Translations under genes and position numbers: made by a program | IMG/VR virus record: IMGVR_UViG_3300037264_005663 | Location: 1-54,940 of that record | From: a virus | Direction: 5' to 3' (one strand) | DNA: 54,940 nt | Part shown: one piece after another, positions 1-54,940 of the stretch | How the letters are laid out: every line of letters begins with the position of its first letter | Position numbering within the stretch: the first letter of the stretch is position 1 | The notes under the pieces: model-generated | Told to the model about the DNA's origin: nothing | Seen by the model: the letters and a program-made list of their open reading frames with translations, nothing else | Databases searched by the model: none

Positions 1-2
1 AC

Positions 3-380
3 TACCATACGAAGCAAGAACGAATTCGTGTGGAGGAGGAGGTGAGATTTCAAGAACTCGCCCGCAAGAAAGCGGAGGGGGAGGCCCTCCTCGCAGCGCA
101 GGCGGCGGAGGACATGGGCGACGTGGCAGCAGCCGAAGAAATCCTGTCCGCTCCCGTCGTGCCGCGGATCGTGAAACTGGATTCTACCGTCCCTATGACT
201 CCCGGGCTGTCCATGACTGACACTTGGTCCTACCGCATCGTAAATATCGGGCAGATCCCGCGTGAGTATATGATGCCGGACGAGAAAAAGATTGGCGCCA
301 TGGTGCGCGCCAGCAAGGGGACTGTGGTGATTCCCGGAGTTGAAGTCGTGAAGGGAACGTCTGTCGCGCAGCGCTCGTAA
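3..380 (+). CDS. Phage protein of unknown function, 5' end cut by window
   Basis: The frame is open from the window edge, so the true start probably lies upstream; the first in-window start codon is GTG at 30. The N-terminal part is an alanine/glutamate-rich helix (probable coiled coil). The C-terminal ~65 residues form a compact domain with the motifs REYMMPDEKKIGAMV and VIPGVEVVKG. I associate this tail with phage proteins found near recombination or replication genes, but I cannot assign a function. It ends 5 bases before the replication-initiator-like gene, so the two are probably co-transcribed. Confidence 0.7.
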   Translation, partial: YHTKQERIRVEEEVRFQELARKKAEGEALLAAQAAEDMGDVAAAEEILSAPVVPRIVKLDSTVPMTPGLSMTDTWSYRIVNIGQIPREYMMPDEKKIGAMVRASKGTVVIPGVEVVKGTSVAQRS

Positions 381-385
381 CAATT

Positions 386-1459
386 ATGAGCATCCAAGCC
401 ATCGCCTGGGTATTTGAACGATCACCGAGCGTAGGGACAGAGCGTTTGGTGCTTTTGTCTATTGCCAACCACGTTGATCCAGACGGCGAAAATGCGTGGC
501 CCAAACTCGCAACCATCGCGGCGGAAGCCAACTGCTCGGTGAGAGTCGCACAACGAGCGATTCAGAGATTGGTAGAGCATGGCGAATTAGAAATCCATGG
601 GAGAGACCCCACATCGAGAGCAGATAGGGCGGGGCGGAAATTCAGAATGGCGCAATTCAATATATGGAGACGGGGTGACGCCGGAGACACCCCGCAACGG
701 AAACCAACCACCCAACCAGGGATTACTGACGAGATAATCGCCGCCATGGAACGGGGTGACGCCTATGACACCCCGCGCTTGGAACGGGGTGACGCCGAAA
801 GTATTGACGGGGTGACGCCGGTGGTAAGACGGGGTGACGCCGGTGGCGCTGGATTGCCTCGCGATATAAAGGAACGCGTGCGTCGGAGATCCGTCCCTAA
901 CCGTCCGGAACCGTCCGAAAGAAGCGCACCAGTGCGCCGTAAACGTTCAATCGGGGATCCAGCCCCACACGGATTCGACAAATTCTGGGAGGTCTGGGGC
1001 CGGCGCGAGGCGAAACTCGAAGCCATGAGGGCATGGGAGGAGCAGGGACTACATCTAAACCAGCAATTAGCCGCTCGAGTCGTATCGGCAGTAGAGGAGC
1101 AGGAACGCCGCGGGATGCTAGATTGGACGACTAGGGACCCCCGCACCAAACGTCTCCTAGTCCCACACCCTGCAACTTGGCTCCGCGGACAACGATGGGA
1201 GGACGAACCACCGAGATCGAAAGCCGAGAAACCACTACCACCGGAGCATCGCGCCCAACTCGATGCGTTGCGCCGCGAGAGCGAGCAACTTAGACTCGAG
1301 ATGTCGCGCCATGGAACAGGTGGTGTCTCACCTGAGGCACAGCAGAAGGTGACGGCTATCGTCTCGAGTATTAAAACCAAGATTCCGGATACGCCAACAC
1401 GCAACGCCGCGGAAGAAGTTGAACGTCTTAAACTCTGGGATAGGGACAGGACGAGATGA
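386..1459 (+). CDS. O-like replication initiator with N-terminal winged helix and internal iterons
   Basis: The 357-residue protein starts with an HTH_36-like winged-helix domain (residues ~1-85) of the type at the N-terminus of phage replication/DnaD-like proteins. Residues ~95-160 are low complexity with repeated RGDA motifs, encoded by five identical 13-bp DNA repeats. The C-terminal half carries a helicase-loader-like helical segment (FDKFWEVWGRREAKLEAMRAW, HPATWLRGQRWEDE), reminiscent of DnaD/DUF-type loader tails. The arrangement resembles lambda O, where the origin lies inside the initiator gene. The ATG at 386 follows the previous stop closely. The initiator role is inferred from domains and iterons. 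Confidence 0.75.
   Translation: MSIQAIAWVFERSPSVGTERLVLLSIANHVDPDGENAWPKLATIAAEANCSVRVAQRAIQRLVEHGELEIHGRDPTSRADRAGRKFRMAQFNIWRRGDAGDTPQRKPTTQPGITDEIIAAMERGDAYDTPRLERGDAESIDGVTPVVRRGDAGGAGLPRDIKERVRRRSVPNRPEPSERSAPVRRKRSIGDPAPHGFDKFWEVWGRREAKLEAMRAWEEQGLHLNQQLAARVVSAVEEQERRGMLDWTTRDPRTKRLLVPHPATWLRGQRWEDEPPRSKAEKPLPPEHRAQLDALRRESEQLRLEMSRHGTGGVSPEAQQKVTAIVSSIKTKIPDTPTRNAAEEVERLKLWDRDRTR
670..841 (+). repeat. Five 13-bp iterons inside the initiator gene: putative replication origin
   Basis: The exact 13-mer ACGGGGTGACGCC occurs at 670-682, 751-763, 784-796, 807-819 and 829-841. The first two copies extend into dyads GGGGTG-N10-CACCCC. Four copies share one reading frame, but the copy at 807 is in another frame and encodes a different peptide. 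The identity is therefore held at the DNA level and not just as a protein repeat. Iterons within an initiator gene are typical of lambdoid-type origins. No strongly AT-rich unwinding element is obvious immediately next to them. Confidence 0.75.
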
Positions 1460-1650
1460 TTGTGTTTGTTGTGCTGTGGTTGGCGATCACGGTAGCTCTC
1501 GGTTTGTTTCTTGTGGTTGTGGCTTCCGTGATGGAACGAAGCACTCAGCGCCAGATTCAGCGGGATTTGGTGGCCGAGGAATTGGAGGGGTTGCGCCTTT
1601 GGTGGGACTGGAGATATCCTAATTTGTGCGATCGTTCGAAGACGGAATAG
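1456..1650 (+). CDS. Small single-pass membrane protein
   Basis: This 64-residue protein starts at an ATG overlapping the initiator's stop codon (ATGA), a sign of translational coupling. Residues 1-25 are a strongly hydrophobic segment (MIVFVVLWLAITVALGLFLV), followed by a charged helix. The likely topology is N-terminal membrane anchor with a cytoplasmic tail. No family recognised. Confidence 0.65.
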   Translation: MIVFVVLWLAITVALGLFLVVVASVMERSTQRQIQRDLVAEELEGLRLWWDWRYPNLCDRSKTE

Positions 1651-1676
1651 ATCAACACCAGAACCAAGGAGAATTC

Positions 1677-2144
1677 ATGCAAGACGTCGAACGTTTCACC
1701 GGCAAAGAATCTATCACTCTTCGCGATGTCGTGGACTTCCTGAATGCCGCGCTGCAATCCGACCGGATCGGCATTAGCAACTTATTTCTGCGACGTGTCA
1801 CTGTCAACAGGACACTAGCGGAGCACCCGACGCTGCAGGTAGCACGCGAGCAGGGGAATTTCTACACCAGCCCGCTCGGGCTCCTCAATGGTCTGTTCGG
1901 TAGAGCTCCTGACGGTAAGGGCGCCATCTGGTACGATACCAACCAGGGCAGACTAGGTGAGGCCCGAATCGTCAGATTCTACGTCAGAGCGGAGCCGGCG
2001 AAACCGGCATCACCGGTCAAGGCTGCGGCGCCGGCGCCGAAGAAACCATCGCGCCGCGAGAAACCAAAGGCCACGGCGAATCGCGTTGTCAACGAGGCGC
2101 TTGCACCGAAGAAGCACAAGACCAAATCCACCGTGGAGGAGTAA
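1677..2144 (+). CDS. Unknown protein with Lys/Pro/Ala-rich tail
   Basis: I chose the ATG at 1677 because AAGGAG sits 5-6 bases upstream; a longer frame from 1626 lacks a ribosome site. The ~155-residue product has a folded N-terminal part (residues ~1-105) and a basic, disordered tail rich in Lys, Pro and Ala that could bind nucleic acid or a partner. The stop overlaps the next ATG (TAATG), so it is coupled to the DUF1937-MazG gene. Function unknown. Confidence 0.7.
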   Translation: MQDVERFTGKESITLRDVVDFLNAALQSDRIGISNLFLRRVTVNRTLAEHPTLQVAREQGNFYTSPLGLLNGLFGRAPDGKGAIWYDTNQGRLGEARIVRFYVRAEPAKPASPVKAAAPAPKKPSRREKPKATANRVVNEALAPKKHKTKSTVEE

Positions 2145-2929
2145 TGGAACCCGAAGAACTCGTCTATCTCGCCTGTCCGTATTCACATGACGATCCGTCC
2201 GTTCGTATGTGCCGTTTCGTCACGGCCAGCTTGACCGCAGCCGATCTCATGCGCAAGGGCGAGTTGGTGTTTTCTCCAATCTCGCACGGCCACCCGATTG
2301 CCATGATGGGGTCGCTACCACTTGGATTCGACTATTGGGGACGACACAATCGAGCTGTTCTGTCGCGATGCTCGAAACTATATGTGCTCGAGATCGACGG
2401 GTGGGACAAATCAGTGGGTGTCGCAGCCGAGATCGATCTGGCGTGCCGGATGGGTATATTCACCGAGTTCATTCGTCCGCCCGTGGACCATTCACCTCCG
2501 TCGGCGGATGCCCCGTTTGATTTCCGCCGGCTGCAGAACGAAGTGCAGGAATGGGTGACGCGCAACTTCGGCGACAGCCCAGCGCACCGCCCGCTCCTCG
2601 GAGTAGCGGAGGAGGTGGGCGAACTCGCACTCGAGCACATGCAACACCTGGAGACGATTTTCCTGGGGCTGGTGCGCTCGACAGGGGAGTTGGCGCATTC
2701 GCAGCTCAAGCAGGAGCAGGGTGTGCGTGGGACAGCGGCGGAGCACGAGGAATTAGCCAGGGACGCCGTGGCAGATATCGTCGTCTTCCTGGCCGCATAT
2801 TGTACGGCGCGCGGGTTTGATTTTCAGGAGATAGTCGAGACGACGTGGACCAAAGTTCGCCAACGGGACTGGAAGCGCAACCCCAAGACTGGAGTGGCGC
2901 CGTTTATCGACGCTATGGGAGGTGCGTGA
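2144..2929 (+). CDS. DUF1937-MazG fusion: nucleotide-processing enzyme
   Basis: Residues 1-115 match the DUF1937 / nucleoside 2-deoxyribosyltransferase-like fold (YLACPYSH near the N-terminus, ISHGHPIA at 46-53, DGWDKSVGVAAEI at 85-97). Residues ~125-255 are an all-alpha MazG-type NTP pyrophosphohydrolase with EEVGE at 156-160 and a later ARDAVADIVVF metal-binding helix at 205-215. MazG enzymes hydrolyse (d)NTPs to (d)NMPs. The fusion suggests linked base/nucleoside and nucleotide processing. It may shape the dNTP pool for the PurZ pathway encoded 3 kb downstream; that link is inferred. Confidence 0.8.
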   Translation: MEPEELVYLACPYSHDDPSVRMCRFVTASLTAADLMRKGELVFSPISHGHPIAMMGSLPLGFDYWGRHNRAVLSRCSKLYVLEIDGWDKSVGVAAEIDLACRMGIFTEFIRPPVDHSPPSADAPFDFRRLQNEVQEWVTRNFGDSPAHRPLLGVAEEVGELALEHMQHLETIFLGLVRSTGELAHSQLKQEQGVRGTAAEHEELARDAVADIVVFLAAYCTARGFDFQEIVETTWTKVRQRDWKRNPKTGVAPFIDAMGGA

Positions 2930-3117
2930 TGGGGCACGCTTCTAACGTTCATCTTCCGCCGGAATCGGGGAAATATGAGGTCCGTTTCCGCGATTCGGGA
3001 ACGTGGTACGTGCGCTGGTGGAACGCCGAAGAGCAGCGCTGGTTGCTTGACGCCGGCGGCAGCCACGCGGCCTACGAACCGCGGATTGTGGTCGCGTGGA
3101 GGGAGGCGTCGGCGTGA
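2929..3117 (+). CDS. Small unknown protein
   Basis: A 62-residue protein whose ATG overlaps the previous stop (TGATG). It is rich in Trp, Arg and Tyr (YEVRFRDSGTWYVRWWN), suggesting a small beta-sheet fold. It overlaps the GTG start of the methyltransferase gene, so the three genes are translationally coupled. No family recognised. Confidence 0.6.
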   Translation: MGHASNVHLPPESGKYEVRFRDSGTWYVRWWNAEEQRWLLDAGGSHAAYEPRIVVAWREASA

Positions 3118-3740
3118 CGCCATACTATCAGGACGAATGGGCCACGATCTACCACGGGGACTGTAGGGAGGCGATGTCTGGGTTGGTGGCGGATGTTGTA
3201 GTGAGTGACCCGCCGTACGGATTAGGACTTGCTTCTTGGGATGAAGATGTGCCACCACAATCAGTTTTACAGCAATGTTTATCCGTTGCGTCTGGACCAT
3301 GCTTGTGGTTCGGCGCGGCGGTACCGCGCCGTTTGTTTGCTTTCGCCTCTTACGATCCTCCCCCCGATCTCTGTATCGTCTGGCACGCAACATTTTCTCT
3401 CGCTGCTACGGCTGCGCATGGCATGTATTACAGATGGCACCCCATCTGGCTATGGGCACGCGGCACCAAGATTGGATTAGAGCGTGATGTTATCGAGATA
3501 CCGTGTGATGGACACAACGGCTGGAGCCACCCGGGAACTAAGCCGCTTGCACTAATGAAGAGATTAGTGAAGGCGATAGAAGGCGGAACGATCCTCGACC
3601 CCTTCATGGGCTCCGGCACGACGTTGCGCGCCGCGAAAGACTTATGCCGCCGGTCCATCGGAATCGAGATTGAAGAGCACTACTGCGAGATCGCGGCACG
3701 ACGGTTGAGCCAAGAGGTGTTAGAGTTTGACCAAGCGTAA
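3114..3740 (+). CDS. Short beta-class DNA methyltransferase
   Basis: The catalytic motif DPPY (residues 32-35) precedes the SAM-binding motif DPFMGSGTT (162-170), the order of beta-class N6-adenine or N4-cytosine DNA methyltransferases. At 208 residues it is short and has little room for a target-recognition domain. I chose GTG at 3114 because it overlaps the preceding stop and has GGAGGGAGG just upstream. A PDDEXK nuclease gene overlaps its end, but no matched restriction enzyme is evident, so it is probably an orphan phage modification enzyme. If the DNA carries 2-aminoadenine, an adenine-specific enzyme would meet an unusual substrate. Confidence 0.85.
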   Translation: MTPYYQDEWATIYHGDCREAMSGLVADVVVSDPPYGLGLASWDEDVPPQSVLQQCLSVASGPCLWFGAAVPRRLFAFASYDPPPDLCIVWHATFSLAATAAHGMYYRWHPIWLWARGTKIGLERDVIEIPCDGHNGWSHPGTKPLALMKRLVKAIEGGTILDPFMGSGTTLRAAKDLCRRSIGIEIEEHYCEIAARRLSQEVLEFDQA

Positions 3741-4194
3741 CCGCGGCATCCGCCTCACCGAACAAGAGCTGCGCGCCCTGATGACTCGCGGCTTCACGGT
3801 TAAGGGGTATGAGGTTGACGGCCGACGTCCTCCCTCCGGCTCGGAACTCGAGGTGATCAACAACACAGAACCCAAATTCAAGTCGCTGGAGGAGCGCGAT
3901 TACGCCGGACATCTTGGGGCGCTGGGTGAGCCATGGTTGTACGAACCACAGGGATTCAGCGTCGGGCTGGCCGGCAGATATTGGCCGGATTTCCGTCTGC
4001 GCGCCAACGGACGCGGGGGCTTTACATTCCACGAGGTCAAGGGTTCCACGAAGCGCGTCAGGTTCCTGCGGGCGCGGTCGCAACGTGGAATAGACAAAAT
4101 CCAGATTGCTGCGCTCCTGTTCCCTGAGCACGATTGGTTCCTGGTGCGGTGGGACGCCGCTAGGGAGTGGTGGGATGTCCAAGAAGTCAAGTAA
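3727..4194 (+). CDS. PDDEXK nuclease (DUF1064 / Holliday-junction-resolvase-like)
   Basis: The 155-residue protein has the DUF1064-like layout: an acidic residue near 57, PDF at 87-89, and HEVKG at 102-106 giving the E-x-K signature (E103, K105). These make the D-ExK metal site of PDDEXK nucleases. Phage relatives are thought to resolve branched DNA. The start is TTG at 3727, inside the end of the methyltransferase gene. A restriction partner for the methyltransferase is possible but less likely, given the missing recognition domain and the small size. Confidence 0.75.
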   Translation: MTKRNRGIRLTEQELRALMTRGFTVKGYEVDGRRPPSGSELEVINNTEPKFKSLEERDYAGHLGALGEPWLYEPQGFSVGLAGRYWPDFRLRANGRGGFTFHEVKGSTKRVRFLRARSQRGIDKIQIAALLFPEHDWFLVRWDAAREWWDVQEVK

Positions 4195-4717
4195 GAAATC
4201 CAGGCCCGCTCCAGGTACACGACGAATAACAAAGAAACCCCCGGTAGCCGTGGTGAAGAAACGGCGGATAAAACCTAGGAGCCACGCGGCCAAGCCCGGG
4301 CAGCCGAAGGGACGCGGCCAGATCCCGGCGGTCCAGTCGGCGACCGCACGACAACCGCGGCGACAAATTCTACCACCTCCGGAAGATTGTGGTCCAATAA
4401 TCGAGTCCGCCCCTCCGATACCCGCGGAGCCACCTGCCTTGCCTCCGGTTCCACCCCCGGGCGCCGGCCGGCCCCACATGCCGCGGCTACCACAGAAGCC
4501 CTCCTGGCGGGACCCCGCGCGCCGGGCCAAAGCCGAGGAGCGCTTCCGGGCTGGAGGCGAGACTCCAGAAGATCGCGATGTCCTCCGCCGGTGGGGTATT
4601 TCGCGTCTGATGGTGGGCGGCAGATGGAAGAGTACCGAAGAGCCAGGAGAGCCACACATAGTCGAGGAGGAACGCCGGCACACGCCGCGCGTCAGGAGGG
4701 CGAGTGTCGCGAGGTAA
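4175..4717 (+). CDS. Basic, proline-rich disordered protein
   Basis: The ATG at 4175, with AGGGAG upstream, overlaps the nuclease gene's 3' end. The ~180-residue product is rich in Lys, Arg and Pro for its first 120 residues and then has a more structured segment (DPARRAKAEERFRAGG, DRDVLRRWGISRLMVGGRW). The composition suggests nucleic-acid binding. No family recognised, and the long overlap in another frame lowers confidence in its full extent. Confidence 0.55.
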   Translation: MSKKSSKKSRPAPGTRRITKKPPVAVVKKRRIKPRSHAAKPGQPKGRGQIPAVQSATARQPRRQILPPPEDCGPIIESAPPIPAEPPALPPVPPPGAGRPHMPRLPQKPSWRDPARRAKAEERFRAGGETPEDRDVLRRWGISRLMVGGRWKSTEEPGEPHIVEEERRHTPRVRRASVAR

Positions 4718-4824
4718 TGCTGGGCCCGGCGCCGCGTCAACCGGGGAGAAGGATCTGGTTGTGAACGCTCCCGACCTGCACGGGCGGTGTTCACAAGGGC
4801 AGGGAAGCCCACCCAGTAGATATC

Positions 4825-4854
4825 TTGACAGTGGGGGGCCAGTGGGGATAGAAT
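4825..4854 (+). promoter_or_regulatory. Sigma-70-like promoter, copy A of a conserved phage promoter
   Basis: TTGACA at 4825-4830 and TAGAAT at 4849-4854 are separated by 18 bases. The G-rich spacer contains CCAGTGGGG and the -35 box is preceded by TATC. A near-identical element with TATAAT lies at 50007-50036. Transcription would begin near 4861, just ahead of the gene at 4877, and could run through purZ. Confidence 0.7.
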
Positions 4855-4876
4855 GGGGCACAACACCGGAGTGTTG

Positions 4877-5107
4877 ATGATTAGGAAGGCCACGATTGAT
4901 AAATGTCCGGCCACCGGGAAACCAATCCGCGTGGACGATCGTAGGATGTGGGCTTCAACTATGACGATCCCGAAGGCGGCAAGCGACCTCATCTGCATCA
5001 TCGAACGCGGGTCCGGACCACGGTTGTGTCCATATCAGCAAGGTTGTACGAAGACTATCGAGGGCAGGGTAGTTGACTGCCGCTGGGAGAGGCTTCATGA
5101 TGGATGA
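4877..5107 (+). CDS. Small Cys-containing protein, first gene after promoter A
   Basis: I chose the ATG at 4877 because the in-frame ATG at 4853 overlaps the -10 box and would precede the transcription start. GGAG lies 5 bases upstream of 4877. The 76-residue product has scattered cysteines (KCPATGKPI, LCPYQQGC) that could form a metal site. It is first in the purZ-containing unit. Function unknown. Confidence 0.65.
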   Translation: MIRKATIDKCPATGKPIRVDDRRMWASTMTIPKAASDLICIIERGSGPRLCPYQQGCTKTIEGRVVDCRWERLHDG

Positions 5108-5300
5108 GTTGCGTCGCGTACATCTTCGTGGTGGACCATTCGACGGCGCCATTCGTGTAATTCCCGAGGGCGACAGGCTCCTCGTCGGTATCGAGCGCAA
5201 CGGTAAGAGGTTCACACTCACGTATGACAAAGTAGACGCGGTGACGGACACGGGGCTCGTGATGTTTCAATTCCGCGGGGAAACGACGAGTGGAGATTGA
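5097..5300 (+). CDS. Small GGPxDG-family protein
   Basis: A 67-residue protein with the motif RGGPFDGAIRVIPEG near the N-terminus and predicted beta strands after it. Similar GGPxDG proteins are encoded at 11457, 16185 and 16826, so this is one of a small phage family. The ATG pair at 5097/5100 lies just after GGGAGAGG. It overlaps both neighbours. Role unknown. Confidence 0.65.
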   Translation: MMDELRRVHLRGGPFDGAIRVIPEGDRLLVGIERNGKRFTLTYDKVDAVTDTGLVMFQFRGETTSGD

Positions 5301-5487
5301 TGTGGATGTTGCAAGACGTGTTGTCGATGCGCTCTGTCGTTCATATAATCTCGTGCTACACATCGACAGCACGCGTTCCATTCTGGCCGGCGAAACTGAA
5401 ATTAGCGAATCACCGCTTACCCGCGATTTAGAGCGGGCCAAGAACGAAATGCGAGAGACACTCGATCGAGATGGAGTCGCGTGGTAG
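5290..5487 (+). CDS. Small unknown protein upstream of purZ
   Basis: A 65-residue protein with a likely GTG start at 5290, overlapping the previous gene. It is predicted mostly helical and charged. The ribosome site is weak, so the start is uncertain. It ends 27 bases before purZ and is presumably co-transcribed with it. Confidence 0.5.
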   Translation: MEIDVDVARRVVDALCRSYNLVLHIDSTRSILAGETEISESPLTRDLERAKNEMRETLDRDGVAW

Positions 5488-5514
5488 TCACAGAAGTACA
5501 GGGGGGATAACATT

Positions 5515-7137
5515 GTGCGGCGTATCGTACTGATTTCTGGTCCTGTCGGATCGGGGAAGACGACTCTGGCCGACAGACTAACGTCGAGCTTCCGTCTGCA
5601 GATGGTCAAGAGTCGCGATGTGATTCGGTCACTCGAAGATATGCACAGCAAGGGCCGCGGGCTATTCCAGGCGGCCGGCGACCGGTTGGACCAGCATACT
5701 TCTGGCGGATGGCTCGCGAGCTGGATCGCACAGCAGGACGAGGCTGTATCGGACTCCGCGGAGTTCGTAATCGATGCTGTGCGCACGAGTCCGCAGATCG
5801 AGGGCATCCGCGAGAGGTTCGGGTCGCGCGTCGTACACGTTCACCTCACTGCATCAGACGGCGCCCTAAAGCAGCGCTATGGTTCACGTCACAACCGCGA
5901 CGTGGACGAGATGTCTTCGTACGAAAAGGTCAAGGCCAATGCCACAGAGCGCAACATCGGCAATTTGGCGGTGATCGCCGATCTGGTGATCAACACGGAG
6001 CGCTCCACGCCTGAGGACGTCTTCATTCGTGTGGCTGCGGCACTCGGATATTTCGGGCGAGGGACCGACCGTCTGGTGGATGTACTGGTCGGAGGACAAT
6101 ACGGCAGCGAGGGTAAGGGGCATATCACGTCGTACATCTCCGGAGAATACGGAGTGCTCGTGCGCGTTGGTGGCCCCAATGCCGGCCACAGCGTCTACCT
6201 CGAGGATTCCAGCAAATACGCACATCACCACCTCCCGTCAGGGACGCTGCATTCCAGTGCGCGACTTGTACTGGGGCCAGGCGCCACACTCTACGTGCCG
6301 AAGCTGTTGCGCGAGATCGCCACATGTAAGGTTGGAACTTCGCGTCTCTCTATCGACCCGCAGGCCATGATCATAGAGGATGGGGATCGGAAGGCTGAAG
6401 ACCGCACGCTGAAGAAGAGCATCGCCTCGACCGCGCAGGGCGTAGGATTCGCCACCGCGCGCAAGGTGCTCCGCGGTGCATTCCCCAGCCGAGTCCCTGT
6501 TCGTCTCGCGAGGGACATCCCCGAACTGCGCCCGTTCTTGTGTGAGACTCGTCGCGTGTTGGACGACGCGTTCCGCACCGGGACACGTGTCCTCCTCGAG
6601 GGGACCCAGGGGACGGGGCTCAGCATCCATCACGGCAGTTATCCGCACGTGACATCCCGCGATACTACAGTAAGCGGGTGCCTAGCGGACGCCGGTATTC
6701 CGCCCAGCCGCGTGCGCAGGATCATGATGGTCTGTCGTTCGTACCCAATCCGCGTGCAGGATTCCGTAACCGGGCAGACGTCGGGTCCGATGAGCCAGGA
6801 TCTGTCGTACACCGAACTCAGCCGGCGCAGTGGTATTCCATTGAGCGAATTGAAGGCAACGGAAACCACCACCACCACCAAGCGGCAGCGCCGGCTGTCG
6901 GAATTCGATTGGAGACTGTTTAGGGTGGCAACTTCTCTGAACGGACCGACAGATATTGCACTCACCTTCGCTGATTATGTGAGGGTCGAGAATCGCCAGG
7001 CACAACGTTTCGAACAGCTGACGAGCGAGACCATCCGGTTCATCGAGGAACTCGAGCGGGTGTCTGGGGCTCCGGTTTCGCTCATTTCGACGCGTTTCGG
7101 GCCGCGCGCTATTATAGATCGCCGCAGGTGGTCGTAA
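5515..7137 (+). CDS. purZ: P-loop kinase fused to PurZ-type 2-aminodeoxyadenylosuccinate synthetase
   Basis: Residues 1-180 are a P-loop nucleotide kinase-like domain (Walker A GPVGSGKT at 9-16). Residues 186-540 are an adenylosuccinate synthetase: GGQYGSEGKG (193-202), GGPNAGHS (219-226), LEGTQGTGLSIHHG (361-374), and TTTTTKRQRR plus FDW (451-466). PurA has a catalytic Asp in G-Q-W-G-D-E-G-K-G; here that position is Ser198, the replacement known in phage PurZ enzymes that join dGMP and aspartate towards 2-amino-dAMP. PurZ is usually single-domain, so the kinase fusion is unusual; it might phosphorylate dGMP, the product dZMP or another dNMP. The GTG start at 5515 follows AGGGGGG. The PurZ assignment is strong; the kinase substrate is unknown. 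Confidence 0.87.
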   Translation: MRRIVLISGPVGSGKTTLADRLTSSFRLQMVKSRDVIRSLEDMHSKGRGLFQAAGDRLDQHTSGGWLASWIAQQDEAVSDSAEFVIDAVRTSPQIEGIRERFGSRVVHVHLTASDGALKQRYGSRHNRDVDEMSSYEKVKANATERNIGNLAVIADLVINTERSTPEDVFIRVAAALGYFGRGTDRLVDVLVGGQYGSEGKGHITSYISGEYGVLVRVGGPNAGHSVYLEDSSKYAHHHLPSGTLHSSARLVLGPGATLYVPKLLREIATCKVGTSRLSIDPQAMIIEDGDRKAEDRTLKKSIASTAQGVGFATARKVLRGAFPSRVPVRLARDIPELRPFLCETRRVLDDAFRTGTRVLLEGTQGTGLSIHHGSYPHVTSRDTTVSGCLADAGIPPSRVRRIMMVCRSYPIRVQDSVTGQTSGPMSQDLSYTELSRRSGIPLSELKATETTTTTKRQRRLSEFDWRLFRVATSLNGPTDIALTFADYVRVENRQAQRFEQLTSETIRFIEELERVSGAPVSLISTRFGPRAIIDRRRWS

Positions 7138-7467
7138 ATGTCCATGAAGTGCCAATGTTGGCGTTGTGTGGACCACGAATCCCAGCCGAGGCATCCGATC
7201 ATGATCTTCGCGCAGGACATGGAGTCATCACTCGCGAAACACGACGAGGAACGCGGACCGACTGGATGGCGTAATAAGTCGCTCGCGTTTCTGTTCTATC
7301 GGTTGCATCAGGAAGTGCTGGAGTTGCACGAGGTCATCCTGTCCGGCGACAGTAGGAACATCCGGAGCGAAGCGGTGGATGTGGCCAATTTCGCCATGAT
7401 GATCTCAGATATCCAGCCAATCGTTGCGCACGTCTGTGACAACCAGGTGGCGGAGTCAGATGATTGA
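7138..7467 (+). CDS. MazG-like (d)NTP pyrophosphohydrolase, MazZ candidate
   Basis: This 109-residue all-alpha protein has the MazG metal-binding pattern E59xxE62...E78xxD81 (RLHQEVLELHEVI, SEAVDVANFAMM). It begins at the codon right after purZ's stop. In Z-genome phages, MazZ converts dGTP to dGMP, the PurZ substrate, so this position suggests the same role. The N-terminus has CQCWRC, a possible metal-binding addition. Generic phage MazG proteins look similar, so MazZ activity is inferred from context. Confidence 0.78.
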   Translation: MSMKCQCWRCVDHESQPRHPIMIFAQDMESSLAKHDEERGPTGWRNKSLAFLFYRLHQEVLELHEVILSGDSRNIRSEAVDVANFAMMISDIQPIVAHVCDNQVAESDD

Positions 7468-7499
7468 CTCCACAGAACACGCGGAGGCATGGTAAGGAC

Positions 7500-7676
7500 A
7501 TGACCACGAAGAGTGAGGACCGATTCCACGCCAAAGAAATCAAGCTCCGCGTGGAGCGCCCACATCACACTCTGTTTATCAAGGCGGCGAAGAACGCTGG
7601 GCTCAATTTGTCGGCGTGGATTCGTGCGCGCTTGCTCGATGCCGCCAGGAGAGAAACGAATGGTGGCGGCAGATGA
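7500..7676 (+). CDS. Ribbon-helix-helix / CopG-like small DNA-binding protein
   Basis: The 58-residue protein has a beta strand (KEIKLRVERPHHTLF) followed by helices with the typical turn (AAKNAGLNLSAWIRARLLDAA), the pattern of RHH repressors and antitoxins. The ATG at 7500 follows AAGG. Its stop overlaps the next start (ATGA). It may regulate the phage; no toxin partner is evident. Confidence 0.65.
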   Translation: MTTKSEDRFHAKEIKLRVERPHHTLFIKAAKNAGLNLSAWIRARLLDAARRETNGGGR

Positions 7677-7804
7677 TTCCTGGTGTCTTCGAGTGGTCGA
7701 TCTGGAAGCTGATCTGCGTGGCGATCGGACTCATCATCGGTGTGCGCCTCGGGGATCATCTCCATGATCTCGAACAGGGCATGATTCGCCGTGGGTGGTG
7801 GTGA
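7673..7804 (+). CDS. Tiny membrane protein 1 of 4
   Basis: A 43-residue protein coupled to the preceding gene by ATGA. It contains one hydrophobic helix (WKLICVAIGLIIGVRLG) and a short charged C-terminus (MIRRGWW). First of four consecutive single-helix proteins. Function unknown. Confidence 0.6.
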   Translation: MIPGVFEWSIWKLICVAIGLIIGVRLGDHLHDLEQGMIRRGWW

Positions 7805-7806
7805 GA

Positions 7807-7926
7807 ATGAAACGATACCTAGTGGTTCGAATCATCCTCGCTGTCGTCGTGGTCGGATTGCTGTTCCTCGTTTACCGCATCAATCCGGATGCCCTGAACC
7901 TTTTCTGGGCGTGCGAAGCTCGATGA
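7807..7926 (+). CDS. Tiny membrane protein 2 of 4
   Basis: A 39-residue protein: a basic start (MKRYLVVR) then a hydrophobic helix (IILAVVVVGLLFLVYRI). It begins 2 bases after the previous stop and its own stop overlaps the next ATG. Could be a membrane anchor or signal-like peptide; role unknown. Confidence 0.6.
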   Translation: MKRYLVVRIILAVVVVGLLFLVYRINPDALNLFWACEAR

Positions 7927-8015
7927 AGGCGGCGTTGGTCTATCTGGTCGGCGCCGCAGTCGGAGCAGCGGTGTCCCTCACCCTGCTCATTCGCATCGGT
8001 CTCTTGCCTTGGTGA
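7923..8015 (+). CDS. Tiny membrane protein 3 of 4
   Basis: A 30-residue peptide, nearly all one transmembrane helix (ALVYLVGAAVGAAVSLTLLI), starting at an ATGA overlap with the preceding gene. The GxxxG-like small-residue pattern (GAAVGAAVS) favours helix-helix packing. Function unknown. Confidence 0.55.
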   Translation: MKAALVYLVGAAVGAAVSLTLLIRIGLLPW

Positions 8016-8030
8016 GGGAGGTGGTCATCG

Positions 8031-8105
8031 TTGGACTCGAGTCTCCTTCCTGTGATTTGCGGCGTGGTGGTCGCCGTGATCGACATTTTCTGGTGGATTC
8101 GGTAG
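8031..8105 (+). CDS. Tiny membrane protein 4 of 4
   Basis: A 24-residue peptide with a probable TTG start at 8031, after GGGAGG. It is mostly hydrophobic (LLPVICGVVVAVIDIFWW). A further 21-residue hydrophobic frame at 8113-8178 lacks a ribosome site and is not called. Confidence 0.45.
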   Translation: MDSSLLPVICGVVVAVIDIFWWIR

Positions 8106-8192
8106 ATCCACCATGACTCTTCGCCCCGCCTTCCTCGGTGCGCTCATCTTCGCATGCACGATGTCGAGTCGGGCGTGATCGAGGCGGCGGGG

Positions 8193-8270
8193 CGTTTCTC
8201 CCCTCTCATCGTAGCGGTGCATCGTGACGGTTGTGCTTATCGGTGCGCGAGCGGTGAGAGGGGAGAAGCG
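8193..8270 (+). other. Long hairpin in leader of membrane-protein gene
   Basis: Bases 8193-8211 pair with 8252-8270, giving a ~19-bp stem with two G-U pairs and a perfect TCTCCCCTCTCA / TGAGAGGGGAGA core. The 40-base loop holds a smaller inverted repeat. There is no T-tract, so it is not a classical terminator. It lies 33 bases before the GTG of the next gene and may control its expression or protect the transcript. Confidence 0.6.
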
Positions 8271-8302
8271 GCGGTAGTAGAGCCAATAACAAGGAGGGTG
8301 CG

Positions 8303-8722
8303 GTGAGCCAATCAGGGATTTATCCCGATGAAACACGGTACGCGAAGCGATGGGTTGTATGGCTCGCGGTGTTCGTGATGATCGCCAGCGCGGCGGGGTG
8401 GGCGATCTCGCATGTAGGGCGCGCTGGTGACAAGGTAGTAGGCGAAGCGTTCATCAACTACGAGCAGTTTCAGGAAATCTACAACACATGCCAGAAGATC
8501 AACGCCGACCTCGGAGCGATCCGATCGGCCGATTCCACTGATCCCATGTTCTCGCAGTTCAGTCAGGGCGCGATGGTGCTGGCAAAACAGCAACAGCTCA
8601 CGCGATGGGTCGAGGAGTACAACGCCAAGTCGAAGATGTGGCACCGCGCGATGTGGAAGTCCGACGCTCTCCCGTACCAATTGAGCGTTGAGCAGTTCAG
8701 CAACTACGGAGGTTCACGATGA
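8303..8722 (+). CDS. Membrane-anchored protein of unknown function
   Basis: GTG start at 8303 after AAGGAGG. The 139-residue protein has one transmembrane helix near residues 14-32 (WVVWLAVFVMIASAAGWAI) and then a ~105-residue soluble helical domain, probably periplasmic. It is coupled by ATGA to a lipoprotein gene. The pair resembles envelope or superinfection-exclusion modules, but that is only a guess. Confidence 0.65.
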   Translation: MSQSGIYPDETRYAKRWVVWLAVFVMIASAAGWAISHVGRAGDKVVGEAFINYEQFQEIYNTCQKINADLGAIRSADSTDPMFSQFSQGAMVLAKQQQLTRWVEEYNAKSKMWHRAMWKSDALPYQLSVEQFSNYGGSR

Positions 8723-9297
8723 AGGCGAGATGGTTCCTTGCGCTGCCAGTGGCGGCGCTGCTCATGGGGGCAGCGGAGACTGGCTGTGATGGGCGGCCGC
8801 GCAACACGACGGCCCTGGACGAGCAGGCACGAACCGAAGTGAACCAGCGCGGCCTACTCCAGTCACAACCGCCGCCGCAGCTCACATGGTCCCTGGAGCG
8901 CGACAACCTCATCAAGAGGTTCAAACTCCAGAACGACCGGGCAATCTCGTTCTATATGTACCTGTTCATCGAAGGTTGCCCGGACCCCATCGGCTACTAC
9001 CAGATCAACAAGGTGTCGTCCGTCAACTCACAGCTCACGAATCCCGAGCAGATCCTTGATCGTGGGTCGCAAGCAGTTATTGCGATTGCTTCCCCCGCTG
9101 AGGACGGGAGTTACGGAACCAACGGAGACGGCGTGTTCGGGTTCACACCGGAAGATGTCTATATCGAACACAACATGCATTACCTCGTCGCCACGATCCC
9201 ACTTCAGTTCGCGCGGCCGGTGATTCGTCTGGCGATCATCAACACCGAAGAGGCGCGCCATCTGGTTGCGGCCAGCAAGAAGGCGATGGCAGAGTAA
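8719..9297 (+). CDS. Putative lipoprotein
   Basis: The 192-residue protein starts with a signal sequence (MKARWFLALPVAALLMG) and a cysteine at residue ~23 (AAETGC), a weak lipobox. The mature part has a beta-rich domain with DGVFGFTPEDVYIEHN and YLVATIPLQF. It overlaps the upstream membrane-protein gene by ATGA. The likely location is an envelope face. No family recognised. Confidence 0.65.
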   Translation: MKARWFLALPVAALLMGAAETGCDGRPRNTTALDEQARTEVNQRGLLQSQPPPQLTWSLERDNLIKRFKLQNDRAISFYMYLFIEGCPDPIGYYQINKVSSVNSQLTNPEQILDRGSQAVIAIASPAEDGSYGTNGDGVFGFTPEDVYIEHNMHYLVATIPLQFARPVIRLAIINTEEARHLVAASKKAMAE

Positions 9298-9304
9298 CCC
9301 ACAA

Positions 9305-9387
9305 CCCCCGGCGCAGTCGGTCGGCGAGGCTCTAGCGTGAGCGCTGGTTCACGCGGTCTCCCGTCAACCGGCCGACGCGCGCGGGGG
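9305..9387 (+). ncRNA. Structured leader before RNA ligase gene
   Basis: Outer stem CCCCCG (9305-9310) pairs with CGGGGG (9382-9387). A second stem, GTCGGTCGG (9316-9324) with CCGGCCGAC (9368-9376), has one G-U pair. An inner hairpin pairs GCGTGA (9335-9340) with TCACGC (9349-9354), and competing pairings exist (AGCG/CGCT at 9334/9342). The nested fold ends just before the ribosome site of the ligase gene, so it could be a cis-regulator or a processed RNA. It matches no riboswitch I know. Confidence 0.5.
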
Positions 9388-9401
9388 GAGAGGAGGAGAA
9401 C

Positions 9402-10004
9402 GTGAGAAAGATTCCGACTCTGTTTGTTCGTGACCCTTCGAACATGAAGCGCGTGACGCGTGACGTGACGCCGGGCTGTGAATGGGTGCTCGCTGGTGAA
9501 GGACGGGCCACGCGCAAGATTGACGGGACCGCGTGCATGGTACGAGATCGCGTGCTCTACAAGCGGTACGACGCGAAGAAGGGCCGAACTCCTCCGCAGG
9601 GATTCGAGCCCGCGCAGCCGGAGCCCGACCCGATTACGGGCCATTGGCCGGGCTGGCTCGCCGTGGGAGACGGCCCTGACGATCAGTACCACCAGGAAGC
9701 CCTGGCGAACGCTACCGATCTGTCGGATGGCACCTATGAGATGGTGGGGCCAAAGGTGCAAGGCAACCCGGAAGGGTACGAGGCGCACGAACTAATCCCA
9801 CACGGCGCGGATGAGATCCGCGATGTTGATCCTCGCTCCTACGATGCGCTGGCAGAATTCTTCTCTACGAACGCTATCGAGGGAATCGTTTGGTGGCACG
9901 AGGACGGGCGCATGGCGAAGGTGAAGCGCAGGGACTTCGGATTCGAGTGGCCGATCGCGCGAGACGACCGCGCTCCACGTCGTGTGTCACGGTGGGCGAA
10001 GTGA
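9402..10004 (+). CDS. ATP-dependent RNA ligase (nucleotidyltransferase superfamily)
   Basis: The 200-residue protein shows the ligase motifs in order: KIDG (39-42, Lys39 as the AMP-accepting lysine), YEMVGPKVQG (112-121, motif III-like), EGIVW (160-164, motif IV) and KVKR (173-176, motif V). It is small and lacks a clear C-terminal domain, like the DUF5565/RNA-ligase-1-type proteins of phages. These repair nicked RNA, often tRNA cut by host defences. The GTG start at 9402 follows GGAGGAG. DNA ligase activity is less likely because no OB domain is seen. Confidence 0.8.
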   Translation: MRKIPTLFVRDPSNMKRVTRDVTPGCEWVLAGEGRATRKIDGTACMVRDRVLYKRYDAKKGRTPPQGFEPAQPEPDPITGHWPGWLAVGDGPDDQYHQEALANATDLSDGTYEMVGPKVQGNPEGYEAHELIPHGADEIRDVDPRSYDALAEFFSTNAIEGIVWWHEDGRMAKVKRRDFGFEWPIARDDRAPRRVSRWAK

Positions 10005-10267
10005 CCGCCCCCGCGCCCTTGCCCTCGTGGCCGGAGGCGGCGCTGCGGGAGATCAATAAGGCTCGCCGGTTCTGGGATCTGGACGACGCGGATACGATCC
10101 TGCGCGACGTTGACCGCATCCTCGCGAAGCACGGCGTGAGCCTGGGGGCTAAGCCGGTGCTGCCGCCTGTGAGTCACGATGATGCTGCCTATCACAATGG
10201 GGGCCAAACCTATCGCGACATGCTCGTGGCGCAAGGCATCGGGCGGCTTCCCGAGGAGGAGCGATGA
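10001..10267 (+). CDS. Unknown small helical protein
   Basis: GTG start at 10001 overlapping the ligase stop. The 88-residue product is helical (EAALREINKARRFWDLDDADTILRDVDRIL), ending in a segment with YHNGGQTYRDMLVAQGIG. It overlaps the next gene by ATGA. No function assigned. Confidence 0.6.
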   Translation: MTAPAPLPSWPEAALREINKARRFWDLDDADTILRDVDRILAKHGVSLGAKPVLPPVSHDDAAYHNGGQTYRDMLVAQGIGRLPEEER

Positions 10268-11100
10268 GCGAGAAGGCGCAGCATCTTGGCGCGCACATCC
10301 GTCAGTTCGGACACATTACGCCCGCTGGTATCGAGCCGCTTGCGGCAATGGCCGATACTCTCGAATCCTCTCTTGCCGAGGTGACGCGCCAGCGCGACCA
10401 GTGGATGGAGGAGGCCGACAAGGACACGGCGGAACTGGAGCGGCTCGACGCGGCGCTGACCGAGTCCCGCCGCATGTGCGATACGGGAAGCGCCGAAATG
10501 GACAAGGCCGTAGCGCAATTGAACCTACTGCTTCAACAGCGCGACGCCGCCCGCGCGGAACTCGCGGCGGCGCGAGAGCAGACCGCAAGAGACGGAGAAG
10601 CTACCCGCGAACTGCACGCAGAATGTGCCCGCCTCTACGAGCATCTACACGCCCTCACCGACGCCCCCGCGCCTGCGATGTGCTGCGAGCATTGTCATGT
10701 ACCGCCTGCTCCATCGTGTCCCACGTTCGAGGCGGGAATGAACGGGCGCTGTGTGTACTGCGACCATGCGGAGCAATGCCACCCAGGGCCGAATCTCTCC
10801 GGGCCTCTGGGAGATGCAACGGAATTGGTCATGCTCTGCCTCACCTGCGGCGCGCCCGTCGTGTCCGCGCCTCATCCGTGCGGCGGTGTGCCCGGTGGCC
10901 CGGAGTGCCCGCAGACCTGGGTGAAGGCGAGCGAGGAGCGGGTGCGGGCGCTGGAGGCGAAGCGTCAAGGGCTTGCTGATGATGCTCTAGCAATCCTTCC
11001 GCACGTGACGATGTTTGATCGTTATGAACACAGGCTCGAAGCGGATCGTGTGCTGGCCGCTCTAGCCGCCCTAACCGCCCTGGACCGCGCCGATGGGTGA
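10264..11100 (+). CDS. Coiled-coil protein with Cys-rich centre
   Basis: The 278-residue protein has a long coiled coil (residues ~20-135, Glu/Arg/Ala-rich). A central Cys/His-rich block follows (~139-220), with CCEHCHVPPAPSC, CVYCDHAEQCH, CLTCGAPV and PHPCGGVPGGPEC, likely one or more zinc ribbons. A C-terminal helix ends it. No enzyme motif is visible; it may be a scaffold or nucleic-acid-binding factor. ATG at 10264 overlaps the previous stop. Confidence 0.6.
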   Translation: MSEKAQHLGAHIRQFGHITPAGIEPLAAMADTLESSLAEVTRQRDQWMEEADKDTAELERLDAALTESRRMCDTGSAEMDKAVAQLNLLLQQRDAARAELAAAREQTARDGEATRELHAECARLYEHLHALTDAPAPAMCCEHCHVPPAPSCPTFEAGMNGRCVYCDHAEQCHPGPNLSGPLGDATELVMLCLTCGAPVVSAPHPCGGVPGGPECPQTWVKASEERVRALEAKRQGLADDALAILPHVTMFDRYEHRLEADRVLAALAALTALDRADG

Positions 11101-11464
11101 GCGCGTGACCCGCGAGCGGATCGAGGAGTGGAAGGCGCTGGCGGACAAGGCTACGCCGGGGCCGTGGACGTTCGGAGTCTACAAGAGGCATGAGCCCCGC
11201 CAAGGATCGCTGGTAGCGGCCGTGGCACCGGGGCATCAGATTCTCGCAGGCAGCGGCGGGGCCACCTATCCAGCGAATGATGGTGAACTTGTCGCCGCCT
11301 CCCGCACGGCGCTCCCCGCGATGGCGCGCGAGATCGAGCGGCTGAACGAGGCGATGGAGAAGGCGCTTCCATTGCTGGCCGGTGCGGATAGCCGCCCGGT
11401 CGAACGTGCGGCGGCGATTCTCCGCTCCGCCCTCACACCTGCGACGGAGGACCCCGATGCATGA
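11093..11464 (+). CDS. Ead/Ea22-like phage protein
   Basis: A 123-residue protein with the typical Ead/Ea22-like layout: an N-terminal helix, WKALADKATPGPWTFG, then NDGELVAASRTALPAMAREIERL. This accessory family is common in temperate and virulent phages, and its molecular function is unknown. It overlaps both neighbours and belongs to the run of small genes from 10 to 12.8 kb. Confidence 0.7.
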   Translation: MGERVTRERIEEWKALADKATPGPWTFGVYKRHEPRQGSLVAAVAPGHQILAGSGGATYPANDGELVAASRTALPAMAREIERLNEAMEKALPLLAGADSRPVERAAAILRSALTPATEDPDA

Positions 11465-11699
11465 CGTTTCGTTTGTAGATGGACCGTACGACGGAGTGCG
11501 CGTTGTTGCGCGGTTCGCGGCTATTCCTTCGCACGTTGCGGTGATTACGGACCCGCCAGGTCGCCGCGAGCGGTGGTTCCTGGTTCTTGACGACAGCGAC
11601 AGCACGGCCACCGAAGGCGCGATTTACGATATGGAGGACTTTACACACGAGCGCGCTGTTTTCAAGTTCGCAAGGATGGCCCACGATGCGGCTGACTAA
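11457..11699 (+). CDS. Small GGPxDG-family protein (variant DGPYDG)
   Basis: An 80-residue protein beginning with VSFVDGPYDGVRVVARF, related in pattern to proteins encoded at 5097 and 16185. The rest is predicted beta-rich. The ATG at 11457 follows GGAGG and overlaps the previous gene. Confidence 0.65.
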   Translation: MHDVSFVDGPYDGVRVVARFAAIPSHVAVITDPPGRRERWFLVLDDSDSTATEGAIYDMEDFTHERAVFKFARMAHDAAD

Positions 11700-11934
11700 G
11701 GCGGAACTGGTGGCGCTCGCGGACATTTTAGCGCCACCGCCATCCACACTGTCCCCGGCCGAAAGCACACTAAGTGTCTTGGGGAATCTTCTCCGATGTG
11801 TGCTTCATGGTGGGCGCGGTATAGGCGAATCCAAAGGACTACTTAGGGAAGCGATGGGCCCTGATTGGAAAACTGACAAACCGGCAGACATCGCGGCTCG
11901 TCTCCGCGCCGCCGCCGAGCGCAGGGAGGAGTGA
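11686..11934 (+). CDS. Unknown helical protein
   Basis: An 82-residue protein starting at ATG 11686 within the previous gene's end. It is mostly helical and ends in RLRAAAERREE. That end is encoded by the 19-bp sequence also found at 12073-12091, which serves as ribosome site for the following gene. Confidence 0.55.
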   Translation: MRLTKAELVALADILAPPPSTLSPAESTLSVLGNLLRCVLHGGRGIGESKGLLREAMGPDWKTDKPADIAARLRAAAERREE

Positions 11935-11936
11935 CG

Positions 11937-12101
11937 ATGTTCACGGAACAGGCGTGGTGGTCAGGCGTCTGCGCGGGCGCTGTTATCGGGTTTCTCGTGC
12001 GCGCTATCATGGCCGCGAGAGACGACGAGAAGTTGGTGGAGATCGTAGAAGAAATGCGCGCGGTTCTACATTCCGCCGAGCGCAGGGAGGACGCGCCGTG
12101 A
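11937..12101 (+). CDS. Small membrane protein
   Basis: A 54-residue protein starting 2 bases after the previous stop. It has one hydrophobic helix (WWSGVCAGAVIGFLVRAIM) followed by a charged helix ending SAERREDAP. Its stop overlaps the next GTG start. Function unknown. Confidence 0.55.
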   Translation: MFTEQAWWSGVCAGAVIGFLVRAIMAARDDEKLVEIVEEMRAVLHSAERREDAP

Positions 12102-12358
12102 AGTACCGCAAGAAGCCCGTCGTGATTGAGGCGGTACTGTGGACGGGAGGCCGCGAGTGTTTCGGCGGAACGATTCGACCGTTCTGCGACAAGGCGATAT
12201 GGCACTACAACCATGACACCCTTGCAATTGAAACCACCGAAGGCATCATGACCGTGCAACCTGGAGACTGGATCATTCGAGGCGTGAAGGGTGAATACTA
12301 CCCCTGCAAACCTGACATTTTCGACGCGACGTACGAAAAGGTGGAGGACGCGCCGTGA
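12098..12358 (+). CDS. Conserved phage protein with PGDWIIRGVKGEYYPCKPDIF motif
   Basis: An 86-residue protein matching a very common phage family: N-terminal YRKKPVVIEAVLW, then GIMTVQPGDWIIRGVKGE and YYPCKPDIFDATYEKV. Function unknown despite wide distribution. The GTG start at 12098 lies in the junction sequence GGAGGACGCGCCGTGAAG, which is repeated at the next gene. Confidence 0.8.
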   Translation: MKYRKKPVVIEAVLWTGGRECFGGTIRPFCDKAIWHYNHDTLAIETTEGIMTVQPGDWIIRGVKGEYYPCKPDIFDATYEKVEDAP

Positions 12359-12594
12359 AGCGGGTCAAGGTGAGCTCCCCCATGCCCCTGATCCGCGCGC
12401 TGTGGGAGCGAGTGAGGGCGGGGAGGTGCCGTCACGAGTGGCGGGCATTCTGCGACTACTACCCGACACGCATTGATTGGTGCACGCGATGCAAGGATAA
12501 GCGGTGGTGGGACTACGAGACGCTCCGTTGGATCAAAGGCACGCCGGGATTCCCGATGAACGCCGCCCAGCGCGCGGCACGGGAGACGCGGTAA
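12355..12594 (+). CDS. Small zinc-finger-like protein
   Basis: A 79-residue protein with GRCRHEWRAFCDYY and WCTRCKDKRWW, a CxH...C...CxxC pattern suggesting a zinc-binding fold like small phage DUF1660-type proteins. GTG start at 12355, in the duplicated junction sequence. Role unknown. Confidence 0.6.
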   Translation: MKRVKVSSPMPLIRALWERVRAGRCRHEWRAFCDYYPTRIDWCTRCKDKRWWDYETLRWIKGTPGFPMNAAQRAARETR

Positions 12595-12794
12595 TGGCCG
12601 CATGCGGTTCATATCCACGCACTGCTACTGTGTTGCGTGCTGCGATGGACGCGGCGGTGCGCAGGGAGATCACGCTGGCGTTGGCCCGTTACGCAGGGAG
12701 TATGAGCGAAGCCGCTCGGTATCTAGGAGTAACGAGGCCGGGATTATATGGAATGATGGCGCGGCTCGGGATGAGCAAAGATACCAACATCTGA
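12594..12794 (+). CDS. Fis-type helix-turn-helix protein
   Basis: The 66-residue protein has a Fis/NtrC C-terminal-type HTH at residues ~26-60: ITLALARYAGSMSEAARYLG followed by VTRPGLYGMMARLGM. This HTH_8 domain is the DNA-binding part of sigma-54 enhancer-binding proteins, but here it stands alone without an AAA+ domain. It could bind palindromic sites, and the tandem palindromes of the 47-52.6 kb regulon are natural candidates. That link is inferred. TAATG overlap with the previous gene. Confidence 0.7.
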   Translation: MAACGSYPRTATVLRAAMDAAVRREITLALARYAGSMSEAARYLGVTRPGLYGMMARLGMSKDTNI

Positions 12795-12844
12795 CGGGTG
12801 AGAGTTCGGGTCGTTACGATCTTTAACCTCGAATTGGAGGACGG

Positions 12845-13978
12845 ATGAAATCGCTGTTTATGTGTGCTGCGATAGTCATAGCCTCGATGGGCAAAGCATC
12901 CGCATCTGATCCATGCCCGGACACAACCATTGTGGGGCTCGTCCCACTCACGGAGATGGTTGGTACGTACGAGGGACAGTCGGGTGGGCTCTATCCGGGG
13001 GGGAGCAACGAGACACCCACAGCGCACCTAGAGGCGGGGCTCGACATCGTTCGCGGTGTCGTGCCGCGCAATGCGGCCGGCTCCCCGGATCAGCTGGGAA
13101 TCGTTGGCGTCCTGCTCATCGGGTTTAGTATGACGTACCAGATGCACATTGCTCTGGCCGACAGTTTCGAGCTCGAGCCGTGGCGCGCGCCGTGGGTCAC
13201 ATTGGTGAACGCCGCGGCGCCGGGCAAGACTGCCGATCTCATCGCAGAGCCGTCCAATCCATATTGGGCACAAGTTCAAGACAGCGTGGAGACGGCCGGG
13301 CTCGACCCCAGACAAATCCAGGTGGTGCTCCTCCAGCAGACCAACTCTTGGCCAACAGAACCGTTCGAAGAGTTCACGGACTCGTTACGTGTGCGCGTTG
13401 AGAGGATTCTTGCTATCACCCGGACGATCTTCCCCAATGCGGCGGTGGCGCACATCTGGGGCAGGGAGTTCGCCGGCTACGCGACTACGGCGCTCAATCC
13501 GGAGCCGTGGGCCTACCAGACGGATTTTGCCATGAGGACGGTCATCGGGGACCAGATAGACGGCGACCCAGCGATGACCTACGGTCCAGGTGGCGTCGTC
13601 CCATGGACCGACCGCGGACCATATCTGTGGGCCAACGGCAACGATCCGCGAGAGATTGACGGATTGGTATGGTTGTGCCGAGATTTCAGTCCAGACGACG
13701 GCACACACTACACCAACAGTGGCTGGCTAAAGGCCGCGAGCCAAGTCATGGAGTTCATCAGAACAAACCCGGTGGCACAGGCGTGGTTCGGAGGCGCGTC
13801 AACGTCCGTGGATGCCGATCCCGATATCGCGTTCGTGGTCGATGTCAATGGGGCCGATGCGCTCCAGGCCGTGGCGTGGTATGATGTGCGAGGGCGCCGG
13901 ATGGAGCGCGCTCCGCGGACCCCGGGAATCTACGTGGGATTCATCAATTCGAAAGCTGCAAAGGTCATCGTGCGGTGA
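12845..13978 (+). CDS. Secreted SGNH-type hydrolase with C-terminal sorting-like tail
   Basis: Residues 1-20 are a signal peptide (cleavage near ASA-SD). The catalytic serine probably lies in IGFSM (Ser95) and the Asp/His pair in DGTH (285-288), as in SGNH/GDSL esterases. Residues ~345-377 (AWYDVRGRRMERAPRTPGIY and a KVIVR end) resemble FlgD-Ig or secretion-sorting tails of bacterial exported proteins. The gene may come from the host. Possible roles are deacetylation or de-esterification of envelope glycans, lysis, or surface remodelling. It has its own ribosome site (GGAGG) after a short intergenic gap. Confidence 0.72.
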   Translation: MKSLFMCAAIVIASMGKASASDPCPDTTIVGLVPLTEMVGTYEGQSGGLYPGGSNETPTAHLEAGLDIVRGVVPRNAAGSPDQLGIVGVLLIGFSMTYQMHIALADSFELEPWRAPWVTLVNAAAPGKTADLIAEPSNPYWAQVQDSVETAGLDPRQIQVVLLQQTNSWPTEPFEEFTDSLRVRVERILAITRTIFPNAAVAHIWGREFAGYATTALNPEPWAYQTDFAMRTVIGDQIDGDPAMTYGPGGVVPWTDRGPYLWANGNDPREIDGLVWLCRDFSPDDGTHYTNSGWLKAASQVMEFIRTNPVAQAWFGGASTSVDADPDIAFVVDVNGADALQAVAWYDVRGRRMERAPRTPGIYVGFINSKAAKVIVR

Positions 13979-14235
13979 GTGTCTGGCCACACAAACGATT
14001 CTGTACGTCATACGGCCGACCGTCCAGCCCGCGGCCAGGAGACGAACCTTACCATGAGTTCTACGAATGGTGGGAAGAAGGCAGGCGCGCGGCTGAAGAC
14101 GAAGAAATCTTTGCCCCGCCCTACAATTGTGCCCCATCCACCAGAGAAATCGGGGCGTGGATCGAAGGCTACCTCTCGGGCGAGAAAAGAGCCGCGACTG
14201 ACGCCTCCCAGGGCCGGCAAGAGGAAACGTCCTGA
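13975..14235 (+). CDS. RMF/CrpP-like small protein
   Basis: The 86-residue protein contains EEGRRAAEDEEIFAPPY and, after ~9 residues, GAWIEGYLSG. This matches the G-x-x-A-A...N/P-P-Y...W-x-x-G-Y pattern of ribosome-modulation-factor/CrpP-like phage proteins. The GTG start at 13975 overlaps the hydrolase stop. Its last 180 bases overlap the next gene in a different frame. If RMF-like, it might act on ribosomes; this is unproven. Confidence 0.55.
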   Translation: MSVWPHKRFCTSYGRPSSPRPGDEPYHEFYEWWEEGRRAAEDEEIFAPPYNCAPSTREIGAWIEGYLSGEKRAATDASQGRQEETS

Positions 14236-14935
14236 TGGTCACTTCCAGGTATCCGGGAGTGAGGAAGAATTCTGGCAGCGGTGTGAGGATGCAGCTGTCC
14301 AATTCGCTCGATTTACGCCCTTGCGCGATATCGCGGCCTCTCTCGGTGTTTCACACGTCATGGCACACAAGTACATCGGCCGCTACCTGTCCACCGCGGC
14401 CAGGTTTTACCGTGCCCCCGAAATCCGACAGCGGATATCGATGCATTTCCGAGAGATTGGGACGCAGGCCATGACGATGTTCTTGGAATTGGACAGGCCT
14501 TCAGCCAAGGCCATCGACCAGGCGAAACGGATGGAACTCAAGCTCCAGTGCCTTGACCGGATGCAGTCGGCCATGGTGCAGGAGGCGAGACTTTTTGGGT
14601 TCGGGACCAAGATCGATATAACGTTGTCGACTGGCACCGGCGAAGTCGGGCGCGACAGCGAGCAGGTGCTCCCGGTCCCAGACGCGGAAACCAGGAGGGT
14701 CTTGCGTGGTCTGGTGCGAATGCAGAGGTCCATCGTCGAGAGCGGGGAACACGTTCCAATTGGCGAAATGAGGAAGTTGGTGGAGGCGACATTCTCGGAG
14801 AAGGGAGGGGTGCATGATGGCCCCCCAGTCGAGGGACCCGCGGACGAGGTTCCTGGTCCTGATGCGGACGCCGATGCCCATCCTGACCGGGAGCTCGATG
14901 GACTCGATGATGATGTGCACCTCCGCGGGGTGTGA
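14054..14935 (+). CDS. Putative small terminase subunit / HTH DNA-binding protein
   Basis: The ~293-residue protein has a basic N-terminus (residues 1-60, overlapping the RMF-like gene), an HTH-like segment (LRDIAASLGVSHVMAHKYIG), a helical region and an acidic C-terminus (DADADAHPDRELDGLDDD). The position ~2 kb before TerL and the HTH suggest the packaging recognition subunit, but small terminases diverge too much to be sure. AGGAG sits 11 bases before the ATG at 14054, which supports the start despite the overlap. Confidence 0.55.
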   Translation: MSSTNGGKKAGARLKTKKSLPRPTIVPHPPEKSGRGSKATSRARKEPRLTPPRAGKRKRPDGHFQVSGSEEEFWQRCEDAAVQFARFTPLRDIAASLGVSHVMAHKYIGRYLSTAARFYRAPEIRQRISMHFREIGTQAMTMFLELDRPSAKAIDQAKRMELKLQCLDRMQSAMVQEARLFGFGTKIDITLSTGTGEVGRDSEQVLPVPDAETRRVLRGLVRMQRSIVESGEHVPIGEMRKLVEATFSEKGGVHDGPPVEGPADEVPGPDADADAHPDRELDGLDDDVHLRGV

Positions 14936-15032
14936 TTGGTCGGGGACGATCGCGGATTGCGATCGTGACAAGGATGGGTGGCTGGTCTGTCCCGTGACCG
15001 GCGACCCGGTGGATTTCGTTCCGATGGACTGA
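14898..15032 (+). CDS. Small zinc-ribbon protein
   Basis: A ~44-residue product with CTSAGCDW and WLVCPVTGD, a C-x4-C...C pattern. The start is uncertain among several in-frame ATGs (14862, 14898, 14907); 14898 follows GGGAG. It overlaps the end of the previous gene. Confidence 0.45.
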   Translation: MDSMMMCTSAGCDWSGTIADCDRDKDGWLVCPVTGDPVDFVPMD

Positions 15033-15054
15033 AGAGGTCCGAGGGGAGAATCTA

Positions 15055-15402
15055 ATGGGTGAAGATGCTGCCGACAAGGTGACTCCGCTCCGCAACAAGC
15101 GCACCCGCAAGCCGAAGCAGGCAGACCTCCCGGGAGCCGAGGGCAAGGCTGCCGGTCAACCCCGCACCAACCGGGTCCGGGTGCCGGCGTTCGACATCCC
15201 GGAAATCCGGTTTGGTGTCCCCATCACGAAACCGGTCAAGATTCCCGGAACCCCCGTACGCCGCGATACCATCATCGTCACCGTCTATATCCCCAAGACC
15301 GAGGAAATATGGCGCCGGATCAAGGCGCTGCAGGGGCAGACCGCCGCCGGCCGGCTCGAGCCGGTACAGGCGGAGATGCCGCTCGAGGCCGACGAGGCAT
15401 GA
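15055..15402 (+). CDS. Unknown protein with basic N-terminus
   Basis: A 115-residue protein from ATG 15055 after GAGGGGAG. The first 45 residues are Lys/Arg-rich and probably disordered; the rest has PVRRDTIIVTVYIPKTEEIW and a helix (RRIKALQGQT). Its stop overlaps the next gene. No family recognised. Confidence 0.6.
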   Translation: MGEDAADKVTPLRNKRTRKPKQADLPGAEGKAAGQPRTNRVRVPAFDIPEIRFGVPITKPVKIPGTPVRRDTIIVTVYIPKTEEIWRRIKALQGQTAAGRLEPVQAEMPLEADEA

Positions 15403-15584
15403 AATTTCCGGCGTGGTGGTGGTCCGTGGCGTACAAATGTCCCGTGCGCGCTGCGGGGCCGCGCGAGACGACGTCCGGGCCACCACCCATCCCGCACGAT
15501 GGGTTGGTGTTCGATGAGGACCAGGAAGCGGCGCGCGATCTCCTCGAGGTGGAGTGGATGGTGCGCCTGGTGGAGAAACAATGA
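15399..15584 (+). CDS. Small unknown protein
   Basis: A 61-residue protein with ATGA overlaps at both ends. It has an aromatic N-terminus (MKFPAWWWSVAYKC) and a charged helical C-terminus. No recognisable family. Confidence 0.55.
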   Translation: MKFPAWWWSVAYKCPVRAAGPRETTSGPPPIPHDGLVFDEDQEAARDLLEVEWMVRLVEKQ

Positions 15585-15937
15585 GCCACAGACATTTCTT
15601 GGGGATCAGCCGATCAACCTACGAGGAGATAGTGCACAAAATGCGCGAGGCTGGGCACGCACAAGCGATCCGCGATGACGGCGTCATCGAGATGGTCGGC
15701 ATTGGGTTGCGGGTCGAGTCAGCGACCGGTGGAGAGGCCCGCGCTGGTGAGTTTCCCTGTTGCGCGGTGTGGGACGGCGACAAATGCAATCGAATGGCTA
15801 TCCATTGGATGCGCTACACGGACAGGAAGACTCGCAAGACTGTACCCGCGGCTCCGGTGTGCGAGAAGTGCGGGATGCGCGAACTGAAGATGCCCGATCT
15901 CGGCCAGTTGCGTGTCCTGGGGCCGATGGCGGAATGA
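15581..15937 (+). CDS. Cys-rich small protein
   Basis: A 118-residue protein with a helical N-terminus, then CCAVWDGDKC and VCEKCGMREL, which could form a zinc site. ATGA overlap with both neighbours. Function unknown. Confidence 0.6.
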   Translation: MSHRHFLGISRSTYEEIVHKMREAGHAQAIRDDGVIEMVGIGLRVESATGGEARAGEFPCCAVWDGDKCNRMAIHWMRYTDRKTRKTVPAAPVCEKCGMRELKMPDLGQLRVLGPMAE

Positions 15938-16188
15938 CGCAGCTGAAATACGTGGATGATCCACAGTACGGTTTACCAATGTGCCCCGAATCTGTGCCGG
16001 CCATCGTCCCCTCTATTAACGAGGAACGATGCTGTGACACATGCGATCGATACTCGTTCAAGGTGTGTTATTCGGATGACGAAGAGCCCACAGCCGGGAA
16101 GTGCTTCCGCCACTATCCAGGGCACGTCGATTGGACTCGGTCTGATTATGTTTGCCCTTTATGGGAAGCAATTAGGATCACAGAATGA
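15934..16188 (+). CDS. Cys-rich small protein, possible metal cluster
   Basis: An 84-residue protein with CCDTCDRYSFKVC, CFRHYPG and CPLW. This CCxxC...C...C...C pattern resembles zinc- or iron-sulphur-binding small proteins. It is coupled by ATGA to genes on either side. Confidence 0.6.
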   Translation: MTQLKYVDDPQYGLPMCPESVPAIVPSINEERCCDTCDRYSFKVCYSDDEEPTAGKCFRHYPGHVDWTRSDYVCPLWEAIRITE

Positions 16189-16412
16189 AGATCCGGTGTA
16201 TCGGTGGTCCACTCGACGGCGTTGAGATCGACATGGGAGATTCGCGAAACGATCGCTTGGAGTTCCGTGACGCGTCGATCGAAGTTAATGGTGTGGAACT
16301 AGGGTATTGCCGGGATGCCATAGTGAGATTGGCGTCTCTGGTTTACGTCTTCCACTTCACTAATAGATATGAGGACGACGGGGAAACTCCGATCTACGAG
16401 TTCGTGCAATAG
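16185..16412 (+). CDS. Small GGPxDG-family protein
   Basis: A 75-residue protein starting MKIRCIGGPLDGVEIDMG, with a later YVFHFTNRYEDDGETPIYEF. This is the most typical copy of the GGPLDG family in the window. ATGA overlap with the preceding gene; a ~230-base gap follows. Confidence 0.7.
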   Translation: MKIRCIGGPLDGVEIDMGDSRNDRLEFRDASIEVNGVELGYCRDAIVRLASLVYVFHFTNRYEDDGETPIYEFVQ

Positions 16413-16641
16413 TAATGGATTGCCCACACGGACAGATGCGCACGCCGGCGACAGGCTCCATGGTTCGTCGGCCGTTCACCGCTCGAGGCGGACGAAGACC
16501 GGGGTCTCGCACCCCCGGGTTTCGCTTTGAGGAGGACCCGTGTGGAGCGCGGGAAGACCGAGTGCGCCAATTGACCCACCGACAGAGAGCGGGCTGTCGT
16601 GTTCGCTCGTTAATCACGCCAAAAGAGTTAGGGGGGGTGTT
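16413..16641 (+). other. Stretch without a confident gene
   Basis: One open frame (16415-16645) encodes an Arg/Gly/Pro-rich 76-residue product with no family signal and no ribosome site. The segment holds an inverted repeat CCGGGG...CCCCGG around 16499. No tRNA could be folded. It may be leader or spacer sequence for the gene at 16642. Confidence 0.4.
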
Positions 16642-16833
16642 GTGATTCTGCGTCGCGAGAAGCACAAATCAGGTGAGTGTCGTGTACGATCGCGATTCCT
16701 CTTCCTTCCCAAGAGGATCACCACGTCTGTGTCTGACGATATCCGGTGGCTCGAGTTTGCACGGTGGGAGGAGGAATGGCACTGCGGCATCTCGAGTGGG
16801 TATTGGCTTCCTACCAAATTCGTCGATGAATGA
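16642..16833 (+). CDS. Small phage protein with RFLFLPKRI...RWLEFA motif
   Basis: A 63-residue protein with a GTG start after GGGGGGGTG. RFLFLPKRITTSVSDDIRWL and EFARWEEEW resemble a common phage family of unknown function. The stop overlaps the next start. Confidence 0.55.
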   Translation: MILRREKHKSGECRVRSRFLFLPKRITTSVSDDIRWLEFARWEEEWHCGISSGYWLPTKFVDE

Positions 16834-17077
16834 TTCAATGACGCTAGACGGCACGAACGAAGTCTGTGTCTTTGTTGGTGGTGGGAGTTGGGACGGTCAT
16901 CGGTTTCTATTGTGGCGCCCGCTCCCTCTGGTGTTGAAGAGACCCATGTTCATAAACCAGGGAGTGATTCGGCCTCCAGGGGATCTCGATATCACGAAGT
17001 CCAATATCTTGATGCTCACGTTCCACCGTGATGGTCGCGATGACGAGGGTTGTGTCCGCTACGTCTACCAAGGATGA
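16826..17077 (+). CDS. GGPxDG-like small protein upstream of TerL
   Basis: An 83-residue protein with VFVGGGSWDGHRFLLWRPLP, a variant of the GGPxDG motif, and a C-terminal VRYVYQG. ATGA overlap with the terminase gene. Function unknown. Confidence 0.55.
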   Translation: MNDSMTLDGTNEVCVFVGGGSWDGHRFLLWRPLPLVLKRPMFINQGVIRPPGDLDITKSNILMLTFHRDGRDDEGCVRYVYQG

Positions 17078-18741
17078 TCCATCGCGCCGGCGGATTCCCA
17101 AATCTCCCCTTCCCGTCAGCCCCTGACGACGATCCCTTCTCGGTAGTCCTGCCCGACGAGGTAGAATCCGACGACGACATCCTTGGCGAGTACGAGCGCG
17201 AAGCCGTTCGTGTTGCGCGTGTCGATCCCGTCACCTTCCTCGAGTACGCGTTCGACTGGAAGTGCTGTCCATTCCACGAAGAGTGGCAAGATTTCCTCAC
17301 CGAGAACAGGCGCGCGCAGATCTTTGCTCCTACCGAGCACGGCAAGACCGGCCAGATATCGCAGGGCCGGGTGCTGTGGGAACTCGGCCGTAATCCAAAC
17401 CTCCGAATAGTCATCGCCTCCGCCGGCTCGACACACGCCTCGAAACCGGTCGGGCTCATTAAGCAGGCCATCCAAGTCAATCCGCGCGTCAGGCGCGTAT
17501 TCCCATGGCTGCGGCGCGAGTCGGATCCCAACCGTATGCGGGCGTGGGGTACGACCAAAGTCATTGTAGCGCGCCCCGACCTCACCAACCGCGATTTCTC
17601 GCTCCAGGCCCTCGGCGTTCACGGTATCATCGAGGGCGCCCGCGTCGATCTCCTGGTACTGGATGATGTCCTCAACAATCTCAACACGGCGACCGCCGAG
17701 CAACGCGAGGCAGTTATCCAGTGGCTCAAGAGCACCGCCATCCCGCGAACGACTGTGCGCGCTCGAGTCTGGTCAGTCGGTACGCCGTGGCACATCGACG
17801 ACGCCATGCACTGGATAGAGAAGAATCCGGAGTACGTCTCCAAGCGTTACGACGCGGATGGCGGACTTTGGCCCGAACTCGTTATGTCTGAGGGCCAGGA
17901 ATACGGATGGCCCAAGTGGCGACTCGAGCAGCGCAAGAACGAAATAGGCACGCTCGAGTATAATCGCTGCATGCGGTGCCGCGCGCTCTCCGACGAAATG
18001 CGCATCTTCCAGGTGTCACACATCAACCGGTGCATCGAACTCAGCGGGAAGCGCGAATTCGCGAGAACCTATCGCGACAGCAGGCTTTATGTGGTGACCG
18101 GGCAGGACCTCGGACATCGAAAGAAGCGAAGTTCCAATGAGACGGTGCTTTTCACTGGTGGAGTCGATTTACAGACGGGGATTTACGAGACCATTTCCAT
18201 AGACAGCATCCGCGGCGAGATCGCCGATATTCTGCGCCTCATGATAGACGTCTACATCCGATATGCACCGCAGGAGTACGTGGTCGAGAACAACGCTGCC
18301 CAAGCATACCTCGAGCAATTCATACGACGCAAGGACGAGATCCTGCAGATCATCGGCGCCAAGGCCGACCCCAGGACCCCACAGATTCTGAATTTCCTGC
18401 GAATCATCCCGTTTACCACCGGTCGCCAGAAGGCGGATACCGAATTCGGAATCCGGGCCATGACCGCGGACTTCGAACACGCGCGATGGCGCGTTCATGA
18501 CAACGACCAGACCCACAGGTGGCGAGACGAAATGGACCGATATACCGAGACGTCACACCCGGGAGATCGGGTGATGGGTGGATGGTTCTGCTGGTGGCGC
18601 TTGCGTCAAAAGTCGCAACGGAGTAAGATACGGGTACTCAAGAGGTCAGGGGGACCACCAGATGGCCAGCAAGAAATCGGGGGGAGCACGCAAGACCGCG
18701 GAATCCAACCCCGCAGAATCCGCACCCTCCGGGCCAGGTAG
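17074..18741 (+). CDS. terL: Terminase large subunit
   Basis: The 555-residue protein has an ATPase domain with a deviant Walker A (APTEHGKT, 85-92), Walker B (VDLLVLDDV, 191-199) and a coupling motif (WSVGTPWH, 233-240). The nuclease domain has acidic residues in VTGQDLGHRKK (Asp345) and VVENNAAQ (Glu405). It cuts and pumps the genome into the procapsid through the portal. The last ~27 residues are encoded in a frame that overlaps the portal gene start. ATG at 17074 overlaps the previous stop. Confidence 0.93.
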   Translation: MIHRAGGFPNLPFPSAPDDDPFSVVLPDEVESDDDILGEYEREAVRVARVDPVTFLEYAFDWKCCPFHEEWQDFLTENRRAQIFAPTEHGKTGQISQGRVLWELGRNPNLRIVIASAGSTHASKPVGLIKQAIQVNPRVRRVFPWLRRESDPNRMRAWGTTKVIVARPDLTNRDFSLQALGVHGIIEGARVDLLVLDDVLNNLNTATAEQREAVIQWLKSTAIPRTTVRARVWSVGTPWHIDDAMHWIEKNPEYVSKRYDADGGLWPELVMSEGQEYGWPKWRLEQRKNEIGTLEYNRCMRCRALSDEMRIFQVSHINRCIELSGKREFARTYRDSRLYVVTGQDLGHRKKRSSNETVLFTGGVDLQTGIYETISIDSIRGEIADILRLMIDVYIRYAPQEYVVENNAAQAYLEQFIRRKDEILQIIGAKADPRTPQILNFLRIIPFTTGRQKADTEFGIRAMTADFEHARWRVHDNDQTHRWRDEMDRYTETSHPGDRVMGGWFCWWRLRQKSQRSKIRVLKRSGGPPDGQQEIGGSTQDRGIQPRRIRTLRAR

Positions 18742-20368
18742 CCGCGTGGTGGTCCCTCGACGGCTCAAGGCGTATACCGCAGGCGCCGGGCGGGGCGATC
18801 CAGGCCGCGGTGTCGGGCGGTCCCGGCAGGAACATGAAACGTGGGCCGGGCGCACTGGCGCCCCCTCTCTGGTGGAACCGCCGCTCGACCTCGCCGACCT
18901 CGCGGGGCTCCTCCTCGAAAGTACCGATTTCTCGGCCTGCGCATTCCAGATAGCCGCCGATACCGTGGGGCTGGGTTACGACCTCGAGGAGACGGAAACG
19001 GGGAAGGTCACTCCCAAGGACCAGATGGAGCGCGACCGCAGGGCGGTCAATGAATTCTTCGAGAATGCGCCTGGCGGACAGGACGAGGAGATGGCCGCCG
19101 GCGACGAGACACTCGAGCAGACGCTGACCTGCTCGGCTGTGGACTGGGAATCCGGCGGCAACGGCTACATCGAGATATCGCGTGACGAGGAGTACACGGC
19201 TGACGGTCTGTATCACCTCCAGGGCACGCGCATGCGAATCCGGAAGGACCGCCGCGGGTTCGCGCAGATAAGCCCCAGCCGTTCCAAGGTCGTCTGGTTC
19301 CGCAATTTCGGATCGCCAAAGGAACTCGGGGTTGACTGGCCGGGACGGTTCATCGCCCCCGATGAAGACAAGAGTATGCTGCTCAACGAGGTGCTGTGGG
19401 TTCGGCACTATCATCCGGCTAGCTTCTTCTATGGTCTGCCGCGCATCGTCCCTGCTATTTCTGCCGTGCGCGGGAACACGTTCTCCGCAGACCGCAATAT
19501 CAAATTCTTCTACAACAAAGCACTGCCGGAGATTGCGATTCTCGTTGAAGGGAACACCGAGACTGTCGGCGACGAGGACATGCAGGCATTTATCGACGAA
19601 ATCTGTGACCACTTTATGACGGAGCTCCAGGGCGAGCACTTCAAACCGCTCATTCTCCAGCTTCCGCAGGGCATCACGATCAAGATAGAGAAAATGTCGC
19701 CGGAGATGAAGGACGCCGACCACCGCACCTATCGAATCGACAACCGCGATGAAATTCTGCGCGCACACAATATGATGCCGAACCGGCTGGGAATCATCGA
19801 GTCCGGCAACTTGGGAGGCGGTACCGGCGAGTCACAGATCGAAATCTACAAGCAGAGTGTTACACGCCCTCGCCAGGGCATCTGGAATCGCAAGCTCACG
19901 CGTGTAATCGAGTTGGGCCTCGGCATCAAGACGTTGCGTTTCAAGTTGCGCGAAATCGACACCATCGACGAATCGCGCGAGGCACTCATCCTCCAGATCC
20001 TCGTGCTCACGGGGACCATGACGGTGAACGAAGCACGCAAATTCGCACGCGAGCGGCTCCAGGTGGAGTGGCTGGAGAAAATCGAAGACCAGTGGGCCGA
20101 CCTTCCGCTCCCTGTGATCCAGCCGCAACTTGCGCTTTTGCCGCTGGGCCTGGAATCAATAGAGCCCGTCCAGGACCCAACGGAACCCGTGGGTCCGCAC
20201 GCTCCATCGCTCGCCGGGGGGAAAAATGGACTCCTCCAGAGGATCCTCGTTGATGACGCCTACAAGCGCCTCGTGCGGAAGGTGGGTGGACGGACCGGAG
20301 GGAACGGTGCTGGTGGTGCCGTTCCGGAAGGCCGCACGCGCACGTCGTCGCACAACCGGTCTCGATAA
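18662..20368 (+). CDS. Portal protein
   Basis: The 568-residue protein carries the PBSX/HK97-type portal pattern: DWESGGNGYIEI, VLWVRHYHPASFFYGLPRIV, SADRNIKFFYNKALPEIAIL and NRLGIIESGNLGGGTGESQI. It forms the dodecameric vertex channel that docks terminase and the tail. ATG at 18662 follows GGGGGGACC. The first ~60 residues are low complexity, and the start overlaps terL by 80 bases. Confidence 0.92.
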   Translation: MASKKSGGARKTAESNPAESAPSGPGSRVVVPRRLKAYTAGAGRGDPGRGVGRSRQEHETWAGRTGAPSLVEPPLDLADLAGLLLESTDFSACAFQIAADTVGLGYDLEETETGKVTPKDQMERDRRAVNEFFENAPGGQDEEMAAGDETLEQTLTCSAVDWESGGNGYIEISRDEEYTADGLYHLQGTRMRIRKDRRGFAQISPSRSKVVWFRNFGSPKELGVDWPGRFIAPDEDKSMLLNEVLWVRHYHPASFFYGLPRIVPAISAVRGNTFSADRNIKFFYNKALPEIAILVEGNTETVGDEDMQAFIDEICDHFMTELQGEHFKPLILQLPQGITIKIEKMSPEMKDADHRTYRIDNRDEILRAHNMMPNRLGIIESGNLGGGTGESQIEIYKQSVTRPRQGIWNRKLTRVIELGLGIKTLRFKLREIDTIDESREALILQILVLTGTMTVNEARKFARERLQVEWLEKIEDQWADLPLPVIQPQLALLPLGLESIEPVQDPTEPVGPHAPSLAGGKNGLLQRILVDDAYKRLVRKVGGRTGGNGAGGAVPEGRTRTSSHNRSR

Positions 20369-21155
20369 ACCAGCCCGCGACCTCCAAGAGGACCTCGCGC
20401 GATCAGCGAGGATACTCCGCCGGGATGTCACCTCGCGGCTCGTCGGCGGTGGCGCCATCCAGCGCATCGCACGTCGTGCGGAGAAGGCGGCCGGCGACCG
20501 CGTCGTATTCCAGGAGACGGTGGACCTCGAGGGCATCTTCGAAGAGTATCGGTTGCGTGTGGCTGGCGACCTGAACGGCTCCGCGGTACGCTCCTACAAT
20601 CTCTCCGGCCAGAACACTCTAGTCACTCTCGGTGGCCGCGGTAATTTCGAGTTGCGAAACCCCAGGATACTTGCGGCGCTGGAGGAGCGCGCGAACATGC
20701 TCGCCGGCGGAGTGGTGGATTCCGTGTTCGATGGCATCCGCGACACCATACGAGTAGGGCTGTACGACGAGCGCAAGGGCGTGGAGGAGATAGCACGGCG
20801 CCTCAGTGACCGTTTCGACATCCTCGAGCGCAGCCGGGCGCGGATGATCGCCCGCACCGAGACCCTGGTGGCGATAGAGCGCGCCACGCAGGAGTCGTTC
20901 GTAGAGAACGGGATCGCCGAGAAACAATGGGCGGCGGCGATCCTGAATCCGACCCCACCGCGCCCCAGCCACATGGCGGCACATGGGCAGACAGTCCGGG
21001 TGTTGGAACCATTCAAGGTGGGGGATTCCAACCTCATGCACCCGGGAGACCCCGACGGGCCGGCGAAGGAAATCATCAATTGCCGGTGCGACGAACTCGC
21101 CATGATCCCCGAATTCCTGGATGTCACCGAGTTGTGGATGGGTGAAGCAGCCTGA
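20226..21155 (+). CDS. Mu F / SPP1 gp7-like minor head protein
   Basis: The ~309-residue protein has the head-morphogenesis signature RPSHMAAHGQTVRVLEPF, then HPGDPDGPAKEIINCRC near the C-terminus. Such proteins associate with the portal inside the procapsid. The start could be ATG 20226, or GTG 20307 after GGAGGGAAC, which would shorten the overlap with the portal gene. A 108-base gap with a possible promoter follows. Confidence 0.85.
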   Translation: MDSSRGSSLMTPTSASCGRWVDGPEGTVLVVPFRKAARARRRTTGLDKPARDLQEDLARSARILRRDVTSRLVGGGAIQRIARRAEKAAGDRVVFQETVDLEGIFEEYRLRVAGDLNGSAVRSYNLSGQNTLVTLGGRGNFELRNPRILAALEERANMLAGGVVDSVFDGIRDTIRVGLYDERKGVEEIARRLSDRFDILERSRARMIARTETLVAIERATQESFVENGIAEKQWAAAILNPTPPRPSHMAAHGQTVRVLEPFKVGDSNLMHPGDPDGPAKEIINCRCDELAMIPEFLDVTELWMGEAA

Positions 21156-21226
21156 CCACCCTATCCGTTCTTGGCCTCTTCTGACAAATTCCATATGCTC
21201 TTTTGCGTCTTCTAGCAACTGAAGTA

Positions 21227-21256
21227 TTGACAGCCCATGGGGGCCAGTGTTAAGTG
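21227..21256 (+). promoter_or_regulatory. Possible promoter, copy B (weaker)
   Basis: TTGACA at 21227-21232 is followed by GGGGGCCAGTG, as in copies A (4825) and C (50007). The -10 region (TAAGTG / GTGATA) is poor and the spacing of CCAGTG differs by 3 bases. It lies in the gap before the protease gene and could boost head-gene transcription. Confidence 0.4.
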
Positions 21257-21263
21257 ATACCCG

Positions 21264-22196
21264 ATGCCGTACACCGAGAGCGATCCACCGGAGGCGATTA
21301 AGGCTCTCCCCAAGGACGCCCAGCGGATCTGGGTCAGTGCCTTCAACTCCGCATTCCGCGCACTCGAGGGTTCGTCCAAGGACCGCGAACAGCGCGCCCA
21401 CCGTATCGCGTGGTCTGCCGTGAAGCAGAAATTCCAGCAGAACGAGAACGGCAAATGGGCCGAGAAGAGGTCCGCGAAGCGCTCATTCGTCGCCGGCGAC
21501 CGCATCGTGGTCGAGATGAATGAAGGCCTGGACGGCTACAGTTCACTCACTCACCGCGCGGTTGATGCCGGGTTGGGCGTTTATCAGAACGAAGGGACGG
21601 ACCCCGAAACGGGCGCCCGCGAGGCGGCGGCCCTCTACTTCCTCCAGTCATCGGGTTGGGACGTTGCGCGCGCAGTTACATGGGCCCGCCAGTGGGCGAG
21701 TGTCCGGAATCAGAGTGTGAAGCGGGTGGGCATCGAATCCGACGATGACGACGGGGAGGATGAGACGCTCTTCGTCCCATTCCATGAGGGCCGGCTCCGC
21801 AAGTCGGTAGAAGATCCACTCCACGCGCGCAAGCGTATTGCATTCTGCGTGGTCTATTCACCGTGGGAGGTGGACATCCACGGAGACATGGCCACTCCCG
21901 ACGAAATCGAGAAGGCGGCATACGGATTCATGCGCAAGATGGCCCGCGGCGAAGCGGCCATCGGGATCCAGCACCAGAAGTGGGGTGGCATCGGCCACGT
22001 CGCCGAGACCTTCATCGCCCGGTCTGGTGATTCCGATTTCAACGAAGGAGAATGGGTCGTGGGTGTGGAGTTTACCGAGGGCGCCTGGCAAAAGGTGTTG
22101 AACGGCGAACTTACAGGGCTGTCCATGGGCGGACACTGGAACCGCATCCCGGTGGACGAGACTGCGGATCTCGCAGCCACCGGGACGGAGGGGTGA
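21264..22196 (+). CDS. ChaB-XkdF fusion: putative prohead protease
   Basis: Residues ~8-75 are a ChaB-like domain (IKALPKDAQRIWVSAFNSAF, ending in KWAEK). Residues ~190-300 match XkdF-type phage proteases (VVYSPWEVDIHGDMATPDEI, WVVGVEFTEGAWQKVLNGEL, GLSMGGHW). XkdF proteins sit between portal and scaffold genes and are thought to mature the prohead. A helical insert separates the two domains. The residue range and order fit that role; catalysis is not proven. Confidence 0.8.
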   Translation: MPYTESDPPEAIKALPKDAQRIWVSAFNSAFRALEGSSKDREQRAHRIAWSAVKQKFQQNENGKWAEKRSAKRSFVAGDRIVVEMNEGLDGYSSLTHRAVDAGLGVYQNEGTDPETGAREAAALYFLQSSGWDVARAVTWARQWASVRNQSVKRVGIESDDDDGEDETLFVPFHEGRLRKSVEDPLHARKRIAFCVVYSPWEVDIHGDMATPDEIEKAAYGFMRKMARGEAAIGIQHQKWGGIGHVAETFIARSGDSDFNEGEWVVGVEFTEGAWQKVLNGELTGLSMGGHWNRIPVDETADLAATGTEG

Positions 22197-22197
22197 T

Positions 22198-23361
22198 ATG
22201 GCGAAGCGCGTTCATTGGTTGAAGGACATCGACCTCGACGAGATTTCGGCCGTGGACGTCGGAGCCAACCGCAAGCGCTTCCGTTACTTCAAGAGCGAGG
22301 GAGGGCCGGGCATGAAGAGCGTCCACGCGCGACGGCGCGGCAAACAGGAGGAGCCACCGCCGGAGGAGACGCCGGTGGACGAAACGCAGCCCGAATCTCC
22401 GATGATGGAGGAGGGCGTGGCCCTCTATCCTTGGGAGCAGTGCGTGCGGGACATGGAGGTCGCCTTCTCGAAGGACGACGGTCCGCGTGTCGCCGCGTTG
22501 CTCTTGGCGAAGTACGGGGAAGGTGAGAACGGCTCAATCAAGATGCCGTCAGACATCGACCCCATCGAAGCAGCGAAGGCCGCGATCGGCGAGGCCAAAG
22601 GGCTGCTGAAGGAGAGTCCTCTGTTGCGTCCGGAAGGAAACGCCAAAGCGACCACCGCGACGAAATCGGCAATGCTCGGTGCGTTGTCCGAGTTCTTCTC
22701 GGATCTTCTGCCGCGCGGGAAGAAGGTCAGCGGGCACAAGAGCGCGGGCGCCGCGGTTGCGGACGCCGAGGACGAGGATCAGGATGGCGTCGATGTCGGC
22801 GCCCAGATCCTCGAGGAGCTGCAGAAGCTCAACAGCAGCATCTCCGGCACGAAGGCGAAGGCGAAGCCCAAGGGCAAGACCAAGCCGAAGCCCGGGAAGT
22901 TCAAGGTGAAGCCCAAGTCGCGCAGCAAGGATGCCGACGAGGACGAGAGCCCCGACGAGGACGACGACGAGGAACCGAAGGACAAAACGAAGTCCGACGG
23001 TGATGACTCTGACGCGGAAGACGACTCCGACGAGGAGGAAGAGGTCAAGGAGGACGCCGACGCCGACGACGAGGACGAGGGCGCCGAGAAGGGAGAATTG
23101 GCCGAGGTCGCCAAGGCCATCCGCAGTGTGGGCAAGAGTCTCAAGGACATCAACCAGCGCCTCGATCTCCTCGAGGAGGCGGGACCGCGCCGGCGCGGGA
23201 AGTCCTCCGCCATCCATGACGAGGACGACGACGCGGAACCCACCGTCCATCGCTCGTTCCTCTTCCCCGGGGCCCGGATGGACCACAAGGCAGTCGAGCC
23301 CTATGTCAAGAGCGTGAAGGAGCGCGCCAAGGCGCGCGAACGGAGTCCCAAAGTCGCGTAA
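22198..23361 (+). CDS. Scaffold-like protein
   Basis: The 387-residue protein begins with DIDLDEISAVDVGANRKRF, a motif common in phage protease/scaffold proteins. A middle section (residues ~215-295) alternates Lys/Pro-rich and Asp/Glu-rich stretches, and the C-terminus is a coiled coil. High charge and low complexity just before the capsid gene fit an internal scaffold. It starts 2 bases after the protease gene. Confidence 0.75.
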   Translation: MAKRVHWLKDIDLDEISAVDVGANRKRFRYFKSEGGPGMKSVHARRRGKQEEPPPEETPVDETQPESPMMEEGVALYPWEQCVRDMEVAFSKDDGPRVAALLLAKYGEGENGSIKMPSDIDPIEAAKAAIGEAKGLLKESPLLRPEGNAKATTATKSAMLGALSEFFSDLLPRGKKVSGHKSAGAAVADAEDEDQDGVDVGAQILEELQKLNSSISGTKAKAKPKGKTKPKPGKFKVKPKSRSKDADEDESPDEDDDEEPKDKTKSDGDDSDAEDDSDEEEEVKEDADADDEDEGAEKGELAEVAKAIRSVGKSLKDINQRLDLLEEAGPRRRGKSSAIHDEDDDAEPTVHRSFLFPGARMDHKAVEPYVKSVKERAKARERSPKVA

Positions 23362-23412
23362 ACCCCCAACCCCACCGGAAGTGGGTCTGGAGTCAGAGAA
23401 GGGAGCCACGAA

Positions 23413-24483
23413 GTGAAAACAGGATTCCGGCGGGCGGGGGAACTCCTCGGAGTGGGCCCGACCAGCCGAAAGCGTGACAACTACGATTACCGCAAGGCGA
23501 TCACGACCGACTCGGCGCCGTCAGTTATCCAGGAGGAGGATGCTGACCGCCTCATCGACCTCATCGTGGACGAGTCCAAGACGTGGCAGATGGCGAGTGT
23601 CGTCCGTATGCGTACGCAGGAGAAGATCGTGCGTTACGTCGATCTCACCGACGCCATCATCCGCCCGCGGGTGTGCGGCACCGAACACGACACCGCGTCC
23701 ATCACGGCCAGTGCGTGTACGCTGCACACCCAGGATCTCGTGGTGCAGTTCTACATTTGCGACGACATGCTCGACTACAACCTCGAGGGACCGGAACTCG
23801 AGGCGCACGTGCTCCGCATGGTCGCCAAAAAGATGGCGAACGAACTCGAGATCCTCGCGTGGATGGCGAACACTGACGGCAGCTACTCGACCTCCCTCGT
23901 TCACGCGAGCACTCTCGCCTTGTTCGACGGATGGTACAAGCAGCTGCAGGATGGCCACGTCATCGACGCAGGTGATGCGGTGGACACGTCGGGGCGCGCG
24001 CTCCACGTCTGCAAATTCACCGATCTCATGCGGGCGCTGCCGACCAAGTGGCGAACCGACAAGGGCGCGCTGCGGTACTTCATGCCCGACGACATGCACC
24101 TGGACTGGCAGTCGATCCTCGCCGGCCGGCAGACCGGTCTCGGCGATCAGGTCTTGACTGGTGGTGCGGTGGACAAGTTCGGCGTGACTCCCATTGTGCC
24201 GGTGCCGCTGCTCCCTACCGACCTCACGAACTGCTCGTCTGGATCCTTCGCGCCGGCCAATGGGGCGTTCATGGCGCTGTCGGATCCGGCCAACTTCGTG
24301 CTCGGCATCCAGAAGCAGATGGAGTATGAGCGCTGGCGTGAAGCGCAGAAGGCGCGCACGTGGCACATCTGGAATATCCGCTTCGACGCCAAGATCTGTG
24401 TGCCCGACGCGACGGCGCTGTACGACTGCATGCAGATCGGACCGTGTTCGGATCTCTACTGCCAGGCGCAGGCCTGCGTCTAG
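23413..24483 (+). CDS. Major capsid protein (HK97 fold, predicted)
   Basis: The 356-residue protein sits after scaffold and protease genes. It has the expected size, N-arm (YDYRKAITTDSAPSVIQEED), E-loop-like region and late conserved part (WHIWNIRFDAKICVPDATAL). GTG start at 23413 after a GAAGGGAG site. The C-terminus ends in a four-cysteine cluster (CMQIGPCSDLYCQAQACV), unusual for capsid proteins; it may form disulphides or bind metal. Other virion proteins here share such terminal clusters. Confidence 0.85.
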   Translation: MKTGFRRAGELLGVGPTSRKRDNYDYRKAITTDSAPSVIQEEDADRLIDLIVDESKTWQMASVVRMRTQEKIVRYVDLTDAIIRPRVCGTEHDTASITASACTLHTQDLVVQFYICDDMLDYNLEGPELEAHVLRMVAKKMANELEILAWMANTDGSYSTSLVHASTLALFDGWYKQLQDGHVIDAGDAVDTSGRALHVCKFTDLMRALPTKWRTDKGALRYFMPDDMHLDWQSILAGRQTGLGDQVLTGGAVDKFGVTPIVPVPLLPTDLTNCSSGSFAPANGAFMALSDPANFVLGIQKQMEYERWREAQKARTWHIWNIRFDAKICVPDATALYDCMQIGPCSDLYCQAQACV

Positions 24484-24629
24484 GGAGAACGTCTCTGGGT
24501 TGATTTTCGTCGCGCCGCCGCGCGATAGGAGCGGGGCTTCCTGGTAGGGCCACACCAGGGGCCCCGGCTCCGCCATCTCACCGGGGTCACGGCGGTGGTC
24601 CCTCCGCCCTCCGATAGCGAGACCGAAAA
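24484..24629 (+). terminator. Hairpin-rich gap after capsid gene, possible attenuator/terminator
   Basis: CCTGGT (24540-24545) pairs with ACCAGG (24554-24559), and GGCGG (24591-24595) with CCGCC (24604-24608). There is no run of T, so intrinsic termination is doubtful. It may trim transcription between capsid and downstream genes, or stabilise the capsid mRNA. Confidence 0.35.
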
Positions 24630-25703
24630 GTGAAACAGCGACCGCTTCGCTTACAACTGAAGCGCGGCCTGACATGGAAATCGGGCTCGTATCTGTTTCG
24701 TCGTGGGATGCCGGTCACGATCTCAGACGAACCCACCTACTATCACCTGCTGCGCAGTGGTTACGTCATAGATCCGGACCAGCTCCTGCGGTATATCAAC
24801 CCACGGATGATGCGTCGCGTGCCTGACGGTTCTGAGGTGTTGGTCATGCGTGATATCGGTCTTGGCGATGTACTCATGGTGTCGGTGGCCGCTCGAGCGC
24901 TGGCCGAACAATGGCCGAAACTCAAGATCAGCCTCGCAACAGACAGCCGCTATCTGGAACTGTTCCGGCATGCAGCATTCCTACATCGTGTAGTCGCGAT
25001 AGCCTCGATCGAGGGGCGCCAGGAATATGTGCTCGATCTCCGCGGGTGGTCGGAACGCGCACCACAGCGTCATGTCCGCGATCGTATCGAGATTTTCGGT
25101 GTTGCGCTCGGAGTCGAGGTTCGCGATTTTACGATTCCGTATCGAGTCACACCACAGGAGCAAGAGGTCGCCCTGACCACTCTGGGGGATGCACCACAGC
25201 CCACAGTCGCCCTCGCCATTCGCGGTTCAACTCGCGTGCGCACTTGGCCGATGCGCCACGTGCAGGCGTTCGCTGCGATGGCCGTCGAGCGTGGGTGGGG
25301 TGTCGTGCTGATCGACAACTCTGAGCATGAGTTCCCGGTGGGGGGAATCAAGAACCTTGCCGGAAAGCTGGGGATGCGAGGACTCGCTGCGGTACTCGCT
25401 GAATGCGATCTCGTCGTGGCACCGGACACTGGCATCGTACACCTCGGCGAGGCAGTTGGTACGCCGACACTCGCCATTTATTCGACCATAGACCCCGCGG
25501 TGAGATTGTCGCATTACCAGAACGTGCAGGTGCTCTGGCGCGGCCACGACAGGAACGCCGCCGGCCAGAAGGAGTTGACTTGTTGTCCGTGTTGGGACCG
25601 CGGTTGTCACGACCTACCCTGCCTCGAGGGCATGACGCCGGAGCGCGTGATGGTGAAGGCGTGCGAGATGCTCGAAGGCGCGTCCGTCGCGGTCGGAGGT
25701 TGA
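24630..25703 (+). CDS. GT9 (heptosyltransferase-like) glycosyltransferase within the head genes
   Basis: The 357-residue protein shows the GT9 pattern: VLVMRDIGLGDVLMVSVAA for the N-terminal nucleotide fold, and later AVLAECDLVVAPDTGIVHLG with AVGTPTLAIYSTIDPAVR. GT9 enzymes transfer heptose from ADP-heptose to LPS cores. Its place between capsid and connector genes is unusual. It may glycosylate virion proteins, or alter host LPS during infection. A ~70-residue N-terminal extension is present (SYLFRRGMPVTISDEP). GTG start at 24630. Confidence 0.8.
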   Translation: MKQRPLRLQLKRGLTWKSGSYLFRRGMPVTISDEPTYYHLLRSGYVIDPDQLLRYINPRMMRRVPDGSEVLVMRDIGLGDVLMVSVAARALAEQWPKLKISLATDSRYLELFRHAAFLHRVVAIASIEGRQEYVLDLRGWSERAPQRHVRDRIEIFGVALGVEVRDFTIPYRVTPQEQEVALTTLGDAPQPTVALAIRGSTRVRTWPMRHVQAFAAMAVERGWGVVLIDNSEHEFPVGGIKNLAGKLGMRGLAAVLAECDLVVAPDTGIVHLGEAVGTPTLAIYSTIDPAVRLSHYQNVQVLWRGHDRNAAGQKELTCCPCWDRGCHDLPCLEGMTPERVMVKACEMLEGASVAVGG

Positions 25704-25704
25704 T

Positions 25705-26091
25705 GTGGCACGGGTGACTATCGGCCGCGTGCTCAGTTACCTGGTCGATTCCATAGTCGCTCGGTTTTTCGTGGACGAACAAGTGTTCGTATCGAAGACG
25801 CTCGACTGGGCGGGCGCGATAACCGGATCGACCATCTGGGACCCGACCACAGGAACGAGATTCAACATCACGGACATCGAGATTGGTTGCAGTGCCGCCT
25901 CTACGGTCACAATCTTCGACGAGACCGATGACACAACGAACCGCGTCTGTAAATTCGACCTGTCGCAGTACGGGGGCGTGGTGATTACATATCGGAAGGT
26001 GCGACGCAGTGCTGCGGTAGACAACATCCTGAAGGCGACTTGCTCGGCCGCTGGCGGATACATCACCGTGAGTGGATACGAGTCTTCATGA
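25705..26091 (+). CDS. Small structural protein, possible capsid decoration
   Basis: A 128-residue protein with beta-strand-rich sequence (TGTRFNITDIEIGCSAASTV, GYITVSGYESS). Position after the capsid and the glycosyltransferase suggests a virion surface protein. GTG start at 25705, ATGA overlap downstream. No family recognised. Confidence 0.55.
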   Translation: MARVTIGRVLSYLVDSIVARFFVDEQVFVSKTLDWAGAITGSTIWDPTTGTRFNITDIEIGCSAASTVTIFDETDDTTNRVCKFDLSQYGGVVITYRKVRRSAAVDNILKATCSAAGGYITVSGYESS

Positions 26092-26762
26092 GCCTCGCGT
26101 GGTCGCGCTTCATCATGGACCCGGGGTATAACCCGATGCTTCCGCCGTTCCCGATAGACATGGTAGCAACACAAACCTGGGTCGGGACGTACCAGGGATG
26201 GTACGGATCGCGCGGTACGAACAACGCAACACAGAAGACGTTCGAGGGCGGTTTCGAATTCGATTTCGGTTCCCATGCGACTAATACTGGAGACACCATC
26301 TTCATTCGTGGCTTCAACGTCGTGTCTCCGCTGATGAACCAACCTCTTACAGGATCCATTACCTTGGTGGCCAACATCCATTGTCGCCGCGAGAACTTGA
26401 CTGCTGGTATCACGGTCCGTCCTGTCGCCGCATTCTACGTGTGGAACGCGAACGATACAGTTGGGACGGTATACGCCAATGCGGTTGTGGGGCCGGTGGT
26501 GGGCGCCACGACTTATGGCGCCATCTCGAGCATGTCCTCGCTGCAAGCTGGCGGAGTGACGTTTCCCGCGGGCTGTCGATTTGGTGTTGATTTGTATTAC
26601 AGAGTGCAGAATGTGTCGGCTGGTGGGATTTTCGGTCGGTACGCGTACATGCAATTCGGAGACGCGACGTTGAACGGCAATTTTGGGGTGTCGGGAGCGT
26701 CCAATCTCAGGATGCTGCAGGGAATCTTGCAGCCAATGGCCGGCGCCTGGGGTGCGAATTGA
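26088..26762 (+). CDS. Unknown virion-region beta-rich protein
   Basis: A 224-residue protein, Gly/Asn/Thr-rich with strand-like repeats (KTFEGGFEFDFGSHATNTGD, YAYMQFGDATLNGNFG). Its composition and place suggest a decoration or fibre protein. Starts at an ATGA overlap. Confidence 0.55.
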   Translation: MSLAWSRFIMDPGYNPMLPPFPIDMVATQTWVGTYQGWYGSRGTNNATQKTFEGGFEFDFGSHATNTGDTIFIRGFNVVSPLMNQPLTGSITLVANIHCRRENLTAGITVRPVAAFYVWNANDTVGTVYANAVVGPVVGATTYGAISSMSSLQAGGVTFPAGCRFGVDLYYRVQNVSAGGIFGRYAYMQFGDATLNGNFGVSGASNLRMLQGILQPMAGAWGAN

Positions 26763-27133
26763 CGCTAGCCGAGATCATAACTCCAATCCGTGGTGTTACT
26801 ATTTCAGTTCGTTTGCGTGCCGGGTCTGAAACTGGGATACAACTCACACACATGGAATACTACGACTGCCGCGCGGCGATTGCTGCCGTGTTCTGCGCGG
26901 TGCCGTCGCTTGGTGATATCAGGGCTGGAGATTTCAGTACCAGAATTCAGGCGCTCCGAACCGCGGCGGTGGTTTACGTTTGTCCAGACGAACAGGACGG
27001 CTTGTCGTATGAATTGACGGCCATCCGATCTGCGGTGGGTTTTGGTCTCATCCTCGAGCATTCCCAAACTGTGGCCGGCCAAGTGAACGACCTCACGCGC
27101 CTCGAATTGCGGGGAGGAGTTGCTCACGCATGA
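26759..27133 (+). CDS. Unknown protein, head region
   Basis: A 124-residue protein with a probable TTG start overlapping the previous stop. It has mixed alpha/beta features and ends RLELRGGVAHA. The frame is open and coupled to its neighbours, but no family is recognised. Confidence 0.5.
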   Translation: MTLAEIITPIRGVTISVRLRAGSETGIQLTHMEYYDCRAAIAAVFCAVPSLGDIRAGDFSTRIQALRTAAVVYVCPDEQDGLSYELTAIRSAVGFGLILEHSQTVAGQVNDLTRLELRGGVAHA

Positions 27134-27624
27134 ATTGGGCAATCTACGAGGTGGGAGCGTCTGTGATCCCGCTCACACTCACCATCGACCAGGAGGGAGC
27201 AGGTGGTGTGGTCGGGAAGTCGCCTACTGTCGCGCTGCGCAACGCCGCGACCAGCAATTCGTACCTCGATTGGGCAGACAGCACGTTCAAGGCAGCGGGC
27301 TGGACTACGAAGTACGCTTCGATGACTGAAATCGAGCGCGGGCACTATCAGCGCATTCTCGACTCGAGCGCGGTTGCGGCAATCGTCGATGAAACTGTCC
27401 TGGCTGCAGAATTCCATGTGGACGACGGGGGCGACGTCGTGGGGGACGATGCGGATCTCCTCGTGTTTACTGACGGGTTCGGCGGTGGTGGTGGCGCGTC
27501 GGCCGCGGCCGTGTGGGATGAAATCCTCGCCGGCCACGTGATCGCCGGAAGTGCCGGGAAGGTCTTGCAGGAGATCCGGATAGAAGAGGAAGAGGACGAC
27601 TTCAGGATGGAGCCCGCGTCATGA
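27130..27624 (+). CDS. Unknown virion-region protein
   Basis: A 164-residue protein. The first ~105 residues look like an Ig-like beta domain found in phage structural proteins (DWADSTFKAAGWTTKYASMT, GHYQRILDSSAV). A Gly-rich linker and AAAVWDEILAGHVIAGSAGK follow, resembling the tails of phage proteins before connectors. ATGA overlaps on both sides. Confidence 0.6.
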   Translation: MNWAIYEVGASVIPLTLTIDQEGAGGVVGKSPTVALRNAATSNSYLDWADSTFKAAGWTTKYASMTEIERGHYQRILDSSAVAAIVDETVLAAEFHVDDGGDVVGDDADLLVFTDGFGGGGGASAAAVWDEILAGHVIAGSAGKVLQEIRIEEEEDDFRMEPAS

Positions 27625-27716
27625 CAACGAACCCACCAAAACCGCCACCGCCTGCTGGAGACGTGCGGCGTGATGTGTTGCGTCCGCCTCCGCCCCCACC
27701 GAAGAAGGATCGATAA
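27621..27716 (+). CDS. Tiny proline-rich protein
   Basis: A 31-residue peptide, nearly half proline (MTTNPPKPPPPAGDV, LRPPPPPPKKDR), from an ATGA overlap to the codon before the connector gene. It may be a linker or leader peptide whose translation couples the flanking genes. Confidence 0.45.
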   Translation: MTTNPPKPPPPAGDVRRDVLRPPPPPPKKDR

Positions 27717-28706
27717 ATGGCCGCCTCCCGCTACAATGCCGAAGTCGGGCAAACCGTGCGGTTGAAGGCGCGATTCGACCAGAACCAGACCACGCTCATC
27801 GATCCCTACGAGATCACACAGGTGGAGATCCTGGATCCAACCGACGCGGTGGTGCAGACCATCCCCGGGGCTTCGGCGGTGCGGGAGTCGCTCGGCGTGT
27901 GGTACGTCGATTACGCCATCGCGGCCGGCGCCACGACTGGCCTGTGGCGAGACCGCTGGACGTGGCGTCCCTACTCTGGCTACGATCTTCGTGTTGGTTC
28001 AAGTAGCTTCCAGGTGTTCCCGGCAGGAACATTCTCCGCGGCCGAGGGATACCTGACGGTGGCGCAGATCCACGACTTGGGATTTATCGATTCTTCGAGT
28101 CCACTCACCGACGCACAGATCGATTATCTCTCGCGTTTGGCTACCACGTTTATCGAGCGCGCGCTGGGCCAGGTGTTTCGATCCTTCGCTGGCGCCGTCG
28201 ATGTCGATGGTACAGGGCGCCCGTTCCTGCATATGCCGAGTTCGCACTGGGTGCGCAGCCTCACGAACATCGTCAACCTGGACACCGGAGAGTCCATCGA
28301 CGTCACGCCGTTGCGATTCCGCGGCGCCGAAATTTTCCACCGCGACTGGCGCCCGTGGCCTCACCGTTACGAGAGCCCGCCATATCTGGGGTGTGTGACG
28401 CAGGACGTTTTCCCGCGCGGGCACAAGAACATTAGAGTCACTGGGACTTTCGGCCAATTCGAATCGCCACCGGTGGATCTCCAGCATGCGGTGGGTGTCA
28501 TGGTGAAGTACGCCGGGATGGACGACACAGTGACGGCACCCTGGATACTCAACTATACAAGCGAAGGCGTGGACGGCCAGCAGGTGAGCTATCGCGACAT
28601 GGACCCGGACAGTCGCAAGAAGGCACTCACTGGGATTGCGGAAGTGGACGCGATTCTCAACAATTACTACAACCGCCGGCCGCGCATTCGGTCGTTGGTA
28701 CGATGA
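27717..28706 (+). CDS. Head-tail connector (adaptor) protein
   Basis: The 329-residue protein has an N-terminal beta-rich domain (residues 1-100) and a gp6-like connector helical region (LTDAQIDYLSRLATTFIERA). It ends DMDPDSRKKALTGIAEVDAI and NNYYNRRPRI, typical of head completion proteins. It follows the previous stop directly, with AAGAAGG as ribosome site. Tandem order with the next genes fits the connector-stopper-neck series. Confidence 0.7.
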   Translation: MAASRYNAEVGQTVRLKARFDQNQTTLIDPYEITQVEILDPTDAVVQTIPGASAVRESLGVWYVDYAIAAGATTGLWRDRWTWRPYSGYDLRVGSSSFQVFPAGTFSAAEGYLTVAQIHDLGFIDSSSPLTDAQIDYLSRLATTFIERALGQVFRSFAGAVDVDGTGRPFLHMPSSHWVRSLTNIVNLDTGESIDVTPLRFRGAEIFHRDWRPWPHRYESPPYLGCVTQDVFPRGHKNIRVTGTFGQFESPPVDLQHAVGVMVKYAGMDDTVTAPWILNYTSEGVDGQQVSYRDMDPDSRKKALTGIAEVDAILNNYYNRRPRIRSLVR

Positions 28707-28825
28707 GTTTCAATCCGGCATGCAATGAGCACGCGGCGCTTCACGATCCGTGGCACCGGTGGTGTCTGCGGTGTTGGCTCGAGCGGAGGGGCATCTATTG
28801 GTCTTTTGTGCCCTGGAGGGTGTAG
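28703..28825 (+). CDS. Small Cys/His/Trp-rich protein
   Basis: A 40-residue protein (CNEHAALHDPWHRWCLRCW) with C-x2-H...H...C-x2-C spacing that fits one zinc site. ATGA overlap with the connector gene. Similar phage peptides occur near connector genes. Function unknown. Confidence 0.5.
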   Translation: MSFNPACNEHAALHDPWHRWCLRCWLERRGIYWSFVPWRV

Positions 28826-28828
28826 GCT

Positions 28829-29182
28829 GTGCCCCGTCATCGTGGCTTGCTCAGAAACGAGCGAGTACAGATCTGGCGCCGGGCAACGACGGAAGATGGG
28901 ATGTGTGGGGTTTATCCGTCGTTCACGCTCGCGATCTCTCGGTATCTGTGCAGGATCTGGTGGCCGGAGACGGAGAAGGAGCGCCACGACCAGGGCGAGG
29001 AGAAAATCGAGGGACCGTCGATGTTCGGGGACCCCGCAGATATTCGCGAGGGTGACAAGGTGATCAGGACCAGTGGCCAGGAGTATCTGGTTACATCTGT
29101 GCGGAAACCATTGGATGGCAGGGTCATTCACCACCAGCGGTGTCTGCTCCGGAGGATGGATGGGGGAAGTTCGGCGAACTAG
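28829..29182 (+). CDS. Head-tail stopper-like protein
   Basis: A 117-residue protein starting GTG 28829 (LLRNERVQIWRRATTEDG...). A later GDKVIRTSGQEYLVTSVRKP forms a small beta-barrel-like element, as in SPP1 gp16-type stoppers. Its place between adaptor and neck genes agrees. Confidence 0.65.
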   Translation: MPRHRGLLRNERVQIWRRATTEDGMCGVYPSFTLAISRYLCRIWWPETEKERHDQGEEKIEGPSMFGDPADIREGDKVIRTSGQEYLVTSVRKPLDGRVIHHQRCLLRRMDGGSSAN

Positions 29183-29567
29183 CCGATTCCAGCAACTCGG
29201 CGAGCACATGAAACGCGCCGGCGGGCCTATCTGTTTTCAGGCGGGACAAATCGTGCTTACTGCGGCGAAACAGAAAATCACTACCAAAGACTTCATCGTG
29301 TCGGGGACCTTGCACCGCATTGGGTTCGTATCTCCCCCGGTATTTTTCGAGGGGATAAGTGATGCGCATTGGCGGGTGCAGGTTTCCTTTCCGCTCGAGT
29401 ACGCGCCATGGATTGAGTTCGGCGTGCGGGATGATCCGCGATATGGACGTGTGGTCATGCGCTCGAAAAATCCTGGTTACCTGTTCGAGACGGCGCTCGA
29501 GCAACAAGACCGCGTGCAGTCGTTCATTGCCAGCTCGTATCGAGCCACCATGAGGAGTTTCCGTTGA
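29160..29567 (+). CDS. HK97 gp10-like neck/minor tail protein
   Basis: A 135-residue protein with GTLHRIGFVSPPVFFEGISD, then YAPWIEFGVRDD and GYLFETALEQQ, the pattern of gp10-family proteins that act in head-tail joining. ATG 29160 follows GGAGG. Overlaps the previous gene and abuts the tail terminator. Confidence 0.7.
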   Translation: MGEVRRTSRFQQLGEHMKRAGGPICFQAGQIVLTAAKQKITTKDFIVSGTLHRIGFVSPPVFFEGISDAHWRVQVSFPLEYAPWIEFGVRDDPRYGRVVMRSKNPGYLFETALEQQDRVQSFIASSYRATMRSFR

Positions 29568-30064
29568 TTTACAATCCGATACGGGACCTCCTTGGACACA
29601 TCTGCGACACCATGGGCGAGTGTGACGAATTGGCCGACATCCTCGATTCAGCGGATGGGGTGCGGCGGATACAGCGCGGATTGGAGGCACCATGGGAGAA
29701 TGTGATTTGTTATGGCAAAGCCATCCGGACGAGGCCGTTCGCCCAGAGTCAGCCCATCTGGCGGGTGAGCGTCCTGTTCGTTCCATGGATTCGAGGCGAG
29801 GCGAGTCTCCAGACGTCGGGAGATTTGATTCTCGCCGACATCGAAGCCATCCTCATCCGCATGTGGAATCCGCATCATCCGGCCGATGTGCTGCGGCCGG
29901 ATTGCCAGGACGGCACGTTTAGGCTGATGGACACCAGGTTCGAATTCTCGACGGAACCCGAATTCCAGACGCCAGTGCAGGCCTGGACACAACAGCACCG
30001 AATCGCGTACGATATCGTGGTGCCGACATGTAGGGCAGTGGCACCTTGTTTGACGTGCCCGTAA
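29564..30064 (+). CDS. Tail terminator protein
   Basis: A 166-residue protein with a TTG start overlapping the previous stop. Features such as LFVPWIRGEASLQTSGDLIL and FEFSTEPEFQTP match tail-completion proteins just ahead of the tube gene. The C-terminus is CRAVAPCLTCP, a CxxC cluster repeated in other virion proteins here. Confidence 0.65.
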   Translation: MIYNPIRDLLGHICDTMGECDELADILDSADGVRRIQRGLEAPWENVICYGKAIRTRPFAQSQPIWRVSVLFVPWIRGEASLQTSGDLILADIEAILIRMWNPHHPADVLRPDCQDGTFRLMDTRFEFSTEPEFQTPVQAWTQQHRIAYDIVVPTCRAVAPCLTCP

Positions 30065-30085
30065 CGGGGAGGAGGACCAACCCCC

Positions 30086-30634
30086 ATGCCGCCTGAAGTT
30101 TGCGTAGATTGCACCGAAGTGGCCAACGACGCCTACACCCTGCACACCGGAGATCTGTACATCTGCGGTCCTGATGGGACAACGACGTCAGTCGGCAACG
30201 TCCAGGTGCTCGCTTTCAACTTCCGCCCGAACGTCGTCGAACACCGTAAAGGTAAGACTGGCGGTCTCGATGCGTTACTTCCACTCACCGAGGACTTCGA
30301 ACTCGTGGTGACGGTAGACGAGATGAACCCGTTCAACTGGGCGACGGCGCTCGGGGTGGACGTGATCGAGACCCAGGGCGGGTGTATCGTTCCCTTCAAG
30401 CGCACGGAGTGCAACCGAGTCTACGGCATCCAGTTCGTCCACACGTTCCCCTGTGGCGACCGCACGCTCACCATCGACATCTGGCGCGCGCTCATCGTGG
30501 CCGAGGTGTCGGTGGAGTTCGGTGAGACGCCGGCCTCGTTCCAACTCACGATCCGGGCCACCGAGTGCGAATCCTCGCATCCGGATGCGCCCTATGGCCA
30601 GATGACCTTCAACGTGGCGTGTCCGACGTCGTAA
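30086..30634 (+). CDS. Major tail tube protein
   Basis: A 182-residue protein in the tube position before the chaperone and tape measure, with own ribosome site (GGGGAGGAGG). Beta-rich sequence: DFELVVTVDEMNPFNWATAL and IWRALIVAEVSVEFGETPAS. The N-terminus has MPPEVCVDC, a CxxC motif. A related protein, with MPCVEC, is encoded at 34270. Confidence 0.8.
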   Translation: MPPEVCVDCTEVANDAYTLHTGDLYICGPDGTTTSVGNVQVLAFNFRPNVVEHRKGKTGGLDALLPLTEDFELVVTVDEMNPFNWATALGVDVIETQGGCIVPFKRTECNRVYGIQFVHTFPCGDRTLTIDIWRALIVAEVSVEFGETPASFQLTIRATECESSHPDAPYGQMTFNVACPTS

Positions 30635-30650
30635 GGAAGGAACCGAACCC

Positions 30651-31130
30651 ATGACGCAAGGTGCCGCGGCGGCGGTGCTCAACATCCGCAAGCCGCTCGA
30701 TCTCTCGGATGGTCGCCGGCTGATGGTCCGACGACTCAAGACCAGGGAGGTCAAAGAACTGGTCGAGCAGGTGGGTGCCGATCTGGTGAGGGCCATGGGT
30801 GGCAGGAGCGCAGTAGTCACTACGTGGGCCGAGATCGCACCACAACTCATCGGGCAATTCGGCGAGACGTCGTTCCAGATGTTCTCGAAGATCTGCTCGT
30901 GGCCGGAACAGGACGATGGACACCTGTCTCCTGAAGAGGTTGGGGATCTCGATGTCGAGGACTACGCCGCCCTCTGTGCCTTGTTCGCCGAGATGCATGA
31001 GGCAGCGATTGCCAATTTTCGGCGAGCTGGCGCGAAGTTCGAAGAGAGGAGGAAGCCCGCCGTCGCGGCCAGCGTATCAGAAGGCGGAAACGGGGCGAAC
31101 CGCTCGAGCGAACCCTCGACCGACTCGTAG
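30651..31130 (+). CDS. Tail assembly chaperone, upstream (G) part
   Basis: A 159-residue helical protein (RLKTREVKELVEQVGADLVR, DVEDYAALCALFAEMHEAAI) in the position of lambda G. It has its own ribosome site and starts 16 bases after the tube gene. A -1 frameshift near 31085 probably yields an elongated product (next entry). Confidence 0.75.
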   Translation: MTQGAAAAVLNIRKPLDLSDGRRLMVRRLKTREVKELVEQVGADLVRAMGGRSAVVTTWAEIAPQLIGQFGETSFQMFSKICSWPEQDDGHLSPEEVGDLDVEDYAALCALFAEMHEAAIANFRRAGAKFEERRKPAVAASVSEGGNGANRSSEPSTDS

Positions 31131-31441
31131 GGGCCGGTTATCGGCTCGACGACTTGGGAGACGTCCCTTATGATGGGTTGCTCGCACTGGCCCGCGAGGC
31201 CGAGGCCAGGCAAAAGCGCGACTTGAAAGCGCTCCTCGTGGTGATCCACGGGAAGCCCAAGGATGTGCACCGCGACCTTACGAGGGCAGAACAGGCCGCG
31301 CTCTCGCGACCCGCGGATGGCAAGCAGGAGCCGGCTGGAGTCAGACTCGGTGATTTGTTCAAGGCCTTCGGGAAACCGAAGGTCCAGATAGTCCCGCGCG
31401 AGGAGATACATGGGCGCCGCGATCAACGTCGGGGGGATTGA
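31088..31441 (+). CDS. Tail assembly chaperone, frameshift extension (T part)
   Basis: The -1 frame is open from 31001 to 31441 and encodes plausible continuous helix from GEPLERTLDRLVGAGYRLDD onward through ALAREAEARQKRDLKALL. No good ATG start exists (only TTG at 31154, without a site). CGGAAAC at 31085-31091 is a candidate slippery sequence, close to the lambda GGGAAAG type but imperfect. The longer GT-like product would recruit the tape measure. Confidence 0.6.
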   Translation, partial: KRGEPLERTLDRLVGAGYRLDDLGDVPYDGLLALAREAEARQKRDLKALLVVIHGKPKDVHRDLTRAEQAALSRPADGKQEPAGVRLGDLFKAFGKPKVQIVPREEIHGRRDQRRGD

Positions 31442-33635
31442 AGCCACCGTCACAACGGCGATGGCGCCGTTCCTCCGTTCGATGGAGCAGGCGGATAAAC
31501 GCCTGGACACGACCGAAAAGAAGATGGACAGCCTCGTGGCGAGCGCCGAGAAGGTCGGGGTTCGTTTGGCTGCCATCGGCGCCGGTATCACCGCGGCATT
31601 CGGGCTCGCCGTCAAGGCAGCCGACAATGAGCAGCGGGCCATCAACCGCGCAAGCGCTGCGATCCGTGCGGCCGGCGGCGATTTCGAGGATATACACGGC
31701 CGGATAAAGCCGGTCATAGACGACCTCGAGGCGCTGGGCGGTCCCGGAAGCGATCGTCTTATCGAGTCGTTCTCGCGTTTGTTCGCGGCGACGGGAAACG
31801 AAGCCGCGTCACTCGATATCCTCGGAATTTCGACCCGCCTCGCGGCACAGGGCGTCGGCGACCTCGAGCAGAATTCCATGGCCATGTTGACCGCCCTTTC
31901 CGGACAGCCGTCGTTGCTCCTGCGTCTTGATAGGTCGCTCAACACGGTCAAGGCTAGGTGGGACGAGCAGGCGAAGACCATAGGCACCGCGCGCGCCGAG
32001 GTGGGCTTCGTCAATGAAGCGCTCGAGATCCTGCGCAAGAAATCCTCCATCGCACCCGACCTCACGCCGCTGCAGCGACTAGGTTTTCAGATGGGCGAAC
32101 TTCGCGAGGAAGTCGGCGGCGTCGTGGCTGAGGCATTCGAGCCGTTCTTCAACCTCTTGGTGAACGGAGTCCGAATCGCGCGCGAATTCGCCAATACGGG
32201 GCTGGGTCGTGTGGTGACGGTGGGCGCGGCTGTAGCCGGCGTACTCGCGACGGTCGCCGGCGGGGCGCTACTCGTTGGATCGCAGCTCATCAAGGCCGGT
32301 AAGGATGTCCTCGGATTCGCAAGAGCTGGCGGAGCTGCGGGGACGGTGTTCCAATCGCTCGGCACGGTCCTCTTGCGCACGATCGCCATCGCCGGTGCCC
32401 TCGAGGTGGGTCTCCAGATCGGCAACCTCCTCAACCAGTGGGAGGGGTTCCGCGTCGTCGTCCAGCGTGTATTCGCCGGCTTGTCATTCGGAATCGAGAA
32501 GGTCAAGGGTCTCTTCGGCAAGGGGAATCAGGATCTCGCGCAGGCGTACTGGGACATCGCCAGTGGTAAGGTCGCAGTGGGGGACGAGGCGGTGTCGCGC
32601 ATCTCCATCGTCGAGACCATCGCCAATAAGGTGCGCGAACTCATGCAGGCTTCGCAGGAGGCGGCCGCGGCCACCGGGCAACAGGTGGACTTCAATAAAT
32701 TGCTGGCCGGCAGTTACGACGATGTGGGTAATGCGGCGGATGGGGCTGCCGACAAAATCGCGAAACAGAACGAAGAAGCCCTGCGTGATGCGAAGAAACA
32801 GGCCGCAGAAAGAGAGCAACGCAGGCAAGAACTCGACGAGGAGCTGCAGTTACAAGCGGGGAACCACGCGCAGATCCTGGCGTTACTAATCGAACGACGT
32901 GATGAGACTCTGGCCACCGTAAATGCCCAACGCGCAGCCGCAGGCGCCGCCCAGGTGGAGGAGCTCGAGCGCCTGGTTGAACTCAACGAGCAAATCGCCA
33001 CTCTGACGGAGGACCAGAAACAACGCCTCGTCGATCCATGGAAGAGTGCGGCCGACGAAGCGCAGAGTTTTGGTGGTTTTGCACAGAGTGTGGTTGGAGG
33101 CGTGCAGCAACTCGCTGGCGGATTGGCTGACGCGTTCGCCACTCAAGTGGTCGGAGGCATCGATCAGGCACGGCAGTCCTTCTCACAATTCGTCACACAA
33201 TTCTTCAAACAGATTGCCGCCATGATCGCTCGTGCTTTGGTATTATCGGCCATCCTTTCGTTCCTCCCCGGAGGTGGGACGTTCGGCGGGCAACTGGGGA
33301 AGTTCTTCGGCAAGGGTGGAGGTGGGGCTCCGGGTGCGTTGGCTGGTGCGGCGTTCCCAAGCAAAACAGGGTTCGACGATCCCGTAAACGATGCATTACT
33401 GCGCGCCGAGGGCGGGCGCATCGGCGATCTGTTCGCGGAGGGCATGAGCGGAAGAATGGCGAACATGGGCGTGGGACAGGCCACGTTCCCGGGTGCGGCT
33501 GTTGGCGGTGGTACTGGCGCCCAACCACAGGTAATCGTCCACGAGGCCACACCACGGACATGGGTAGAAATAAGCGATAGATTCATCGAGCCGCGGTTGC
33601 GCGACCGGGAAGACCGGCAGACGGAGCGCACGTGA
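31410..33635 (+). CDS. Tape measure protein
   Basis: The 741-residue protein is largely helical, with a coiled N-terminus (SMEQADKRLDTTEKKMD), hydrophobic segments around residues 265-330, a long charged coiled coil (~450-545) and a Gly-rich C-terminus. It sets tail length; at ~1.5 angstrom per residue this suggests a tail near 110 nm. The start overlaps the chaperone frame. Confidence 0.9.
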   Translation: MGAAINVGGIEATVTTAMAPFLRSMEQADKRLDTTEKKMDSLVASAEKVGVRLAAIGAGITAAFGLAVKAADNEQRAINRASAAIRAAGGDFEDIHGRIKPVIDDLEALGGPGSDRLIESFSRLFAATGNEAASLDILGISTRLAAQGVGDLEQNSMAMLTALSGQPSLLLRLDRSLNTVKARWDEQAKTIGTARAEVGFVNEALEILRKKSSIAPDLTPLQRLGFQMGELREEVGGVVAEAFEPFFNLLVNGVRIAREFANTGLGRVVTVGAAVAGVLATVAGGALLVGSQLIKAGKDVLGFARAGGAAGTVFQSLGTVLLRTIAIAGALEVGLQIGNLLNQWEGFRVVVQRVFAGLSFGIEKVKGLFGKGNQDLAQAYWDIASGKVAVGDEAVSRISIVETIANKVRELMQASQEAAAATGQQVDFNKLLAGSYDDVGNAADGAADKIAKQNEEALRDAKKQAAEREQRRQELDEELQLQAGNHAQILALLIERRDETLATVNAQRAAAGAAQVEELERLVELNEQIATLTEDQKQRLVDPWKSAADEAQSFGGFAQSVVGGVQQLAGGLADAFATQVVGGIDQARQSFSQFVTQFFKQIAAMIARALVLSAILSFLPGGGTFGGQLGKFFGKGGGGAPGALAGAAFPSKTGFDDPVNDALLRAEGGRIGDLFAEGMSGRMANMGVGQATFPGAAVGGGTGAQPQVIVHEATPRTWVEISDRFIEPRLRDREDRQTERT

Positions 33636-33724
33636 TGCAGTCCTGCGCCCCAGAAGCCGACCCCAGCCCACAGAACCCAACCGGAGCCAAGGGGAAAAGC
33701 AGGAGATATATCCGGGATGTGTGA
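33635..33724 (+). CDS. Possible tiny peptide
   Basis: A 29-residue frame begins at the TGATG overlap with the tape-measure stop. The sequence is Pro/Ser/Lys-rich and ends YIRDV. It might mainly couple translation to the next gene. Low confidence. Confidence 0.3.
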   Translation: MQSCAPEADPSPQNPTGAKGKSRRYIRDV

Positions 33725-33727
33725 TCG

Positions 33728-33850
33728 ATGACCTCCGATCTGTGGGTTCAACTGTTCCGGCTGGTGTGGCTCCTCCGTGCGCGCCGTGATCAGTTGGTTT
33801 ATTGGCGCGACGAGGTGTACGGCGCCCGGGACGCGAGGCATGGACTATGA
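33728..33850 (+). CDS. Small amphipathic protein
   Basis: A 40-residue protein (DLWVQLFRLVWLLRARRDQL) starting 3 bases after the previous stop and ending at an ATGA overlap with the following tail gene. One amphipathic or membrane-associated helix. Function unknown. Confidence 0.45.
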   Translation: MTSDLWVQLFRLVWLLRARRDQLVYWRDEVYGARDARHGL

Positions 33851-34266
33851 GGAACGTGCTCGCCATCCAGGCGGTCGGACTCACTGATGGGATTCTCTAC
33901 TTTAGCGACGAGGAGGTGGAGGATGAAATCGTGGTGGCGCCGCGGCAGGAGGTCGTCCACCGCCGCACGCAAGCAGGCGACCAGCGCACCTACTACAAGG
34001 GTGGGGTTCACTACGAAGCCGAGATTCCGGTGCGCATCGCACGATACGACACACTGCTCAAATTGGCGGAGATATTCAACCTCCAGGCTGAGGTAGAAGT
34101 CTTTCCGCACCTTCCCGAAGACCCAGTCACGAGTTACGTCATGGTGTGGACGAATCCTGAAGTATTCCATGAGCGATGGCGCCGCGGCTATCCGCGGGCG
34201 AATTACACCATTCGGCTGGAGTTCCGCGAGCCGCGCGGCGCCATCTGTACGCCGCCGGAGTCCTGA
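33847..34266 (+). CDS. Tail protein, distal-tail-like
   Basis: A 139-residue beta-rich protein after the tape measure (DGILYFSDEEVEDEIVVAPR, YYKGGVHYEAEIPVRIARYD, ending REPRGAICTPPES). The position suits a distal tail or hub-adapter protein. No clear family. Confidence 0.55.
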   Translation: MRNVLAIQAVGLTDGILYFSDEEVEDEIVVAPRQEVVHRRTQAGDQRTYYKGGVHYEAEIPVRIARYDTLLKLAEIFNLQAEVEVFPHLPEDPVTSYVMVWTNPEVFHERWRRGYPRANYTIRLEFREPRGAICTPPES

Positions 34267-34269
34267 TTT

Positions 34270-34824
34270 ATGCCGTGCGTCGAATGCAGTGAACTCACCG
34301 ATCACAACCTCACCATCAGGACGTTCGACCTATATCTGGCCGAAATCGACGCCGCCGGGCAGATCGGGGAGGATGTCCTGGTCGGCAATATTGTGACCGG
34401 GACATTCGATGATGACGGCGAGACGTTCGACGCATTCGAGCCGCTGGGAGGCGACAACGAGCCGATTGAGGTATTCGCCAGGTTGGGCGTGCGCCTCTCG
34501 TTCACAACTGACGAGATCGCATGTCAGAACCTCCTGAGGATGTTCGGCGAATCGGCAACTGCATCCGGCGCCGGCGACAGACTCGGCCTAGATCCCACGG
34601 TGCGCCGAGCTCTCTACCGTGTGACACTCGAGCACGAGATGCCGTGTGGCACGACCATTGAGGTTCGCTTCCATCGTGCCTCGATTGTGAGCCGCGGAAC
34701 ATACCTATTCAGTCCAGACACCATCCACGGGTTGCCGTTCGAGATAAAGTCGCTCCCTTCTGACGACGAGACGAATCCATTCGGCTATATTGAAATCACT
34801 CCTGGTAATTGTGCGGTGAGTTGA
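34270..34824 (+). CDS. Second tail-tube-like protein
   Basis: A 184-residue protein beginning MPCVECSELTDHNLTIRTFD, similar in length and N-terminal CxxC layout to the major tail protein at 30086. It may be a tube paralogue at the tip. Starts 4 bases after the previous stop; TGATG overlap downstream. Confidence 0.55.
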   Translation: MPCVECSELTDHNLTIRTFDLYLAEIDAAGQIGEDVLVGNIVTGTFDDDGETFDAFEPLGGDNEPIEVFARLGVRLSFTTDEIACQNLLRMFGESATASGAGDRLGLDPTVRRALYRVTLEHEMPCGTTIEVRFHRASIVSRGTYLFSPDTIHGLPFEIKSLPSDDETNPFGYIEITPGNCAVS

Positions 34825-37800
34825 TGGCATACGCCCCCGACGCTGTCGCTCTTTGTATCGATGCCTGCGGGTCGTTCCCACCGGACGGCACCTGCGTCTA
34901 TGCTACGATGGTGAGCGCCTCGTTGGGTTTCCCACGTAATAATATTGCGAACGCGCTTGCTGCTGGATTCCAGCTCATTTTCGTCACGTCGGGGACCTAC
35001 GCCGGCTTTTCCGTGATTGCCCCAGATCGGATTATCGCTGGCCAGTACGACAACTTCCTCGGCACATCACAGGTAGAGATTACGACCGCAGTAACGGCGG
35101 CCACAACGCTGCAGCTCCTAAATATGAATTTCCAGACAGGCATAAATGCCGGGGGTGGTGCACATGTCCGCGCGCGAGATTGTTACCTCACGGGTACTGC
35201 GGCTGGGAGTTCATGCGCTTCGTGCTCCAGCACTGTGAGTACCAGTACGTCAGAACTTATCCTGCATCGATGTACCATAGAAACGACGGCGACCAATGGT
35301 GCCAGGGCGAATGGAGCTTATGGCTTTCTGGAACTTAACGAAGTCACAATCAAAAGGTTGTTGGGGGGTGGAACCAACGCTGTCTTAGCAGAGAACGGAG
35401 GCCACATCAGTGGAACGGACGGCGTCACGGTAGAAGGCACGTGGACCAACGCCGTCCGCGTGGAGGCGACCGGTGGTTCTATCGATCTCACGTGGATTAC
35501 CGCAAACCTCGGTGGCGTCTCCAATGGTGTCTCCAATAATGGCGGAGACATTATAGTCCGCGGTCTCGATTTCGCCGGGCCGGGCATTGCTTCCGGAGCT
35601 GGGATCTCGAACTCGAGCAACTCCAGCAACACCACCATCTACCCTAACGCGCGTACTGGCGCCGACAGTCAAATTCGGGATTGTCAACGTGGCGTCGATT
35701 CGCAGGCATCTACGGATCTCGCCAAATTATATCGAACGACAATTCACACCTGCCGTCAGGGCGTTCGAATAGATGCCGGGCGGGTTGAGCTCTACGGATG
35801 TCTCATCCACAGCTGCACCGGACAGGCAGCGACGGACGGGGGTGGGTGCTACGTACTAAATGGTGGCGATTTGGTGATTGATTTCTGGGCAGAATCTTCG
35901 GATCTGCCCTTTGTCGATAATCAAGTCCATGTGACGGAGATTTACAATTGCCAGCCACCGATCAACCAGGATGGAGGGGCAATCGCAGCGACTGGATCTG
36001 GATCAACAGTTACTGTCTCCGGTTGTAGAATACACGACTGCGTCGCCACCGGCACTGGACGTGGCGGAGCTATTCGCGTGGAGAACGGCGCCACACTCAC
36101 TATTGGTTCCTATGAAAACCACCCCACTGGGAGCACATTTGATGGAGGAGAAGATGGTCGCGACATCTGGCTGGGTTGGGACCCTTACGACTCGGGACGC
36201 GTCGATCAGGGCGCAGTAGAGATAACTGCATGCAGCGCCCAGGACGGCGGAGGCATCTCAGTTGATGTCAGCACACTTGTGCTTACAAATAGTCGTGTTC
36301 ATGCCAACAATGCCCGGAATGTCTCCGCCGCAACCGATGGCGCCGGAGGCGGGGGGATCCACGCCAACAATTCAACAGTGACAATCCGCTCCAGCCTCAT
36401 TGACACGAACAGCACCGGCGGGAGTGTTGGTGCTGGGGTCCACTACTCGAACACGGTGGCCGGCCGCAATCTCGTCATCTTGAAGTGCGATTTCCTGGAC
36501 AATGACCCGGGGGGTGGCGCCGGCGGACACCTCTACCTGGGCGGAGATTCCGATTCTAATGGATCGGCCACGAATTCGATCTTTAAGGGTGCGGTAGGGA
36601 GTGTGGCCGTCCACCTGAAGACGGGGACGAGTTTCAACGAGTCCAAGAATTGTTGGTTCGACAACGACGGCGGGAGTCTAAACTCTGGCTCCATCGGCGC
36701 CAATTCGTTCGAAGCCGACCCCGTGTTCTGTGGCCTCTACCCCAAGGATTTTGCGTTGTTTCGCACCGTCCGAATCAACAGATTGTCGCCATGCGCTGCC
36801 GCCGGAGACCGCTCGCTCGCTTTCGGTTCTGAGGACCCATTCGTAGACCCTGTGGTGGGATGCTCCGGCGTGGCGTGCGGCACGTGGCAGCAGGAGCTCC
36901 CGACGCCGTCCGCGGTATCTGGAGAAACGCTGGATCCGGGCATTGGTACGTGCGACTACGAAACGTTCGCCGGCGCCTACGACGAGGACTGGACGGCAAT
37001 CCTCGAGCAAACAACGGGCGTGGATCATCGGACGATTGTCTGTCTCGACCCGGGTGGACTAGGAATCCAACTCACGTGTATCCTCGAGGGGATGCGCCCA
37101 CTCACCCAGTCTCGCGACGTGCGTTTCCAGGAGTATCAAGGACAGGATGTCGATCTTGTACTGAACGACCCCGAAGGCGTGATGGATCCCGCGGTGAGTG
37201 GTTCTCTTCTGGATGGTGTCGCATGGGAGGGGCTTAAAGTCTTCGTGGGATCGTGGCTTGTTGGCACACAGCGTGTACTTGCACACGCCATCTATTATCT
37301 CGAGGATGTGCAGGTCGAGGAAGGCAAAGTCGTGTTCCGATGCAAAGACGCCTTTGCACGGCTACAGGATACACAGGTCCGCGCGAATGTTGCGATACAA
37401 ATCGTCGAAAGCGGTGGTGGCACACTCTCAGCGGCCACAGTAGGTGTCTCTTATGCTCCCATTGAGACGTGGACAATCACCTTCGCGAGTGCGGCGGCAT
37501 TCCGGGTCCGCGGGTCGATATCTGGAGCTGACGGCGAGGGATCTACCGCGTCGGATTTCACGTCGGATTCTGGCGCCATCACAATATCTTCCTCGGCGTG
37601 GGGCGGAACTTGGGCCGAGGGGGACACAGCCACATTTCGAACCGTGGCGCAATACAGTGGAAACCTGTTCACGGTCTGTCGAACGATATTGGTAACGAAC
37701 ACCGACCTTAGTGAAGCCGACCTCAACACCACGAGTTGGGATGCCGCAGTGGCGTCATTCTCTCTGCACGAGGGGGCATTCACACAGCGGACCACCACGA

Positions 37801-38408
37801 CCGCGCTGTCGTTGCTTCGGCTTCTCATGAGGCACGGGCCCGCGACGGCCTATCCGGACCACGAGGGTAAGATCGCTATCGCGTACTTCTTGCCCAGACT
37901 CGGCGTGGGAGTCGAAACAGAGGTATGTCGTACCTACGATCTCGAGCGGTTGCAGACGGAGCGCAACGATCGTTACACATCCATCACGGTGCGGTATGCG
38001 CCGGACACCAACGGTGATCTGCAACTCGCGAGCCGATGGCCGCGGGAGGAACCAGGGAATCTCCCGTTCGAAATGGATTTGCCGGGGTTTGGGGCCGAGG
38101 ACGAGAGCATCGTTGACTTCGTGGCACAGCGGATCTTTGCGCTGTTCGAGGAGGGACGCGAAATCTATGGGGTCGATCTCTTACTCCAGGATCTGAATTT
38201 CCAGCTCGAGGATATCGTCTACATTGATAGTCGGTATCCGAACCGTACTACCTATGGCCAGGTGATAGGGTTCGAGAAAGCATTGACGGATTTACAAATC
38301 CGTGCGAAACTGTTGGATGTTTCCTGGTTGGTACAATCGCCAGGCGGGTGCGGTTACGCTTTCTGTGACGTAGGGCACCGTTGCGACGATTGCTGGATCT
38401 GTTGGTAG
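34824..38408 (+). CDS. Beta-helix / tail-hub fusion protein (tail tip, probable receptor or glycan contact)
   Basis: The 1194-residue protein has two parts. Residues ~1-690 form a right-handed parallel beta-helix with repeats rich in Gly/Asn/Ser/Thr (e.g. GGGIHANNSTVTIRSSLIDT). It ends in an ADP/F-type closing segment like those of bacterial surface repeat proteins (SFEADPVFCGLYPKDFALF). Residues ~700-1194 look like a phage hub/baseplate domain (RTYDLERLQTERNDRYTSIT, FALFEEGREIYGVDLLLQDL). The C-terminus is CDVGHRCDDCWICW. The fusion would put a polysaccharide-binding or -cleaving domain directly on the tail tip. Confidence 0.72.
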   Translation: MAYAPDAVALCIDACGSFPPDGTCVYATMVSASLGFPRNNIANALAAGFQLIFVTSGTYAGFSVIAPDRIIAGQYDNFLGTSQVEITTAVTAATTLQLLNMNFQTGINAGGGAHVRARDCYLTGTAAGSSCASCSSTVSTSTSELILHRCTIETTATNGARANGAYGFLELNEVTIKRLLGGGTNAVLAENGGHISGTDGVTVEGTWTNAVRVEATGGSIDLTWITANLGGVSNGVSNNGGDIIVRGLDFAGPGIASGAGISNSSNSSNTTIYPNARTGADSQIRDCQRGVDSQASTDLAKLYRTTIHTCRQGVRIDAGRVELYGCLIHSCTGQAATDGGGCYVLNGGDLVIDFWAESSDLPFVDNQVHVTEIYNCQPPINQDGGAIAATGSGSTVTVSGCRIHDCVATGTGRGGAIRVENGATLTIGSYENHPTGSTFDGGEDGRDIWLGWDPYDSGRVDQGAVEITACSAQDGGGISVDVSTLVLTNSRVHANNARNVSAATDGAGGGGIHANNSTVTIRSSLIDTNSTGGSVGAGVHYSNTVAGRNLVILKCDFLDNDPGGGAGGHLYLGGDSDSNGSATNSIFKGAVGSVAVHLKTGTSFNESKNCWFDNDGGSLNSGSIGANSFEADPVFCGLYPKDFALFRTVRINRLSPCAAAGDRSLAFGSEDPFVDPVVGCSGVACGTWQQELPTPSAVSGETLDPGIGTCDYETFAGAYDEDWTAILEQTTGVDHRTIVCLDPGGLGIQLTCILEGMRPLTQSRDVRFQEYQGQDVDLVLNDPEGVMDPAVSGSLLDGVAWEGLKVFVGSWLVGTQRVLAHAIYYLEDVQVEEGKVVFRCKDAFARLQDTQVRANVAIQIVESGGGTLSAATVGVSYAPIETWTITFASAAAFRVRGSISGADGEGSTASDFTSDSGAITISSSAWGGTWAEGDTATFRTVAQYSGNLFTVCRTILVTNTDLSEADLNTTSWDAAVASFSLHEGAFTQRTTTTALSLLRLLMRHGPATAYPDHEGKIAIAYFLPRLGVGVETEVCRTYDLERLQTERNDRYTSITVRYAPDTNGDLQLASRWPREEPGNLPFEMDLPGFGAEDESIVDFVAQRIFALFEEGREIYGVDLLLQDLNFQLEDIVYIDSRYPNRTTYGQVIGFEKALTDLQIRAKLLDVSWLVQSPGGCGYAFCDVGHRCDDCWICW

Positions 38409-38417
38409 GGGGGCCAC

Positions 38418-38669
38418 ATGACGAAGCAAAATTCACCACAGTCCCAAATGCAACCACGAGTAGCGCACGCGGCATCACTCCCACATGCCGGGATGTTACC
38501 ACGCTCTTTCGTGTGCTCGGTCTGCACTGCCGTGGTGGCGGAGACGATTTATGGCGGCGGGTTCCGGAACTGCGGAATGGTACAGGCTACGTCGACCAAA
38601 TGGCTGTGTGCCGAATGTATGGCGAAGGTTATCGCCTTCCTCGAGGAGATGAAAATTGGCCGTAGGTGA
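38418..38669 (+). CDS. Small zinc-ribbon protein
   Basis: An 83-residue protein with FVCSVCTAVV and LCAECMAKVI, a two-CxxC zinc ribbon. ATG 38418 follows GGGGGG. It sits in the tail-tip region and overlaps the next gene. Function unknown. Confidence 0.6.
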   Translation: MTKQNSPQSQMQPRVAHAASLPHAGMLPRSFVCSVCTAVVAETIYGGGFRNCGMVQATSTKWLCAECMAKVIAFLEEMKIGRR

Positions 38670-39237
38670 GTGGACGGACGGCCGCAATTTTTGGTTCTTC
38701 CAGGCGCTGGTCGAATCGGCCAAACTCGATATCATGTGCGAAAATTCGCACAATCTCCTCATCCAATCCGGGGTTATCTTGTCCCAGCATGCTTACTCGG
38801 GACCGTCTCAAACCCCTTCTGCCCAGCCCACAACTGCAACAACTGAAACAATACCTGTCGGCGGTGTGATTGACGTTGGTGGATTCATTGTAGAATTCAA
38901 TGTTGAGATTTTTGATTCCTGCCCATGGAACAGGCTCCGTGTGTCCACACACGTTCGCGAGATGGTAGCTCTCGGTGGGATTGGAACGGGGGGCAAAATT
39001 CGTCTGTATCGCCACCCAGGACTCGGCACGTCGGCAGCATGGACCCAAGTCGCGGAGTTCTATGAGGACATCAGTCCTCCAGGTCGGCGTGTCTCCCTTG
39101 CTGATGACATAAGTGGTCTTGTTCAGGGATTGTACGGCTACAGACTCCAGGCTTGGGAGGGACTCAGTGGAATCCTTGACATGTCACAGATTGCTATTCA
39201 GCTTGTAAATACAGTCACTGGTGTGTCCATTGGGTGA
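38656..39237 (+). CDS. Tail-tip or fibre protein
   Basis: A 193-residue protein from a probable TTG start, with Thr/Pro-rich (PSAQPTTATTETIP) and beta-rich parts (GGVIDVGGFIVEFNVEIFDS). The place after the hub suggests a fibre or receptor-binding component. Start uncertain. Confidence 0.5.
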   Translation: MAVGEWTDGRNFWFFQALVESAKLDIMCENSHNLLIQSGVILSQHAYSGPSQTPSAQPTTATTETIPVGGVIDVGGFIVEFNVEIFDSCPWNRLRVSTHVREMVALGGIGTGGKIRLYRHPGLGTSAAWTQVAEFYEDISPPGRRVSLADDISGLVQGLYGYRLQAWEGLSGILDMSQIAIQLVNTVTGVSIG

Positions 39238-39294
39238 TGGTCCCTCAATACTTGTTTGTGCAGCACCGTCGCTGGTGTCTCATAGGAGGATCAC

Positions 39295-39792
39295 ATGCAA
39301 ATCTATCGAGCTGCGACTAACTCGGTGTTGGTGACTGTCGCCAGCAACCTCCCATTCTTCGCACTGTTTGGTCCAACAGATCCGAACAAAGTCGTCCGTG
39401 TTCGCAGAATATTCGCCTCCCTTCCGACGCTGGGATCGGCAACCCACAAACAGATAAGTCTCGTCAAGTACAAAAACCAACTGACTGGAGGAACGCCCAC
39501 TAACCTCGGGAAGATATCACTAGACTCGTCGGCGCCGGCGTCGGATGCTGCAATCTGCGCCGTATATGCCACCGCGCCCACTGTGGGCAACATGGTTGGC
39601 GTGATCGGTGCGCGCCGCGTAAACATGCAGGACACGTCGCCTGCTGGCACCGAGACGTCAGACTTCGCGGATTTCGATTTCCGCGACGGTCCAATTACCC
39701 TACACAACGCTAACGAGGGTGTCTGTCTACAGATGGACGCTGTCACTGGGTCGTTCTCGATTTCGGTCGAAGCAGAGTGGAGTGAGGAATGA
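39295..39792 (+). CDS. Putative virion or fibre protein
   Basis: A 165-residue beta-rich protein (NSVLVTVASNLPFFALFGPT, ITLHNANEGVCLQMDAVTGS) with a strong ribosome site (TAGGAGG). The last gene of the tail module; its stop overlaps the glycosyltransferase start. Resembles small decoration or fibre-tip proteins only in composition. Confidence 0.55.
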   Translation: MQIYRAATNSVLVTVASNLPFFALFGPTDPNKVVRVRRIFASLPTLGSATHKQISLVKYKNQLTGGTPTNLGKISLDSSAPASDAAICAVYATAPTVGNMVGVIGARRVNMQDTSPAGTETSDFADFDFRDGPITLHNANEGVCLQMDAVTGSFSISVEAEWSEE

Positions 39793-40577
39793 GCATCCAG
39801 ATCGTCAGCGTTGCCAACCGTATCCCGGACAGGAATCGTGAGCCGTATTATCGATTCCAGACTTTCGTGGACAGTCTCGCGCGGTTTGGTGTGAAGCCTG
39901 GCACGCACCCTGGAGACCTACTCATCCTCGGCATGAACGAGTGGTGGGGTGGTCTTATGACGAAGCCACGCCGGCTACGTGATTGGCTCCGGGGCGACGG
40001 GTGCAAGTGCGACACCCTCATCGTGTGCGACGCGTTCGATATCGTATTCTCGGCGCCACCGGCTGAGATCGAGGCGGCGTACGAGCGGTGGGAAGGGAGG
40101 CCCGGGGCGTCGGGCCCCTCCGTCGTGTTCAACGCGGAGAGGGGCCTCTTCCCGCGTCCGGAACTCGCACACGCCTTCTCCGACAACGGGCTGCCGTGGC
40201 GATATCTGAACTCGGGGTTCTTTATTGGCCCGCCGGCGCAGATCCTCGCGCTGCTCGAGGCGATGTGGCTCGACGATATCGCCGACGATTACCGGAGCCC
40301 CGATCAGCTTCACGGCGGCGGCGGGCGGATGATTCATCCGAACGACCAGGGCTGGTATCAGCTCATGTACGCCGCCCAGGTGGTCCCCATGGATTTGGAC
40401 TCCCGCGGTGAGATCGCGCAATGTCTGAGCGCTTGCACACTCGATGAATTCGACCTCTCAGGTCCGCGGATTCGTAACCTCGTGACCGGCACCGAGCCTC
40501 TGGTGTGGCACTTCAACGGCGGGAGCAAGAACGATCTCATGCCCGTGTTCCTGCAGAAGTGGGGGATTCCTACATGA
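39789..40577 (+). CDS. Glycosyltransferase, PLOD/GT25-like
   Basis: A 262-residue protein with a DxD-type motif in LIVCDAFDIVFSAPPAEIEA, and LNSGFFIGPPAQILALLEAM, like procollagen-type glycosyltransferases. These add hexose to hydroxylysine in eukaryotes; viral and bacterial relatives modify diverse targets. It opens the sugar/methyl island and overlaps the tail gene (ATGA), so it is expressed with virion proteins. Confidence 0.75.
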   Translation: MSIQIVSVANRIPDRNREPYYRFQTFVDSLARFGVKPGTHPGDLLILGMNEWWGGLMTKPRRLRDWLRGDGCKCDTLIVCDAFDIVFSAPPAEIEAAYERWEGRPGASGPSVVFNAERGLFPRPELAHAFSDNGLPWRYLNSGFFIGPPAQILALLEAMWLDDIADDYRSPDQLHGGGGRMIHPNDQGWYQLMYAAQVVPMDLDSRGEIAQCLSACTLDEFDLSGPRIRNLVTGTEPLVWHFNGGSKNDLMPVFLQKWGIPT

Positions 40578-41107
40578 ACCTCCTCGAACTCGCGGGGCTG
40601 ATCGGGGTTGAAGGATTCCTGCATTGCAACGAACTCGAGAAGCTCGTCGAACTCGCGGTAAACCGAGATGTGCTGGAGATCGGGTCCTACCGCGGACTCT
40701 CGGCGTGGGGCATGGGGATGGTCGCCCGCAGCCTCACTTGTGTTGACACCTTCCGCGCCGCGAGCGACGGCCAACGACAGACTGGTAGCCACACGACTCT
40801 CGATGCGTTCAATCTCGCGGTGCGCCGATATAACCACGTGAAGGTATATTCAGTGTCGAGCGAGCGCGCCATAGATCTCGTCGTGGATGACTTCGATATG
40901 GTGTTCGTCGATGCCATGCACACCTATCCCGAAGTCATCGGCGACGTTCAACGTTGGCGTCCACACGTGCGGCCCGGCGGGCTTCTAGTGTTCCACGATT
41001 ACGGGCATGATGCCTTCCCGGGTGTGAAAGAGGCGGTGGACGAGTGCTTCGGTCCGGCGCCGGATGGAACAGTCGAGGTAACGTTGCGCTGGATCGAGAT
41101 CAATTAG
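40574..41107 (+). CDS. SAM-dependent methyltransferase 1 (Methyltransf_24-like)
   Basis: A 177-residue protein with the SAM site VLEIGSYRGLSAWGMGMVA, an acidic motif DFDMVFVDAMHTYPEV and GGLLVFHDYGH, as in class I O-methyltransferases. ATGA overlap with the glycosyltransferase gene. Probable substrate: a sugar or glycan made in the same cluster. Confidence 0.75.
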   Translation: MNLLELAGLIGVEGFLHCNELEKLVELAVNRDVLEIGSYRGLSAWGMGMVARSLTCVDTFRAASDGQRQTGSHTTLDAFNLAVRRYNHVKVYSVSSERAIDLVVDDFDMVFVDAMHTYPEVIGDVQRWRPHVRPGGLLVFHDYGHDAFPGVKEAVDECFGPAPDGTVEVTLRWIEIN

Positions 41108-41658
41108 TGTCGATTACTCACTGGTGGGACCGTTCGGTACATGGGATCCCCGTCGTCCGTGAAATCTTCATCGAAACAGGATGCAAAGCGGGAGACACAT
41201 TGTGGCAGGCGAAAGACAAATTCCCGACATGCCATTCGATCGAGATCAATGGGGCCGCGTATGCCGCTTGTCTGGATCGTTTCCGCGATTTCCCGCATGT
41301 CCAGATCCATCTCGGCGACAGTCGCGACGTGCTCCCGCGCATTATTGATCCCACGCGTCCCACCACATTCTATCTCGATGCGCACTGCGAGGGGGCGCCC
41401 TCGACAGTCCCAGAGGCCGACACCGAGTGTCCGCTCCTCGATGAGCTCGATATCATCGTGTATGCGCGATGGACCACACGCCCCACAATTATCATCGACG
41501 ACATTCATATGTTCCACCCTGGATATTGGCGAGATCCCCATAGTAATTGGAGATTGTTTACCCCAGCAGATTGGCCTCGGTTTGAGCAGATCTGTGAACT
41601 CCTGGCGGATTATCGTTTCCACGAAGACACCGAGAATCGGGTTGGTCTGTGGGTCTGA
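41107..41658 (+). CDS. SAM-dependent methyltransferase 2
   Basis: A 183-residue protein (FIETGCKAGDTLWQAKDKFP, CHSIEINGAAYAACLDRF, RPTTFYLDAHCEG, PTIIIDDIHMF), a Rossmann methyltransferase similar to small sugar methyltransferases. GTG start shares a base with the previous stop. Lacks a clear target domain. Confidence 0.65.
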   Translation: MSITHWWDRSVHGIPVVREIFIETGCKAGDTLWQAKDKFPTCHSIEINGAAYAACLDRFRDFPHVQIHLGDSRDVLPRIIDPTRPTTFYLDAHCEGAPSTVPEADTECPLLDELDIIVYARWTTRPTIIIDDIHMFHPGYWRDPHSNWRLFTPADWPRFEQICELLADYRFHEDTENRVGLWV

Positions 41659-42317
41659 TCCGCTCCCGGTGGCCGGGGCTCCTCGTGAACGAAGACAGAG
41701 TGATTGCAGATGAAGGAGCGCTACAGGAGTGTTACGTTGACGATGTATATGGCATTCGTGGATTGCGGGACGTCGAATTCGCACTGGATGTGGGTGCGCA
41801 CATAGGTGGAGCTTCGGCGCTGCTCCATGAATGTTTTCCGAGTGCCCGCATCGTTGCGGTGGAGTGTTGCCCCGAAAACATGCCGTGCCTCGAAGAGAAT
41901 GTCGGGCACTTCGCTGATGTTCTTCATGGTGCTGTGACTTATGAAACTGGCAATATCGTGCTGGCGAGCACGGTCTACGAGGGATGCCGAACGTCTGGGA
42001 GTAGTGTGGTCGTCACGCGCGAACAGTGGGAAACGAAGCGGGTTCCGTGGACTTGGGATCCTGATGATTACCATCTGGACGATCGTCCATTGCTCAGGTG
42101 GACCATCGAGGACATCGTAAAACTAGTGGGCGGACAACAAATCGATCTCTTGAAGCTCGATTGCGAGGGAAGCGAGATCAGCATCCTCATGGGGTGTTCT
42201 ATCTTCGATCGGATTCGAACGATCGTCGGCGAATACCACGACGCCGCGGCATTTACCGCCGTGGCGCCGCCGGGTACCGAGATGTGGGACGGACATTTGT
42301 TTCGAGTGTCGCGATGA
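41649..42317 (+). CDS. FkbM-family methyltransferase
   Basis: A 222-residue protein with FALDVGAHIGGASALLHECF, RIVAVECCPENMPCLEENVG and IDLLKLDCEGSEISILMG, the FkbM signature. FkbM enzymes O-methylate sugars and polyketides. GTG start within the previous gene. Confidence 0.8.
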   Translation: MGLIRSRWPGLLVNEDRVIADEGALQECYVDDVYGIRGLRDVEFALDVGAHIGGASALLHECFPSARIVAVECCPENMPCLEENVGHFADVLHGAVTYETGNIVLASTVYEGCRTSGSSVVVTREQWETKRVPWTWDPDDYHLDDRPLLRWTIEDIVKLVGGQQIDLLKLDCEGSEISILMGCSIFDRIRTIVGEYHDAAAFTAVAPPGTEMWDGHLFRVSR

Positions 42318-42436
42318 TCTATCGGTGTCACCCCCATACCGGGCCATCAATCTGGGAGTTCCTGATCGTCCTCGCGGCATTGTTGGCTGTGGGGTCGCTC
42401 TTGGGTTGGCTGACTGGCAGGAAGATGTTCGGATGA
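42314..42436 (+). CDS. Small membrane protein in the glycan cluster
   Basis: A 40-residue protein with a transmembrane helix (IWEFLIVLAALLAVGSLLGW) and a short basic tail. ATGA overlaps on both sides. Could anchor the cluster's enzymes to the membrane, but this is a guess. Confidence 0.5.
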   Translation: MIYRCHPHTGPSIWEFLIVLAALLAVGSLLGWLTGRKMFG

Positions 42437-43929
42437 AGCCGGCGGTCTGCCTCATCACTCCACCGTCAACGTTCCTCCTCGACGAACGGGTTTTCGTGTC
42501 GTTGGGCATCCTGCGGGTGGCTGCGGTTCTCGAACGGGCCATGTTTCACGTGGAACATCTGGACCTATCGGGGATCGAGAATTACGAGGAAGCGGTGTCC
42601 GACTATGCCTCGCGCACTACAGCCACGGTTTTCGGGCTGACAGCCACGACGCCCCAGATGCCGGCGACCACCAAGATCCTGTCTCGACTGCGCCGGGGCC
42701 GTCCTGGCGTCCGGCTGGTATTGGGTGGCCCCCACGCTACTCTCGTCGCAGCCGCGCGCAGGAGAGAGGCCAAGGCGGGCACTCCGGGGCGGGCCACGGT
42801 CGCCTTCCAGAATATGTCTTCGTTGGTTGATGTGGTTGTCGCCGGCGACGGCGAGGGCGCCATATTCCGCGCTCTTGAGGATGAGCCACCGGCGTTCATT
42901 GATGCCGATGATCCGAAGTCTGATCTGTGGCTTACTGACGAATCTTATGAGACGTTGCCATTCCCGGCTCGGCACCTCGTGGACATGGACTCCTATCACT
43001 ATTCGGTCGAGGGAGAACGGGCAACCTCCATGATCGCGCAGTTGGGGTGCCCGTTCGAGTGCTCGTTTTGCGGCGGCCGGCTCTCCTCTATGTTGCGCAG
43101 AATCCGGACACGCAGCACTTGGTCGGTCGTCGCGGAAATTCGGCATCTCTTTGAAAGTTACGGTGTCCGCGGGATCATGATGTACGACGACGAGTTGAAC
43201 GTCAACAAACAATGCGTCCAACTCATGCGGGCCATCGCGGATCTGGGACGCGATCTAGGGATCGAGTTTAGGCTCCGCGGATTCATCAAGGCGGAACTGT
43301 TCACCGAGGAACAGGCCGAGGCCATGCATGCTGCGGGTTTCCGGTGGATCCTCGTGGGTTTCGAATCGGGATCGCCACGCGTGCTCACGAACATCAACAA
43401 GAAAGCCACACGCGAAGACAATTCGCGCTGCCTCGCGATTGCGCGCCGGCATGGGCTCAAGGTGAAGGCGCTCATGTCGATCGGTCATCCGGGGGAAAAC
43501 TTCGAAACAGTCCAACAGACGCGCGATTGGTTACTCGAGGAGAAGCCTGACGATTTCGACTGCACGGTGATTTCTTGCTATCCTGGGACTCCGTACTATG
43601 ATCACGCCATACAAACGTCTCCCGATGTCTGGACTTACACTGTGCCGCGCACCGGGGACAAACTGCACGCGGTGGACGTCGATTACAGTACCACCGCGGA
43701 CGCATACAAGGGAGTCCCAGGCGACTACCGCGCTTACGTTTTCACCGACTACTTGAGAAGCCAAGATCTAGTCGCCTTGCGTGATTCGCTCGAGTCCGAT
43801 GTGCGCAGGATTCTTGGGATCCCGTTCAACTCCGGCGCTCCTGGCGTGAGATATGAGGCCTCAATGGGACAATTTCCAGGTCATATTCTGCGTCACTCAA
43901 TAAACACTGGGGTGGCAGCGTGCGCGTAG
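42433..43929 (+). CDS. B12-binding-type radical SAM enzyme
   Basis: The 498-residue protein has an N-terminal cobalamin-binding-like Rossmann domain (VFGLTATTPQMPATTKIL, RLVLGGPHATL) and a radical SAM core with CPFECSFC (residues ~207-214, CxxxCxxC). Later come LVGFESGSPRVLTNINKKAT and SIGHPGENFE. Class B radical SAM enzymes methylate unactivated carbon or phosphorus atoms. Such an enzyme is rare in phages. Its neighbours suggest a modified sugar or glycan as substrate. Confidence 0.85.
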   Translation: MKPAVCLITPPSTFLLDERVFVSLGILRVAAVLERAMFHVEHLDLSGIENYEEAVSDYASRTTATVFGLTATTPQMPATTKILSRLRRGRPGVRLVLGGPHATLVAAARRREAKAGTPGRATVAFQNMSSLVDVVVAGDGEGAIFRALEDEPPAFIDADDPKSDLWLTDESYETLPFPARHLVDMDSYHYSVEGERATSMIAQLGCPFECSFCGGRLSSMLRRIRTRSTWSVVAEIRHLFESYGVRGIMMYDDELNVNKQCVQLMRAIADLGRDLGIEFRLRGFIKAELFTEEQAEAMHAAGFRWILVGFESGSPRVLTNINKKATREDNSRCLAIARRHGLKVKALMSIGHPGENFETVQQTRDWLLEEKPDDFDCTVISCYPGTPYYDHAIQTSPDVWTYTVPRTGDKLHAVDVDYSTTADAYKGVPGDYRAYVFTDYLRSQDLVALRDSLESDVRRILGIPFNSGAPGVRYEASMGQFPGHILRHSINTGVAACA

Positions 43930-44921
43930 CGTTCCTCCTGTCAAATCTCGGCGGCTCGCCTCTCACCATCGGGCTCGAGCGCGGCATGCGCCTCCTCGGT
44001 CATCAAGTTGTGGACTACACGCCGGATGGAAACTGGGACCTTTTGTTGGTGTTTAATCAATGCGCCCACGTTACGAACTACGCCTATCCTCCGCTCCCAC
44101 CGAAAAATCACGGCCGGCGCATTGCTTTCATTGATACCGCCGAGTACGGATGGACGAAACGAGTGAAGGAGCCAATCGGCACCTACTGGAATGCGTTCGC
44201 TGAGGGCAGCATGACACACGACACCAAGAATCCTGAACAGCAGACGCTGTTGCGCGATTGGCTCGATTGCCAGTCGTTCCCATACTTCGTGCGGGAATTC
44301 TGGAATGCGTGGGCGTTCCCGGCGGCGTACCATCCGATCGATTATCCGCTCTACCAGCCAAGCGCGCACCGGCGGGCGCCAAAACGTGATGAATATCTCA
44401 GGAGGACAACCCAAGTCGCGTGCCTGTGGGGACTGTCTAATCCGTGGAGGGTGAACCTCACAGCGGAGATGGAGGCGTCTCCAGTCGTTAAGGATGTTTA
44501 CGTCATCGAGCGTGATGGTCCGCGGCTCCCACAATTCGGACCGCGCGGATATTTCGAGCGCCTCGAGGCCGCTCGTTGTTCGGTGTCCTTTGACGGCTAC
44601 GGCTCCGGATCGTTTCGCATGACGGAGGTCCTCTGTAGGACTCTGCTCATGCAGGGCCCGCTCGCCATCAAAACCCACGCACCACTCATCCACGGTGACA
44701 CGTGTTGGGCCTACTGCGTATGGGTGGACGGCGAGCATTATGTCCGCAGCGACCTCGTCGAACAGATTCAGGCGGCGATGGCTGACCCAGAGAGGTGCTT
44801 CGAGATTCATCATCGCGGGTTCAATCATTGTATGGCGCATCTTACCGAGCGGGCGACCGCGGAGTATGTGCTCCGCGTGATTGACGCTCACGACTTGAAC
44901 CAAGTGACGAGGATCTATTAG
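43920..44921 (+). CDS. Glycosyltransferase-like protein (CgeB-type)
   Basis: A 333-residue protein with MRVAFLLSNLGGSPLTIGLE at the N-terminus and a C-terminal half with CSVSFDGYGSGSFRMTEVLC and PLAIKTHAPLIHGDTCWAYC, where the nucleotide-sugar site lies in GT-B fold glycosyltransferases. Similar to CgeB/spore-coat-type proteins. GTG start in the previous gene. Confidence 0.65.
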   Translation: MRVAFLLSNLGGSPLTIGLERGMRLLGHQVVDYTPDGNWDLLLVFNQCAHVTNYAYPPLPPKNHGRRIAFIDTAEYGWTKRVKEPIGTYWNAFAEGSMTHDTKNPEQQTLLRDWLDCQSFPYFVREFWNAWAFPAAYHPIDYPLYQPSAHRRAPKRDEYLRRTTQVACLWGLSNPWRVNLTAEMEASPVVKDVYVIERDGPRLPQFGPRGYFERLEAARCSVSFDGYGSGSFRMTEVLCRTLLMQGPLAIKTHAPLIHGDTCWAYCVWVDGEHYVRSDLVEQIQAAMADPERCFEIHHRGFNHCMAHLTERATAEYVLRVIDAHDLNQVTRIY

Positions 44922-44934
44922 TGGGGGAACATCA

Positions 44935-45480
44935 ATGACACTCCGATCTGCGCTTCCTTCCGATACTCGCTATCGCAGCGAGACTGACGTGTACCGGCAT
45001 GTGGTGCTGCCGTGGATTCCGCAGGAAGGAAACGGGCTGGACATTGGGCATGGGGGAGATCCGATAGTTCCATGGGCGGCTACCGTGGACAAGGGCGATG
45101 TCCACATGTCGAATTGCGGCGAACACCCGACGAATTTCTCCGGCGACGCATCGCATCTCCCCTGGTTCACGGATGGAGCGCTGGACTGGATCTACAGCTC
45201 CCACTGCCTCGAGGATTTCGAGGACACGGAATCCGTACTGCGTGAGTGGTTGCGTGTACTACGGGTGGGAGGACGCCTTGTCCTTCTTCTGCCTGACCAG
45301 CGACGCTACGTCGCGCACTGCATCGCTGACGGCACAGAGCCCAACGGCGCCCATAAACATGGAGATTTTGGGCTCACATATATGGAAGCCATCGCTGCTC
45401 GAATCGGCGGTTTGCGCGAGGTCTTTCGTTGGGACCCAGGCGAGGGATACAACTTCGCCGTGGCTTACGAGAAAATCTGA
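44935..45480 (+). CDS. Class I methyltransferase (Methyltransf_11-like)
   Basis: A 181-residue protein with GNGLDIGHGGDPIVPWAATV, DGALDWIYSSHCLEDFEDTE and LRVLRVGGRLVLLLPDQRRY. This is the methyltransferase-11 pattern seen in glycan and rhamnan synthesis. ATG 44935 follows GGGGG. Fourth methyltransferase of the island. Confidence 0.75.
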   Translation: MTLRSALPSDTRYRSETDVYRHVVLPWIPQEGNGLDIGHGGDPIVPWAATVDKGDVHMSNCGEHPTNFSGDASHLPWFTDGALDWIYSSHCLEDFEDTESVLREWLRVLRVGGRLVLLLPDQRRYVAHCIADGTEPNGAHKHGDFGLTYMEAIAARIGGLREVFRWDPGEGYNFAVAYEKI

Positions 45481-45620
45481 CATCGCCCCCGGGTGCAGCG
45501 AGGGTGGGAGTGTCGGCGTCGTGGTTGCGTCGGCACGGAGGGCCGTCCGTCCGGTTCCGCGGCTCCGGAACGTGTGGCCGGCGAGGTAGCGACTCGGGGG
45601 CGCCACCAGGAGACGACGCG

Positions 45621-45851
45621 ATGCCGTGGCAAGTTGAAGGCGTGGCGGCGAAGTATGGCTGCTGGCGCCGCGCGTGTGCAGTCGCACTCACCAGGGCCAA
45701 GAAAGGCTGGTCATCTACGGTGCGCTGGGTCGGACACAAAAAACAATTTCCGAACAGCGATCCCATGAACCTCGATTTCGTCATGCACGCTGACGGCAGT
45801 AAGGATTACTCCATCGACCCGACGTGGAGCGGACACCCGACACCACCGTGA
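45621..45851 (+). CDS. Small unknown protein
   Basis: A 76-residue protein from ATG 45621, after CAGGAGACG. It is rich in Trp and Lys (MPWQVEGVAAKYGCWRRACA), with DYSIDPTWSGHP near the end. The preceding 140 bases hold several short GC-rich inverted repeats but no gene. Function unknown. Confidence 0.55.
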   Translation: MPWQVEGVAAKYGCWRRACAVALTRAKKGWSSTVRWVGHKKQFPNSDPMNLDFVMHADGSKDYSIDPTWSGHPTPP

Positions 45852-45882
45852 GATGTGAGCGGAATAGATGGAGGGTCTCCTG

Positions 45883-46227
45883 ATGGCGCCGGATTCGAGC
45901 CACGACCAAGTTACTCTAATCCATCTGACGGAGGGTATTGGTCATCTCAAGGGATCGGTCGGTGCATTGTCGCTGCAAGTCGCTGCGATTCAGACTGAAC
46001 AGATGAACATCCGTCGAGAGATCGGCCAGGGGCTGACCGATGTGCGCCGCGAGATGAAGGCGGATATCCAGGCGATAGCGAATGGTGCGAAGTCGTCGAG
46101 CGGAGATAACGAAGACGAGATCCGCAAGGTGCGAGAGAAGATCGTGTTTGCGTCTGGATGGGTAGCGGCGGCTGGTGTCATTGTCGGATTCCTGGTCCCA
46201 TGGGCCCTCAAAAAGTGGGGTGGATGA
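45883..46227 (+). CDS. Holin-like coiled-coil membrane protein
   Basis: A 114-residue protein with a coiled coil (GLTDVRREMKADIQAIANGA) and one C-terminal transmembrane helix (GWVAAAGVIVGFLVPWALKK), typical of small phage holin/hemolysin-XhlA-like proteins. ATG 45883 follows GGAGGG; an earlier ATG at 45868 is less likely. Next to a second membrane protein, it is a good lysis candidate. Confidence 0.6.
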   Translation: MAPDSSHDQVTLIHLTEGIGHLKGSVGALSLQVAAIQTEQMNIRREIGQGLTDVRREMKADIQAIANGAKSSSGDNEDEIRKVREKIVFASGWVAAAGVIVGFLVPWALKKWGG

Positions 46228-46228
46228 C

Positions 46229-46537
46229 GTGGATCTCTCCGGCTTTATGCTCTTCCTCTCTGTTGTGGGCACACTCTCTTACGGCACGGTCGGGACGGTG
46301 CTGGTCTTGCCGGCAGAATCCAGTACAATGCTCAGACTCATTGGTGGCATGCTCCTCGTGACGTCTGCTCTCTTCTTTCTGTCAGCCTTCTATTATTTCG
46401 CCAGTGCGGGGGGCGACTCCGGCGCGGCATCGGCGATGCTCGATTCGCGCGTCGTGTTCTTCGTGATCGCGGATATCCTCGCAGTCTCCGCGATGGTCAA
46501 ACTACTCCGAGAATCGAAAGGGAGACGGAAACAGTGA
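46229..46537 (+). CDS. Three-helix membrane protein, putative holin
   Basis: A 102-residue protein with three hydrophobic helices (FMLFLSVVGTLSYGTVGTVL, RLIGGMLLVTSALFFLSAFY, VVFFVIADILAVSAMVKLLR) and a basic C-terminus (RESKGRRKQ), as in class I holins. GTG 46229 suits the GGGG site. No endolysin gene is adjacent. Confidence 0.6.
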   Translation: MDLSGFMLFLSVVGTLSYGTVGTVLVLPAESSTMLRLIGGMLLVTSALFFLSAFYYFASAGGDSGAASAMLDSRVVFFVIADILAVSAMVKLLRESKGRRKQ

Positions 46538-46950
46538 AAATCACTCCGGCTATCGTTCACAAGAACTGGGGCCACGAGGAAATCGTGGTAAACGAGCGCA
46601 AAGCCGGATACTGCGGCAAAATCATGCGCGCGCGTCCTGGCCGGGCCTCGCGCATTGAGCGCCATCGCACCAAGGACGAGACATTCTACGTTCTCGATGG
46701 ATGTGTACGACTCGAGTTGTTCGAGAATTACGACGTTCCCGCGGTTCCAACCGATGCCATCGCGGGATCGTTGCCGGGACAGGGAGAATTCCACGGGAGG
46801 ATCGATCTTCAATCCGGCCAAGGATTCCGCATTCCTCCTGGTGTCTGGCACAGATTCGGCGCCATGGACCCAGGGACGCGGTTCGTCGAATTCTCGACCT
46901 TCCACGACGACGCCGACACCGAGCGCTGGGAGCCATCTAATGCGTGCTGA
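46534..46950 (+). CDS. Cupin protein, sugar isomerase-like
   Basis: A 138-residue cupin: NWGHEEIVVNERKAGYCGKI, then RHRTKDETFYVLDGCVRLEL and FRIPPGVWHRFGAMDPGTRF carry the two cupin motifs. Similar to D-lyxose/mannose-6-phosphate isomerase-like proteins, supporting a sugar pathway role. GTG 46534 overlaps the holin stop. The first 27-bp direct repeat overlaps its stop codon. Confidence 0.7.
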   Translation: MKITPAIVHKNWGHEEIVVNERKAGYCGKIMRARPGRASRIERHRTKDETFYVLDGCVRLELFENYDVPAVPTDAIAGSLPGQGEFHGRIDLQSGQGFRIPPGVWHRFGAMDPGTRFVEFSTFHDDADTERWEPSNAC

Positions 46951-47004
46951 CAGATCCAGTACGCATCTTTGCGTTCTCTGACAGATCCAGTACGCATCTT
47001 TGCG
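46947..47004 (+). repeat. Two 27-bp direct repeats, 4 bp apart
   Basis: An identical 27-bp unit beginning CTGACAGATCCAG and ending CATCTTTGCG occurs at 46947-46973 and 46978-47004 (period 31 bp). The first copy includes the cupin gene's stop codon. It lies just upstream of the first sigma-54-type promoter and could be a binding site or a recent tandem duplication. Confidence 0.75.
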
Positions 47005-47055
47005 CCCGTCAACCGGGTGCCTCGGCTCCAGCCCCCATCGCCCGCCCACGACCGT

Positions 47056-47158
47056 TCGCACCCTGCAATCGCCTACCCTTGCACGCTGCAATCCACATTA
47101 TCAGAATCCGCAAAAGATCACCACAGACGGCAAAAGATGATACTGGCATGAGGTATGC
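47056..47158 (+). promoter_or_regulatory. Sigma-54-type promoter P1 with tandem palindromic activator sites
   Basis: Sites TCGCACCCTGCAA (47056-47068, one mismatch to TTGCA-N3-TGCAA) and TTGCACGCTGCAA (47079-47091, perfect) have centres 23 bp apart. The -24/-12 element TGGCAT...ATGC has GG at 47145-47146, N10 and GC at 47157-47158. The proximal palindrome is 60 bp upstream of the GG. Gene 47199 follows with AAGGAG. Confidence 0.7.
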
Positions 47159-47198
47159 GATGTTTGGTTGTGTCTCGGGGAAACAAGGAGACCCTTCG

Positions 47199-47495
47199 AT
47201 GAGCACCAAGCAGAGCAAGACGACGACGATGGGGCAGTGCCCGGGTTGCTCCTCCACCCGCGGTCGTGAGACGGATGTCGTGGGTGTGTACGAATGCGCC
47301 AAATGCGGCGGCGTCGTCGGACAGTGCTACCGCGGCGATGCCTCGCGTTTCGTCGCCATCCATCAACCGATGCAGGCCGAGTGTGAAGACGGAGACGCGC
47401 GCTACTTCGACCTCATGCTCCTCGGATCTCAGGGAATCGAGCGCGTGCACGGATGGATGGACCGCAACACCAAACGGGTCGTGCAGTTCGGTTGA
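47199..47495 (+). CDS. Zinc-ribbon protein under P1
   Basis: A 98-residue protein with GQCPGCSSTRGRE and YECAKCGGVVGQC, a paired CxxC zinc ribbon. It resembles small transcription-factor-like zinc proteins. First gene after promoter P1, with a ~30-base leader. Function unknown. Confidence 0.65.
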   Translation: MSTKQSKTTTMGQCPGCSSTRGRETDVVGVYECAKCGGVVGQCYRGDASRFVAIHQPMQAECEDGDARYFDLMLLGSQGIERVHGWMDRNTKRVVQFG

Positions 47496-47568
47496 CAACT
47501 AACACCCGGGGCGCGCTACGGGGAGGCGCGCTCCGGGACGAGATGCGGCAGTTCAAGGCACGGTGCTA

Positions 47569-47589
47569 CGCGCGGGAGCGCGGGGGGTG
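47569..47589 (+). ncRNA. GGGA-loop hairpin with Shine-Dalgarno, copy 1
   Basis: Stem CGCGC (47569-47573) and GCGCG (47578-47582) around loop GGGA, followed by GGGGGTG (47583-47589) and a start codon 7 bases on. Same design as copies at 47812, 48186 and 48525. Confidence 0.55.
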
Positions 47590-47596
47590 GTGCGTG

Positions 47597-47809
47597 GTGA
47601 CTTCCTATGAATTGATCTGTGGAGCGGTGGAGGAGCGCGGGGGCGTGAGCATCTTTCATGAGCATGGTACGTACCATATCCGCTCGCGGCGCTGGCGCGA
47701 GGAGTTACCGGTGATACAATCGTGGTGGAGATGTTCACCTACTCTGCGTGAGGCTAGGCGTCATGCGGCGGAGATTCGGCGCGAGATGCGGCAGTTCGAG
47801 GCGCGGTAG
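47597..47809 (+). CDS. Small unknown protein behind hairpin copy 1
   Basis: A ~70-residue protein with GTG start at 47597 (or 47594). It contains GGVSIFHEHGTYHIRSRRW and a C-terminal Arg/Glu-rich helix. Its last codons (EMRQFEAR) form part of the region repeated upstream of the next gene, whose copy starts near 47541. Confidence 0.45.
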   Translation: MTSYELICGAVEERGGVSIFHEHGTYHIRSRRWREELPVIQSWWRCSPTLREARRHAAEIRREMRQFEAR

Positions 47810-47811
47810 GA

Positions 47812-47832
47812 CGCGCGGGAGCGCGGGGGGTG
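47812..47832 (+). ncRNA. GGGA-loop hairpin with Shine-Dalgarno, copy 2
   Basis: Stem CGCGC (47812-47816), loop GGGA, GCGCG (47821-47825), then GGGGGTG (47826-47832) and ATG 6 bases later. The upstream 35 bases also match copy 1 (GAGATGCGGCAGTTC...). Confidence 0.55.
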
Positions 47833-47838
47833 CGAGCG

Positions 47839-48042
47839 ATGACTAGGTTCTACGTTTCCCTTTGGCATGGTGAGGGCGGCAGCATCGCCACGGTTATTGA
47901 CCGTCAGGACGATGCTTGTCTGGGCTACTACAGCACGATCCGCGACGGGGCACGCTTCCGTGAGCTGGCCGACATTCAGGCTACCGCCCTCAATCGTGCT
48001 GGTGATTGTGGCACATTGGCCCCTAGGGTTTGGAGTAGCTAG
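47839..48042 (+). CDS. Small unknown protein behind hairpin copy 2
   Basis: A 67-residue protein (MTRFYVSLWHGEGGSIATVI, a mixed alpha/beta sequence). ATG 47839 sits 6 bases after GGGGGTG. No family recognised. Confidence 0.55.
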   Translation: MTRFYVSLWHGEGGSIATVIDRQDDACLGYYSTIRDGARFRELADIQATALNRAGDCGTLAPRVWSS

Positions 48043-48145
48043 CACCCGCCCCGTGGCGCTCGTGTCCCACCGACTAGGTGGCACTCCCAGCCCTGGCCCT
48101 CGCAGGCGCGCGGGGGCTGTGAGCGAGCGGCGGGATCCGGCCGGG

Positions 48146-48206
48146 GCGACCAGCGGCGCGGGGACTGGTCGCAACAACTTGAACAGCTGCGGGAGCAGCG
48201 GGGGTG
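48146..48206 (+). ncRNA. Two-hairpin RNA element, copy 3
   Basis: Hairpin A: GCGACCAG (48146-48153) and CTGGTCGC (48165-48172) around an 11-base loop CGGCGCGGGGA. After a linker with ACTTGAAC, hairpin B: GCTGC, loop GGGA, GCAGC (48186-48199), then GGGGGTG. Copy 4 at 48487 has the same loops and compensatory stem changes. The preceding gap also has a CCACC/GGTGG hairpin near 48070. Confidence 0.7.
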
Positions 48207-48210
48207 AGCG

Positions 48211-48474
48211 GTGCGATACGTCAAGGGAACGATGCTAACTGCTTCAGACCAGCGGCACGTACTAGCCGCCTACGTCCACCGATACACGCTGGAGCATGTC
48301 CCAGCATGGGCTCGCGCTCCACGTCCGAATGGATCGGCCTACCCCGTTCAGTTCGCCTCGGATCGGGAGTGGCTTGAGCATACGGTTTTCGCGGTCAAGT
48401 CCAACGGTAGTCTTGACGCTAGGGTTCGGGCTTGTCGCTCCACCCCGACATGGTGCGCATCGGTTACGGCCTAG
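48211..48474 (+). CDS. Small unknown protein behind RNA element copy 3
   Basis: An 87-residue protein from GTG 48211, 4 bases after GGGGGTG. Sequence features: MLTASDQRHVLAAYVHRYTL, and a Ser/Cys-rich C-terminus. No function assigned. Confidence 0.55.
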   Translation: MRYVKGTMLTASDQRHVLAAYVHRYTLEHVPAWARAPRPNGSAYPVQFASDREWLEHTVFAVKSNGSLDARVRACRSTPTWCASVTA

Positions 48475-48486
48475 CGGCCAGCCGGG

Positions 48487-48545
48487 GCGACCGGCGGCGC
48501 GGGGACCGGTCGCATACTTGAACGGGCCCGGGAGGGCCGGGGGTG
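48487..48545 (+). ncRNA. Two-hairpin RNA element, copy 4
   Basis: Hairpin A: GCGACCGG (48487-48494) with CCGGTCGC (48506-48513), the same 11-base loop as copy 3. Hairpin B: GGCCC, loop GGGA, GGGCC (48525-48538), then GGGGGTG and ATG 48553. Relative to copy 3, one pair in stem A changes A-U to G-C, and in stem B three of five pairs change on both sides. Confidence 0.7.
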
Positions 48546-48552
48546 CAAAGCC

Positions 48553-48804
48553 ATGACCGACATGATTCCGCCGATCGTTCACATGAACGGGACTTCACGC
48601 GAAGCGCTCGAGAAGCAGCTCCTCGATTTACACAAGTCGTTGCGCGCAACCAGTGAATGCCTGAGTCATGCGTGGCCGAACGGACGCGATTATTATCCCG
48701 AGCCGGGCCGCATGGATCGGGCGCTGCCCTGGTGGGTCGAACTCCAGGCGACGATCGGGAAGGCGATCCAAGACATCGAGGCGTGTCACGCGGAAATGGA
48801 GTAG
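48553..48804 (+). CDS. Conserved phage protein (IPPIVHMNGTS / RDYYP family)
   Basis: An 83-residue protein with IPPIVHMNGTSREALEKQLL and NGRDYYPEPGRM, a pattern I recognise from many phage small proteins of unknown function. It follows RNA element copy 4. Confidence 0.75.
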   Translation: MTDMIPPIVHMNGTSREALEKQLLDLHKSLRATSECLSHAWPNGRDYYPEPGRMDRALPWWVELQATIGKAIQDIEACHAEME

Positions 48805-48808
48805 AACG

Positions 48809-49393
48809 ATGCGAACGATCAAGACGAAATTCGCCGGCGAGTGCCGCAAATGTGGGGCGGATCTGGCCGTGGGCGTCGAGGTGGTGTACGAGCGACGGAT
48901 GGGAATCTTCTGCCCTGCCTGCGCCCCGACCGATCCCGAAGAGATCCGCTCCTATCGGCAGGAGGCGGCGGACCGCAAAGCCGATCGGCTCGACGGCTGG
49001 GCGGAGAAGCGCGAGGAGCGAGCCTCTGCCACCCTCAACAGCAATCCGGAAGTGCGGCGCGACTGGGCGTTCATCACACAGCCGGGGCGGATTCCGCTCC
49101 GCGAGAGGATGAATCGTGCGGATGACCGGGCGTGCGAGAGTCTCGGTAAAGCGCGCGAGATGCGCGGCCGTGCGGACAGAATCCGTAAGGTGCGTGTGGC
49201 CGGCGATGCGGAGCGCGCGCGCGAGGCCCATCGCGAGGAAGTGCGCGCGTGGATCGCCAAGGGGCAGCGTGTCTTCTGTCATCACTGGGGAGAGGGAACT
49301 GTCCAGCGTGTGAACCGCAAGACGGGAACCGTGCTCTGGGACAGGATCGCCAAGGCATACCCCGAACCGCTCGAGTGGCTGCAACGAGTCTAA
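48809..49393 (+). CDS. DUF3560-like protein with zinc-ribbon start
   Basis: A 194-residue protein: a zinc-ribbon-like N-terminus (ECRKCGADL, FCPACAP), a long charged helix (KREERASATLNSNPEVRRDW) and a region with GRIPLRERMNRADDRACESL, as in DUF3560 phage/plasmid proteins. It ends in a compact domain (GEGTVQRVNRKTGTVLWDRI). Function unknown. Confidence 0.6.
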   Translation: MRTIKTKFAGECRKCGADLAVGVEVVYERRMGIFCPACAPTDPEEIRSYRQEAADRKADRLDGWAEKREERASATLNSNPEVRRDWAFITQPGRIPLRERMNRADDRACESLGKAREMRGRADRIRKVRVAGDAERAREAHREEVRAWIAKGQRVFCHHWGEGTVQRVNRKTGTVLWDRIAKAYPEPLEWLQRV

Positions 49394-49402
49394 CCCTGGA
49401 TG

Positions 49403-49534
49403 TTGCAGATTGCGATGGTGTGCCGTTGCACCGTGCAATTTTCTCCTGTGGTCAGCCCGTGTGGTGCTCTCCGTGGGCTCTCCTGGGCGTTTCGCGTTGG
49501 CACACCAGTTGCGATGTTTCGTTGGTGTCCGGGG
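49403..49534 (+). promoter_or_regulatory. Sigma-54-type promoter P2 with tandem palindromic sites
   Basis: TTGCAGATTGCGA (49403-49415, one mismatch) and TTGCACCGTGCAA (49426-49438, perfect), centres 23 bp apart. TGGCAC-N5-TTGC with GG at 49499-49500 and GC at 49511-49512, a textbook -24/-12 match. Proximal site to GG: 67 bp. TTGGTGTCCGGGG (49522-49534) follows at the start-site region, inside a perfect 9-bp hairpin GTTTCGTTG/CAACGAAAC (49516-49543). Confidence 0.8.
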
Positions 49535-49563
49535 CAACGAAACGACGAACGCGGGAGACGACG

Positions 49564-49791
49564 ATGAACCAGTACCTGGGATACGAAGTCGAGTGGACCG
49601 ACAACGACGCGGCGCCGGCCATCTTCAAGGGTCCGCGTGGTGCGGTTTATGGTGCGATGCGCTATCGCGACTCCGAGTGGTGCTTCATCGTGGACCTCGG
49701 ACCTCGGACCCCTGGCGTGATCCGCTGGCTGAAGGGCAACGGCTCCGTCGAAATCCCGCGCGGAACTCACGAGATCACCCGCTCGCGGTAA
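49564..49791 (+). CDS. Small unknown protein, first gene under P2
   Basis: A 75-residue protein (YEVEWTDNDAAPAIFKGPRG, beta-rich, Trp/Arg-rich end) with a GGGAGACGACG ribosome site. No family recognised. Confidence 0.6.
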   Translation: MNQYLGYEVEWTDNDAAPAIFKGPRGAVYGAMRYRDSEWCFIVDLGPRTPGVIRWLKGNGSVEIPRGTHEITRSR

Positions 49792-49821
49792 CGATCGAAG
49801 ACCGAACAGGAGGACACCACA

Positions 49822-50001
49822 ATGAAGCTCTGTCACATCGCCGACACGGACCACTCAATCGAGACGGTCACTTTGAATTTGGACGACGGAGTGGAAGAGG
49901 TCGAGGTGCTGCGCGCATTCCTGTCAGCTCTCGGATGGGACGGACCATTCGATGGCGCGGGCGATGACTGGGAGCACGGAGCGACCGGGGGAGACGTCTA
50001 A
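49822..50001 (+). CDS. Small acidic protein
   Basis: A 59-residue acidic protein (DDGVEEVEVLRAFLSALGWD, ending DWEHGATGGDV) with an AGGAGG ribosome site. Its stop lies just before the copy-C promoter. Could be an acidic anti-host or DNA-mimic-type protein, but nothing confirms it. Confidence 0.6.
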   Translation: MKLCHIADTDHSIETVTLNLDDGVEEVEVLRAFLSALGWDGPFDGAGDDWEHGATGGDV

Positions 50002-50006
50002 ATATC

Positions 50007-50036
50007 TTGACGTTGGGGGACCAGTGGGGGTATAAT
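50007..50036 (+). promoter_or_regulatory. Sigma-70-like promoter, copy C of conserved phage promoter
   Basis: TTGACG (50007-50012) and TATAAT (50031-50036), 18-base spacer containing CCAGTGGGG, preceded by TATC. This is nearly the same as copy A at 4825, which drives the purZ unit. It gives a second, sigma-70-type entry to the genes after 50079. Confidence 0.75.
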
Positions 50037-50078
50037 CGAAGAGCCCACGGCGTCGGAATCACCAACAGAGGAGCACAC

Positions 50079-50342
50079 ATGACGACAGTCAACGTCAACG
50101 ATCTGCCGGTAGTCGAGCATTCGGCGATTGAGGCCGGGAAGGGATACGCCTACCGCCGAAGGCAACCCTGGAGAGACGGCCGCTTGTGGGGGACCGGTAC
50201 AGCCAAACTGACGCGGTGCTACAACTGGGACAGATCACACATGGTCATCCGCAGGGACTCTGGCGATTGGACGTGGTCGGACTTCGACGGTGAGAGGGAA
50301 ATCCGCGGTCCGATTCCTCCCGGGGTCGAGGTGGTCGAATGA
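50079..50342 (+). CDS. Small unknown protein, first gene after promoter C
   Basis: An 87-residue protein (DLPVVEHSAIEAGKGYAYRR, then TWSDFDGEREIRGPIPPGVE) from ATG 50079 after AGAGGAG. Probably a small beta protein. ATGA overlap with the next gene. Confidence 0.6.
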   Translation: MTTVNVNDLPVVEHSAIEAGKGYAYRRRQPWRDGRLWGTGTAKLTRCYNWDRSHMVIRRDSGDWTWSDFDGEREIRGPIPPGVEVVE

Positions 50343-50530
50343 AATCGCGACTCGAGCGCGAACTCGCGTCGTTCTTCAATCCAAAGAGAACAGCACAGGA
50401 CGACGAACGTTCACGAATCCGCACGGCCAACGAGCACGCCGACGCTGACGAGAAGTGTGGACGCGAGTGGTCCTGCACGTGTGCAGCGTGCCGGTGGTAT
50501 CGGCGCGAACTCAGTCTTGGAGGTCCATGA
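50339..50530 (+). CDS. Small Cys-containing protein
   Basis: A 63-residue protein; Arg/Glu-rich helix then KCGREWSCTCAACRWYRREL, a CxC...C cluster that could bind zinc. Coupled by ATGA upstream; it overlaps the next start. Confidence 0.55.
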   Translation: MKSRLERELASFFNPKRTAQDDERSRIRTANEHADADEKCGREWSCTCAACRWYRRELSLGGP

Positions 50531-50814
50531 TGACCGCTGAACAACGACGCGCGAAGCAGAAGGTTGTCGCCCTCGCGTGCAAGCTCGGAGCGACCCTCGA
50601 TTACGCCGGCGGTGAGATCAATGTCGAGGCTCCTCCTTACCACACGTGGAAGGAGAACCCAGGCGTCCATGAATTGGTGAACTCGCCATGGGATGATGAG
50701 ACGCAGGACGACCTCTGGGCCCGGGCCCTCGAGCGGATGGAATTCGGAGTCGAGCCGTGTACAATCCAAGAGTGCGAGTGGTGCGCAGACACGAGGGCGG
50801 AGGGTGTGTCGTGA
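50527..50814 (+). CDS. Small unknown protein
   Basis: A 95-residue protein from a double ATG (50527/50530). Sequence: TAEQRRAKQKVVALACKLGA, then DETQDDLWARALERMEFGVE, ending in a CEWCADT motif. GTGA overlap with the next gene. Confidence 0.6.
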   Translation: MMTAEQRRAKQKVVALACKLGATLDYAGGEINVEAPPYHTWKENPGVHELVNSPWDDETQDDLWARALERMEFGVEPCTIQECEWCADTRAEGVS

Positions 50815-51314
50815 GTTCACCAACCAACTACGAGAACGCCTTCCGCGCGGCCGCGGCGCTACTCGATGCGAGCGCCGAGGCCGGCACGCTGGCGTACGAC
50901 ACCCGCGAGCACGTTCGATTCATCATATCTGCCGGGGCGCACGTGGCCAGAGTGCACTGCGACGACGCAATATACTGTCGGTGGAAGGCCGCCGGCGAAT
51001 CGCTCATTGGATATCTCGACACGCTCACCATCTGGTACCAGAGCAGCCGTGTGGAATTCGCCAACGCCGACTGGCTCGAGCTTGCTGGATTCTGGCGCGC
51101 TCTGGAGGTGTGGGCGTTCGGTAAAGCCGACCAGCCGTGCATCAGATGTGCGGTTCGCCATGGTGTGTACGATCCAGACGACGTCACGGCCGGTAATCCG
51201 AATGATCGATACGACAGCGACCGCGGGTGCCCGGAGTGTGTGGCGGAGGTGCTGAGCGGACGTGGTGACCGAGCCGAACTCGAGCGTGATTACGCCCGCT
51301 CGCGGGGTGTCTGA
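50811..51314 (+). CDS. Unknown protein with zinc-ribbon-like centre
   Basis: A 167-residue protein from GTG 50811. It has a helical N-terminus (NYENAFRAAAALLDASAEAG), a predicted aromatic-rich middle (YLDTLTIWYQSSRVEF), and CIRCAVRHG...CPECVAEVL near the C-terminus, a zinc-ribbon pattern. Last gene before P3. No function known. Confidence 0.6.
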   Translation: MSSPTNYENAFRAAAALLDASAEAGTLAYDTREHVRFIISAGAHVARVHCDDAIYCRWKAAGESLIGYLDTLTIWYQSSRVEFANADWLELAGFWRALEVWAFGKADQPCIRCAVRHGVYDPDDVTAGNPNDRYDSDRGCPECVAEVLSGRGDRAELERDYARSRGV

Positions 51315-51320
51315 CTGACG

Positions 51321-51430
51321 TTGCACGCTGCAAGGTGGCGCGATTGCAGAGTGTAGTGCAGCGGTGTGTCGCACAGACGGAGGACCCTCCGAGAGTCAAC
51401 GTTGGCACATTGGTATGGCAAGAACCTTGC
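51321..51430 (+). promoter_or_regulatory. Sigma-54-type promoter P3 with tandem palindromic sites
   Basis: TTGCACGCTGCAA (51321-51333, perfect) and TTGCAGAGTGTAG (51344-51356, two mismatches), 23 bp apart. TGGCAA-N5-TTGC with GG at 51417-51418 and GC at 51429-51430. Proximal centre to GG is 67 bp. TTGGTGTATGGG follows 9 bases after the GC. A second TGGCAC at ~51402 lacks a correctly spaced GC. Confidence 0.75.
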
Positions 51431-51483
51431 GATTGTTTTGGTGTATGGGTGGTGGGGGCAGCCAGCAACGGAGGGAATCGGCG

Positions 51484-51753
51484 ATGAAGCTGAATCGAAT
51501 CAAGGTGATCACGGGCTACGCCGCACATGCGCGGTTCCTGGCCGAATGTGAGGACGAAGAATTCCTCATCCATCCGGTGGGAACGATCCCGCGACAGTCC
51601 CAGATTCCGAGCCCCTACCGCTATTCGCCGACGCACGATGTGCTCGGCTGGAATGGTCGGAAGGTGGTGATCGTCGAGACTCGCCATCGTCGCTACGAGG
51701 TGTTCGAGGTGATTGATGGAACGATCGATCCGTGGGAGGAGGGCTCGCTGTGA
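51484..51753 (+). CDS. Small unknown protein, first gene under P3
   Basis: An 89-residue protein (MKLNRIKVITGYAAHARFLA, then VVIVETRHRRYEVFEVIDGT) with an AGGGAATCGG ribosome site. Predicted beta-rich. TGATG overlap with the following gene. Confidence 0.6.
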   Translation: MKLNRIKVITGYAAHARFLAECEDEEFLIHPVGTIPRQSQIPSPYRYSPTHDVLGWNGRKVVIVETRHRRYEVFEVIDGTIDPWEEGSL

Positions 51754-52055
51754 TGAAGACCACAACGCAAATCTACGAGCAGCGCCAGCGGGTGTTCAGA
51801 CTCGCGATGTCAGTCGCCAGGGACTCCGCACATCGAGTGCATCCGGAGACGGGCGGCCAGGAACTCCTGGTCCACAACTGGGGGAATGCGGAATCCAAGG
51901 CGGCGTGGGCTCGTGGCTGGGATCGATGGCATCGGATCGCCGGCGCCTTTGACTCAGCGTACGACGCGGCGGAACACCGTAATCATGTGACGCGCGGATT
52001 CAAGCCGCACTGGTGCGAAGACTGTAAAAGCAGCCGGAAGGGGCGTGCATCGTGA
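51753..52055 (+). CDS. Small unknown protein
   Basis: A 100-residue helical protein (YEQRQRVFRLAMSVARDSAH) with CEDCKSSRK near the C-terminus. Overlaps both neighbours, so it is coupled within the P3 unit. Confidence 0.55.
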   Translation: MKTTTQIYEQRQRVFRLAMSVARDSAHRVHPETGGQELLVHNWGNAESKAAWARGWDRWHRIAGAFDSAYDAAEHRNHVTRGFKPHWCEDCKSSRKGRAS

Positions 52056-52267
52056 CCCACAAGGAGCGTAGGGCGAAGGGCGCGGCGGTTGCGTATTGGC
52101 ACAAGGCGACTGACGCGGAAAGGCAATTCCATCGCGACCGCGCGCGTCCCGGAGGATCCAGATTTACGGCCGGCTATGCACCGTGGGAACCGTTCACAGC
52201 GTACTTCTATGGCGTTGCCACTCGTGAGTTCGGCATCGCAGTGGGCGAGATCGCGAGGAAGTCATGA
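52052..52267 (+). CDS. Small unknown protein
   Basis: A 71-residue protein from GTG 52052, basic at the N-terminus (THKERRAKGAAVAYWHKATD), with YAPWEPFTAYFYGVATREFG. No family recognised. Confidence 0.5.
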   Translation: MTHKERRAKGAAVAYWHKATDAERQFHRDRARPGGSRFTAGYAPWEPFTAYFYGVATREFGIAVGEIARKS

Positions 52268-52455
52268 GCGAGCGTAACGCAGATCACCATGTAACGCTCC
52301 TGGTGTCTCGCGCACAGATTGACCGACTGGTGGAATCACTCGCGCCATCGGTGCTATGTGATACGTACGGCCTCGGTCCAGAGGCCCAGGCAAACCCGCT
52401 GTTCTGGCAGGCACTAGAACGGCGCGCGCGCATGGAGGTCCTGCGCCGCGATTGA
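52264..52455 (+). CDS. Small unknown protein, last gene of P3 unit
   Basis: A 63-residue protein (HHVTLLVSRAQIDRLVESLA, FWQALERRARMEVLRRD), mostly helical. ATGA overlap with the previous gene; the distal P4 palindrome begins right after its stop. Confidence 0.55.
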   Translation: MSERNADHHVTLLVSRAQIDRLVESLAPSVLCDTYGLGPEAQANPLFWQALERRARMEVLRRD

Positions 52456-52587
52456 TTGCGGCTTGCAAGGTACTGCCATTGCGTGTTGCACGATATCGCA
52501 CGGACGGCCACGGGGATGCCGCTTCCGTGGCCACGGAAGGCGTTATTCACTGGCACGGCGCGTGCAATACGTAATTGGTGTCCGGGG
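52456..52587 (+). promoter_or_regulatory. Sigma-54-type promoter P4 with tandem palindromic sites
   Basis: TTGCGGCTTGCAA (52456-52468, one mismatch) and TTGCGTGTTGCAC (52479-52491, two mismatches), 23 bp apart. TGGCAC-N5-GTGC with GG at 52552-52553 and GC at 52564-52565. Proximal centre to GG is 67 bp. TTGGTGTCCGGGG (52575-52587) is identical to P2 and at the same 11-base offset. The unit leads to the helicase gene. Confidence 0.75.
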
Positions 52588-52620
52588 CGAGTCGAGACCC
52601 TAAACGCGGGAGACGAGACG

Positions 52621-52839
52621 ATGACGAGCAAAGACGTTGAGACTTTCGCCTTCGAGCGGTCACAGGGAAGGAAGCCGCGGGGTCGTGGATGCTGGGCGTT
52701 CACCTTCGATTCGACATCGTACAGGGACGTTTCGGAGGTTTGGTTCGCGCCCGGGTCGATGCTCTACCAGGAAGCCAAGAAACTCGCGGTCGCCGAGGGG
52801 AATCGGCGCGGCGCTCACTTCGCGATGGTGCAGCCTTAG
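52621..52839 (+). CDS. Small unknown protein, first gene under P4
   Basis: A 72-residue protein (CWAFTFDSTSYRDVSEVWFA, YQEAKKLAVAEGNRRGAHFA) from ATG 52621, after GGGAGACGAGACG, the same leader end as P2. Short inverted repeats (GCCTCG/CGAGGC and CCGCGCG/CGCGCGG) fill the 66-base gap that follows. Confidence 0.6.
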   Translation: MTSKDVETFAFERSQGRKPRGRGCWAFTFDSTSYRDVSEVWFAPGSMLYQEAKKLAVAEGNRRGAHFAMVQP

Positions 52840-52905
52840 CCTGCCTCGAAACCCGAACGAGGCCCAACGCCGCGCGCCCGCCCCGCGCGGAGAAAGAACA
52901 CGACG

Positions 52906-53139
52906 ATGGCCACGCAAGAACAGATACTCGCAGCGCAGCGCGAGGAGACTCGATACATCGAACTCCTACGCGAGGCCGACGCAATCGGAACGCGGTGCCG
53001 CGAGTGGGCGCTCGCGACGAATCCGAAACGGGGCGACTGGGAACTCGATCTCATCGAGCGTGCGGCGCGATCTGCGGCGGGTGACATGGCGGCACGGGTC
53101 AAAGCGAAGGGCTACCTGCGATCGGAGGTGTCACGATGA
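52906..53139 (+). CDS. Small helical protein
   Basis: A 77-residue Ala/Arg/Glu-rich helical protein (ILAAQREETRYIELLREADA). ATGA overlap with the next gene. No family recognised. Confidence 0.55.
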   Translation: MATQEQILAAQREETRYIELLREADAIGTRCREWALATNPKRGDWELDLIERAARSAAGDMAARVKAKGYLRSEVSR

Positions 53140-53387
53140 AGATTCCCATTGGCAAATACCACGAACTCGAGGACTTCGGTCCCTCCACTGGACGTTCTGA
53201 TTTCCAGACTGAGTACGTCATGGGAATCGCACAGCGCTCGGACTTCGATTTCTACTGCATGGATCCGATGTGCGACGGTCAGTACAAGGGCCCGTTCAGG
53301 TTGATGTTCTATACCAAGGACGGCGCCCTGCACGCGCACTGGGTCGGGGTCCGCAAGGTGCTCAATACGGCCGTGGCCGCGGACTGA
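53136..53387 (+). CDS. Small unknown protein
   Basis: An 83-residue protein (YHELEDFGPSTGRSDFQTEY, FYCMDPMCDGQYKGPFRLMF). Coupled by ATGA; it ends 7 bases before the helicase start. Confidence 0.55.
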   Translation: MKIPIGKYHELEDFGPSTGRSDFQTEYVMGIAQRSDFDFYCMDPMCDGQYKGPFRLMFYTKDGALHAHWVGVRKVLNTAVAAD

Positions 53388-53394
53388 TGCGGAG

Positions 53395-54940
53395 ATGAGG
53401 CTCCTGTTCAACGGTGGGCGGTTCGAGTTCGCCTGCCACTACGAGGACCGCTTCGTCCCCAAAGAGGCGGGGTTCCGCTGGGACAAAGTGGCGCGCGTGT
53501 GGTACACCGATAACCAACGCAACGCATCGCGGCTCATCGAATACGCGAGTGACGACTACGTTCGGTCTGTGCTCGAATCGGTGCGCGAGGAGGTGGCCGA
53601 GGCCGTCAATATGTCGAGCGCGGCGGACGCCGACATTGAGATTCCGGCGCCGGCAGGCTACGAGTACATGGGCTTCCAGCGCGCTGGGATTGCGTTCGCA
53701 CTCCGGCGCAAGGGGACCCTCATCGGCGACGAGATGGGGCTTGGCAAGACCATCCAGGCCATCGGAGTCATGAACGCCGACGTGGCAACCCACCGCTCCC
53801 TCATCATTTGCCCAGCATCACTCAAACTGAATTGGCAGCGCGAACTCGGCCGCTGGTTGGTACGGCCGACTATGGTGTGCCTGGCCACCCCCAAGGAGTT
53901 CCCGCGGCTCGAGCCCGACTGGCCGAAGCGAGACGCCGTGGTGATCGTGAATTACGACGTCCTATACAAGCACGAAAAATGGATTCGCGCGGTGGAGTGG
54001 GACCTCATCGTGGCTGACGAAGCTCACTACATCAAGAATCCGAAGGCGCGGCGGTCGCGCGTGCTCCTGGGCTACCGTGGCAACCCAGCGATCAAGGGTG
54101 CGAGAGGCCCCTGGATTCCAGGTATCGACGCGCGGCGGGTGATCTTCATGACCGGGACTCCCATCGTGAACCGCCCAAGTGAACTCTGGTCGATCATCCA
54201 CAGGCTCGATTCCGAGACTTGGAGATCGTGGCGAGACTACGTCGTACGCTACTGCGGATTCACGCGGAACCGGTGGGGCAGCGATGTCAGCGGTGCGTCG
54301 AATCTCGATGAGTTGCAGATGAAGCTCCGCTCCAGTGTCCTGGTGCGCCGCCTCAAGAAAGACGTGCTGAAGGAATTGCCGGCGAAGCGGCGCCAAGTCA
54401 TCGAAATTCCGGCGACTGTCGAGACGCAGCACCTCGTGGCGCGCGAGCGTGCGGCCATCGCGGCCAACGAGGACCGAATTCTGCAGCTCAAGATCGCGGT
54501 GGAGTTGGCCAAGGCATGTGAGGATGACGAGGCATATCGCGTAGCGGTGCGCGCGATGTCCCGCGGGATTATGACGGATTTCACGGAGATTTCGAAGTTG
54601 CGCCACCAGACGGCATTGGCCAAAGTGGGCGACGTCATCGAGCACCTGAAGGAGTTGGTTGACGAGGAGGGCGTCAAGGTCGTGTGTTTCGCACATCACA
54701 AGGATGTAATCGCCCAGATCGCCGGCGCCTTCAAGGGTAAGTCGGTCGTGCTCACCGGCGACACCTCACTCGAGGATCGCCAGCGCGCGGTTGATCGATT
54801 CCAGAAGGACGGGGCTATCCGGCTCTTCGTGGGATCGATCACTGCCGCGGGCGTGGGACTCACGTTGACGGCGTCCTCTAGTGTGGTGTTCGCCGAATTG
54901 GACTGGGTTCCCGGGAACGTGACACAGGCCGAGGATCGCT
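53395..54940 (+). CDS. SNF2-family helicase (SMARCAL1/HARP-like), 3' end cut by window
   Basis: The frame from ATG 53395 stays open to the window edge (515 codons). It has an N-terminal HARP-like region (FACHYEDRFVPKEAGFRWDK), Walker A (GDEMGLGKTIQAI), the DEAH box ADEAHYIKNPKARRS, motif III (FMTGTPIVNRPSELW) and motif V-like (VGSITAAGVGLTLTASSSVV). SNF2 helicases of phages aid replication or recombination, possibly fork remodelling. GGAG lies just before the start. It belongs to the P4 unit. Confidence 0.9.
   Translation, partial: MRLLFNGGRFEFACHYEDRFVPKEAGFRWDKVARVWYTDNQRNASRLIEYASDDYVRSVLESVREEVAEAVNMSSAADADIEIPAPAGYEYMGFQRAGIAFALRRKGTLIGDEMGLGKTIQAIGVMNADVATHRSLIICPASLKLNWQRELGRWLVRPTMVCLATPKEFPRLEPDWPKRDAVVIVNYDVLYKHEKWIRAVEWDLIVADEAHYIKNPKARRSRVLLGYRGNPAIKGARGPWIPGIDARRVIFMTGTPIVNRPSELWSIIHRLDSETWRSWRDYVVRYCGFTRNRWGSDVSGASNLDELQMKLRSSVLVRRLKKDVLKELPAKRRQVIEIPATVETQHLVARERAAIAANEDRILQLKIAVELAKACEDDEAYRVAVRAMSRGIMTDFTEISKLRHQTALAKVGDVIEHLKELVDEEGVKVVCFAHHKDVIAQIAGAFKGKSVVLTGDTSLEDRQRAVDRFQKDGAIRLFVGSITAAGVGLTLTASSSVVFAELDWVPGNVTQAEDR

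What the first reader, a model, noticed from the sequence alone, without database searches (positions are those of the whole stretch)
5515..7467. Kinase-PurZ fusion next to a MazG: candidate 2-aminoadenine (Z) genome with a built-in kinase
The synthetase half has Ser198 where PurA has its catalytic Asp, the change that marks phage PurZ. The N-terminal P-loop kinase is an unusual addition and could carry PurZ substrate or product to the next phosphorylation step (dGMP, dZMP). MazG follows at the next codon, like MazZ. A DatZ-type HD dATPase or a DpoZ polymerase is not visible here, so the state of the genome is open.
Basis: partly seen in the sequence, partly recalled or inferred. Interest (0 to 1): 0.88.

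Follow-up and report, generated by a model that had tools for sequence, protein, structure and literature searches.

The report
Kinase-fused PurZ-like enzyme in phage
This phage carries an enzyme that probably starts making the unusual DNA letter 2-aminoadenine (Z), with a phosphate-adding kinase built in; the same two-part enzyme turns out to be widespread in bacteria and archaea, beside a gene that looks like a DNA-attacking toxin, which no paper we could search describes.

Summary
Window 5515-7137 (+) is one 540-aa gene: an NMP-kinase-like domain fused to a PurA/PurZ-type synthetase with Ser198 at PurA's catalytic Asp. A 109-aa MazG-like ORF starts at the next codon. It is related to the ORF lying between PurZ and DatZ in Vibrio Z-phages and directly follows a PurZ in other viral contigs. 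Relatives of it sit beside kinase-PurZ in two other phages. A Z-nucleotide pathway is therefore well supported. A Z genome is not shown: no DatZ, DpoZ or PolA was found, but the record is cut at both ends. The kinase fusion is not a phage peculiarity. It forms a third clade beside phage PurZ and PurZ0, found in many bacteria and some archaea. There, 66 of 75 testable loci place a DUF7002 gene, which folds like the guanine ADP-ribosyltransferase DarT1, directly downstream, often with an IrrE-type peptidase upstream. The window and eight other phage-like records keep kinase-PurZ but lack DUF7002. The enzyme meets PurZ's Ser signature, but falls below NCBI's PurZ cut-off and outside the PurZ and PurZ0 clades, so it is filed as a new variant. 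Substrates are untested.

The parts
5515..7137 (+). kinase::PurZ-like fusion gene, 540 aa, GTG start, TAA stop
   Evidence: full-length homologues with the same architecture
5500..5506 (+). Shine-Dalgarno-like AGGGGGG, 8 nt before the GTG
   Evidence: sequence read directly
5515..6066 (+). N-terminal NMP-kinase-like domain (residues 1-184)
   Evidence: AAA_18 E 1.9e-9; AlphaFold2 pLDDT 94.6; Foldseek/VIA best 3lw7 AdkA-like bound to AMP, Z 18.8, rmsd 2.8, 165 aligned; profile vs PDB: adenylate kinases
5539..5562 (+). P-loop GPVGSGKT (residues 9-16)
   Evidence: G9, G14, K15 invariant in 60 kinase domains
6076..7134 (+). adenylosuccinate-synthetase-type domain (residues 188-540), PurZ-like
   Evidence: phrog_1211 5.1e-70; nearest solved: Pyrococcus-type PurA 1.7e-52, PurZ 7odx/6fm1 about 5e-32
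6106..6108 (+). Ser198 codon, at the place of PurA catalytic Asp13
6973..6975 (+). Asp487 codon, at the place of PurA Asp333 (guanine recognition); Asn in phiVC8-type PurZ
   Evidence: D in window, all fusions and PurZ0 examples; N in the five PurZ phages checked
7138..7467 (+). 109-aa MazG-like ORF, MazZ-2 related
   Evidence: AF_0060 2p06 E 1.7e-4; family HMM hits the ORF between purZ and datZ in Vibrio phages VP5 and K227 (E 2e-9, 4e-9); directly follows or overlaps PurZ in L193, L204, L233
2144..2929 (+). NDT-like (DUF1937) + MazG fusion, 261 aa; candidate dATP/dGTP pool enzyme
   Evidence: DUF1937 4e-18; phrog_355 nucleoside 2-deoxyribosyltransferase 2e-11 and phrog_715 MazG-like 2e-6; homologues L017:2677-3381 adjacent to kinase-PurZ and L267 about 350 nt after kinase-PurZ
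386..1459 (+). O-like replication initiator (context)
   Evidence: phrog_270 9.5e-21
17050..18741 (+). terminase large subunit (shows that the record is a tailed phage)
   Evidence: phrog_38 1.8e-56

Best explanation
The gene encodes a bifunctional 2-amino-nucleotide enzyme. The C-terminal half joins (d)GMP and aspartate, probably using GTP since Asp487 is kept, to give N6-succino-2-amino-(d)AMP, which the host lyase PurB turns into (d)ZMP. The N-terminal NMP kinase raises this product, or the substrate side of the same pathway, to the diphosphate. The adjoining MazZ-2-like protein (7138-7467) would make dGMP from dGTP. The NDT-MazG fusion (2144-2929) would remove dATP in two steps, dATP to dAMP to adenine, taking the role that DatZ has in PurZ phages and DmtZ-DutZ has in PurZ0 phages. 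The output would be dZTP for the phage's own DNA. Shown here: domain architecture, active-site residues, gene order, family relations, predicted kinase fold. Inferred: every substrate, flux to dZTP, and Z in the virion DNA.
For: Ser198 and the PurZ profile; intact kinase motifs and NMP-kinase fold; MazZ-2-related ORF at the next codon, and the same purZ-mazG order in L193, L204, L233 and the Vibrio Z-phages VP5 and K227. NDT-MazG fusions occur in three of nine phage-like records with kinase-PurZ (window, L017, L267), next to or near PurZ in two, while no INPHARED phage matches the fusion over 80% of its length. PMC12884076 describes fused NDT-DutZ proteins in PurZ0 phages that hydrolyse dATP to adenine and dGTP to dGMP. 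PolA-type genes occur in most of the other phage records with the fusion. Some actinobacterial operons add MazG and PurB-like lyase genes to the same kinase-PurZ, which spells out one pathway.
Against: No DatZ-type HD protein and no PolA/DpoZ in the record, though it is cut at both ends. An O-like initiator hints at use of the host replisome. The MazG-109 family is common in phages with no PurZ: 76 of 80 retrieved relatives show none nearby. The NDT and MazG domains are not sequence-homologous to DmtZ or DutZ. The fusion clade is mostly cellular and linked to an ADP-ribosyltransferase, so its ancestral role may not be Z-DNA.
Confidence: 0.52

Rival explanations
1. Counter-defence: the phage carries kinase-PurZ as an antidote or mimic of a cellular DarT1-like toxin module, for instance by making or removing a nucleotide that controls the DUF7002 ADP-ribosyltransferase, and does not put Z into its DNA.
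For: In cells the fusion is directly followed by DUF7002 in 66 of 75 testable genome loci and often preceded by an IrrE-type peptidase, recognisably with a macro domain in some. DUF7002 folds like DarT1 (Z 10.9). The window, L013 and the phage lineages L017/L267 and L014/L272/L273 carry the synthetase without DUF7002. A phage antitoxin mimic against DarTG is documented (PMC11481870).
Against: The window pairs the gene with MazZ-2-like and NDT-MazG genes, which fit nucleotide-pool work. No evidence that kinase-PurZ acts as an antitoxin.
Confidence: 0.22
2. Ordinary purine metabolism: a PurA-like enzyme acting on IMP that boosts AMP/dATP supply.
For: Nearest solved structures are archaeal PurA (1.7e-52); NCBI archaeal PurA model scores higher than its PurZ model (273 vs 202 bits).
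Against: Catalytic Asp replaced by Ser, the change held by all phage PurZ in PMC12884076 and by every fusion recovered here (the search patterns favoured Ser); both NCBI cut-offs missed.
Confidence: 0.12
3. The enzyme makes a 2-amino nucleotide that is not for DNA (free nucleotide, signal, or ribonucleotide ZTP).
For: Same enzyme family is found mainly in cells, beside a toxin-like gene; S-2L PurZ shows no structural selection on the ATP 2'-OH (PMC8342488).
Against: Gene neighbours in phages point to deoxynucleotides.
Confidence: 0.14

Closest known systems
Phage PurZ (phiVC8, S-2L; phrog_1211, NF038379)
   Same: PurA fold, Ser at Asp13, conserved His/Gln/Thr/Arg active site; MazZ-2-type MazG next door as in phiVC8-type phages
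   Different: Separate clade (fusions one clade, SH-aLRT 99); below NF038379 cut-off (202 vs 300 bits); keeps Asp487 where phiVC8-type PurZ has Asn; carries an N-terminal kinase; no DatZ found
Phage PurZ0 (Wayne, Ghobes, Archimedes)
   Same: Ser at Asp13, Asp333-equivalent kept; an NDT-like domain fused to a dNTP hydrolase in the same genome
   Different: No clustering with PurZ0 in the tree; hydrolase is MazG and not dUTPase-like; NDT domain not sequence-related to DmtZ
Archaeal-type PurA (5k7x, 2d7u)
   Same: Highest sequence similarity in PDB (1.7e-52)
   Different: Catalytic Asp absent; N-terminal kinase
AdkA-like / adenylate kinases (3lw7)
   Same: Fold of the N-terminal half, P-loop, NMP-kinase layout
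   Different: About 20% identity; substrate unknown; fused to a synthetase
DarTG1 / DarTG2 toxin-antitoxin systems (cellular relatives only)
   Same: DUF7002 folds like DarT1; an upstream gene can carry a macro domain
   Different: A kinase-PurZ gene lies in the operon; IrrE-type peptidase; none of this is in the window

Membership tests
PurZ (succino-amino-deoxyadenylate synthase) | Ser in place of PurA Asp13 | tested here: met
   Ser198
PurZ (succino-amino-deoxyadenylate synthase) | match to the phage PurZ profile phrog_1211 | tested here: met
   E 5.1e-70
PurZ (succino-amino-deoxyadenylate synthase) | NCBIfam NF038379 curated cut-off (300 bits) | tested here: not met
   202 bits
PurZ (succino-amino-deoxyadenylate synthase) | lies inside the phage PurZ or PurZ0 clade | tested here: not met
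   nested in the kinase-fusion clade (SH-aLRT 99 for the clade); quick trees, no bootstrap
PurZ (succino-amino-deoxyadenylate synthase) | dGMP as substrate | not testable with these tools
   needs enzyme assay
PurA | catalytic Asp13 | tested here: not met
   Ser198
MazZ-2 | MazG-like protein related to the ORF between purZ and datZ of phiVC8-type phages, next to purZ | tested here: met
   family HMM E 2e-9 and 4e-9 to VP5 and K227 ORFs; next codon after purZ
MazZ-2 | dGTP to dGMP activity | not testable with these tools
   -
Z-cluster phage (purZ, mazZ, datZ) | DatZ HD dATPase | tested here: inconclusive
   none found but record is cut at both ends
Z-cluster phage (purZ, mazZ, datZ) | DpoZ / PolA polymerase (not universal, S-2L lacks it) | tested here: inconclusive
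   none found; record incomplete
DmtZ-DutZ | sequence homology to DmtZ/DutZ | tested here: not met
   only the domain idea (NDT-like + dNTP hydrolase) is shared
NMP kinase superfamily | P-loop and NMP-kinase fold | tested here: met
DarTG (cellular neighbours) | DarT-type fold of DUF7002 | tested here: met
   8baq DarT1 Z 10.9, rmsd 3.4, 161 aligned; invariant His19 and Glu193
DarTG (cellular neighbours) | DarG macro or NADAR antitoxin partner | tested here: inconclusive
   Macro found by Pfam in L018; simple motif seen in only 10 of 58 IrrE-type neighbours

The most novel reading that the evidence does not exclude
Bacteria and archaea carry a widespread, undescribed conflict system that makes 2-aminoadenine nucleotides (kinase-PurZ, with MazG and PurB in some operons) and pairs them with a DarT1-like ADP-ribosyltransferase, whose known relative attacks the guanine amino group. 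Phages have taken the kinase-PurZ more than once, without the toxin, for a third kind of Z-DNA pathway that uses an NDT-MazG fusion in place of DatZ.
Probability: 0.25. Interest if true: 0.93.

Novelty: new variant of a known kind. Interest (0 to 1): 0.74.

Why it matters
Z-DNA biosynthesis has been described in phages, with an archaeal PurA-like origin proposed. If this clade makes Z nucleotides, Z chemistry exists in ordinary bacterial and archaeal genomes, possibly as part of immunity, and phage Z genomes could be partly drawn from it. A built-in kinase would also fill the step that known Z phages leave to host enzymes. The cellular operons can be tested in culturable strains.

Tried and rejected
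A phage-specific kinase add-on: rejected, full-length fusions are common in cells. DatZ, DpoZ, DutZ and DmtZ homologues in the window by tblastn and Pfam: none. Single-sequence searches gave little: the kinase half alone had no INPHARED match, and the first IMG/VR scan found no relative. Circular closure of the record: no terminal repeats, and the reading frame across the junction does not look like one protein. Calling MazG-109 diagnostic of Z by itself: rejected, most relatives have no PurZ nearby. Known defence system: PADLOC 2.0.0 has no model for the fusion or DUF7002, and no paper in the library mentions DUF7002. Substrate from the kinase fold: Foldseek rows (adenylate, UMP/CMP, shikimate, phosphomevalonate kinases) do not decide it. 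L015, L018 and L268, listed as viral, carry DUF7002; the fusion of L018 is identical to one on a Roseibium chromosome; treated as cellular islands.

Full report
OBSERVATION. Window 5515-7137 is a single 540-aa gene with a ribosome-binding site. Residues 188-540 are an adenylosuccinate-synthetase domain: PF00709 E 3.7e-55, PurZ family phrog_1211 E 5.1e-70. Residues 1-184 are a P-loop kinase: AAA_18 1.9e-9. Ser198 stands where PurA has its catalytic Asp; the other catalytic positions examined (Asn222, His225, Gln365, Thr380, Arg413, Arg459/460) are conserved with PurZ, and all but a few also with PurA. The ORF 7138-7467 starts at the next codon.

KINASE HALF. A 60-row alignment has nine invariant residues, including P-loop Gly9, Gly14 and Lys15. 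The AlphaFold2 model (pLDDT 94.6) is closest to an AMP-bound adenylate-kinase-related protein, 3lw7 (VIA Z 18.8, rmsd 2.8, 165 residues), followed by adenylate, UMP/CMP and phosphomevalonate kinases. An NMP-type kinase is a fair reading; the acceptor is unknown. That it acts on dZMP or dGMP is inference from the fusion.

SYNTHETASE HALF. It falls below NCBI's cut-offs for PurZ (202 of 300 bits) and for archaeal PurA (273 of 368). It keeps Asp487, the PurA Asp333 position known for guanine recognition (established knowledge). The PurZ0 examples also have Asp there, while the five PurZ phages checked (four phiVC8/SH-Ab-like plus Bacillus phage vB_BpsS-140) have Asn. I predict GTP as donor. PMC12884076 states the ATP/GTP preferences of the two phage groups in an order that seems at odds with its own introduction, so I do not lean on it.

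MAZG NEIGHBOUR. The 109-aa protein matches AF_0060 and belongs to a viral MazG-like family with a strong ExxE...EaaDVANFAMMIaD pattern. The family HMM hits the ORF between PurZ and the HD protein in Vibrio phages VP5 and K227 (E 2.2e-9 and 3.8e-9). PMC8342488 places MazZ-2 of phiVC8-like phages between datZ and purZ. In contigs L193, L204 and L233 a family member overlaps or directly follows PurZ; in L193 and L204 an HD protein follows. But 76 of 80 retrieved relatives have no PurZ nearby, so the family alone is not diagnostic.

A SECOND MAZG. 2144-2929 joins an NDT-like DUF1937 domain (phrog_355 nucleoside 2-deoxyribosyltransferase) to MazG. Phage L017 has such a fusion directly after kinase-PurZ (30.6% over 255 aa to the window, E 2.8e-21), and L267 has one about 350 nt after its kinase-PurZ. 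No INPHARED phage covers 80% of it. PMC12884076 shows that fused NDT-DutZ of phage Wayne turns dATP into adenine and dGTP into dGMP. The window protein is not homologous to DmtZ or DutZ by tblastn, so this is likeness of design, not membership. None of ten virus records searched, nine of them with the fusion, has an HD-family match.

THE FUSION IS CELLULAR. Plasmids of rhizobia carry full-length fusions at 43-48% identity. The scan patterns contained GSEGKG, so Ser conservation among them is partly by selection. All fusions form one clade (SH-aLRT 99) apart from phage PurZ and PurZ0; the window sits in a set of mostly acidobacterial and myxobacterial fusions (93-94). Viruses with the fusion need three to four label changes on the tree; deep nodes are weak, so the direction of transfer is not settled.

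THE CELLULAR NEIGHBOURHOOD. Of 77 distinct genome loci, 66 of the 75 with enough flank have DUF7002 (PF22531, E about 1e-70) directly downstream, and 45 of 72 have an IrrE-type peptidase directly upstream, which in L018 also has a macro domain. The DUF7002 model (pLDDT 97.5) is closest to DarT1 (8baq, Z 10.9, rmsd 3.4, 161 residues), then other DarT proteins. [quoted passage not shown] Some actinobacterial loci add a MazG and a PurB-like lyase (Amycolatopsis L134, Mycobacterium gordonae L141), which with kinase-PurZ would complete a route from dGTP to Z nucleotides. PADLOC and the paper library hold nothing on DUF7002 or this fusion. The window and eight other phage-like records lack DUF7002; the three virus records that have it look like chromosomal islands.

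WHAT FOLLOWS. Best reading: a third, kinase-bearing PurZ-like lineage whose phage members are set in nucleotide-pool genes, most likely for Z nucleotides. Whether the phage genome contains Z cannot be decided: the record is cut at both ends and lacks any visible Z-selective polymerase or DatZ. The main rival is counter-defence against the cellular module.

Noticed in passing
L104-L182 (genome loci), e.g. L134:5987-10316, L141:4573-10295: Recurrent cellular operon: (PurB-like lyase), (MazG), IrrE-type peptidase with macro domain in some, kinase-PurZ, DarT1-like DUF7002. Not in PADLOC 2.0.0 and no paper found.
   Followed up: partly
L099:5995-8057 (Sinorhizobium medicae plasmid): Unfused PurZ-like gene with the Ser signature, overlapped by a gene that reads like a dUTPase/dCTP-deaminase-type fold (reading by eye), next to a ThiF/E1-like gene and a UvrD helicase; possibly a cellular counterpart of PurZ0 + DutZ.
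   Followed up: no
L094:10344-10892 and relatives (12 loci): YfbR-like HD protein beside the rhizobial kinase-PurZ modules, usually on the opposite strand; a DatZ-like role is conceivable.
   Followed up: partly
L150:581-1183, L168:2205-2786, L268:9995-10552: A standalone paralogue of the kinase half sits in the same operon as the fusion in 12 loci.
   Followed up: partly
L014:9124-12114, L273:13624-16587: Phages with kinase-PurZ encode a 987-996 aa protein whose N-terminus reads like a uracil-DNA glycosylase, followed by a family A polymerase domain.
   Followed up: no
L272 and L328 (one 56,034-base contig): The kinase-PurZ gene is split across the two contig ends, which suggests a circularly permuted complete genome.
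   Followed up: no
L100:5384-12947 (Rhizobium leguminosarum plasmid): PurA-like gene with the normal Asp in a cluster with folE, purB, queE, queC, IMP dehydrogenase and nitrile hydratase: looks like 7-deazapurine synthesis.
   Followed up: no
window 9402-10004: RNA ligase family (phrog_14301 E 4.5e-75; Pfam RLIG1 1.6e-14).
   Followed up: no
window 40505-45480: Run of methyltransferases (Methyltransf_24, FkbM, Methyltransf_11) and a B12-binding radical SAM protein after the tail genes.
   Followed up: no
window 3096-3740: N6/N4-type DNA methyltransferase between the NDT-MazG and kinase-PurZ genes.
   Followed up: no
window 53395-54939: SNF2-like helicase frame (read from motifs) running off the right end; the record is incomplete.
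   Followed up: partly

Follow-up and report, generated by a model that had tools for sequence, protein, structure and literature searches.

Four leaders with tandem enhancers ahead of sigma-54-type promoters

A tailed-phage genome fragment carries four leaders, P1 to P4, in each of which a tandem pair of palindromes precedes a -24/-12 element. Our analysis suggests that these leaders are probably sigma-54-dependent promoters, switched by a host activator of the LuxO/NtrC type acting at the tandem palindromes; the assignment of P1–P4 as predicted sigma-54 promoters is itself well supported at the sequence level. The DNA analyzed (the window) is the whole IMG/VR virus record IMGVR_UViG_3300037264_005663, 54,940 nt long with a G+C content of 60%. 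It encodes a replication-initiation protein, a terminase large subunit, a portal, a head-maturation protease and a tape measure. Among sequenced phages, only distant relatives of the terminase are known (~24% identity), so the phage belongs to a poorly sampled lineage. Host assignment was attempted via TerL, RNA ligase, the helicase and a capsid-region protein; the matches were distant, led to phages of many hosts and were uninformative.

Each leader contains two 13-bp sites of the form TTGCA-N3-TGCAA, with centers 23 bp apart in all four. Three of the eight sites are perfect, three have one mismatch and two have two. On the plus strand, P1 comprises the distal palindrome TCGCACCCTGCAA (47056–47068, one mismatch, centered near -108) and the perfect proximal palindrome TTGCACGCTGCAA (47079–47091, near -85). 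In P2, the distal site TTGCAGATTGCGA (49403–49415, one mismatch, near -115) is followed by the perfect TTGCACCGTGCAA (49426–49438, near -92). P3 has a perfect distal site, again TTGCACGCTGCAA (51321–51333, near -115), and a proximal site with two mismatches, TTGCAGAGTGTAG (51344–51356, near -92). The P4 pair consists of TTGCGGCTTGCAA (52456–52468, one mismatch, near -115) and TTGCGTGTTGCAC (52479–52491, two mismatches, near -92). All of these centers fall within the usual range of sigma-54 enhancers, 80–150 bp upstream. The central triplets of the eight sites are CCC, CGC, GAT, CCG, CGC, GAG, GCT and TGT. A recount reproduced the positions, mismatch classes and 23-bp spacing given by an earlier, sequence-only reading of this DNA, as well as its distance from the proximal center to the GG of the promoter element (60 bp in P1, 67 bp in P2–P4).

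The -24/-12 elements, also on the plus strand, are TGGCATGAGGTATGC in P1 (47144–47158, start predicted near 47170), TGGCACACCAGTTGC in P2 (49498–49512, start predicted near 49524; the best score in the window), TGGCAAGAACCTTGC in P3 (51416–51430, start predicted near 51442) and TGGCACGGCGCGTGC in P4 (52551–52565, start predicted near 52577). Scored with our own weighting of the published consensus, they are the four highest-ranking sigma-54 elements on both strands of the record, and TGGCA-N7-TGC matches P1–P4 and no other position on either strand. The GG-N10-GC core lies within the extended consensus TGGCAYR-N4-TTGCW in each case; none of the four matches the stricter consensus TGGCAYRNNNNTTGCW, from which each departs at one or two positions. 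The gap from the proximal palindrome to TGGCA is 52 bp in P1 and 59 bp in P2–P4. P1 falls short of the other leaders by 7 bp, which is not a whole helical turn, and we counted this against the sigma-54 model.

The predicted starts coincide with a common TTGGTGT/TTGTGT sequence and lie 29–44 nt upstream of the first ATG. The sequence-only reading had noticed this motif, and the shared sequence is indeed present; its distance after the GC, however, is 9 bases (7 in P3) rather than the 11 (9 in P3) given there, a constant offset of 2. A plus-strand scan for sigma-70-like promoters found none in the leaders P1–P4. The sole good site in the region is at 50007 (TTGACG-18-TATAAT), inside the P2 gene group.

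All four gene groups are encoded on the plus strand. Behind P1 lie five or so small genes, the first of which (47199–47495, 98 aa) has a weak zinc-ribbon resemblance below the Pfam cut-off. P2 precedes six small genes (49564–51314); transcription of the last four could start from the sigma-70-like promoter at 50007, so not every gene of this group need depend on sigma-54. The four small genes behind P3 (51484–52455) overlap or abut. Downstream of P4 (52621–54939) lie three small genes and the gene of a phage helicase of the SNF2 type (phrog_62, 4e-90), the latter cut by the end of the record. None of the first genes that were tested gave an informative family match.

Pairing and fixed geometry distinguish the leaders from chance

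The sequence-only reading had called the regularity of the leaders very unlikely by chance and had proposed a motif scan against shuffled sequence. We counted tandem pairs with at most three mismatches in total and a spacing of 14–60 bp. The window contains four, all at a spacing of 23, whereas 200 dinucleotide shuffles yielded no pair at that spacing, a mean of 0.025 at any spacing and none followed by a -24/-12 element. The full arrangement thus occurs in 4/4 leaders and 0/200 shuffles, which bears out the claim as far as the paired arrays are concerned. It does not extend to lone palindromes, whose density shows no enrichment: allowing up to two mismatches, the window has 18 single sites versus 16.0 expected from shuffles. 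Single TGGCA-N7-TGC matches number four, versus a shuffle mean of 2.1. The signal is the pairing and the fixed geometry, not the single palindromes.

Four similar leaders close together might all derive from a single leader that was duplicated or mobile, in which case the elements would be incidental. Such an origin would fit the finding that P2 and P4 have TTGGTGTCCGGGG and ACGCGGGAGACGA in common close to the start codon. Yet conservation between the leaders is confined to the elements: mean pairwise identity is 0.67–0.72 in the palindromes, 0.63 in the -24/-12 element and 0.48 in the predicted-start region, against 0.29–0.32 in the spacers and 0.29 in the upstream flanks, with a background of 0.27 from base composition. 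The spacers have diverged to background, so the leaders are not one freshly copied unit, and the genes downstream of them are mutually dissimilar. We therefore regard incidental copying as very improbable. Enhancer, promoter and start region appear to have been kept in four independently drifted leaders, which is the pattern expected from functional constraint.

A host regulator as the likely activator

Sigma-54 promoters require an AAA+ activator and are silent without this ATP-driven, signal-responsive protein. The AAA+ domain of such activators (Sigma54_activat, PF00158) is absent from the 54.9-kb record. Since no activator was found, the phage is probably cued by a host regulator, and a host activator appears to be the simplest reading. 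The earlier proposal of control by host RpoN and a bacterial enhancer-binding protein gains indirect support from this result.

The activator could instead be an AAA+ enhancer-binding protein that the phage encodes in a missing part of its genome. The record is a linear fragment whose right end cuts inside the helicase gene, and a simple check of its ends found no terminal repeat; an activator gene could therefore lie beyond them. Against this stands the absence of PF00158 from the 54.9 kb that are available. Moreover, a set of 42 further viral records in which a palindrome precedes a -24/-12 element, many of them likewise fragments, yielded neither PF00158 nor an HTH_8 domain. A phage-encoded activator is accordingly unlikely.

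A stand-alone helix–turn–helix (HTH) protein of the Fis type, 66 aa long, is encoded by the phage (12594–12794, plus strand; HTH_8). Its only NCBIfam match is to the DNA-binding end of PrsR (TIGR02915, positions 396–444 of 445, E 1.2e-8). With 66 aa and 34 bits versus a cut-off of 503, it does not qualify as a full PrsR response regulator, which has receiver and AAA+ domains, and it has no AAA+ module. By itself, it would not be expected to open sigma-54 complexes. The recognition helix, VTRPGLYGMM, is similar to that of a true PrsR (ITRPTLYALL; L161) and unlike those of regulators encoded beside TTGCA-N3-TGCAA sites (VSPSTIYRKL, VSPSTLYRKR and INKTTLWRKL). The predicted PrsR site ends in TTTACA (PMC1569441), and PrsR was rejected as the activator because its motif differs. 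No site of the TGTAA...TTACA type was found in the window. Because its helix is PrsR-like and the PrsR site differs, the phage HTH is unlikely to read the palindromes; it may possibly compete with a host regulator elsewhere.

These observations also bear on a rival idea, in which the palindrome pairs serve as operators for a different regulator, such as the 66-aa HTH protein or some repressor, that controls ordinary promoters or works as an anti-activator competing with a host activator. The HTH protein would then be the key controller, whether or not the -24/-12 match is occupied. The presence of a stand-alone Fis-type HTH protein favors this idea, as does an unrelated viral contig of 39% G+C (L003), in which a perfect tandem TTGCA pair is accompanied by no -24/-12 element. 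It sits poorly with the sigma-54 element at a fixed distance after 4/4 arrays, with the lack of sigma-70-like promoters in the leaders and with a PrsR-like helix whose expected site is unlike TTGCA-N3-TGCAA. We consider it improbable, and the phage HTH, which the sequence-only reading had offered as an alternative controller, is weakened in that role: the protein is real, but lacks the AAA+ module and has the helix of a different regulator.

We thus favor sigma-54 promoters with a host activator, a model in which palindrome binding, RpoN dependence, the identity of the activator and co-regulation of the operons are inferred from the sequence. RpoN-containing host RNA polymerase would form a closed complex at the GG-N10-GC element, and a host NtrC-family enhancer-binding protein of LuxO-like DNA specificity would occupy both 23-bp-spaced palindromes. 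Once bound and oligomerized, the activator would loop over to the promoter and use ATP to open the complex. The four neighboring early-region operons, the last ending in the SNF2-type helicase, would be turned on together only when the host regulator is active.

The array in bacterial genomes and other phages

A scan of bacterial and archaeal genomes totaling 257 Gb gave five matches to the 23-bp tandem with its -24/-12 element, versus ~0.2 expected from a simple uniform-base estimate. One is a Vibrio luxO locus of the luxO/qrr1 type (L138; LuxO model, 858 bits). Two arrays lie directly behind a gene pair for a kinase and an NtrC-family response regulator (L134 and L137), another slightly upstream of a gene for a LuxO-like regulator (L135; 525 bits) and the last before a gene for a PEP-CTERM-like protein (L136). 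The array therefore lands at loci where sigma-54 control is expected. The 23-bp version is unusual even in the genus Vibrio (1/61 genomes), and any tandem version occurs in 3/399 Pseudomonadota genomes. Given this rarity in bacterial genomes, four arrays within 5.5 kb of phage DNA are remarkable. Together with the leader geometry and the match to the LuxO enhancer, the genome scan supports the original suggestion of predicted sigma-54 promoters with tandem enhancers.

Among viral contigs, the array of 23-bp tandem and -24/-12 element was found in no other phage, so a comparison between phages yields no footprint, which counts against the sigma-54 model. The nearest relative by helicase (49%) is a 68-kb record (G001) that has just the helicase and a single small gene in common with our phage; footprinting in its 68 kb revealed no palindrome arrays. 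The contig L003, whose perfect tandem pair has no -24/-12 element, was treated as unrelated.

A TTGCA-N3-TGCAA site followed by a strict sigma-54 element occurs in 32 viral stretches, compared with 17 in the opposite orientation and one for the reversed-letter palindrome, which is a soft control as it contains CpG. After clustering, the counts are 19 groups versus 12 in the opposite orientation. In several viral records, the palindrome is a mere junction of two facing -12 boxes. The clearest cases of separate enhancers are L126 and a group of eight records (L104, L021, L047, L120, L027, L084, L105 and L121) that represent one phage group, in which the sites precede a conserved small gene. Given the mixed controls and the facing -12 boxes, generality is only a lead. 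We tentatively raise the possibility, which we rate somewhat below an even chance, that phages of several unrelated lineages rely on sigma-54 promoters whose enhancers are of the LuxO/NtrC type but lack their own activator. Host signaling (quorum, nutrient or stress) would then decide operon expression, of four operons at once in the present phage. Operons placed behind such promoters would make part of the phage program conditional on the regulatory state of the host. This provides a testable link from host signaling to the expression of phage genes, as well as a DNA signature for seeking more such phages.

Comparison with known systems

Among the closest counterparts of the phage leaders are the Vibrio qrr promoters, which are controlled by LuxO (and SypG) with sigma-54. 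The published 13-bp LuxO enhancer, TTGCAWWWTGCAA, occurs there in pairs before the sigma-54 promoters (PMC10162802), and the phage likewise has two 13-bp enhancers of this type upstream of each -24/-12 element. In contrast to the phage, which has no luxO, the qrr loci are chromosomal small-RNA genes. The phage palindromes contain the LuxO half-sites, but their central triplet is not A/T-rich as in LuxO sites; with their G/C-rich centers, they are LuxO-like rather than strict LuxO sites. The proteobacterial loci L134–L137 also resemble the phage, with tandem TTGCR-N3-TGYR sites at 23 bp and TGGCA-N7-TGC 55–66 bp further on; they differ in having one array per genome, at cellular genes, whereas the phage has four. 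In the PrsK/PrsR regulon of PEP-CTERM genes, a sigma-54 promoter is preceded by an enhancer ~63 nt upstream, and the phage HTH protein is closest to the DNA-binding end of PrsR; the PrsR motif, ending in TTTACA (PMC1569441), is unlike the phage palindromes. In vibriophage VP882, the host LuxO circuit, through LuxO–OpaR quorum sensing, influences the phage according to the abstracts, which mention no sigma-54 promoters on the phage itself (PMC11315295).

The literature searched, in which subscription journals are sparsely covered, yielded no phage whose regulon has tandem enhancers of the LuxO type. The promoters of Pseudomonas phage YuA (Yuavirus) reportedly depend on host rpoN, as Ceyssens et al. 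are said to have found in 2008. This tailed phage has -24/-12 promoters, three of which are annotated in AM749441 as high-activity '-24/-12 consensus' promoters; they score poorly on the sigma-54 scale with our own weighting. The idea that YuA carries these enhancers too was rejected: the 49 kb scanned contain no TTGCA-N3-TGCAA within one mismatch. The YuA promoters lie in the structural and lysis region, whereas those described here lie in a small-gene region next to a helicase and have tandem enhancers. Sigma-54 phage promoters are thus already known from YuA; the predicted regulon with tandem LuxO-like enhancers on a phage appears to be the new part.

Other features of the phage genome

The 27-bp sequence CTGACAGATCCAGTACGCATCTTTGCG is repeated twice with a 4-base gap at 46950-47005, immediately 5' of P1, the first of the four sigma-54-type promoter leaders, and its first copy overlaps a terminator-like site (46940-46966). 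Between the tail region and P1 lies the gene for a B12-binding radical SAM protein (42433-43929). The 540-residue protein encoded at 5515-7137 combines an N-terminal kinase-like AAA domain with an adenylosuccinate-synthetase domain (Pfam match, 3.7e-55), and may be a PurZ-type enzyme that acts in modified-purine metabolism.

Sigma-54-type elements in other records

Perfect -24/-12 elements (TGGCAYR-N4-TTGCW) occur in arrays in the viral records behind stretches L032, L009/L078, L079, L049 and L043/L045, with arrays located at G030 20238-20416, G012 77431-77746 and 79197-81440, G031 17516-18155 and G013 2042-2476. The elements commonly stand as facing pairs, each pair forming an inverted repeat of about 35 bp (TGGCAYR-N4-TTGCA-N1-3-TGCAA-N4-YRTGCCA), with at most 10 per record; the reversed pattern was found in 0 of 32 records. 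L172/L175 (G484 contig 2, 155735-155926) has divergent sigma-54-type promoters with three TTGCA-N3-TGCAA sites in common; the flanking genes are one of polysaccharide-export-like type and one whose product resembles a haem NO-binding domain, these assignments having been made by eye.

Follow-up and report, generated by a model that had tools for sequence, protein, structure and literature searches.

What does a short hairpin set directly against the Shine–Dalgarno (SD) sequence do for the gene that follows it, and why does it stay paired when its stem changes sequence? The question is raised by a run of small genes in IMG/VR record IMGVR_UViG_3300037264_005663, the whole of which (54,940 bases, GC ∼60%) was analysed and is referred to here as the window. 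The source is an uncultured phage, and the record encodes a phage terminase, portal and tape measure. The nearest sequences found for the terminase are ∼25% identical to it. Phage records searched at the nucleotide and protein levels gave no match or distant matches only, and the hairpin region itself has no nucleotide match among the 50,697 phage records searched. Elsewhere in the record, positions 5515–7137 encode a P-loop kinase-like domain fused to a PurZ-type 2-aminoadenylosuccinate synthetase, a predicted fusion that suggests 2-aminoadenine DNA. Positions 39789–46950 hold a run of carbohydrate and small-molecule genes that includes a PLOD-type glycosyltransferase, a protein with a radical-SAM-like CxxxCxxC motif, a methyltransferase and a cupin.

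Hairpins at four consecutive gene starts

The gene run opens on the plus strand with a weakly zinc-ribbon-like gene (47199–47495) that has no hairpin. A sigma-54-type (−24/−12) promoter, TGGCATGAGGTATGC, lies on the same strand at 47144–47158, ∼40 bases before this gene. It appears to mark the start of the operon, and a polycistronic message would probably begin near 47160. Just ahead of the operon, a 27-bp perfect direct repeat (46947–47004, spacing 31) overlaps a terminator-like hairpin. The second to fifth genes of the run, all on the plus strand, bear the hairpins: small gene 1 (47597–47809, 70 aa, GTG start at 47597, no family match), small gene 2 (47839–48042, 67 aa, ATG start at 47839), small gene 3 (48211–48474, 87 aa, GTG start at 48211) and small gene 4 (48553–48804, 83 aa, ATG start at 48553). 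The last of these has distant homologues in L010 and L141 and is a real gene. The bodies of the four genes have no recognisable similarity to each other. The next gene on the plus strand (48809–49393, 194 aa) again has no hairpin, and homologues of it occur in 17 viral contigs.

The sequence, position and repetition of the hairpins can be read directly from the DNA, as can the compensatory changes described below. Each of the four starts is preceded by a perfect 5-bp stem with a GGGA loop, and the SD-like stretch GGGGGTG follows with zero gap. The original prediction had placed these elements 4–7 bases before the four start codons, and every coordinate and base in it is correct. Copy 1 (CGCGC-GGGA-GCGCG) occupies 47569–47582, with GGGGGTG at 47583–47589. 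Copy 2, of identical sequence, begins 2 nt past the stop codon of small gene 1 and occupies 47812–47825, with GGGGGTG at 47826–47832. Copy 3 (GCTGC-GGGA-GCAGC) lies at 48186–48199 and its GGGGGTG at 48200–48206, and copy 4 (GGCCC-GGGA-GGGCC) lies at 48525–48538 and its GGGGGTG at 48539–48545. All are on the plus strand, and GGGGGTG is separated from the start codon by 7, 6, 4 and 7 nt in copies 1–4, respectively. The core conserved across the four copies is CGGGAG-N4-GGGGGTG, such that loop and SD are constant and the differences are concentrated in the stem pairs. The GGGA loop, closed by a C-G pair, is a GNRA-type tetraloop, and GGGGGUG can pair with the anti-SD CACCUCC of the 16S 3′ end, one G-U pair included. 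Copies 3 and 4 also have an 8-bp inverted repeat upstream (plus strand, 48146–48172 and 48487–48513, respectively). The two repeats have the identical 11-base loop, CGGCGCGGGGA, and differ by one A-T to G-C pair change, in agreement with what had been claimed for them.

Other ways of reading these repeats were considered. No T-run or T-tract site of the kind that marks an intrinsic terminator was found after the four hairpins. A conserved C-terminal coding sequence (xRExRG in one frame) was rejected, the frames being interrupted or lacking starts in copies 2–4. A further candidate hairpin copy at 50012 was discarded because the position falls within a sigma-70 promoter; the near-consensus sigma-70 promoter TTGACG-18-TATAAT lies at 50007–50036.

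The promoter ahead of the operon is one of four strong sigma-54-type promoters (TGGCA-N7-TGC) in the whole window, all on the plus strand and standing before small-gene operons (47056–47158, 49403–49512, 51321–51430 and 52463–52565, palindromes included). Each is accompanied by two TTGCA-N3-TGCAA-like palindromes that stand in register with a spacing of 23 bp; the nearer of the two lies 65 or 72 nt upstream. The summed scores of the palindrome pairs are 17–19 of 20, and the maximum at random positions was 14 except where the sampled stretch overlapped the same sites. The promoter set looks enhancer-dependent and its palindromes enhancer-like, as judged from sequence. No sigma-54 activator domain (PF00158) was found in the record, and a scan of other phages for the sigma-54/palindrome arrangement gave none with the 23-bp spacing. 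The leaders after the promoters (49510–49560, 52570–52620 and 47160–47195) have GGTGTCCGGGG-like stretches in common, one of which lies within a perfect 8-bp hairpin (TTTCGTTG/CAACGAAA).

Longer repeats, covariation and predicted folding

The copies lie within longer repeats. A 56-nt unit around copy 1 (47534–47589, plus strand) recurs with 88% identity around copy 2 (47777–47832, plus strand), where it takes in the last codons of small gene 1, and copies 3 and 4 have a ∼69-nt repeat in common. The distinct stem states therefore number three, not four, and because the copies sit in these repeats they would have arisen by duplication of gene junctions. At 48101–48126 the copy-2 junction recurs in part and in degenerate form (85% over 26 nt), perhaps as a decayed fifth gene start.

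Both strands of the 54,940 bases were scanned mechanically for perfect 5-bp stems that share the loop and the next 6 nt and differ in the stem. The only family with at least two distinct stems was that of the GGGA/GGGGGTG hairpins, while dinucleotide shuffles of the whole window gave 0.025 two-stem families and zero three-stem families. Across the three stem states, four of the five pairs change on both sides with all cells paired, and a control in which the partners were slid by 1–3 columns gave no both-side pair changes. Between copies 3 and 4 there are 11 substitutions, eight of which make up four compensated pairs; one of these pairs is the A-T to G-C change in the 8-bp hairpin. When 11 substitutions are placed at random, four compensated pairs arise with a frequency of ∼2×10−6. 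The changes are clustered, with three adjacent bases altered in each arm. As an empirical null, viral sequences were scanned with the same anchors (CGGGAG-N4-GGGGGTG-N3-8-RTG). Among the matches listed, which represent at least 119 unrelated loci, the full stem was present in two, that is, pairing was at chance level. The stem covariation of the SD-adjacent hairpin is thus real, with compensatory changes found over three stem states only, and the claim that the stems differ yet remain complementary (CGCGC/GCGCG twice, GCTGC/GCAGC and GGCCC/GGGCC) holds.

Partition function calculations give the SD-adjacent stem a probability of 0.64–1.0 in copies 1, 3 and 4 (0.64–0.98 by context in copy 1, 0.76–1.0 in copy 3 and 0.86–0.98 in copy 4), and it is the favoured fold of these copies in short context. 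The corresponding value for copy 2 is 0–0.84 by context, with other folds adopted in some contexts. Most predictions also pair part of the G-run, so that the calculations do not clearly leave the SD exposed. In the contexts tried, the 8-bp hairpin upstream mostly loses to competing folds; it forms in one fold of copy 4. Minimum free energies are not below those of shuffles (z near 0), which is ordinary for this GC content. The original prediction that covariation points to a conserved RNA structure, perhaps a translation regulator, is supported in part: the SD-adjacent stem does covary, and its place at gene starts fits an RNA element linked to translation. The calculations show neither an unusually stable fold nor a dominant 8-bp hairpin.

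Searches for the motif and a parallel RNA module

A search of the window against Rfam 15 gave no covariance-model match at the gathering score and none at E up to 1, and an exact-pattern scan of IMG/VR for the 8-bp hairpin found none. No homologue of the hairpin motif was present in the phage records and viral contigs searched, so that the phage RNA motif suggested earlier has no other carrier among them. None of the 17 viral contigs with homologues of the 194-aa gene carries the GGGA/GGGGGTG motif. For the genes at 47199 and 48553, viral and genome contigs yielded few homologues or none, and the motif was absent from them. More broadly, SD-abutting hairpins are barely enriched among 269 viral sequences (210 versus 164 in a parallel-strand control) and are not a general phage property.

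Homology to the 194-aa gene downstream of the hairpin genes led to contig L005 (IMGVR_UViG_3300006641_002892), which contains an RNA module of its own. At 4869–7425 of L005 (9007–11563 of L190) there are six copies of a ∼90-nt module, one before each of six successive genes. The module spans the upstream stop codon to the next SD, its long stem pairs the stop codon (TAGTCC with GGATTA), and it ends in a small hairpin 0–4 nt before the SD. RNAalifold analysis of the modules yielded 25 consensus pairs, 11 of them changed on both sides, and the folding z-scores range from −2.5 to −5.9. The seven SD-adjacent stems, from the six modules and the leader of the first gene and each 0–4 nt before its SD, total 34 pairs compared with 17.7 in shuffles, and none of 500 shuffles was as high. 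Rfam gave no match on L005, and a covariance model of the module gave no convincing match in the other contigs searched and no detectable homology to the window motif.

Like the window, L005 has RNA before successive small genes, covarying stems and a last hairpin close to the SD. The L005 module differs from the window motif in its sequence, its length of ∼90 nt, its start at the upstream stop codon and its SD of AGGAG/GGGAG type. Because L005 has a covarying module before six genes, the start-hairpin architecture recurs: two phages with unrelated sequences both have a variable-stem hairpin tied to the SD of small genes that follow one another, and this supports a general start-associated RNA architecture. 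A bolder reading, which we consider unlikely, is that the window and L005 are independent examples of a recurrent class. Each phage lineage would then have a hairpin of its own, constant in loop and variable in stem, joined to the ribosome-binding sites of its small accessory genes; these genes would serve as plug-in cassettes under one shared trans-acting translational control.

Proposed function of the hairpins and rival readings

With a probability of about one half, we propose that the hairpin is a cis-acting gene-start RNA element that was duplicated along with gene junctions and owes its maintained pairing to a role in shaping the ribosome-binding site. At each of the four consecutive small genes, a 14-nt hairpin would abut the SD stretch GGGGGUG in a polycistronic message. 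Its stem probably sets the 5′ boundary of the ribosome-binding site and stacks on it, and probably prevents upstream GC-rich RNA from capturing the G-run; each cassette would thereby carry its own initiation site. The element would have spread by duplication together with gene junctions, its pairing retained as the stem sequence changed. The identical placement of the hairpin at four of four successive starts counts for such a start-linked element, whereas the genes at 47199 and 48809, which belong to the same operon and have no hairpin, count against it. Folding energies not below shuffles, the other folds of copy 2, the partly paired G-run, the three stem states only, the slight enrichment of SD-abutting hairpins in viral sequences and the lack of homologues in the phage records and viral contigs searched likewise count against the proposal. 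Further points in its favour are the uniqueness of the family in the record, the compensated pairs, the favoured stem of copies 1, 3 and 4, the rarity of full stems among the anchored viral loci, the L005 module and the missing T-tract. We infer folding in vivo, an effect on translation, the mode of action of the hairpin and any trans-acting factor, the function being read purely from position.

Alternatively, a protein that binds RNA might recognise the constant loop (GGGA or GGGGA) on a stem of any sequence, with the hairpins as its operators, in the style of CsrA/RsmA or a phage translational repressor; bound beside the SD, it would co-repress the four genes. Loop recognition usually shows itself in a loop that is constant on a stem that varies yet stays paired, and the four genes are consecutive. 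As in CsrA/RsmA targets, GGA lies in the hairpin loop, in all four copies, on a short stem of free sequence near the SD, and in copies 3 and 4 it is present in the loops of both hairpins, giving two sites ∼30 nt apart. However, typical CsrA targets have GGA in the SD and the window has no second GGA overlapping GGGGGUG. No csrA was found in the 54,940-base record, no candidate repressor was identified, and the L005 loops (GUAGA, GUUAG and GUAGGA) are mostly without GGA. We consider operators of this kind unlikely. Lambda boxB, a hairpin of ∼15 nt with a 5-bp stem and a GNRA-type loop, is part of the nut antitermination sites together with boxA; the window hairpin is alike in size, stem, loop type and phage-operon setting, but it abuts the SD instead.

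The repeats could also be remnants of tandem junction duplication whose stems are kept perfect by template-switch (quasi-palindrome) mutation and have no RNA function. Compensatory changes are documented to arise in the absence of selection through template switching in DNA replication (PMC8794818). Such a history would fit the placing of copies 1/2 and 3/4 within longer repeats, with coding sequence inside the first, as well as the degenerate fifth piece, the ordinary folding z-scores and the run of three altered bases on each arm that separates copy 3 from copy 4, a pattern that this route can yield. It does not sit well with hairpins that lie against the SD at all four starts and nowhere else in the record, with a loop and SD that are invariant next to dissimilar gene bodies, or with a like architecture of other sequence in L005, and we regard it as doubtful. 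It is very improbable that the hairpins serve to process or stabilise the mRNA between operon genes, as cleavage sites or as barriers to nucleases: they are intergenic within one gene run, and a GC stem with a GNRA cap is stable and able to hold up nucleases, but five pairs make a short stem for RNase III or for a barrier, the fixed SD distance is left unexplained and the operon 3′ end has no hairpin of the GGGA/GGGGGTG family.

Among known systems, the nearest to the proposed gene-start element, though only loosely similar, are the SAS/ESAS repeats of cluster K mycobacteriophages, in which a short repeat with an SD core lies 3–7 bp before the starts of non-structural genes in one orientation (PMC3203893). 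SAS is a fixed 13-bp sequence, GGGATAGGAGCCC, present in 11–19 copies, about half of which have an imperfect 17-bp inverted repeat just upstream, and according to the authors the departures within the ESAS inverted repeat do not generally support RNA pairing (PMC3203893). The window hairpins are similarly placed 4, 6, 7 and 7 nt before starts, all on the plus strand and before small non-structural genes. In contrast to SAS, their core is CGGGAG-N4-GGGGGTG, an unrelated sequence in which GGGATAGGAGCCC is not found with up to two mismatches. They differ from ESAS in having a perfect 8-bp inverted repeat of different sequence in two of four copies, in copy uniformity and in changes that do support RNA pairing. 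A mycobacterial host is unlikely for the window phage because of its sigma-54-type promoters. The window hairpins accordingly fall outside SAS/ESAS and represent a variant of the same general phenomenon.

SAS/ESAS are still without a tested function (PMC12699233). Phages have been known to carry repeats at gene starts since 2011, with no mechanism attached to them, and the maintained pairing seen here makes an RNA-level role testable. Such a role would reveal how small genes can be added to phages with initiation sites that come ready-made and may be co-regulated.
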